A DNA stretch of 34,633 nucleotides from Thermohalobacteraceae bacterium (lineage in GTDB: Bacteria; Bacillota; Clostridia; Tissierellales; VENL01): positions 1 to 34,633 of the forward strand of contig DAOUQG010000004.1 in NCBI GenBank assembly GCA_030625765.1. Reading direction: 5' to 3'. The position numbers and the translations under genes are program-made. The notes below the pieces were generated by a model, which saw only the letters and a list, made by a program, of their open reading frames with translations, searched no databases and was not told the DNA's origin. The first letter of the stretch is position 1; every line of letters begins with the position of its first letter. Positions 1 through 34,633 of the stretch are shown here, piece by piece.

Positions 1-105
1 ATTCATTTATTTTTCGTAGAAGAAGATGATATTATTAAGGAGTATTATTTTTGTAATGGCTTATAGGGATTATATATAATTCTATAAAATAAGAGGAATG
101 ATATA

Positions 106-1236
106 ATGGACATAAAAAAACACATAATTAATATATCTAGAGAACTTGAAATAGATATAATTGGATTCACTTACACCGAACCTTATGAGGAACTTAGAAA
201 TTTTTTAGAATCTAGAAAAAAAAAGAGATATGATACTGAATTTGAAGAAAAGAATATTGATTTACGAATTGATCCCTTTAATATTTTACATGACAGTAGA
301 TCTATAATTGTTATAGGCATGTCATATAATACTGAGAACAGTAAGAAAATAAGAGAAGATGATAGAATAGGAATATTATCAAAATCTTCATGGGGAGTAG
401 ATTATCATAAGGTATTACGAGAAAAACTAGAGGAGCTAGTAAAAGAAATTAAAAAGGTTTGCGATTTCAAATATAGGATAATAGTTGACACAGGGTCTCT
501 TGTTGATAGAGAAGTAGCAAAAAGAGCAAATATAGGCTGGTATGGAAGAAATAATTCAATAATAAATGATATATTTGGCTCATTTATTTTTATAGGATAT
601 ATCATAACGGATTTAGAAATTGAAGCTGATATGAGTGAACGGGTGGAAGAAAAATGTATGAACTGTAGAACTTGTATAGACTCATGTCCTACTAGTGCTA
701 TAGAAGAAGGATATATAATAAATGCTAGAAAATGCGTATCTTACTTAACTCAGACTAAAGAGAGAATTCCATATGAATTAAGAGACAAGATGGGGACAAA
801 GGTATATGGATGTGATACATGTCAATTAGTATGCCCGTACAATAAAAAAGCTGTAAAGGTGAATAGTAGACTCTTTATTCCCAAAGTAACAAATGGATAT
901 ATAAGTCTATATGAATTATTTAATATTTCTAATAAGGAATTTAAGAAAAAGTATGGTCATATGGCTGGAAGCTGGAGAGGAAAAAATATATTAAAAAGAA
1001 ACTGTATAATTGCCTTGGGAAATATTAAGGATAAGGAAAGTATAAATATATTGAAAGAATCACTAAACAACTCTAGCACAATGATAAGAGAATATTCTGC
1101 ATGGTCTTTGTTAAAAATAGATAAAGAATTAGGTAAAAAAATACTCAATGAACATATTAAAAATGAAAAGGATGATGAAGTGCGAGTGGAGATGGAGAAA
1201 CTCTTAGAATATTTTGAAGGTGATAGCACTTATTAA
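106..1236 (+). CDS. queG: Epoxyqueuosine reductase (QueG-like), two 4Fe-4S clusters plus C-terminal HEAT-like region
   Basis: RBS AGAGGAATG upstream; CMNCRTCIDSCPTSAI and CDTCQLVCPYN ferredoxin motifs; DPFNIL...IVIGMSYN N-terminus and W-G-x-D-Y-H motif typical of QueG. Confidence 0.92.
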   Translation: MDIKKHIINISRELEIDIIGFTYTEPYEELRNFLESRKKKRYDTEFEEKNIDLRIDPFNILHDSRSIIVIGMSYNTENSKKIREDDRIGILSKSSWGVDYHKVLREKLEELVKEIKKVCDFKYRIIVDTGSLVDREVAKRANIGWYGRNNSIINDIFGSFIFIGYIITDLEIEADMSERVEEKCMNCRTCIDSCPTSAIEEGYIINARKCVSYLTQTKERIPYELRDKMGTKVYGCDTCQLVCPYNKKAVKVNSRLFIPKVTNGYISLYELFNISNKEFKKKYGHMAGSWRGKNILKRNCIIALGNIKDKESINILKESLNNSSTMIREYSAWSLLKIDKELGKKILNEHIKNEKDDEVRVEMEKLLEYFEGDSTY

Positions 1237-1378
1237 AATCTCTCACATAGTAAATTTTTATTTAGTAATATAAAAAAAGGAAAATATATTATAAGTATGG
1301 TATACTGTTATTGGTGAATTTTTGTCATATGTTTAAACAGTAATATTACATATTCTAAATTAAGAGGAGGTACATATT

Positions 1379-2560
1379 ATGAGTAGTAACCACAGCTTTT
1401 TAGAAGGTAAAATTAATGAATTAAAAGAGCAGGGAGTTTATAGAAAGCTTCCAGTTTTAGCAGGTGCAAACGAAGCTGAGATAATCTTAGATGGTAAAAA
1501 GGTTATAAACTTATCATCAAATAACTACTTAGGATTTGCCAACCATCCAAGACTTAAGAAGGCTGCTATCGAAGCTGTTGAAAAGTATGGAGTAGGAGCA
1601 GGTGCAGTAAGAACTATAGTAGGAAATATGGATATTCACGAAGAATTAGAAGAAATACTTGCTAAGTTCAAAAGAGAAGAAGCTGTTATGGTATTCCAAT
1701 CAGGTTTTAACTGTAATGCTGGTACTATTCAAGCTATCACTGAAAAAGGAGACTTGATTATTTCAGATTCATTAAACCATGCAAGTATTATTGATGGAGT
1801 TAGATTAAGTAAAGCTGATAGAGCTGTATTTAACCATTCAGATATGGAAGACCTTGAAAGAGTTTTAAAGGAAAAAAGAGATCAATATAGAAACTGTTTA
1901 ATTATAACTGACGGTGTATTCAGTATGGACGGAGACGTTGCAAAGCTTCCAGAAATAGTTGAATTAGCTGAAAAATACAACTGTATGACTTACGTTGACG
2001 ATGCACATGGTTCTGGAGTATTAGGTGAAAGCGGTAGAGGAACTGTTGACCATTTCCATTTACATGGTAAAGTAGACTTCTCAATTGGAACACTGTCAAA
2101 GGCTATAGGTGTAATAGGTGGATACGTTGCTACAAGCAAGGCAGGACAAGAATGGTTAAATCATAGAGGAAGACCAATTCTTTTCAGTACTGCTTTACCA
2201 CCAGCAGCTGTAGGAGCAATTATTGAAGCTGTTAAAATGCTTATGGAAACAACTGAGTTTACAGATAGATTATGGAGTAATGCAAGATACTTTAAAGAAA
2301 AACTAGGAAAACTAGGTTTTAATACAGGACAAAGCGAAACTCCTATCACTCCAGTTATCATCGGAGATGAAGCTAAAACTATGGAATTTAGTATGAAGCT
2401 AAAAGAAAATGGAGTATTCGTATCAGCTATAGTATTCCCAACAGTTCCAAGAGGAACAGGAAGAGTAAGATGTATGGTAACTGCAGGACATACAGAAGAA
2501 CAGCTTGACAGAGCAGTTGAAGCATTTGAGAAGGTTGGAAAGGAAATGGGGATAATATAG
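1379..2560 (+). CDS. kbl: Glycine C-acetyltransferase / 2-amino-3-ketobutyrate CoA ligase (alpha-oxoamine synthase, PLP)
   Basis: [64 protein letters not shown] (PLP lysine) motifs. Confidence 0.88.
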
Positions 2561-2582
2561 TAAAAACTGATTTGATAAAAGA

Positions 2583-2621
2583 CTGTGTTGAAAGCGGTTA
2601 CGCTTTTGACACAGTTTTTTT
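2583..2621 (+). terminator. Rho-independent terminator of kbl
   Basis: CTGTGTTGAAAGCG / CGCTTTTGACACAG stem followed by T7. Confidence 0.9.
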
Positions 2622-2799
2622 GATATTAAAATTAGATCGTTTATTTATCTAACATTATGATATTATCGTTAATTTTCAAAAAAACACTACAAATCGCTTG
2701 AAAATTATATATGAATATTATAATATTTAACATGAGTGTTATTTATAGGGGTGTTACAATATGTCAGTGTTTAATAGAACAAGAAAAAGAACTTACATA

Positions 2800-2829
2800 T
2801 TGTCAAAGGGACGGGGTTATTGATAACAA
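2800..2829 (+). repeat. REP-like hairpin, GACGGGGTTATTG core
   Basis: TTGTCAAAGGGACGGGGTTATTGATAACAA; core matches the inverted copy at 2972-2984 at 11/13 positions by eye. Confidence 0.45.
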
Positions 2830-2960
2830 TTGTGTAAATAAGCAAGAAGGCATCGTATGAATAACAAGAATGTAAGAAGTATTATAAAAAATCTATAATG
2901 TATATAATGCTACGGATTAGCTAAAAACTTGACACAAAGAAAAGAAAAAGTATTTAAAGG

Positions 2961-2996
2961 AGTTGAAGTGCCAACAACTCCGTCACCTTCACAACT
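2961..2996 (-). repeat. REP-like hairpin, inverted copy (reverse-complement core GACGGAGTTGTTG)
   Basis: AGTTGAAGTGCCAACAACTCCGTCACCTTCACAACT; core CAACAACTCCGTC at 2972-2984. Confidence 0.45.
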
Positions 2997-3083
2997 AGCA
3001 AACAGTGGCCACTAGTGGTTACCGTAACTAACGTAGGATATTAAAATAACATAATTTGTTTTTCAGACTTTGTTAACAATCTG

Positions 3084-3121
3084 AGAAGAGCATAATATAC
3101 ACTGATATATTATGCTCTTCT
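3084..3121. repeat. Perfect 16-bp inverted repeat (hairpin), 6-nt loop
   Basis: AGAAGAGCATAATATA-CACTGA-TATATTATGCTCTTCT; no clear T-tract on the + strand. Confidence 0.75.
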
Positions 3122-3173
3122 GAAATATTGTTTATTCATAATTTTTTCTAGGGCTAGAGGGGGCTTAATAGGT

Positions 3174-3712
3174 ATGAAAAGAAGATTATTTATGGTAACT
3201 TTCATCATTATTATATTAATTTTTGTCACTCTATTAGTATATTATTGGACATTTGGTGACAAAAAAATATTAAGTCTAAAAAATTAGATGATGTCTTTTT
3301 TGAAACTATGGCGAGTACATTTCCAGATTATCAACTAGACAATTATAGAAAATACTATGTGAGTAATACTTATATTATATACATATTCAAAATTGAAAAT
3401 TCAAATAACCTATCTAAACTGGGACATCTAACATTTAAAAAAAATAGTCTGTGGAACTATTATAGTAAATTTAGTTCTGGTGATACTACAAACACTCCTT
3501 ATAGTGAGAAATTTTATAAACATGATAATGATCAATTTCTTGTGCTAGTGTACGGAGAAAATGAGGGTAGATTATATAACACTATTACTATTAAGATAGG
3601 AAATAAAATATATTATGAAGATATCGAAAAAGATCAGTTATTCTTAAAAGTATATTATGAGCCTATTAAAGATGAAAAATATCTTTCTAATATTGAAGTT
3701 TACTTGAAATAG
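3174..3712 (+). pseudogene. Small secreted/membrane-anchored protein of unknown function, frameshifted at an A7 run (3261-3267)
   Basis: ATG at 3174 gives MKRRLFMVTFIIIILIFVTLLVYYWTFGDKK (signal anchor), which stops at TAG 3285-3287; the rest of the protein continues in another frame (...NIKSKKLDDVFFETMASTFPDYQLDNY... to 3712). One extra A in the A7 run restores a single ORF. Confidence 0.6.
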
Positions 3713-3756
3713 GTAATAGCATCTCAAGAAGAATAGACATTCTTTTTTTGAATAAC

Positions 3757-3799
3757 TATATAAACTTTGCCTACATTTGTGCAGGGCAAAGTTTATATA
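3757..3799 (+). terminator. Hairpin terminator-like structure after the small gene
   Basis: TATATAAACTTTGCC / GGCAAAGTTTATATA perfect 15-bp stem; weak T-tract. Confidence 0.55.
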
Positions 3800-3960
3800 A
3801 AAAGTAATTTTATATAAAAAAGGGAATTATTCTATTTTGGTGTATTAATAATTTCTTATTTTTCAAAAAAGCTTAAAATGAGTAATTTACATATGATTTT
3901 TTTAAGACATCGAAACTATTCAACTGGGGTACTTATTTTACGGTTATGTAAAAATAATCT

Positions 3961-3984
3961 AACAATTTGTGAACACAAATTGTT
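3961..3984. promoter_or_regulatory. Palindrome upstream of the MCP gene (possible operator)
   Basis: AACAATTTGTG-AA-CACAAATTGTT, perfect 11-bp arms. Confidence 0.4.
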
Positions 3985-4152
3985 TTGCTACAATTCAAAA
4001 TAAATTTCAAATAATAAATATTAGAAATATAGAGGAAAATTGGGTATAATGTCGAATTGAATACATTATACCTAATTTTATATAAAAAACATTATTTATA
4101 TAATAAAGCAAATATAATATTTTTAAAACGTAATTTAAGGAGGAGATCAGTT

Positions 4153-5916
4153 ATGGGCAAAAGGAGAATTAAAAAATCAACTAAGTTTACTATTAAATCA
4201 AAACTTATTATTGTATCATTCATTATATTAATTATATCTAATCTTGTATTAGGGGTAGTAAGTTATAATATTGCTAAAAAGCAATTGGAACAAAACGGTA
4301 AAACACTACTAAAGAATAGTGTTGAAATGACTTTGCTAGTGATTGATGAAAAACAAAAATTAGTTGAACAAGGTAAGTTAACTCTTGATGAGGCACAAGA
4401 ACAGGTTAGAGAATATATGTTAGGGAAAAAACAAAAAGATGGTACTAGGCCTATTAATAAAAACATATGTCTTGGAGAAAATGGTTACCTGTTGGCATAT
4501 ACTCAGGATGGATATGAGGCAGCTCATCCTATATTAGAAGGTAAGAATGTATGGGAAGCTAAAGATAAGAGGGATGGTTTTTATCTAGTACAAGATCAAA
4601 TCAAAATAGGAAACAATGGGGGAGGTTATCTTACATATTGGTGGAATATCCCTAATTCGGAGGAAATTGCACCTAAAATCACCTATCAAAAAACAGATCT
4701 TCATTGGGGTTGGGTGGTTAGTGCAGGAACATATATGTATGATTTCAATAAAGGGGCAAGCAAAATTTATCAATTTTTGATTATTATATTAGCATCTTCA
4801 TTTATTATAGGAGGATATGTAATTTTCATTTTTGCCCGCCATATATCAGTTCCAATTGGTAAGATCAATCAAGCTATTAATGAGGTGGCATCAGGCAATC
4901 TAAACATTTCAAATTTGAATATTAAAAATAGAGATGAGACTGGTGAATTAAGCAAATCTTTCAATATCATGATTCAAAATATAAGAGAATTGATTAAATC
5001 AGTTAAAGATTCAGTAGATATTGTATTTGAATCTTCAAAATCCTTAGCTGATATAGGGGATCAAAATATAGCTTCTATTAATGAGGTTGCAGTTGCAATT
5101 GAGCAAATTACAGAAGCTGCAGATAAACAAGCAGAAGATACAGAGAATGGAGTAGTTGAAGTTAAGCAATTGGCTGACAAAATTGAAATAGTAGAAGAGT
5201 CTTCTGTTAATACAAATAATATTGCTGTTGAAGCAAGTGAGTTGAGTAAAAAAGGAATAAATGTTGTTAAATTACTTATGGAAAAATCGAATGAAAACAG
5301 TATTGCTACAACAAAAGCAAATGACATAATTCAAGAAATGAATAAAAGCTCAATTGAAATAGAAACAATTACAGAAACTATTAGTCAAATATCTGACCAA
5401 ACTAACTTGTTGGCTTTAAATGCGGCAATAGAAGCAGCTAGGGCAGGGGAACAGGGAAGAGGTTTTGCAGTAGTTGCTGAAGAGGTTAGAAAATTAGCTG
5501 AACAGTCTTCACTAGCTGCTACTAAAGTAAAAGAACTAATAGATGGAATACAAAAAAAATCAAAAACAGCTGTTGAAACTATGGAACAAGGAAAAAAAAT
5601 TGCTGAGAAACAAGATAACGCTGTTGAAGAAACTAAAAATACTTTTAATGGAATATCAAAAGCGATAGACAATATGGTAGAAAATGTAGAAAAAATCAAT
5701 AGTTATAGTATAGATATGGGAGATAAGAAGGGTGAAATAATAGAAATATTTGAGAATTTTTCAGCTTCAACAGAAGAAAGCTCTGCTGCAATACAACAGG
5801 TTTCAGCTGCAATTGAAGAACAGTTGGCTAGTGTACAGCAGATTAATTCTCATACTCAAGATTTTAAAATTCTTGCAGGGCAGCTTGCAGAAGCTATTAA
5901 TAAATTTAATATATAA
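4153..5916 (+). CDS. Methyl-accepting chemotaxis protein with extracytoplasmic Cache domain, HAMP and MCP signalling domain
   Basis: Start at 4153 preferred (RBS AAGGAGGAG) over ORF-track start 4057; TM, Cache-like [23 protein letters not shown], signalling tip [43 protein letters not shown]. Confidence 0.93.
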
Positions 5917-5953
5917 CAAGCAAGAAATTTTTGTTTATGTTTGATATCATACT

Positions 5954-5995
5954 GACAAGAAGGCGGGGTTGAAACAACAACTCTGTCTTCTTGTC
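5954..5995. repeat. REP-like hairpin, third family copy / possible MCP transcript 3' end
   Basis: GACAAGAAGGCGGGGTTG...CAACAACTCTGTCTTCTTGTC; inverted arms GACAAGAAG/CTTCTTGTC; reverse-complement core GACAGAGTTGTTG at 5975-5987. Confidence 0.45.
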
Positions 5996-6140
5996 GTCTA
6001 GTGTCCCATCTATAATCGTGTAAAAATTGTTCTAAAATTTCTAAGTATTAGGTAATCAACTTGTCACTGATGACAGTTTGGGAAGGTAACCAATTAAGAA
6101 GTAAGGAAAATCAATGCTTAAATAGTATTAATATTCATAT

Positions 6141-6178
6141 AAAAAAGAGCAAGTCCAATTGAAAAAATGGAGTTGCCC
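6141..6178 (-). terminator. Terminator of ybaK on the minus strand
   Basis: Imperfect stem GAGCAAGTCCA/TGGAGTTGCCC followed on the minus strand by a T6 tract (AAAAAA at 6141-6146). Confidence 0.6.
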
Positions 6179-6232
6179 TTGATAGTTTAATTTGATTCGT
6201 AATTTAAGAAAATTGCAACTTAATCCTAATTA

Positions 6233-6730
6233 TTAGTTAATACAGATAAAGGTAAATTTATTGCCGCACCATTTTATAAACTTTTCAAGATTTTTATAAG
6301 AAATACTAATTGTTGCAGTATTTACATTTGGGTGAAAACTAATGTTACTAGCACTAACTAAATCTTTATCTATTAGAATTTGTACATCTTTATCAATATC
6401 ATTTATTAACCCAAAAGGGCTAACTGAACCTGGTTTAAGAGCTAAATATTTATATAATCTTTCTTTTGAAGCAAATGACAAGTTTGTACTTCCTATTTGT
6501 CTAGACAAAAGTTTTAAATCTACTTGCTTTGCTTCATCTAATATTACAAGATAATGCATATTTCCTTTTCTATTACGAAGAAAAAGATTTTTACAATGTT
6601 GTCCTGGAATACATATATCTAGTTGGTGGGCTTCTTCAATAGTGTATATTGGTTTATGTTCATATCTACTATATTCAATTTCTAACATCTTTAAAATATC
6701 ATATAGTTTTTGCTCATCTTCATTAATCAA
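6233..6730 (-). CDS. YbaK/ProX-type aminoacyl-(prolyl-)tRNA deacylase
   Basis: GQHCKNLFLRNRKGNMHYLVILDEAKQVDLKLLSRQI and LKPGSVSPFGLINDIDKDVQILID typical of the YbaK/ProX family. Confidence 0.88.
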   Translation of the reverse strand: MINEDEQKLYDILKMLEIEYSRYEHKPIYTIEEAHQLDICIPGQHCKNLFLRNRKGNMHYLVILDEAKQVDLKLLSRQIGSTNLSFASKERLYKYLALKPGSVSPFGLINDIDKDVQILIDKDLVSASNISFHPNVNTATISISYKNLEKFIKWCGNKFTFICIN

Positions 6731-6885
6731 ATTTCTTCCTCCTATTCAAGAGTTAAGTCATAATATTTTATAATAGTGAACTAATTATATACAGTATTAT
6801 ACAGAAATTCAATTGGTCAATCAACCAACTTTTCCTTTTTTGTGTATATGATGTCATGTCATGGAGCGCGTGTGTTCCTCAAAAG

Positions 6886-6931
6886 AATCCCTTCTGGTGA
6901 GTATTATTTATAATTTTCACCAGAAGGGATT
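6886..6931. terminator. Bidirectional-looking hairpin downstream of the minus-strand hydrolase gene
   Basis: AATCCCTTCTGGTGA / TCACCAGAAGGGATT perfect 15-bp stem; TTTT on + side, TTCTTTT on minus side. Confidence 0.7.
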
Positions 6932-6963
6932 TTAATATTTGCAAATTGATTTGGATGATCAAA

Positions 6964-8355
6964 CTATTTTTCGATCCAATTTATTAAATCTTCAATGACC
7001 TCATTTGGTATATGTCCCTCTATTAGATATTCATTTGGATTTGGTGTTCCTTCACCTTCAAGGAATAGATGATTTAGCTTTTCATAGGTTTTAAAAGTAA
7101 CATTTTCTTTATTTTCTAATGCTTCTTGCCAGTTTTTGAGGTCTGCTTCTGTAACTTGATAGTCTCTTAAGCCTTGCATAATTAAAATTCTCTGCTGTAA
7201 TTGCTTAGCCATTTCTACTGGATTATAGTTCCTTAAATCAAGCCAATATGGAGCATAAATACTAAATAACTTGGCTGGGTCAGTATTGGTAGAAAGATTG
7301 GGGTCTTTGATATTTTGAACGCATGACTTAATAAAATCTAAATTTGCAGTCTCTTCATCATCTACATTACTATCAAGAGAATATAAATATTCATATTGTT
7401 CTAACATCAAATCCTCTAATGGTCGTGTGTTTCCAGCTAAAATTATACAACCTGCTATATCTTTATCTTCATTTACTATTCTAGGAACTAGGTATCCTCC
7501 TAAACTGTGTCCAAGTACATAGATATTGTTTGGATCAATTTGATTATGACCTTTTAAGAATTGTACTGCTGAAATTGCATCATTGATTGTTTCTTCTTTC
7601 ACAGTAAAATCAGTAACGTTTTTTAGTTTTACAGCATAGTGCTTAGTTCTTTTTTCGTATCTTAAAACCGCAACACCTCTAGTAGATAATCCCCATGCAA
7701 TATCTCTAAAAGGTTTGTTTGGTCCTATTGTTTCATCTCTGTCACTTGGACCAGAGCCATGAACTAAAACAACTACAGGAAAAGGACCTTCTCCTTTTGG
7801 TATGGATAGTGTTCCAGGTAATGACCATCCTTCTTCCCCAACAGCTACCTCATATTCAGTAATCGAATCTGGAACATTGCTTTCTTCAGTGCTAGCGCCT
7901 GAAGGATTATCAATCAGAGTATAGTTAAAACCAGCAATTTGTTTTTCTGTATCAAAAACAACATTGAGAGAAATAAACTGCTTTTCAAATTCACATGCAA
8001 AACTAACTATATTATATTGTCCTGATTGACTTTGAGATGAATTTATAGTTTTGATAAAAGAACCGTAAGTTTCTGTCAGCTGAGTCATTACTGCTTTCAT
8101 AATATCCGGTGTAAAAGCATCCTTTAACTTAGAATTCATTGTGTAGTTATTATAGGCATTTTCATAGTTTTCATTAAGAATGTCATTCACATAACTTTCA
8201 GCGATTGCCTCGATATCTACATTAGATTCATCTTTGGTGACATTTTCTTGTTCATTCTGAGTAGTTTCTTCTGTCACATCAGTTGCTTTGTTACATGCAG
8301 AAAATGTTAGAATGCTAACCAAAATAACAAAGATAATTAATGAATTTTTCTTCAT
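6964..8355 (-). CDS. Lipoprotein with DUF3887-like N-terminal domain fused to an alpha/beta hydrolase
   Basis: Lipobox LTFSAC; VLVHGSGPSDRDETIGPNKPFRDIAWGLS, nucleophile elbow GHSLGG, C-terminal LNHLF histidine. Confidence 0.85.
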   Translation of the reverse strand: MKKNSLIIFVILVSILTFSACNKATDVTEETTQNEQENVTKDESNVDIEAIAESYVNDILNENYENAYNNYTMNSKLKDAFTPDIMKAVMTQLTETYGSFIKTINSSQSQSGQYNIVSFACEFEKQFISLNVVFDTEKQIAGFNYTLIDNPSGASTEESNVPDSITEYEVAVGEEGWSLPGTLSIPKGEGPFPVVVLVHGSGPSDRDETIGPNKPFRDIAWGLSTRGVAVLRYEKRTKHYAVKLKNVTDFTVKEETINDAISAVQFLKGHNQIDPNNIYVLGHSLGGYLVPRIVNEDKDIAGCIILAGNTRPLEDLMLEQYEYLYSLDSNVDDEETANLDFIKSCVQNIKDPNLSTNTDPAKLFSIYAPYWLDLRNYNPVEMAKQLQQRILIMQGLRDYQVTEADLKNWQEALENKENVTFKTYEKLNHLFLEGEGTPNPNEYLIEGHIPNEVIEDLINWIEK

Positions 8356-8390
8356 ACTATATCACCTCAATTTATATTTTTAATATCTAC

Positions 8391-9515
8391 TTAAGAAAGA
8401 ACTTTAGGTAGTAGTGCCATTAGACCGATTGCAATTATTAATACTAACAGTATTAGTAGGGCAGTAAAGTTCCCAAAGTTAATAGTAAAACCTATTCCGA
8501 ACCTTTTTTCAATAAAAATACTTGGATCATCAGGATTAAAATAAAATAGACCTAGCTTCCAGTTTTTATCATCGTCTCTATCAAATGATTTTTCCATACT
8601 TGAGCGAAACTTAATTTTGAGTCTGCTTCCACCTTGCCCAGTCCGTAATGCTAATACAATGACAGTTAAGATGATTGTTATAGTAATTACAAATGGCAGA
8701 ACAGACATTATTACTGAATTTGAATCAATCAAACCAAAGGATGTAAGATTTAAATACGTAAACATTATCTGTAAGATCAATAAAACTCCAACTATAAACC
8801 TTGACCATCTTAAGCGAAATATTCTACTTTTTTCAAGAGATTCTTCAGGGTTTGTAGCACTTATCTGTTGCTTTGCCCAAGCAATGCTTTTGTATGCGAA
8901 AAATAAAATCCCAACCAAAAATAACTGTAATATTGGCATATAGAAAATACTGCTAAATGTTTTATCAATCCATTGATCAGGGGTACCATCAATTCCCCAA
9001 TGAATAGGTATTCTGTTAGGTAGCGCATCATAATTAGCAAGTATAATAAATATGTTAAATGCAATTATGAGTAATGAAACTAAGAACCACCATTGAGAGG
9101 CTATGAGCTTACTTCTCTTCGAGCCAGTATATCCTGTATCAATAATTACAACCTCTTCATTTTGTTCATTCCAATGCTCTGAGAGCTTTAGCATTTTGAC
9201 CTTTTTATGTGAAAGGTAGTAAAAAATATATTGTATAAATATTGTTGCAATCAAACCTAAAGAAAATAATGCTACACTATTTGTAAGGTATATTATTAAA
9301 ATTAATATTGCTGTAATAGGAATTGATAAGCTGAGAGTAAGAAGTACATATTTTTTATATATTTGTCTTAGGGTAGGATGATTAATTTCTTTTTCAGGAA
9401 TTCTAATTCCAAAAAAAAGCTCTTTTCTTGTAAGTTTGGGCATCAAAAGCTCAATGATGATTATAAATCCACAAATCAAAACAAATGTTATTAACATCAA
9501 AACTTTATTAGTCAT
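8391..9515 (-). CDS. Multi-pass membrane protein, DUF1648 (SdpI-like) plus DUF5808-like C-terminus
   Basis: NRIPIHWGIDGTPDQWIDKT motif; start MTNKVLM at 9515 with GGAGGAG RBS (ORF-track start 9542 overlaps the upstream gene). Confidence 0.75.
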   Translation of the reverse strand: MTNKVLMLITFVLICGFIIIIELLMPKLTRKELFFGIRIPEKEINHPTLRQIYKKYVLLTLSLSIPITAILILIIYLTNSVALFSLGLIATIFIQYIFYYLSHKKVKMLKLSEHWNEQNEEVVIIDTGYTGSKRSKLIASQWWFLVSLLIIAFNIFIILANYDALPNRIPIHWGIDGTPDQWIDKTFSSIFYMPILQLFLVGILFFAYKSIAWAKQQISATNPEESLEKSRIFRLRWSRFIVGVLLILQIMFTYLNLTSFGLIDSNSVIMSVLPFVITITIILTVIVLALRTGQGGSRLKIKFRSSMEKSFDRDDDKNWKLGLFYFNPDDPSIFIEKRFGIGFTINFGNFTALLILLVLIIAIGLMALLPKVLS

Positions 9516-9516
9516 A

Positions 9517-9900
9517 TTACATCTCCTCCCTAAAATTATCATAGATTTTTGAACAAATTGTTAGAAAATCATCTTTACTGATTCCTTTACATATTGACGA
9601 AGCTATCAAGGTATTAAGAGTTTTCTTTAAATCATCAACAAAAGCCATGTCAGGTTCATCCATTAATGGAAGTACTGTAGCTCCTTTTCTTCTATCAATA
9701 GCAATATAGTTTTCGCTTTTTAGTAAATTATAAGCCTTATTGATAGTATGAAGGTTAATTCCAATATCTGAAGCTAACTGTCTTACTGATGGAAGTGAGT
9801 CATTTGGTTTAAAATGTCCTTTAGCAATACCTTCAATAATCTGATTACGTAGTTGTAAGTAAATAGGAGTTTCTGACTGGAAATCAATCTTAATAAACAT
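9517..9900 (-). CDS. GntR-family transcriptional regulator, YtrA-like
   Basis: PIYLQLRNQIIEGIAKGHFKPNDSLPSVRQLASDIGINLHTINKAYNLL winged-helix motif; short YtrA-type length. Confidence 0.92.
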   Translation of the reverse strand: MFIKIDFQSETPIYLQLRNQIIEGIAKGHFKPNDSLPSVRQLASDIGINLHTINKAYNLLKSENYIAIDRRKGATVLPLMDEPDMAFVDDLKKTLNTLIASSICKGISKDDFLTICSKIYDNFREEM

Positions 9901-9935
9901 GTAATCACCTCCAATGACTATGTATGTAATATATC

Positions 9936-9970
9936 ATATATCTGTTATATATATTATATAACAGATATAT
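9936..9970. promoter_or_regulatory. Putative GntR/YtrA operator (16-bp arms, 3-nt spacer)
   Basis: ATATATCTGTTATATA-TAT-TATATAACAGATATAT directly upstream of the regulator start codon. Confidence 0.7.
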
Positions 9971-10210
9971 GGTATATGCAATAACCTTTTTATTTTTCTC
10001 TTTGAAAATTTTGTTTCGCGATTATTTAATGTTTTTTGTTAAAATACATCAAACAATATAAAGTCAAGAAACATGATATACATTATCATTAATCAGAAAC
10101 TCAAATGCATATATCTAAAAAACATAATGTATATCTGCTTGCACTTAAAAAAGAAAATGTTAAAATTAAAATAGAGATTAATTTTTTTTGGCTAAGATGA
10201 GGTGAAAAAA

Positions 10211-10492
10211 ATGACAATAGGTGTATGTACCTTAGAGCTGATGATATATGAAGCAAATTCTTTAAAGGAAAAAAGAATGGTACTAAAAAGTATATTAGAG
10301 AGAATCAAATCAAGGTATAACGTTTCGATTGCTGAGGTGGACTTAAATGATGTTTGGAGGAGAGCTGTTATAGGAATATCATGTGTTTCAAACGATACTG
10401 TTCATGCAAATCAAATGATATCTAATGTAACAAAATTTATTGAGAGAGATGGAAGGGTAGAAATAATACATTATGATGTTGAGATACTATAG
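10211..10492 (+). CDS. DUF503 family protein
   Basis: MTIGVCTLELMIYEANSLKEKRMVLKSILERIKSRYNVSIAEVD...; GAGGTG RBS before ATG 10211. Confidence 0.88.
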   Translation: MTIGVCTLELMIYEANSLKEKRMVLKSILERIKSRYNVSIAEVDLNDVWRRAVIGISCVSNDTVHANQMISNVTKFIERDGRVEIIHYDVEIL

Positions 10493-10524
10493 TTAACAAT
10501 TATACTAATTGAAAGGATGATAAC

Positions 10525-11175
10525 ATGAAAAATAAGCTAACTAATAAAGAAATCAAAAATGTTCTAAATATATTACGTGATATGTATCCAAATGCAAAAT
10601 CAGAACTTAATTTTTCAAATGCTTTTGAACTATTAGTTGCTACAATATTAGCTGCTCAATGTACAGATGTAAGAGTGAATAAGGTAACTAGTGAATTATT
10701 CAAAAAATATAGAAACCCACATGATTTTCTAAAATTATCTCAAGAAGAATTAGGTGAGCTTATTAAAAGCTGTGGGTTTTATAAAAATAAAAGTAGAAAC
10801 ATACTAAAAACATGTGAAATACTAGTGAATGAATATAATGGAGAAGTACCTGACACAAGAGAACAATTGGTGAAACTGCCAGGAGTAGGAAGAAAAACAG
10901 CTAATGTGGTCATAAGCAATGCCTTTGGAAAACCAGCAATAGCAGTTGACACCCACGTTTTTAGAGTTTCAAACAGAATTGGTTTAGCTTCCAGTGAAAA
11001 CGTAACAGATACAGAAAAGGACTTGATGAAAAATATAGTAGAAGAGGATTGGTCTGATGCTCATCATTGGTTGATTTTTCATGGAAGAAGAGTTTGCAAC
11101 GCAAGAAAACCTAAGTGTGAAGCTTGTCCATTGACTCAATATTGTTTGTATTATAATAATGTAATAAATAAATAG
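10525..11175 (+). CDS. nth: Endonuclease III
   Basis: LLVATILAAQCTDVRVNKVT, LPGVGRKTANVV HhH, VDTHVFRVSNRIG, C-x6-C-x2-C-x5-C FeS motif. Confidence 0.96.
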   Translation: MKNKLTNKEIKNVLNILRDMYPNAKSELNFSNAFELLVATILAAQCTDVRVNKVTSELFKKYRNPHDFLKLSQEELGELIKSCGFYKNKSRNILKTCEILVNEYNGEVPDTREQLVKLPGVGRKTANVVISNAFGKPAIAVDTHVFRVSNRIGLASSENVTDTEKDLMKNIVEEDWSDAHHWLIFHGRRVCNARKPKCEACPLTQYCLYYNNVINK

Positions 11176-11264
11176 AATATTGATTTTTTTTGTCAAATAA
11201 AAAGGGAAAAAGTACCTTCATAGAGAATAAATTTATTATGAATTTAATAAAAGAGGTGTTTATT

Positions 11265-13307
11265 ATGGATACTACTAATTTAAGAAATATTAATGATGAT
11301 GAGCTAGTATTTTCATTAGATATAGGAACAAGAACAGTTATTGGTGTTGCTGGAATATTTGAAGATAATAAGTTTAAAATATTAGCATCAGAAATACTCG
11401 AACATCAAGAAAGAAGTATGTATGATGGTCAAATACATGATATAAGTGGCGTAACCAAAATTACTAAAAAGGTTAAAGAACGAATAGAAACTAAGCTTGG
11501 AAGAAAGCTTGAAAAGGTATCAATTGCAGCTGCAGGAAGAGCTTTAGAAACAATCAGAGTTGAAGTAGATAGACAAATCGATATTTCTAAAGAAATAAGT
11601 AAAAGATTGGTTGAAAGCTTGGAAATGGAAGCAATTCAACATGCTCAAGAGATGCTTGAAAAAAAATCTGCAAAAAAAGAATCTCAGTATTATTGTGTTG
11701 GTTATACAGTAATTAATTATTACTTAGATGACAATATTATTGAAAACTTAGAAGGGCATAAAGGGTACAAAATATCTGCTGATGTACTAGCAACTTTTTT
11801 ACCACATACAGTTGTAGATAGTCTTTATACAGTAATGAATAGAGTTGGATTAGAGGTTGTGAATCTTACTCTTGAGCCAATAGCTGCAATAAATATTGCT
11901 ATTAAGAAAAGCCTGAGGCTTCTCAATTTAGCATTAGTTGATATTGGAGCTGGAACGTCTGATATTGCTATTACAAAAGATGGTTCAATAATTGCTTATG
12001 CAATGGCTTCCATCGCAGGAGATGAAATAACAGAAAAAATTGCAAAAACATTTTTATTGGATTATGATGTAGCAGAAAAATTGAAGATTAGTCTATCTAC
12101 GGATGAGAATCACAAGTTTTATGACGTTGTTGGAATTGAACATAATTTATCTACTGAAGAAATACTTGATAGAGTAAAGGATTCAATTGAAGAACTAGCA
12201 AGAGAGATAAGTGATAAAATACTTAAGTATAACGAAAAGGCTCCTAGTGTTATTTTTCTAATTGGAGGAGGAAGTCAAATAGCTACCTTACCAAAATTCA
12301 TAGCTAATTTTCTAGATATGCCTGAGGTAAGAGTAGTTGTAAGAGACACTTCAATAATAGAGGATGTAGAAGGTATACCAGAGAATCTTAAAGGTCCTAA
12401 TGCGATAACACCATTAGGTATTGTAAAAGCAGCAATAGATAATCAATATAAGGATTTTCTTGAAATTGTTATAAATGGACAAAAGATTAAGTTATTCAAT
12501 TCAAAACAATTAAAGGTTTCGAATGCATTAGTTTTAATCGGTTATAATCCAAGAAATCTTATACCTAAACGAGGCGAGGATTTTGTCTATTACTTAAATG
12601 GTGAAAAGAAACGAATTAAAGGTGAGGTTGGAGAACCGGCCAAAATATATGTAAATGGGAAACAAGCTAACCTTGAATATCGTTTGTTAAATGGGGATGA
12701 TATCACAGTTGAAGAATCACTTCAAGGTCAGAAGGCTAAGTCACCAATGCTTAATGATTGTATAAATATAGACAAGACTGTATTATTAAATGATAATGAA
12801 ATAAAATTAATAGAGTTTATTAAAGTAAATGGAGAGATAATAACTGATAATGTTTTAGTGAACGAAGAGGATGAAATTGAATTAAGAGAAATAAATAACA
12901 TAGCTAAATTATTTGAAATACAGGGATTAGAGTTCGAGAATTTTAATGTAAGTGTTAATGGTGAAGAAGTAGACAATAGTTATGAGTTGCAAAACGGTGA
13001 TGTTATTACAACGGAAATGACTAACAAAGGAAAGAATGAAAAACCTAATACTATATTAGATAATAGTATTTCAGAAGGCAATAAAACTATAAGATTGATT
13101 ATTAATAACGAAGAAAAGATTTTTAAATACAATAAAGATAAATTTATTTTTGTGGACATATTTAATTATATTGATTTTAATTTGTCTAAATCTAATGGAA
13201 TAATTATACTTAAAATAAACGGAAAGAAAGCAGAATATATACAAGAACTCAAAAATGGTGATAATATAGAAATTTATTGGGAAAAAGAAATTTCAAAAGC
13301 ATATTAA
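11265..13307 (+). CDS. FtsA-like actin-fold ATPase with extended C-terminal repeat region
   Basis: VFSLDIGTRTVIGVAG, ALVDIGAGTSDIAITKDGSIIAYAMASIAGDEIT, IFLIGGGSQIATLPKFIANFLDMP; start 11265 preferred (AAAGAGGTG RBS) over 11190; repeated VNG...NGDxI units in about the last 280 aa. Confidence 0.85.
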   Translation: MDTTNLRNINDDELVFSLDIGTRTVIGVAGIFEDNKFKILASEILEHQERSMYDGQIHDISGVTKITKKVKERIETKLGRKLEKVSIAAAGRALETIRVEVDRQIDISKEISKRLVESLEMEAIQHAQEMLEKKSAKKESQYYCVGYTVINYYLDDNIIENLEGHKGYKISADVLATFLPHTVVDSLYTVMNRVGLEVVNLTLEPIAAINIAIKKSLRLLNLALVDIGAGTSDIAITKDGSIIAYAMASIAGDEITEKIAKTFLLDYDVAEKLKISLSTDENHKFYDVVGIEHNLSTEEILDRVKDSIEELAREISDKILKYNEKAPSVIFLIGGGSQIATLPKFIANFLDMPEVRVVVRDTSIIEDVEGIPENLKGPNAITPLGIVKAAIDNQYKDFLEIVINGQKIKLFNSKQLKVSNALVLIGYNPRNLIPKRGEDFVYYLNGEKKRIKGEVGEPAKIYVNGKQANLEYRLLNGDDITVEESLQGQKAKSPMLNDCINIDKTVLLNDNEIKLIEFIKVNGEIITDNVLVNEEDEIELREINNIAKLFEIQGLEFENFNVSVNGEEVDNSYELQNGDVITTEMTNKGKNEKPNTILDNSISEGNKTIRLIINNEEKIFKYNKDKFIFVDIFNYIDFNLSKSNGIIILKINGKKAEYIQELKNGDNIEIYWEKEISKAY

Positions 13308-13415
13308 TAGTATCTTTGCCCTCCCTCTTATTCATAATGAGTGTGTTTACTTAATACAATGTATAAAGAAATTTTAAAGTCTTATGAATTGTATTTAGTA
13401 ATAAGGGGGTAAATA

Positions 13416-14807
13416 ATGAATTTTATTGCTAATAGAAGGTTTTTGCTTGTTATATTGATTTTTATTATATTTATTATGATTGTTTTTGTTGCTACTTCAT
13501 ATGCCTTCTTAAATAAGACAACCATTTATTGTGGAATAAAGGTTAATGGAATAGATATTAGTGGGTTAGGCAGGATAGAGGCAGTTAAGCACTTAAGTAG
13601 TTTACTTAGTGATGAGTTCAATAATCGTGTGCTAAAATTTAAATATGAGGATTATGTATATAAAGTAAGATATGAAAATTTAGGGGTATCTTACGATTAT
13701 TATAAGAGCATTAATAATGCATATAAAATAGGAAGACAAGGCAATGTAGTAGAGAGACTGAATGAAATTTTAAAAACAAAGATTTATGGTCAGGATATCT
13801 CATTAGGTGTAATATTCAATGAAGATAAAGTAAATTTCATAATAGAACAGATTAGGAAGGATATATGTATTAAGAGTGAGGATGCGAAAATTTCTTATAG
13901 TAATTATTCTTTTAAAATAGTTCCTGAGGTAGTTGGTAAAAAAGTTGATGTAGAATTATTAAGAAAAAGAATTATTAACGCAATATTAGATTCAGAAGAG
14001 GTTGTAATACCAGTAGAAAATGAAATTCCTGAAATTACAGAGAAGCTTCTTTCTAAAATACAATATCCTATTGGAGAGTACTCAACTTATTTTGGTGGAA
14101 GTAATGAAGCTAGAAAAAATAATATTAGGATATCAGCTCTCAAGATTGATGGAGGAATCATTCTTCCAGGGAAGATTTTTTCATTTAATAAAGCAACTGG
14201 AGTAAGGAATAAAAATACAGGATATATGGAATCAAAGGTTATCAAGGATGGGAAATTTGTTTTTGACGTAGGAGGAGGAGTGTGTCAAGTTTCCACTGCG
14301 CTATATAATGTAGCGCTTTTGTCAAATTTAGATATAGTTGAAAGACATCATCATTCTATTCCTGTGAGTTATGTGCCCAAAGGAGAGGATGCTACTGTAT
14401 CTTATGACTATTTGGATTTGAAAATAAGAAATAATTACGATTTTCCTTTGTATATACATATAGATATACAAACAAATCGTTTGACTTTTAGAATTTGGGG
14501 GTGTAAAACAGAAGCTAATAAAAATATTCAGATTATTTCAATTTTAAAGGAAACCATTAAGCCTAATGTAGAAAAAATAATATTAGATACATTAGCTCCT
14601 GGTACAAGAATTGTTCTTCAAGAGGGTAGATGTGGATATAAAGTAGAAACCTATAGAGTTATTTATGAAAATGGGCAAGAAATAAGTAGAGAACTCATTT
14701 CTCAAGATTATTACAAGCCTAGAGATTATATTATAAAAATGGGACCAGAACCTACTATAGGAAAAAGTATCTATGAAGACAATTCTCAAGGTATATTGAT
14801 TCAATAG
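13416..14807 (+). CDS. VanW family protein (N-terminal TM, YoaR-like)
   Basis: AAGGGGG RBS; TM segment; GKIFSFNKATGVRNKNTGYMESKVI...VGGGVCQVSTALYNVALLSNLDIVERHHHSIPVSYVPKGEDATVSY. Confidence 0.93.
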   Translation: MNFIANRRFLLVILIFIIFIMIVFVATSYAFLNKTTIYCGIKVNGIDISGLGRIEAVKHLSSLLSDEFNNRVLKFKYEDYVYKVRYENLGVSYDYYKSINNAYKIGRQGNVVERLNEILKTKIYGQDISLGVIFNEDKVNFIIEQIRKDICIKSEDAKISYSNYSFKIVPEVVGKKVDVELLRKRIINAILDSEEVVIPVENEIPEITEKLLSKIQYPIGEYSTYFGGSNEARKNNIRISALKIDGGIILPGKIFSFNKATGVRNKNTGYMESKVIKDGKFVFDVGGGVCQVSTALYNVALLSNLDIVERHHHSIPVSYVPKGEDATVSYDYLDLKIRNNYDFPLYIHIDIQTNRLTFRIWGCKTEANKNIQIISILKETIKPNVEKIILDTLAPGTRIVLQEGRCGYKVETYRVIYENGQEISRELISQDYYKPRDYIIKMGPEPTIGKSIYEDNSQGILIQ

Positions 14808-14829
14808 AAACAAATTGGGGGTGAAAAAA

Positions 14830-15492
14830 ATGGACGATCTTTATGATAAAAAAATAAAGTGTCCTGTTTGTGATATGCAGTTCTCTTCAAAAAGGGTTAG
14901 AAGATCAAAGCTAAGAATTGAGAAAAGAGATAGTGACCTATTTACATATTATAAGGGAGAAAACCCTGTAAAATACGGTGTATATGTGTGTCCAATGTGT
15001 GGGTACGCAGCAACCGAAGAAAAATATTCAAAGGTTAATGATGAAGAAAGAAGTGTTATTAGAGAAAAAGTTACGACAAAATGGAAAGAAAGAGAATTTT
15101 CTGGAGTTCGAAGTGTGGATGAATCAATAATATGTTACAAATTGGCACTATATTGTGGTGAAGTTTTGTCATTTAAGAAATTGTATTTAGGTAATATATG
15201 TCTTAGATTAGCATGGTTATTTAGGATTAAGAATGATGATGATAATGAAAAAAAATTCTTAGATTTTGCATTAAAATTGTTTGACGAAGCTTATATGCAA
15301 GAATCCATAGCAGGTTCTTCTTTGGATGAAATTACTCTTACATATCTTTTAGCTGAGTTAAATAGGAGATTAGGAAACAGAGATAAAGCTATATCTTGGT
15401 TTAGTCAAGTAGTGTCTCATCCAATGATCGACACAAAACCTAACATAAAAAAATTAGCAAGAGAACAATGGAATTTAGTTAGACAAAGATAA
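14830..15492 (+). CDS. DUF2225 family protein (zinc-ribbon-like, TPR-like C-terminus)
   Basis: MDDLYDKKIKCPVCDMQFSSKRVRRSKLRIEKRDSDLFTYYKGENPVKYGVYVCPMCGYAA; start 14830 after GGGGGTG RBS. Confidence 0.85.
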   Translation: MDDLYDKKIKCPVCDMQFSSKRVRRSKLRIEKRDSDLFTYYKGENPVKYGVYVCPMCGYAATEEKYSKVNDEERSVIREKVTTKWKEREFSGVRSVDESIICYKLALYCGEVLSFKKLYLGNICLRLAWLFRIKNDDDNEKKFLDFALKLFDEAYMQESIAGSSLDEITLTYLLAELNRRLGNRDKAISWFSQVVSHPMIDTKPNIKKLAREQWNLVRQR

Positions 15493-15495
15493 TTT

Positions 15496-15522
15496 AAAAT
15501 ACAGTGTTAAGCTGTATTTTTT
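15496..15522 (+). terminator. Rho-independent terminator
   Basis: AAAATACAG-TGTTAAG-CTGTATTTT followed by TT. Confidence 0.7.
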
Positions 15523-15665
15523 ATTTTGGTCAAATAATCTGAAAGAAAATTTTTTAGAATTAGTGGTGCTAAGGATTTTAATAATTATTATTCCCTTTAT
15601 TAACTCTGCATGCATAAAATATTATAATAATCAATTTATAGTTTTAATAAAGGGAAGTGATTTTT

Positions 15666-16949
15666 ATGAACTATCCTGTAGTTTTTGTACCTGGGGTACT
15701 TGGCTCAATGGGAGATGATATTATACCTGGAACTGGAGATTTAGATTTTGGCCTAGCTAAATATGTATATGATCCTTTTGTAAGTGATCTTAGATCATTG
15801 GGGTACAAGAAAGATAAAGATCTGTTTATTGCTTTTTATAATTGGAGACAAGAGAATCTATTTAGCGCATATGAATATTTAATTCCTGTAATAAAGAAAG
15901 CTAAAAAGATAAGTGGTAAAGGAAAGGTAAACTTAGTATGTCATAGTATGGGAGGAATCGTCTCAAGATCATATATTCAAAGCAGCCATTATAACTATGA
16001 CGTAGATAAGCTAATAATGCTAGGCACTCCAAATGCAGGATCAGCAAGAGCATATTATTTTTGGGAAGGTGGCGAGGTTCCATATAAAAAATTAAAAAGC
16101 AATATATTTTTTAGATTATTATGGGAAGGAGCAGTTTGGATATTTCGAAAACTATATAATATTAAGGATGATTTAACACTTTTACATGAGATATTTCCAT
16201 CTATTAAAGAGCTTATGCCAACCTTAGAGTATGGAGATTACTTAGTTGCATTAGGTGAAGATAACTTTCTAGATTTAATCCCAATTAATAAAATGAAGGT
16301 CCAGAATGATTTCCTAAATAATCTAAATAGAAATGCAGAACAAATTTATAGACGAGGAGTAAAGGTTTATTTAATTGCTGGGAAAGGAGTAGAGACAGAG
16401 AAATTTTTATGTGTAGAAAAAAGCAACGATTCATCAAAATGGATAGATGGTATTCCAAGTTATTCAGTAAATACTGATAATGGAGATGGAACAGTTACTT
16501 GTCATAGCTGTACTGCTATCTATGGCAATGTAAAGTATTTTGATGGTGATCATACTGAAATATTGGGAATGAGTAAATATGAGCTTGCGAATATACTGTG
16601 TAGACGAGCAAAAAGATTTGAATTTACTAGAAGAAAAAGGATTCAGGAGACAGACAACCTATGTTCAATAGTAGCAGCAGATGTTGAGAACATTTTTATT
16701 AAGACAAATGAAAACATTACCCAAAAAGTTACTGAAATCGAAGATGAAAATGTTCTAATAAAAAAAATCGGGGAAAATATTTTTTGGATTATTATAAATA
16801 TGGATTTAATGAAAGATGTGCAGATGCAGTTTGTTCCTACGAAAGATATGACTAGCAGTATATTAGTAATAAAGGGTAACGAACATAAAACTCAAGACAA
16901 TAAAGTAGAGATAGAAACAAAAGAGATATATCACTTAAATCTTAATTGA
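15666..16949 (+). CDS. Lipase/esterase-like alpha/beta hydrolase (LCAT/PGAP1-like), no evident signal peptide
   Basis: MNYPVVFVPGVLGS oxyanion region, FYNWRQ, VNLVCHSMGGIVSRSYI nucleophile elbow, LIMLGTPNAGS; RBS AAGGGAAGTG before 15666. Confidence 0.83.
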   Translation: MNYPVVFVPGVLGSMGDDIIPGTGDLDFGLAKYVYDPFVSDLRSLGYKKDKDLFIAFYNWRQENLFSAYEYLIPVIKKAKKISGKGKVNLVCHSMGGIVSRSYIQSSHYNYDVDKLIMLGTPNAGSARAYYFWEGGEVPYKKLKSNIFFRLLWEGAVWIFRKLYNIKDDLTLLHEIFPSIKELMPTLEYGDYLVALGEDNFLDLIPINKMKVQNDFLNNLNRNAEQIYRRGVKVYLIAGKGVETEKFLCVEKSNDSSKWIDGIPSYSVNTDNGDGTVTCHSCTAIYGNVKYFDGDHTEILGMSKYELANILCRRAKRFEFTRRKRIQETDNLCSIVAADVENIFIKTNENITQKVTEIEDENVLIKKIGENIFWIIINMDLMKDVQMQFVPTKDMTSSILVIKGNEHKTQDNKVEIETKEIYHLNLN

Positions 16950-17099
16950 ATTATTAGTCAATACTTGAATAGCTTTGTTCTATTTGTTATTATTTTAAAG
17001 AAGAATCAAAAATATATATTTTGCTTACAAAAATAATATTTATAATTAGCTTAGTATATGATTCTTGATTAATTAAAATTACATTGGAGGAGTGAAAAA

Positions 17100-18068
17100 A
17101 TGAACTTTAGGAGTAAGAAAATAATATTAATGCTAATAAGCATAGCTTTAATTGCATCTCTATTTTCTGGATGTATTAGACTAAAAGAAGAATATATAGA
17201 GAAGCAAGAGGATGATGAAAACTCAGTAATTGATTTACCTCAATCGGAATATCCTATGGAGGTAGAAGATGATTTTGACAACAAGGTAACAATAAACAGT
17301 AAGCCTTGGAAAATAATCTCGTTGGCTCCTAGTCATACAGAGATACTATATAAGCTAGGGTTGGGAAGTAAAATTGTTGGAGTTGACAGCTATTCAGATT
17401 ATCCTGAAGATGCTAAAAATAAAGAAAAAGTAGGAGATGCTCTTTCTTTAAATGTTGAAAGAATTATTGAGCTTTCACCTGATTTAGTAATCCAATACGG
17501 TGAAGGTGATGAAGATGTTAATAAAACAATAAGAGAAGCTGGAATTGCATTACTTAGCTATGAACCTGAGTCTATAGACCAAGTAATTGAGCTTATTAAA
17601 CAACTTGGTGAAATAACTGATACAAAGAAAAATGCAAAGATGGAAACAATAATCATGGAAAGTAAAAGAGATTATATTTTAGATACATTAAAAGATGCAG
17701 AAAAAGTAAAAGTATTTTATGAAGTGTGGAATGAGCCATTAATGACTTGTGGACCAGGAACATTTTTAAACGAACTAATAACCTTAGCAGGTGGAGAAAA
17801 TATTGCAAAGGATGCACAAGAAGGCTATCCTATATTTGATTTAGAACAGCTATTGGAGAAAAACCCTGATGTTTATTTATCAGCTGCTGATAGCGAAGAT
17901 AAAACTGTTGAGTCAATAAAAAATAGAGAAGGATATGAGGCTATAAATGCAGTTATTAATGACAGAGTTTACTTATTAGAGCCAAATATTATATCTAGAC
18001 CAGGACCAAGAATAGTTGATGGATTAGAGATAATTGCAAAGGCTTTACATCCAGATTTAATTAAGTAG
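17100..18068 (+). CDS. ABC transporter substrate-binding lipoprotein (BtuF/FepB-type)
   Basis: Lipobox LFSGC; PWKIISLAPSHTEILYKLGLGSKIVGVDSYSDYPEDAKNKEKVGD; GGAGGAGTG RBS. Confidence 0.9.
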   Translation: MNFRSKKIILMLISIALIASLFSGCIRLKEEYIEKQEDDENSVIDLPQSEYPMEVEDDFDNKVTINSKPWKIISLAPSHTEILYKLGLGSKIVGVDSYSDYPEDAKNKEKVGDALSLNVERIIELSPDLVIQYGEGDEDVNKTIREAGIALLSYEPESIDQVIELIKQLGEITDTKKNAKMETIIMESKRDYILDTLKDAEKVKVFYEVWNEPLMTCGPGTFLNELITLAGGENIAKDAQEGYPIFDLEQLLEKNPDVYLSAADSEDKTVESIKNREGYEAINAVINDRVYLLEPNIISRPGPRIVDGLEIIAKALHPDLIK

Positions 18069-18087
18069 TTAGAGAGTAGATATACTA

Positions 18088-19140
18088 GTGGGTAATAAAA
18101 TATGTAAAAGAAATCAATGGGCTATATGTATTTCTTTTTTAGTGGTTATATTGATATTGTGTATTGCTGTCTTTACAACAGTTGGGTCAGCTAATATAAG
18201 TGTTTTAGACACAATAAAAATAGTTATGTCTAAGCTTCCTATCATAAAAAGGTATGTAGACATTTCAGAACTACCTAAATCATATCAAATAATTATTCTA
18301 AAAATTAGGATGCCAAGAGTATTATTAGCGGTATTAGTTGGAGCAGCACTGTCGAGTGTGGGAACAGCTTTTCAAGGTATTTTCAAGAATCCAATGTCTG
18401 ACCCATACGTTATAGGGATTTCTTCAGGAGCAGCATTAGGAGCAACTATAGTTATAGTAACTCAGATAAATTTCATGATTATGGGTTTATCTGGAGTTTC
18501 TTTAGGAGCATTTGTTGGCGCTATTTTTTCAACGTTAATTGTTTATATGATTTCAAAGGTAAAAAATAAAATTCCAATAACTTTATTGTTATTATCAGGA
18601 ATAGCAATAGGACAATTTTTCACAGCAATAATGTCCTTCATAATGGTGATTTACACAAATGAACTTGATAAAATAATTTTTTGGACATTAGGAAGCTTTT
18701 CTGCTAAAGGTTGGGGAAAAGTATTGCCGATAGCAGTTCCGATTATTCTCTCAATAATTGTACTCAATTTCTTTGCAAGAGAGTTAAATGCAATGCTTAC
18801 AGGAGAAGAGACAGCTCAAAATTTGGGTGTTGATGTAGAAAAAATCAAACTGTTTATTTTATTATTGTGTGCATTTATTACTGCAATGGCAGTATCGGTA
18901 AGTGGAATAATTGGATTTGTTGGGTTGATTATTCCACATATAGTAAGACTTGTGGTTGGATCAGACCACAGGATACTTTTACCATCATCAGCTTTAGTAG
19001 GTGGAATTTTTATGATAATAGCTGATACTATAGCACGAACTATAATTTCACCTACAGAAATTCCAGTAGGAATAATAACAGCAATGATTGGTGGACCGTT
19101 TTTTATATACCTTTTAAGAAAAAAGAAAAGTACGATATGA
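18088..19140 (+). CDS. FecCD/BtuC-type ABC transporter permease
   Basis: LRMPRVLLAVLVGAALSSVGTAFQGIFKNPMSDPYVIGISSGAALGA; GFVGLIIPHIVRLVVGSDHRILLPSSALVGG; GTG start. Confidence 0.93.
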   Translation: MGNKICKRNQWAICISFLVVILILCIAVFTTVGSANISVLDTIKIVMSKLPIIKRYVDISELPKSYQIIILKIRMPRVLLAVLVGAALSSVGTAFQGIFKNPMSDPYVIGISSGAALGATIVIVTQINFMIMGLSGVSLGAFVGAIFSTLIVYMISKVKNKIPITLLLLSGIAIGQFFTAIMSFIMVIYTNELDKIIFWTLGSFSAKGWGKVLPIAVPIILSIIVLNFFARELNAMLTGEETAQNLGVDVEKIKLFILLLCAFITAMAVSVSGIIGFVGLIIPHIVRLVVGSDHRILLPSSALVGGIFMIIADTIARTIISPTEIPVGIITAMIGGPFFIYLLRKKKSTI

Positions 19141-19151
19141 AATATTAATTT

Positions 19152-19187
19152 GGTGGCATGAGTGTTACTTCATGCCACCTTTTTTTT
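19152..19187 (+). terminator. Strong rho-independent terminator after the permease
   Basis: GGTGGCATGA-GTGTTACT-TCATGCCACC followed by T8. Confidence 0.93.
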
Positions 19188-19368
19188 GATTTAATGCAAA
19201 ATATTTTTCTATTAATACCAAATTATGAAATTTATTAACAAAATTTATAACAATATGGCATTATATTACATTAAGTTAATAGAATTTAGAAGGGAACTAA
19301 AAGGAAAATATAGAAATAATATTTAGAAAATTAAAAAAATACATTATGTTTTTTTAGGAGGAGAGAAT

Positions 19369-20310
19369 ATGAGAGAAAAAATTGGTATTCTAATGAATAA
19401 TATTAATAAAGTTATTGCTGGAAAGGAAAATGTTATAAGAAAAATATTGGTTTGTCTTTTATGTAGAGGGCATATTCTACTTGAAGATGTACCAGGAGTT
19501 GGTAAGACAACAATGGTAAATACTCTAGCTAAATCCCTTAATTTAGCATTCAACAGAATACAATTTACTCCAGACTTGTTACCTTCAGATGTAACTGGAA
19601 TATCTATCTATAACCCAAAAATCAATCAATTCGAATTTAAAAAAGGACCAATTTACAACAATATTGTTTTAGCAGATGAAATAAATAGAACTTCTCCAAA
19701 AACTCAATCAAGCTTACTAGAAGTAATGCAGGAAGGTCAATTAACAGTTGATGGTAACACATATAAAATACCTAAACCTTTTATAGTATTAGCTACTCAA
19801 AACCCTATAGAGTATGAAGGTACTTTTCCTTTACCGGAAGCACAATTAGATAGATTTATGATGAAGATATCAATTGGATATCCTGATAAAACTAGTGAAA
19901 TGGAGATTCTAAGAAGGTTTAGTAATAGTAATCCTTTAGATGAAATCAACTCTGTATTAACTGATAAAGATATTTTTGAGATGCAGCAAGAGGTTGATAA
20001 TATTCATGTAGACGAGTCAATAGATAATTATATTATTGATATAGTGTCGAAGACTAGAAATCACGAAAATATCAGACTGGGAGTAAGTCCTAGAGGTGCA
20101 ATTGCATTATTCAAAACTGCAAAAGGGTATGCATATATTAATAACAGAAGCTATGTTTTACCAGATGATGTTAAAAAGCTTGCTGCCGAAGTCTTATGTC
20201 ATAGAATTATTTTAACACCTGAAGCAAAGATTCAAGGAATTAGTGAGGAGAGCGTATTATATGATATTTTAAAAAATACAAGAGTTCCAGTGGTGAAAGG
20301 AAATGACTAA
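19369..20310 (+). CDS. MoxR-family AAA+ ATPase
   Basis: AGGAGGAG RBS; HILLEDVPGVGKTTMVNTLAKSL Walker A; DLLPSDVTGISIYNP; VLADEINRTSPKTQSSLLEVMQEGQ. Confidence 0.95.
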   Translation: MREKIGILMNNINKVIAGKENVIRKILVCLLCRGHILLEDVPGVGKTTMVNTLAKSLNLAFNRIQFTPDLLPSDVTGISIYNPKINQFEFKKGPIYNNIVLADEINRTSPKTQSSLLEVMQEGQLTVDGNTYKIPKPFIVLATQNPIEYEGTFPLPEAQLDRFMMKISIGYPDKTSEMEILRRFSNSNPLDEINSVLTDKDIFEMQQEVDNIHVDESIDNYIIDIVSKTRNHENIRLGVSPRGAIALFKTAKGYAYINNRSYVLPDDVKKLAAEVLCHRIILTPEAKIQGISEESVLYDILKNTRVPVVKGND

Positions 20311-21487
20311 AAAAAAGATATTTTCTATAGTATTATTTACTACATTTCTAATATTTGCATTATTTGTGGGTGGAGGATTTCCTTATTTACTTCTAATTAT
20401 TACAATTATGATATATGGCTACTCATATTATTCAGTAAGAAAGATTAGCAAAGGTTTAAATGGTATATTTTGGACTGACAAAGCATTCCTTAAAAAAGGT
20501 GAAATTGCAAATATTAGCTACAAAATCTATAACAGCTGTTTTATTCCACTTGTCTACGCAGAAGTTGAGGTTGACATCCCAAAAAGATTAACCAATCAAA
20601 AGAACGAAAAAAATGTTCATGAATTAAAACCTTATAGCACACTTAATTTTATCAAAAAACTTACTTGTGACCATAGAGGAATATTTGATGTTGGAGTAGT
20701 TAACATAGAAACTGGAGATATTTTTGGATTATTTAGAAAGAAGATAGTTGTAAAAGATAATCTTCAGCTTACAGTATACCCTAAAGTGCATAAGTTAGAT
20801 AGTTTTACTATTACAGGAACCGAATTTTTTGGGTCTATACCAACAACTCAAAAATTCTATGAAGACTATACAAGTATAAAAGACTTAAGGAAATATCAGG
20901 TCGGTGATAGTTTAAAGAAGGTAAATTGGAAAGTAACTGCTAAACGAGGAGATTTGTTTGTCAAAAATTATGACATATCTACAAATGTGGAGATACAGCT
21001 ATTTTTAGATTTCCAAATTGATAAATATAAACATGATACATATGGATATGTTGAAGAAAAAATAGTTGAATGTGTCGTAAGTATTATTCACTACTCATTA
21101 TATAATAGAGTGAATACTGATTTTATTACTTACACAGAAAAAAAGGTTCAGCTTCATGGCAAAGATAGCAGTATGTTTAACAAATTTTTAGAAATGGCAG
21201 TAAGAATCAGACCTAAAAAGAACATTAGTCTTGGTGATGTAATTATAAATGAGTCTAGAGCTTTATCACCAGGAACCTCTATAATTATTGTTACACCTGA
21301 ACTAGATAAAAAGTTAATCTCTGCAATACTAAAGCTTAAGAAACTAGGCTATAGTGTTATTTTAATAATTGTAAATGACTTTCAAAAATATAAGAATATA
21401 AATAAAGGTATTGATATTTTAGAAAAGACAGGTGTAAATATATATAAAATAGACATTGAAGATAACATTACGAATGTATTGAGGTGA
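20303..21487 (+). CDS. DUF58 domain protein
   Basis: Overlaps the moxR end (8 nt); YTSIKDLRKYQVGDSLKKVNWKVTAKRGDLFVKNYD. Confidence 0.93.
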   Translation: MTKKKIFSIVLFTTFLIFALFVGGGFPYLLLIITIMIYGYSYYSVRKISKGLNGIFWTDKAFLKKGEIANISYKIYNSCFIPLVYAEVEVDIPKRLTNQKNEKNVHELKPYSTLNFIKKLTCDHRGIFDVGVVNIETGDIFGLFRKKIVVKDNLQLTVYPKVHKLDSFTITGTEFFGSIPTTQKFYEDYTSIKDLRKYQVGDSLKKVNWKVTAKRGDLFVKNYDISTNVEIQLFLDFQIDKYKHDTYGYVEEKIVECVVSIIHYSLYNRVNTDFITYTEKKVQLHGKDSSMFNKFLEMAVRIRPKKNISLGDVIINESRALSPGTSIIIVTPELDKKLISAILKLKKLGYSVILIIVNDFQKYKNINKGIDILEKTGVNIYKIDIEDNITNVLR

Positions 21488-21491
21488 TTAG

Positions 21492-23795
21492 ATGAGCTCA
21501 AAAAATAAAATAATTAGTTTTACTTATAAATTAATAATTAATACTTTTATAAACTATTTTCTTATTAGCTTATTATTAGATTACTTAGAAATAGAAAATA
21601 GCTGGGTTAATACGTTTATAATATTTAGTGCTTCAATAAGTTCGGTGTGTGTATGGAGATTGGTTATTAAAAAACCTTGGATCTTAGGTATTTTCTTGGG
21701 TTTATTAACATGTGGGATTATATATATGTACAATTTTCAGAATTCAATTTACTTTAGTATGATAGATGTTATCAATGATTTTATGGATTGGTCATATCGA
21801 TTCATAACTGGATTAACTTTTTTACATGTGCCTAATTTTAGGATTTTATTAGGGTTAATAGTATTTGTTCTTTCACTTATTACAAGCATGCTTGTTTTTA
21901 GTGTTAAAAGGATGTATTTCTTATTCATCATTGGTACACCAATATTTATGATTAGATGGTTTCAGTATTCTGACAATGCTTTAATTCACTTTATTTTTTA
22001 TATAATGTTTGTATTGATGCTATATACGTTCAACAGATATACTCAAATGGAATCATCTTGGATAAGCAGTAAAAAAATCATCAAATCTAATATTTTCAAA
22101 TCATGGCTGATATACTCTAGTATTACTTGCATATCTATTGTACTTATATCGGCCGTTTTACCAAGAAATTTTATTCCTGTTTCGTCAAGATGGTTGGATG
22201 ACAAAATTCAAAGCAACTTTCCTTTTTTAGGTGAATGGAGAAATAATAGCATGAAATCACGTGGCTATGGGGATGAAATGAAATTTGATTTGTCTTTTAC
22301 AGATTTTCAGGATAGTTATAAGCGATTGGGAGGACCCATTAAACTAAAAAATATTTTGGTTATGACTGTTAGCAGTAAACAGCCAGTCTATTTAAAGGGT
22401 AGAGCAAAGGATTTTTATACTGGCTCATATTGGAAGTCGTCAGAGGAAACTTTTTATGAAGAGGTTATGGGAAGCCCTAATACTTTATACGAGAAAAATA
22501 AAGTAGATGGGAAGCATATAGCTGTAACAATTACACATAAGAATATTGTAACATCAACGCTTTTTAATTCATTTATCCCTAAAAATATCGTAATGGACAA
22601 GAGTTTTTATTATATGACAAAATCACTTGAAACTTTTAAAGAGAATTTAGTGATTAAGGATAAAAGATATACAGTTTTTTCTGTAAATCCATATATTGAT
22701 TGGGAAAAGGTAAAAGCTTCAAATTTCAAATTTGATAGGGATTCATTAGATTATTGGGATGAGGATTATGTCGATAGAAATCTTCAAATTCCAGAAGGTC
22801 TGCCAGATAGAATTCATTTATTAAGCTATAATATTTCAAGAGGTAATAAGAGTGATTATGAAAAGGTTAAGGCTTTAGAAAATTATCTTAGAAGCAATTA
22901 TAAATATAGCTTAAGTCCGCCAGAAACTCCTTTCAATAAAGATTTTGTAGATTATTTTTTATTTGAGTTAGAAGAAGGATATTGTACATATTTTGCATCT
23001 TCATTAGTTATTATGGCAAGAAGTTTAGGTATTCCAGCTAGATATGTTGAAGGGTATAAGATTTCAAGTGACAGTAATAAAACAAATGAAGAATATTTAG
23101 TATATAGTAAAGACGCTCATGCATGGCCAGAGGTTTATATAGAAGGATATGGATGGATGATTTTTGAACCTACTCCTGGGTATGAAAATATAGTCTATGA
23201 GGAAAAAATGAATGTAGATGAAGAAATAGCAAAAGAAGACAAAAGTGAGAGATATAGAAATCGATTTTTTGAGAAGGATTTATCAGAATTATTAGATTCA
23301 GATTTTGCTTTTGAAATGGAGTTCTCTCAAGAAAATGAAAATACAAATAAATCACAATATGTCAAAGCTATAATATATTCTATTGCTGTTTTTTCAATAC
23401 TAGTACTAGTTTTATTAATAGTATTCTGCTTCAATTTTATTAGAATAAAGTTAATATTCAAGCAAATATCCAAAAAAAGTTATAAGGAAAAAATATTAAA
23501 CTATTATAGATTTATATTAAATTTATTAGATATAGCTAATAACGGTAAGGATGAAGGTGAAACACCTAATGAATATTGTAAGCGGCTAAAACTAAATGTT
23601 TGGGAAGGGAAATATAATTTTAAAAATACTACAGAAATTTTTAATAAAGCTAGATATGGCGAAAGAGGTATTACAAGTGAAGAATTTGAGAATGTGAAAG
23701 AGTATTATCTAAAAACTGAAAAAAATACTTTAAAAAAAATAGGGATTATAAGATTTATCATATATAAATATTTTATGATGAGAATATATAAATAG
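21492..23795 (+). CDS. Membrane protein with transglutaminase domain (TgpA-like)
   Basis: Multiple TM; EEGYCTYFASSLVIMARSLGIPARYVEGY, DAHAWPEVYIEGYGWMIFEPTPGY catalytic Cys/His/Asp. Confidence 0.95.
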   Translation: MSSKNKIISFTYKLIINTFINYFLISLLLDYLEIENSWVNTFIIFSASISSVCVWRLVIKKPWILGIFLGLLTCGIIYMYNFQNSIYFSMIDVINDFMDWSYRFITGLTFLHVPNFRILLGLIVFVLSLITSMLVFSVKRMYFLFIIGTPIFMIRWFQYSDNALIHFIFYIMFVLMLYTFNRYTQMESSWISSKKIIKSNIFKSWLIYSSITCISIVLISAVLPRNFIPVSSRWLDDKIQSNFPFLGEWRNNSMKSRGYGDEMKFDLSFTDFQDSYKRLGGPIKLKNILVMTVSSKQPVYLKGRAKDFYTGSYWKSSEETFYEEVMGSPNTLYEKNKVDGKHIAVTITHKNIVTSTLFNSFIPKNIVMDKSFYYMTKSLETFKENLVIKDKRYTVFSVNPYIDWEKVKASNFKFDRDSLDYWDEDYVDRNLQIPEGLPDRIHLLSYNISRGNKSDYEKVKALENYLRSNYKYSLSPPETPFNKDFVDYFLFELEEGYCTYFASSLVIMARSLGIPARYVEGYKISSDSNKTNEEYLVYSKDAHAWPEVYIEGYGWMIFEPTPGYENIVYEEKMNVDEEIAKEDKSERYRNRFFEKDLSELLDSDFAFEMEFSQENENTNKSQYVKAIIYSIAVFSILVLVLLIVFCFNFIRIKLIFKQISKKSYKEKILNYYRFILNLLDIANNGKDEGETPNEYCKRLKLNVWEGKYNFKNTTEIFNKARYGERGITSEEFENVKEYYLKTEKNTLKKIGIIRFIIYKYFMMRIYK

Positions 23796-23857
23796 GATTT
23801 TATAGAGTGAAGGGTTAGAATAAATAGCTGAATTGAATAATTTGTTATTATAAGTTC

Positions 23858-23897
23858 AATAATAGATTTTAAGATGTAAGTCTTAAAATCTATTATT
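23858..23897 (+). terminator. Terminator-like perfect 17-bp inverted repeat
   Basis: AATAATAGATTTTAAGA-TGTAAG-TCTTAAAATCTATTATT. Confidence 0.7.
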
Positions 23898-23918
23898 TTG
23901 AAAGGGTTGATATACAAT

Positions 23919-24848
23919 ATGAGGGAAAGGAGAGTTAAAGAACCAATAATCTCAATTTCTAAGAATATAAATGAAGCTTCTTCTCTTAAAGAATGCTTAG
24001 ATATGCTGCCAATGAAAAAGCTTCTTAAAGAGGGAGATAGAGTAGTAATAACTCCTAATTGGGTGAAGGCAAAGCTTCCACAGACAGCTACAGTAGTTGG
24101 CCCTAAAACATTAGATGCGCTTATTAAGATAGTCAAGTCTTATAAACCATCTGATGTAATAATTGCCACAGGATCTGGAGGAGACCCTACAGATAAGGTT
24201 ATGAGATATATTGGATACGATGATGTTATTAAAAAAAACAATGTAAGGTTTATAGATTTAAATTATGGTCCATATATTGAATTAGATTTGAATCATGATT
24301 TTCCATCTTCAACTAAGCTTAATAAGCTATATGATGAAATGGATGTTCTAATATCCTTTACTCAGCTTAAAATGCATGAAGAAGCAACAATAAGTGCTGG
24401 GATGAAAAATATAGCACTTGGATGGCCTCCAGCTGAAATACATGGATTCCCCAAAAAAGATTTAGGGATTCATGATGATTTACATAATTTTATTGCAGCA
24501 ATGATAGAAAAGATGCCAATAGATTTAACGATAATTAGTGTGGATAAAGCTATGATAGGAACAGGTCCATCAACAGGAAAATCAGTTGATACTTCAGGTT
24601 TGATGATAGCAGGAACAGATCCTGTAGCAGTAGATACAGCAGGAGCGAGACTTTTAGGATTTTTACCACAGGCAGTACATTATATCTATGAGATTTACAG
24701 AAGAAAGTTAGGAGAAGCAAAGCTAGAAAATGTAAAAATCAAAGGTCTGAAACTTTCAGAAGCTGAAAAAATATTTAGCATGAATGCATATAATCAAAAA
24801 GTATCTTTAGATGAAAAAGGTATAAAAAAGATACATGGTAATGAGTGA
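23919..24848 (+). CDS. DUF362 domain-containing protein
   Basis: Start ATG 23919 (AAAGGG RBS) rather than TTG 23898; KMHEEATISAGMKNIALGWPP, MIAGTDPVAVDTAGARLLGF. Confidence 0.75.
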   Translation: MRERRVKEPIISISKNINEASSLKECLDMLPMKKLLKEGDRVVITPNWVKAKLPQTATVVGPKTLDALIKIVKSYKPSDVIIATGSGGDPTDKVMRYIGYDDVIKKNNVRFIDLNYGPYIELDLNHDFPSSTKLNKLYDEMDVLISFTQLKMHEEATISAGMKNIALGWPPAEIHGFPKKDLGIHDDLHNFIAAMIEKMPIDLTIISVDKAMIGTGPSTGKSVDTSGLMIAGTDPVAVDTAGARLLGFLPQAVHYIYEIYRRKLGEAKLENVKIKGLKLSEAEKIFSMNAYNQKVSLDEKGIKKIHGNE

Positions 24849-24954
24849 GTTTGTTACATAGATATTTTTTTATATATTAAGTTTTTCATTCTAAAATATA
24901 AAATGTTATGGTATACTGTGATTATATATTAATTCTATAAAGGGGATGCTACAT

Positions 24955-25419
24955 ATGAAAGAACAAATAATCAATCCATTCTTAAAAGCAAGTAAAGATA
25001 TAATTGTGCAAGTAGGGAATATAGAAATCGAGCAAAAAAAACCATACGTAAAGAAGAATATTGATTTGAATGATGATATCGGTGTAATAATAGGGATAAC
25101 AGGTACTATAAAAGGTCAAGTTATTATAAATTTTCCAGAGGAAATAGGTAAGAAGATAGCATCTAACATGATGGGTGGAATGCCTATAGCTACTCTAGAT
25201 AATATTGCAAAAAGTGCTCTTTGCGAGCTTGGAAATATTATACTAGGAAACGTTGCAACTGGTCTTTATAATGCTGGTATAACTGTAGATATAACACCTC
25301 CAAGTATAATTGCAGGATTAAGTATGAATTTTTCTGTTGCAAATCAACAGATTTTATGTATACCATTTACTGCTGGTGATAAAACTCTAGAATTAAATAT
25401 ATCTATTAAAGAAGATTAG
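24955..25419 (+). CDS. cheX: CheX-like chemotaxis phosphatase
   Basis: INPFLKASKDIIVQ...GVIIGITGTIKGQVIINFPEEIGKKIASNMMGG...KSALCELGNIILGNV (ExxN). Confidence 0.85.
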   Translation: MKEQIINPFLKASKDIIVQVGNIEIEQKKPYVKKNIDLNDDIGVIIGITGTIKGQVIINFPEEIGKKIASNMMGGMPIATLDNIAKSALCELGNIILGNVATGLYNAGITVDITPPSIIAGLSMNFSVANQQILCIPFTAGDKTLELNISIKED

Positions 25420-25449
25420 TAAAATACTTTTCAAAAAGAGGTGATTTTT

Positions 25450-25920
25450 ATGGCGATTAATATTGTTCTTGTAGAGCCAGAGATTCCTCAAAACACAGGA
25501 AATGTTGCTAGAACCTGTGCTGCTACAGGTTCATCTCTACATCTTGTAAGACCACTGGGTTTTTCCATCAATGATAAATATTTAAAAAGAGCTGGGCTTG
25601 ATTATTGGCACTTATTGGACATACATTATTATGATTGTATTGATGATTTATTTGCAAAATATCCAAGAGGAAAATATTTTTACGCTACTACAAAAGCAGA
25701 AAGTTATTATTCAGATATGATTTTCGAAGATGATTGTTTCTTAGTTTTTGGTAAAGAGACTGCAGGACTTCCTAAGGAGTTATTATCTAAAAATAAAGAA
25801 ACAGCTATGAGGATACCAATGATTAATAATGAGAATGCTAGATCTTTAAACCTTTCTAATTCAGTTTCAATTATAATATATGAAGCATTAAGGCAGATAG
25901 GCTTTTTGAATTTTAAGTAA
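25450..25920 (+). CDS. trmL: tRNA (cytidine(34)-2'-O)-methyltransferase (SPOUT)
   Basis: MAINIVLVEPEIPQNTGNVARTCAATGSSLHLVRPLGF; FGKETAGLPKELL; RIPM...ARSLNLSNSVSIIIYEALRQ. Confidence 0.95.
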   Translation: MAINIVLVEPEIPQNTGNVARTCAATGSSLHLVRPLGFSINDKYLKRAGLDYWHLLDIHYYDCIDDLFAKYPRGKYFYATTKAESYYSDMIFEDDCFLVFGKETAGLPKELLSKNKETAMRIPMINNENARSLNLSNSVSIIIYEALRQIGFLNFK

Positions 25921-25932
25921 AACAACATAAAT

Positions 25933-25978
25933 TTAACAAAATCGAATTCATCTTAACAAATTTAACATGGATTTAACA
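25933..25978 (+). promoter_or_regulatory. Candidate Pho-box-like TTAACA direct repeats
   Basis: TTAACA at 25933, 25953, 25962 and 25973 (offsets 20, 9, 11) upstream of the Na/Pi cotransporter. Confidence 0.5.
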
Positions 25979-26053
25979 AAACCTCCTTTCGTATGGTGTA
26001 ATATTATAATTGGAATTATACTTATATTAGAAAAATATTCAAGGAGGTTTTTT

Positions 26054-27655
26054 ATGGAAATAGCAATTGGTGTATTAGGTGGACTGGGGCTTTTTCTTTA
26101 TGGCATGAATATAATGGGAGCTGGCTTGCAGAAGGTTGCTGGTGAACGTTTAAAAAGATTGATTGAGATATTAACCAACAATAGAATCATGGGAGTTTTT
26201 GTTGGGGCAGTTGTAACTATGATAATTCAGAGCAGTAGTGCGACGACAGTAATGGTTATTGGATTTGTTAATGCTGGACTTATGCAGTTAACACAAGCTA
26301 TTGGAGTTATTATGGGAGCTAATATTGGTACAACCGTTACTGCTCAGCTAGTTGCTTTTAAACTGACTGATATTGCACCTCTTTTTATTGCATTTGGTGT
26401 TGCTTTATGGTTGTTTTCTTCAAAGAAAAAACATAAGGAAGTAGCAGAGGTTATCATAGGCTTTGGAATCTTGTTTATTGGTATGGATATTATGAAAGAA
26501 GCTTTAAAGCCTTTGAGAGGGTCACAAGCATTTGTTGATATGCTAGTAAATCTCAATAATCCAGCATTAGGAATATTAGTTGGATTTGCAATAACAGTAA
26601 TTGTTCAAAGTAGTAGTGCTTCTATAGGATTATTACTAGCTTTAGCAAGTCAAGGACTTATTACTATTGATATGGCTATTCCAATATTATTTGGAGACAA
26701 TATTGGTACTTGTACAACTGCACTTCTTTCAAGTATAGGAGCTAATAAAACTGCTAAGAGAGCAGCTATTATGCACTTGTTGTTTAATGTTTTAGGAACA
26801 TTAATTTTTATGCTATTACTTCAAACACCTATAAAATGGTTAGTAGAAAAAATAACTCCAAATGATATTGAAAGACAAATTGCAAATGCACATACATTCT
26901 TTAATATTGCAAATGTTATCATCTTGCTTCCATTTGCAGGGCTTATTGTTGTAGCAGCTAAGAAAATTATTCCTGGAGAAGTTGAACAAGTTGGAGGACT
27001 TAAATATATTGATCCAAGAATTATCGGAACTCCATCAATAGCAGTAGGTCAAGCATCTAAGGAAGTACTTAGAATGGGTAAAATGGTTCAGAATAACTTA
27101 AAAACTTCTATAGAAGCTTTTGTAAACAATGATGAAAAGTTAACTAAAAAAGTATTTAAGGAAGAGAAAAATATTAACAATATGGAAAAAGAAATTACTA
27201 AGTATTTAGTAGAGCTTACAAGAGCTTCTCTAAGTAATGAAGAGAGTATTAAAGTTACTACTTTATTCAATACGATAAATGACCTCGAAAGAGTTGGGGA
27301 TCATGCAGATAATTTAGCTGAGCTTGCTCAGTATAGAATAGATAATAAGCTAAGCTTTTCAGATAATGCTATAGAGGAATTGAAGGTTATGTTTGGAAAA
27401 GTAGAAGAGTCATTTAAAGAATCTCTTTGGGCATTTAAAACAGCGAATGCAGCTACAGCTAAAAGAGTTGTTGCATATGAAAAGGAAATAGATGTATTAG
27501 AAAAGAGATATAGAGCAAATCATATTCAAAGATTGAATGAACATAAATGCTATCCTGGATCAGGTGTTGTATTTTTAGATGTGATAAGCAATCTTGAAAG
27601 AGTTGCTGATCATGCATCTAATATTGCGTTGTCAATTTTAGATGCTTTAGAATAA
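26054..27655 (+). CDS. Na/Pi cotransporter family protein with C-terminal PhoU-like domain
   Basis: GLGLFLYGMNIMGAGLQ, duplicated QSSSATTVMVIGFVNAG and QSSSASIGLLLALASQG, GANIGTTVTA/GDNIGTCTTA; start 26054 with AAGGAGG RBS. Confidence 0.95.
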   Translation: MEIAIGVLGGLGLFLYGMNIMGAGLQKVAGERLKRLIEILTNNRIMGVFVGAVVTMIIQSSSATTVMVIGFVNAGLMQLTQAIGVIMGANIGTTVTAQLVAFKLTDIAPLFIAFGVALWLFSSKKKHKEVAEVIIGFGILFIGMDIMKEALKPLRGSQAFVDMLVNLNNPALGILVGFAITVIVQSSSASIGLLLALASQGLITIDMAIPILFGDNIGTCTTALLSSIGANKTAKRAAIMHLLFNVLGTLIFMLLLQTPIKWLVEKITPNDIERQIANAHTFFNIANVIILLPFAGLIVVAAKKIIPGEVEQVGGLKYIDPRIIGTPSIAVGQASKEVLRMGKMVQNNLKTSIEAFVNNDEKLTKKVFKEEKNINNMEKEITKYLVELTRASLSNEESIKVTTLFNTINDLERVGDHADNLAELAQYRIDNKLSFSDNAIEELKVMFGKVEESFKESLWAFKTANAATAKRVVAYEKEIDVLEKRYRANHIQRLNEHKCYPGSGVVFLDVISNLERVADHASNIALSILDALE

Positions 27656-27660
27656 TATAA

Positions 27661-27690
27661 AAAAGCTCATCATAATGATGAGCTTTTTTA
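27661..27690 (+). terminator. Rho-independent terminator
   Basis: AAAAGCTCATCAT-A-ATGATGAGCTTTT plus T-run. Confidence 0.92.
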
Positions 27691-27754
27691 TATTGAGAAA
27701 AATTTTATATAAATATATAATATACATATAAAGTTAAAATGGGGGTAGATATAA

Positions 27755-28603
27755 TTGGGAAAGGTTAAGATTATTACTGATAGTGTAGCTGACATACCAC
27801 CGAGTCTAGTAAAGGAATGGGACATCGAAGTTGTTCCACTTACTATTAACTTTACAGATGGAAGCTATAAGGATGGAGTAGATTTAACATTTGATGAGTT
27901 TTATAAGAAGCTTGAAGAAAGTGAAAAGCTTCCTACTACTTCTCAGGTATCTCCAGCTGAATTTTTAGAGGTATATAAAAAATATGAAAATGAATATGAG
28001 CATATGATTGTGTTTACTATTTCATCTGAGATGAGTGGAACATATCAGTCGGCAAACACTGCTAAAGAAGTTGGTGAAATGGAAGATAAGGTGACAGTAA
28101 TTGATTCAAGACAGATCACATTATGTCAAGGACTGATGGTGTTAGAGGCTGCAAAAATGGCAAAAAGAGGTCGGGAAAAAGATGCAATAATAGATAGAGT
28201 TAGTGAAATGATAGAAAAGATTAGATGTATTTTTGTTGTAGATACTTTGGAGAACTTAAGAAAAGGCGGAAGGTTATCAGTTGTTAAGGCATATGTAGGT
28301 CAAAAGCTCAATATAAAACCTGTACTTACTATGAGAGATGGAAAGCTAATTATGACTGGAAAGATTAGAGGTAGGAAAAAGGTTATAAATTGGGTAATTA
28401 AAGAGCTTCAAAAGAGTGAAATGGATTTTTCTAATCAAACTATGGGAATTAATCATACAAATTGTAAAGATTTTGGTATGGAATTATATGAAAGAGTAAA
28501 GGAAACATTTAATCCAAAGGAAATTATCTTTGGAAACGTAGGTGCTACAGTTGGAACTCACGCTGGAGCTGGAGCTATAGCAGTGTATTATGAAGTAAAG
28601 TAA
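27755..28603 (+). CDS. DegV family fatty-acid-binding protein (TTG start)
   Basis: VKIITDSVADIPPSLVKEWDIEVVPLTINF; TTSQVSPAEFLEVY; HAGAGAIAVYY; GGGGGT RBS before TTG. Confidence 0.93.
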   Translation: MGKVKIITDSVADIPPSLVKEWDIEVVPLTINFTDGSYKDGVDLTFDEFYKKLEESEKLPTTSQVSPAEFLEVYKKYENEYEHMIVFTISSEMSGTYQSANTAKEVGEMEDKVTVIDSRQITLCQGLMVLEAAKMAKRGREKDAIIDRVSEMIEKIRCIFVVDTLENLRKGGRLSVVKAYVGQKLNIKPVLTMRDGKLIMTGKIRGRKKVINWVIKELQKSEMDFSNQTMGINHTNCKDFGMELYERVKETFNPKEIIFGNVGATVGTHAGAGAIAVYYEVK

Positions 28604-28678
28604 CGATTTTGACAAATTGACGAAATATTGTAAAAATCGCGATTTCAATAAATATTATAAAAAAAAATAAAAATAGTG

Positions 28679-28707
28679 TTGATTATCGAAATTTTATATA
28701 TTATAAT
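28679..28707 (+). promoter_or_regulatory. Candidate sigma70-type promoter for the glycine riboswitch/grd operon
   Basis: TTGATT-17 nt-TATAAT. Confidence 0.65.
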
Positions 28708-28792
28708 ATAATAGTGTGAAGAAGTTAACAAATTAAAAATAGTGATTATTTTCTTTTTAATAATCTAATAGTTATTTAGCTGAATGATAAAT

Positions 28793-28958
28793 GCGGAAGA
28801 GATCATACATATGACGCCGAAGGAGTAAGTTGTAAAAAATGCCGTTTTACAATGAAACTCTCAGGCAAAAGGACCGTATTTTGACAGCTCTCTGGAAAGC
28901 GTATAGCACCGAAGGAGCAATTCTTGAAAAAGAGGAATCTCTCAGGTTTAGAACAGAG
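28793..28958 (+). ncRNA. Tandem glycine riboswitch (two aptamers)
   Basis: Two conserved cores: GACGCCGAAGGAGTAA...AAACTCTCAGGCAAAAGGACCG...CTCTCTGGAAAGCG and GCACCGAAGGAGCAA...AATCTCTCAGGTTTAGAACAGAG. Confidence 0.95.
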
Positions 28959-29003
28959 TATAAAGGCACATACTATAGTTATGTGTTTTTGCTCTGTTTT
29001 TTT
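28953..29003 (+). terminator. Riboswitch expression-platform terminator
   Basis: ACAGAG...GGCACATA-CTATAGT-TATGTGTTTTTG-CTCTGT followed by a T-run; the 5' arm ACAGAG overlaps the 3' closing region of aptamer 2. Confidence 0.8.
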
Positions 29004-29029
29004 AATGTTTAGATTTGTCTGGATGAGGA

Positions 29030-29416
29030 GTGGGGTTTTTGAAGAAAAAATTAGTAACTAACAATCCTTTAGTAAAAGAAAAATTTGATAATAAATTAAA
29101 AGTTGAGTTTTATGACATTGATTATTTAAAAATCCTTGAAAAGGTTAGAGATATGATACATACGGGAAATAAACTTTTATCACATCCATTATCAGGTAGT
29201 GTTAAGCCTAATGAGACACCTTATAAAACAGTAATTATTAGTGAAAATAAGGGACATCTAGATATTGATTCACTTATGATTATTGAACAAAGTATAAGCA
29301 CAACTACAAGATTTATGAAGGATGAAATGACTCCGGATTGGAATGAAAGAATTAGAGAGGATTTTCAAACTATAGACTTATCTTTAATAGAAAATGTTTT
29401 GAGAAATATGATTTAG
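29030..29416 (+). CDS. grdX: GrdX family protein of the glycine reductase operon
   Basis: VTNNPLVKEKF...SHPLSGSVKPNETPYKTVIIS...SLMIIEQSI; position between the glycine riboswitch and trxB. Start GTG 29030 or TTG 29039. Confidence 0.82.
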   Translation: MGFLKKKLVTNNPLVKEKFDNKLKVEFYDIDYLKILEKVRDMIHTGNKLLSHPLSGSVKPNETPYKTVIISENKGHLDIDSLMIIEQSISTTTRFMKDEMTPDWNERIREDFQTIDLSLIENVLRNMI

Positions 29417-29569
29417 AATACTTATAATAATCTTATTTTCTAAGGTTCAAAATTTAGTATGGCTTTAATTTTAAAATTGAAATTTTTTCAATTTAATTAA
29501 AATATTTATATTTTAAATCATCAATATATATTCATAATTATGATAATAATAATAAACAGGGGTGATATA

Positions 29570-30514
29570 ATGTCAAACATTTATGATGTTGTAATAATTG
29601 GATCTGGACCTGCAGGATTAGCTGCTGGGTTATATGCATCAAGAGCTAATATGAAAACTTTAATTCTCGAAAAGGAAAGAACAGGTGGACAAATTGTATC
29701 TACTGAAGAAGTTGCAAACTATCCAGGTTCTATTCAAGATGCAACTGGGCCATCGCTTATAGCCAGAATGGTTGAACAAGCAGATGAATTTGGTGCAGAA
29801 AGAAAAATTGATGAAGTAAAAGAAATCAATCTAGAAGGCAAAATCAAAGTAATCAAAGGTGAAAAAGATGAGTATCAGTGTAAATCAGTAATAATCGCTA
29901 CTGGTGCAAAACCAAGATTGCTTGGAGCTCCTGGAGAAAAAGAATTTACTGGTAAAGGTGTATCTTATTGCGCTACTTGTGATGGAGCTTTCTTTGAAGA
30001 TTTACAAGTATTTGTAATTGGTGGAGGAGATTCTGCTGTAGAAGAGGCTATGTTCCTTACTAAATTTGCTAGAAAAGTAACGATAGTTCATAGAAGAGAT
30101 GCTTTAAAAGCTGCGAAGTCAATTCAAGAAAAAGCATTCAAGAATGAAAAAATTGATTTTATTTGGAATTCAGAAGTTAAAGAACTTAAAGGTGATGGAA
30201 TATTAGAATCTATGACATTACTTAACAGAGAAACTGGCGAAGAGACAGTAATTGAAGCTGATGAAGAAGATGGAACTTTTGGTGTGTTTGTTTTTGTTGG
30301 ATTTAGACCTATGACAGATTTATTTGATGGTATTGTTGATATGGAAAGAGGATATATTAAGACTGATGACAATATGAAAACAAACATCGATGGAGTTTTC
30401 GCAGCTGGAGATTGTAGAGTGAAGTCGTTAAGACAGGTAGTAACAGCTACTGCTGATGGTGCAATAGCAGCAGTACAAGCTGAAAAATATGTTGACAATA
30501 ATTTTGGAGAGTAA
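29570..30514 (+). CDS. trxB: Thioredoxin reductase
   Basis: DVVIIGSGPAGLAAGLYASRA; CATCDGAFF redox motif; FVIGGGDSAVEEA; start 29570 after GGGGTGA RBS. Confidence 0.95.
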   Translation: MSNIYDVVIIGSGPAGLAAGLYASRANMKTLILEKERTGGQIVSTEEVANYPGSIQDATGPSLIARMVEQADEFGAERKIDEVKEINLEGKIKVIKGEKDEYQCKSVIIATGAKPRLLGAPGEKEFTGKGVSYCATCDGAFFEDLQVFVIGGGDSAVEEAMFLTKFARKVTIVHRRDALKAAKSIQEKAFKNEKIDFIWNSEVKELKGDGILESMTLLNRETGEETVIEADEEDGTFGVFVFVGFRPMTDLFDGIVDMERGYIKTDDNMKTNIDGVFAAGDCRVKSLRQVVTATADGAIAAVQAEKYVDNNFGE

Positions 30515-30541
30515 ATATTTTTTAAATAGGAGGGGTAAACT

Positions 30542-30859
30542 ATGTTAGCAGTTGATAAAAGCACATTTGAACAAGAAGTATTAAATGCAGAGGGTTATGT
30601 AGTAGTTGATTTTTGGAGTGAAGGATGCGAACCTTGCAAGGCTCTAATTCCTCATATTGAAGAATTAGCAGGACAATATGGTGAGCAAATTAAGTTCTGC
30701 AAGCTTGATACTACTAAAGCTAGAAGATTAGCTATCAAACAAAAGATACTTGGACTTCCAGTAATAGCTATCTATAAAGATGGAGAGAAAATTGATGAAA
30801 GAGTTAAAGAAGAAGCAACAAAGGCTAAAGTTGAGGAAATGATAAAGAAATATATCTAA
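30542..30859 (+). CDS. trxA: Thioredoxin, glycine-reductase-associated, atypical CEPC active site
   Basis: VVVDFWSEGCEPCKALIPHIEELAGQYG; GLPVIAIYKDGE; AGGAGGGG RBS. Confidence 0.93.
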   Translation: MLAVDKSTFEQEVLNAEGYVVVDFWSEGCEPCKALIPHIEELAGQYGEQIKFCKLDTTKARRLAIKQKILGLPVIAIYKDGEKIDERVKEEATKAKVEEMIKKYI

Positions 30860-31001
30860 CAATTGATTTTTGTGCAAAAAAATAATGAGTTGAATTTATT
30901 AACTTAACTTGCTTTAAACTGTAAATGCATTAAATTATGCAAATACATTTAAATATTAATTTTTATCTGCTTATTTGGAAATACTAAGAGGAGGTGAACC
31001 T

Positions 31002-32288
31002 ATGCGTTTAGAATTAGGAAACATTCTTATTAAGGATGTTCAGTTTGGTGAAAAAACAAAAGTAGACAATGGCATTTTATTTGTAAACAAAGAAGAGATT
31101 ATCAGCTTAGTTAGAGAGGATGATAATTTCATAAGTGTTGAAGTTGAATTGGCAAGACCTGGTGAAAGCATAAGAATTACTCCTGTAAAGGATGTAATTG
31201 AGCCAAGAGTTAAAGTTGAAGGACCTGGAGGGATTTTCCCTGGGTTCATGTCAAAGGTTGATACTGTTGGATCTGGAAGAACTCATGTTTTAAAGGGTGC
31301 AGCTGTTGTTACAACTGGTAAAGTAGTAGGTTTTCAAGAAGGTATTATTGATATGACAGGACCTGGTGCTGACTATACACCTTTCTCACAGCTTAATAAT
31401 GTTGTGTTAGTTTGTGAACCAAAGGATGGATTAAAGCAGCATGATCATGAAAGAGCCTTAAGAATGGCTGGATTAAAGGTTGCTGTATATCTTGGAGAAG
31501 CTGGAAGAAATGTTACTCCAAATGAGGTTAATGTATATGAATCATTACCTTTACTAAAGAGTATAGAAAAATATCCAAATCTTCCAAAGGTAGCATATGT
31601 TCAAATGCTTCAAAGTCAAGGATTATTACATGATACTTATGTATATGGTGTAGATGCTAAGCAAACACTATCTACATTAATTAATCCTACAGATATAATG
31701 GATGGAGCTATTATTAGTGGTAACTGTGTTTCTGCATGTGATAAAAACACAACTTATCATCATCTAAACAACCCAATTGTTCATGATTTATTTGAAAAAC
31801 ATGGCAAGGAAATCAATTTTGTTGGTATGATAATTACAAATGAAAACGTTTATCTTGCCGATAAAGAAAGATCTTCAAACTGGGCTGCAAACTTAGCTGA
31901 GTATATTGGAGTAGATGGAGTAGTTATATCACAAGAAGGATTTGGTAACCCAGATACTGATTTAATTATGAACTGTGTTAAGATTGAGAAAAAAGGTATT
32001 AAGACTGTTATTGTTACAGACGAATATGCTGGAAGAGATGGAGCATCTCAATCATTAGCTGATGCTGATCCATTAGCTGATGCAGTTGTAACTGGTGGTA
32101 ATGCAAATGAAGTAATTGAGTTACCTCCAATGGATAAAATCATTGGATATACTGAACCTGTTAATAGTATTGCAGGTGGATTTGATGGAAGCTTAAGGGA
32201 AAATGGTTCAATAGTAGTTGAACTACAAGCAATAACAGGAGCTACAAATGAACTTGGCTTTAATAAATTATCAGCTAAAGGCTTCTAA
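31002..32288 (+). CDS. grdE: Glycine/sarcosine/betaine reductase component B proprotein (pyruvoyl precursor)
   Basis: RLELGNILIKDVQFGEKTKVDNGILFVNKEE; GNCVSACDKNTTYHHLNNPIV processing-site region; AGGAGGTGA RBS before 31002. Confidence 0.95.
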   Translation: MRLELGNILIKDVQFGEKTKVDNGILFVNKEEIISLVREDDNFISVEVELARPGESIRITPVKDVIEPRVKVEGPGGIFPGFMSKVDTVGSGRTHVLKGAAVVTTGKVVGFQEGIIDMTGPGADYTPFSQLNNVVLVCEPKDGLKQHDHERALRMAGLKVAVYLGEAGRNVTPNEVNVYESLPLLKSIEKYPNLPKVAYVQMLQSQGLLHDTYVYGVDAKQTLSTLINPTDIMDGAIISGNCVSACDKNTTYHHLNNPIVHDLFEKHGKEINFVGMIITNENVYLADKERSSNWAANLAEYIGVDGVVISQEGFGNPDTDLIMNCVKIEKKGIKTVIVTDEYAGRDGASQSLADADPLADAVVTGGNANEVIELPPMDKIIGYTEPVNSIAGGFDGSLRENGSIVVELQAITGATNELGFNKLSAKGF

Positions 32289-32392
32289 GTAGCTTAGTGA
32301 ATATTAAGTGCAAACTAAAATTAACAACTTAGATTTAACATAAAACTAATAATCTAAGATTATTTTAATAATTAAATATGAAAGGATGTGTA

Positions 32393-32872
32393 ATGATGGG
32401 ACGTTATGATGGTAAGAAAGTTATCATAATAGGCGATAGAGATGGAATACCAGGTCCAGCTATGGAAGAATGTTTAAAGTCTACAGAAGCTGAAGTAGTT
32501 TTCTCATCAACTGAGTGTTTTGTCTGAACTGCTGCAGGTGCTATGGACTTAGAAAATCAACAAAGGGTAAAGGATTTAACTGAAAAGCACGGTGCTGAAA
32601 ACATAGTTGTTGTTTTAGGTGCTGCTGAAGGAGAAGCTGCTGGCTTAGCAGCGGAAACAGTTACAGCTGGAGACCCTACGTTTGCAGGTCCATTAGCAGG
32701 AGTCCAGTTAGGACTTAGAGTTTATCATGCAGTAGAGCCTCAATTCAAGGATGAAGTTGATGCTGAGGTTTATGAGGAGCAAATAGGTATGATGGAAATG
32801 GTTCTTGATGTAGATGATATAATTCAAGAAATGACTGATATAAGAGGCGAATTCTGTAAATTTAACGATTAA
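32393..32872 (+). CDS. grdA: Glycine reductase selenoprotein A; in-frame TGA at 32525-32527 read as selenocysteine
   Basis: Frame continues through [79 protein letters not shown]...; [15 protein letters not shown] matches the GrdA Sec motif. Start may be 32396. Confidence 0.97.
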
Positions 32873-32914
32873 TGAAAAATAAATAACTCCAAACCGAGAG
32901 AGGGGGGGAAACTA

Positions 32915-34225
32915 ATGAGTAAATTAAGAGTTGTACACTATATAAACCAATTTTTCGCTGGAATAGGCGGAGAAGAAAAAGCTGACCACAAACCAGAAGT
33001 AAGAGAAGGAGTAGTAGGTCCAGGTATGGAATTCAACAAAAACTTTGGAGACGATGCTGAAATCGTTGCTACTATTATCTGTGGTGACTCTTATTTCAAC
33101 GAAAACCTTGAAGAAGCAAAAGCTGAAGTAATTGAAATGATTAAGAAGTATAACCCTGATATGTTTATAGCAGGACCAGCCTTTAATGCAGGAAGATATG
33201 GTGTTGCATGTGGTACTATCACTGATGCAGTTCAATCCGAATTAGGTATCCCTGTATTAACAGGTATGTATGAGGAAAATCCTGGTGCAGATATGTTTAA
33301 GAAGAGTGTTTATATTATTTCTACTAAAAACAATGCAGCAGGAATGAGAAAAGCTGTAAAAGTAATGGCTCCATTTGCAATTAAGCTTGCAAAAGGCGAG
33401 GAAATAGGTTCTCCTGAAAAAGAAGGCTATTTCTCAAGAGGAATAAGAAAGAATTTCTTTGCTGAAAAGAGAGGTTCTGCAAGAGCTGTTGATATGCTTA
33501 TTAAAAAGCTTAAAGGTGAAGATTTTACTACAGAGTTCCCAATGCCTAATTTTGACAGGGTAGAACCAAACCCTGCAGTTAAAGATATTTCTAAGGCAAA
33601 GGTTGCAGTAGTTACTTCTGGTGGAATCGTTCCAAAGGGTAATCCAGATCATATTGAATCTTCAAGTGCATCAAAATATGGTAAATATGATATTGATGGT
33701 GTAATGGATTTAACTGAAGAAACTTATGAAACAGCTCATGGTGGATATGACCCAGTATATGCGAATGAAGATTCAGATAGAGTTCTTCCAGTTGACGTTT
33801 TAAGAGACCTTGAAAAAGAAGGTAAAATTGGAGAATTACACAGATACTTCTATACAACAACTGGTAATGGTACTGCTGTTGCAAGCTCAAAGGCATATGC
33901 AGCAGAATATGCAAAAGAGTTGGTTGATGATGGAGTAGAAGCAGTTATATTAACATCTACCTGAGGTACTTGTACACGTTGCGGTGCAACGATGGTTAAA
34001 GAAATAGAGCGTGCAGGTATTCCTGTAGTTCATATGTGTACTGTAGTACCTATTTCATTAACAGTAGGTGCAAATAGAATAGTTCCTACTATAGCTATTC
34101 CACACCCACTTGGAAATCCAAGCTTAGATAAAGCTGAAGAAAAAGCTTTAAGAAGAGGATTAGTTGAAAGAGCATTAGAAGCTCTAGAAACTGAAGTAGA
34201 TGACCAAACTGTTTTTGAAAAATAA
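32915..34225 (+). CDS. grdB: Glycine reductase component B gamma subunit, selenoprotein; in-frame TGA at 33962-33964 = Sec
   Basis: Two ORFs (32915..33964, 33992..34225) lie in the same frame and join as ...AVILTSTUGTCTRCGATMVKEIERAGIPVVHMCTVVPIS...; AGAGGGGGG RBS. Confidence 0.97.
33977..33991 (+). promoter_or_regulatory. Candidate bacterial SECIS apical hairpin for the grdB UGA
   Basis: CGTTGC-GGT-GCAACG, GGU loop 18 nt downstream of the UGA. Confidence 0.6.
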
Positions 34226-34265
34226 TTAGTAGACTGATATATGTTTAGATATATCTAAAATATCT

Positions 34266-34297
34266 AAAATGGGTGATGTGTATACATCACCCATTTT
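34266..34297 (+). terminator. Intercistronic hairpin between grdB and grdC (attenuator/processing candidate)
   Basis: AAAATGGGTGATGT-GTAT-ACATCACCCATTTT, perfect 14-bp arms. Confidence 0.75.
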
Positions 34298-34369
34298 AAA
34301 AGTAAAAGAAAAATAGCTAAATTTAACAATTATTTAACATGTTTTTCAATATTTTTGGAGGTGACAAAT

Positions 34370-34633
34370 ATGTCTTTTTCTGTAATTAAAGGTTCTGGTT
34401 ATATATTAGTTCATACACCAGATATGATTTTACACAACGGTACAACACAATCTTCTGAAAGAATATTAAATCCAGATTCAGAGTATCTTAAAAAGCTTCC
34501 AGAGCATTTTAGAAGCTATGAGGAAGTAGTAAGCTATCCACCAAATCAAACTTATATTGGTAGTATTACTCCTGAGCAATTAGGTGAATATGCAATGCCT
34601 TGGTATGATAAAGCAGTTGAAAATGCTGATAGA
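34370..34633 (+). CDS. grdC: Glycine reductase component C beta subunit, 5' part only (runs off the window)
   Basis: TTGGAGGTGACAAATATG; translates to MSFSVIKGSGYILVHTPDMILHNGTTQSSERILNPDSEYLKKLPEHFRSYEEVVSYPPNQTYIGSITPEQLGEYAMPWYDKAVENADR. Confidence 0.92.
   Translation, partial: MSFSVIKGSGYILVHTPDMILHNGTTQSSERILNPDSEYLKKLPEHFRSYEEVVSYPPNQTYIGSITPEQLGEYAMPWYDKAVENADR

Follow-up and report, generated by a model that had tools for sequence, protein, structure and literature searches.

A stretch of 34,633 nucleotides (hereafter the window) on contig C163 of a 2.68-Mb draft genome of a Thermohalobacteraceae bacterium encodes, beside a VanW protein, a 680-aa protein that starts as an FtsA-like actin and ends in a repetitive tail. 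Bacterial actins of the FtsA/PilM line have known roles in division and type IV pili, and the question raised by this locus is which of these roles, if either, belongs to this protein, which we name FtsA2 here, and what its tail is made of.

FtsA2 is an FtsA-type actin outside the division locus

The open reading frame that holds ftsA2 spans 11190..13307 on the + strand (TTG start, 705 aa). Since aligned orthologues favour the ATG at 11265, we preferred this start, giving a 680-aa protein with the following parts:

11265..13307, + strand: ftsA2 gene, FtsA-type actin core plus ubiquitin-like tail (680 aa, stop included in the coordinates)
11265..12440, + strand: FtsA-type actin core, aa 1-392, with IC subdomain and nucleotide loops (Pfam, TIGR01174, Foldseek)
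12453..12719, + strand: beta-grasp unit 1, aa 397-485, complete ubiquitin-like fold with an inserted hairpin (Ub-Mut7C, models, motif)
12744..12893, + strand: beta-grasp unit 2, aa 494-543, minimal (models, motif)
12894..13022, + strand: beta-grasp unit 3, aa 544-586, minimal (TGS and S4 profiles match its last hairpin; models)
13080..13286, + strand: beta-grasp unit 4, aa 606-674, complete ubiquitin-like fold with an invariant Trp near its end (models, conservation)

A sequence-only reading of this DNA had proposed an FtsA-like ATPase domain, and Pfam (FtsA, 8.5e-13; also PilM_2 and MreB), TIGR01174 and Foldseek all agree on an FtsA-type actin fold. The TIGR01174 (FtsA) model covers aa 15-388 at 106.4 bits, below its curated equivalog cut-off of 175.85, and TIGR01175 (PilM) gives 56.3 bits, below its curated cut-off of 133. 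When the AlphaFold model of FtsA2 was used as a Foldseek query, the first 19 matches were all FtsA structures (for example 7q6i, E 2e-29, TM-score on the target 0.84), with PilM structurally next. Both nucleotide loops, LDIGT (aa 18-22) and DIGAGTSD (aa 226-233), are kept intact across 26 orthologues. A sequence search of the PDB found relatives for the actin part only and none for the tail.

A canonical FtsA (426 aa) is encoded separately in this genome, immediately upstream of ftsZ. As the first reading had it, ftsA2 is indeed encoded beside a VanW gene and not with ftsZ, and FtsA2 is not the only FtsA of its genome. Phylogenetic analyses placed the FtsA2 proteins in a single clade (support 92/98) apart from 16 canonical FtsA proteins (94/99), with both clades on long stems and the place of the outgroup unsure; Sporosalibacterium is the nearest named relative in the tree. 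The positions of E. coli R300, which we take to be an FtsZ-docking residue, and of E303 are 100% and 94% conserved in the 16 canonical FtsA proteins and variable in 31 FtsA2 proteins. E303 is an FtsZ contact in E. coli FtsA (PMC13423804). The models of FtsA2 end in a strand (aa 667-673) followed by a short low-confidence end, with no C-terminal amphipathic membrane helix. Because FtsA2 forms its own clade and both FtsZ-docking residues tested are gone, a function distinct from that of division FtsA, already suspected from the sequence, is likely.

The FtsA2 tail is built from beta-grasp units

The four VNG...NGDxI repeats reported after the actin domain are real: the tail contains exactly four copies of the motif [VI]NG-x11-[GE]D-x-I, all in a single register, at aa 463-480, 521-538, 564-581 and 651-668 (window 12651-12704, 12825-12878, 12954-13007 and 13215-13268), and the 11,628 aa of the other open reading frames of the window contain none. 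Among 20,000 shuffled tails, none had more than one copy and only 6 had one, a count that is illustrative since the pattern was composed after the units had been seen; the weight is carried by the structure and profile results.

Predicted structures show an ordered tail, both in the full-length AlphaFold model (mean pLDDT 82.8) and when the tail was folded alone on 66 homologues (mean pLDDT 91.9), so that a disordered tail or linker was rejected. By the secondary structure of the models, units 1 and 4 contain every element of the ubiquitin-like fold (beta-beta-alpha-beta-beta). In unit 2 the hairpin is followed by strand 3 with no central helix in between, and unit 3 has no first hairpin of its own. 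The view of the repeats as four domains thus holds in full for two units, the other two being minimal. Among solved structures, the tail best matched linear tetra-ubiquitin (4e-7), followed by a multi-ubiquitin protein of E. coli (3.6e-6). TM-scores of the whole tail are low (0.15-0.2), which we read as a different arrangement of the domains. Pfam searches with the 66 tails gave ThiS, Ub-Mut7C and TGS as the closest families, matched by 49, 45 and 40 tails, and SLBB in none: of the beta-grasp/TGS or SLBB-like folds first suggested, beta-grasp stood and an SLBB-type tail was rejected. A conjugated ubiquitin-like modifier was also rejected, as FtsA2 ends in IEIYWEKEISKAY and has no C-terminal Gly-Gly. 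In some orthologues the tail is shorter, at about 190-230 aa, and the number of units therefore varies.

Genes next to ftsA2

Three neighbours of ftsA2 recur in related loci:

10525..11175, + strand: nth, endonuclease III, conserved upstream neighbour
13416..14807, + strand: VanW protein with a short basic N-terminus, one membrane segment and PG_binding_4, VanW and G5 domains, candidate membrane partner
14815..15492, + strand: DUF2225 protein (Pfam 1.5e-71), strongest co-occurring partner

The order nth-ftsA2-vanW-DUF2225 is frequent, with ftsA2 separated from nth by a median of 57 bp and from vanW by a median of 90 bp. Among 80 related loci, 48 have nth immediately upstream of ftsA2, which is probably synteny only, and 26 have vanW as the next gene downstream. 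In 13 loci ftsA2 is followed by a GAF-GGDEF diguanylate-cyclase gene (median gap 34 bp), and 8 loci have a PilZ gene a few genes upstream. Two genomes, G053 and G058, have ftsA2 flanked on both sides by flagellar and chemotaxis genes (fliD, cheB, cheR, cheA; cheD, cheC, fapA, flgG-type, flhA). The gene immediately before it encodes a FlhB C-terminal homologue in both, and a PilZ gene comes after it in G053; in G194, ftsA2 adjoins a methyl-accepting chemotaxis protein (MCP) gene and a flgC-fliF operon. Pfam supports the names FliD, CheA, FlhB C-terminal, PilZ, CheC, FapA, FlhA, MCP, flagellar rod C-terminal domain and FliF, and the remaining flagellar and chemotaxis names were read from sequence. 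This flagellar neighbourhood occurs in two families only, with ftsA2 within the cluster in one and next to it in the other, and the two may count once because they are perhaps sisters in the tree (support 96/26), and in most loci the neighbours of ftsA2 are housekeeping genes.

Elsewhere among these loci, dephospho-CoA kinase (CoaE) and FtsA2 form a single open reading frame of 968 aa in G154 (L143:6492-9395), and in the related G082 (L134) the CoaE frame overlaps the start of ftsA2. Farther along the window itself we observed a methyl-accepting chemotaxis protein with sCache_2 and HAMP domains (4057-5916), consistent with a motile organism; consecutive genes for a MoxR AAA ATPase, a DUF58 protein and a transglutaminase-core protein (19369-23795), an ordinary MoxR-type cluster; and a glycine/sarcosine/betaine reductase component B subunit (30975-32288) of amino-acid fermentation.

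FtsA2 co-occurs with flagella and DUF2225

Relatives of FtsA2 were collected by an alignment-based search of genome contigs, a single-sequence search having found none. This gave at least 586 candidate loci, mainly from Clostridia, and the best 80 of them include Desulfotomaculum-type lineages and a few Paenibacillus. Ruminiclostridium cellobioparum and Clostridium intestinale are among the carriers. The Paenibacillus proteins (L101, L113) nest with Natronincolaceae of Clostridia in the tree, which suggests lateral transfer. FtsA2 is carried by 33 of 60 relatives at the level of the order and by 53 of 196 genomes at the level of the class.

Five markers were scored on these same 196 class genomes, as raw counts uncorrected for kinship, and their phi values with FtsA2 were 0.09 for SpoIVA, 0.20 for canonical FtsA, 0.56 for PilT, 0.66 for FlhA and 0.85 for DUF2225. 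FlhA, which marks the flagellar export gate, is found in 51 of the 53 carriers against 32 of the 143 other genomes ([[51,2],[32,111]], p 2e-22, kinship uncorrected), and DUF2225 in 49 of 53 against 8 of 143 ([[49,4],[8,135]], p 8e-33, likewise uncorrected); 56 of the 57 genomes with DUF2225 have FlhA. Counting families instead (190 of the 196 genomes were typed to family from tables), FlhA is present in 15/15 families with FtsA2 and 16/51 others (p 1e-6), and DUF2225 in 13/15 and 1/51 (p 7e-11). Neither association was part of the earlier reading. The link between ftsA2 and DUF2225 is more than adjacency, since families f24, f42 and f52 have the two genes on separate contigs or at a great distance from each other. 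At the order level, FlhA is found in 32 of 33 carriers, the exception being G003. The ftsA2 gene of this genome, the order's sole carrier without FlhA, is frame-broken (G003:C237:569-2371). Because 32 class genomes with FlhA lack FtsA2, FtsA2 would be at most accessory to flagella.

PilT is also present in 51 of the 53 carriers. Among genomes with PilT, FlhA still tracks FtsA2 (p 8e-7), and among genomes with FlhA, PilT hardly does (p 0.05). Canonical FtsA (E <= 1e-45) was found in just 50 of the 196 class genomes, and 114 have neither FtsA nor FtsA2.

A proposed motility-linked platform and its alternatives

From the pattern of co-occurrence, we infer a link of FtsA2 to motility. Our preferred explanation is that FtsA2 is an ancient FtsA paralogue, standing beside FtsA and PilM, that has gone from the division machinery, and that it serves flagellar motility as an ATP-switched, actin-like envelope platform with a docking tail; we hold this joint reading to be about evenly balanced between right and wrong. 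Its sharper form, a dedicated motility actin recruited together with DUF2225 and the VanW protein to position or anchor flagella in Clostridia by means of a polyubiquitin-like docking arm, is plausible but falls somewhat short of an even chance.

By analogy, a wall-binding protein with a single membrane span would insert its short cytoplasmic tail into the cleft between subdomains IA and IC of FtsA2, as the bitopic partner does in FtsA-FtsN and PilM-PilN (PMC7613929). The best candidate would be the VanW protein encoded next door, which resembles such a partner because it has a short basic N-terminus, one membrane segment and peptidoglycan-binding, VanW and G5 domains. The beta-grasp tail may then act as a docking arm for cytoplasmic clients, DUF2225 being the first candidate and the c-di-GMP and flagellar proteins encoded beside FtsA2 in some lineages being others, and the outcome would be that FtsA2 places or stabilises the motility machinery at the envelope. 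DUF2225 itself has been connected to motility: a 2025 preprint reports, from phylogenetic profiling, conservation of a DUF2225 gene among spiral spirochaetes, and finds that Leptospira biflexa with this gene inactivated was less motile in semisolid medium but unchanged in growth and shape (PMC12236494).

The alternative that survives best is a general envelope or cell-wall scaffold of free-living rod-shaped Clostridia, made of the actin-like protein and its VanW wall-binding partner, with flagella associated indirectly through lifestyle and genome reduction. The 26 of 80 loci with vanW directly downstream, the correlation of PilT with FtsA2 and the many flagellated genomes without FtsA2 all speak for it. 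Genome size alone is insufficient, however, as more than 20 sampled genomes of at least 2.5 Mb lack both FlhA and FtsA2, and the closest partner of FtsA2 is DUF2225, a motility factor in Leptospira; we give this explanation roughly one chance in four.

That FtsA2 is a second division FtsA, or a stand-in where canonical FtsA is missing, tethering FtsZ or division enzymes, is unlikely. Its fold is complete, and in 32 of the 53 carriers no FtsA passes the curated cut-off for the canonical protein (G199, which belongs to these 32, encodes a divergent FtsA at 1.3e-44), but the equivalents of R300 and E303 are gone, there is no membrane helix and canonical FtsA is commoner in carriers (21/53) than in other genomes (29/143). 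The presence of the two proteins is therefore not complementary, 114 genomes have neither, and replacement of a missing FtsA was rejected.

A PilM-like platform for type IV pili is more improbable still. Although nearly all carriers have PilT and PilM is structurally next after FtsA, the PilM score of FtsA2 is 56 bits against a cut-off of 133, no pilus operon surrounds ftsA2 in the window or in related loci, and the genome has a separate PilM-type protein near pilT (C118). The effect of PilT is also weak once FlhA is held fixed; the correlation is mostly explained by the shared presence of flagella and a pilus role was set aside. Lastly, a sporulation-specific FtsA paralogue is very improbable: SpoIVA is found in 31 of 33 carriers among the 60 relatives, but this strong association within the order is absent at the class level (43/53 against 103/143, p 0.27) and FtsA2 is kept in seven sampled f42 genomes, six of which lack SpoIVA, so that this role was rejected.

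Significance and comparison with known systems

If the motility explanation is true, FtsA2 would add, to our knowledge, a further cytoskeletal role to the FtsA/PilM line beside division and pili. These actins would gain a further branch in a large and widespread family that retains the fold, has lost the FtsZ-docking residues, has acquired a polyubiquitin-like tail and co-occurs with flagella and DUF2225. The family also opens an experimental way into DUF2225, whose recently reported role in motility has no known mechanism, and it warns that annotations as 'cell division protein FtsA' can mislead in Clostridia, many of which have no true FtsA. Searches of the open-access literature found no named FtsA paralogue like this one, whether from Clostridia or tied to flagella, and an earlier description may exist elsewhere.

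Four known systems can be set beside FtsA2. LEPBIa0550 of Leptospira belongs to the same DUF2225 family as the window gene at 14815-15492 and was found by phylogenetic profiling with motility; the result concerns DUF2225 and not FtsA2, involves no Leptospira FtsA2 and, in the available part of that preprint, comes with no mention of a link to an FtsA paralogue (PMC12236494). The FtsA2 tail is like ThiS, Ub-Mut7C, TGS and the bacterial multi-ubiquitin proteins (PDB 9cd2) in that it matches their profiles and tandem-ubiquitin structures, whereas its units are fused to an actin, lack the terminal Gly-Gly and are minimal in two cases out of four. With PilM (TIGR01175), FtsA2 shares an FtsA-type fold with an IC subdomain and a gene adjoining that of a single-pass envelope protein, as the PilM gene adjoins the PilN gene, but it scores below the PilM cut-off, its neighbour is VanW instead of PilN, it has no pilus operon and it carries a tail. 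With FtsA (TIGR01174/PF14450), which gives the best Foldseek matches, it has in common the whole actin fold including the IC subdomain and the nucleotide loops; in contrast to it, FtsA2 stays below the curated cut-off, has lost the FtsZ-docking residues, forms its own clade, is not encoded beside ftsZ and has a beta-grasp tail in place of the C-terminal amphipathic helix.
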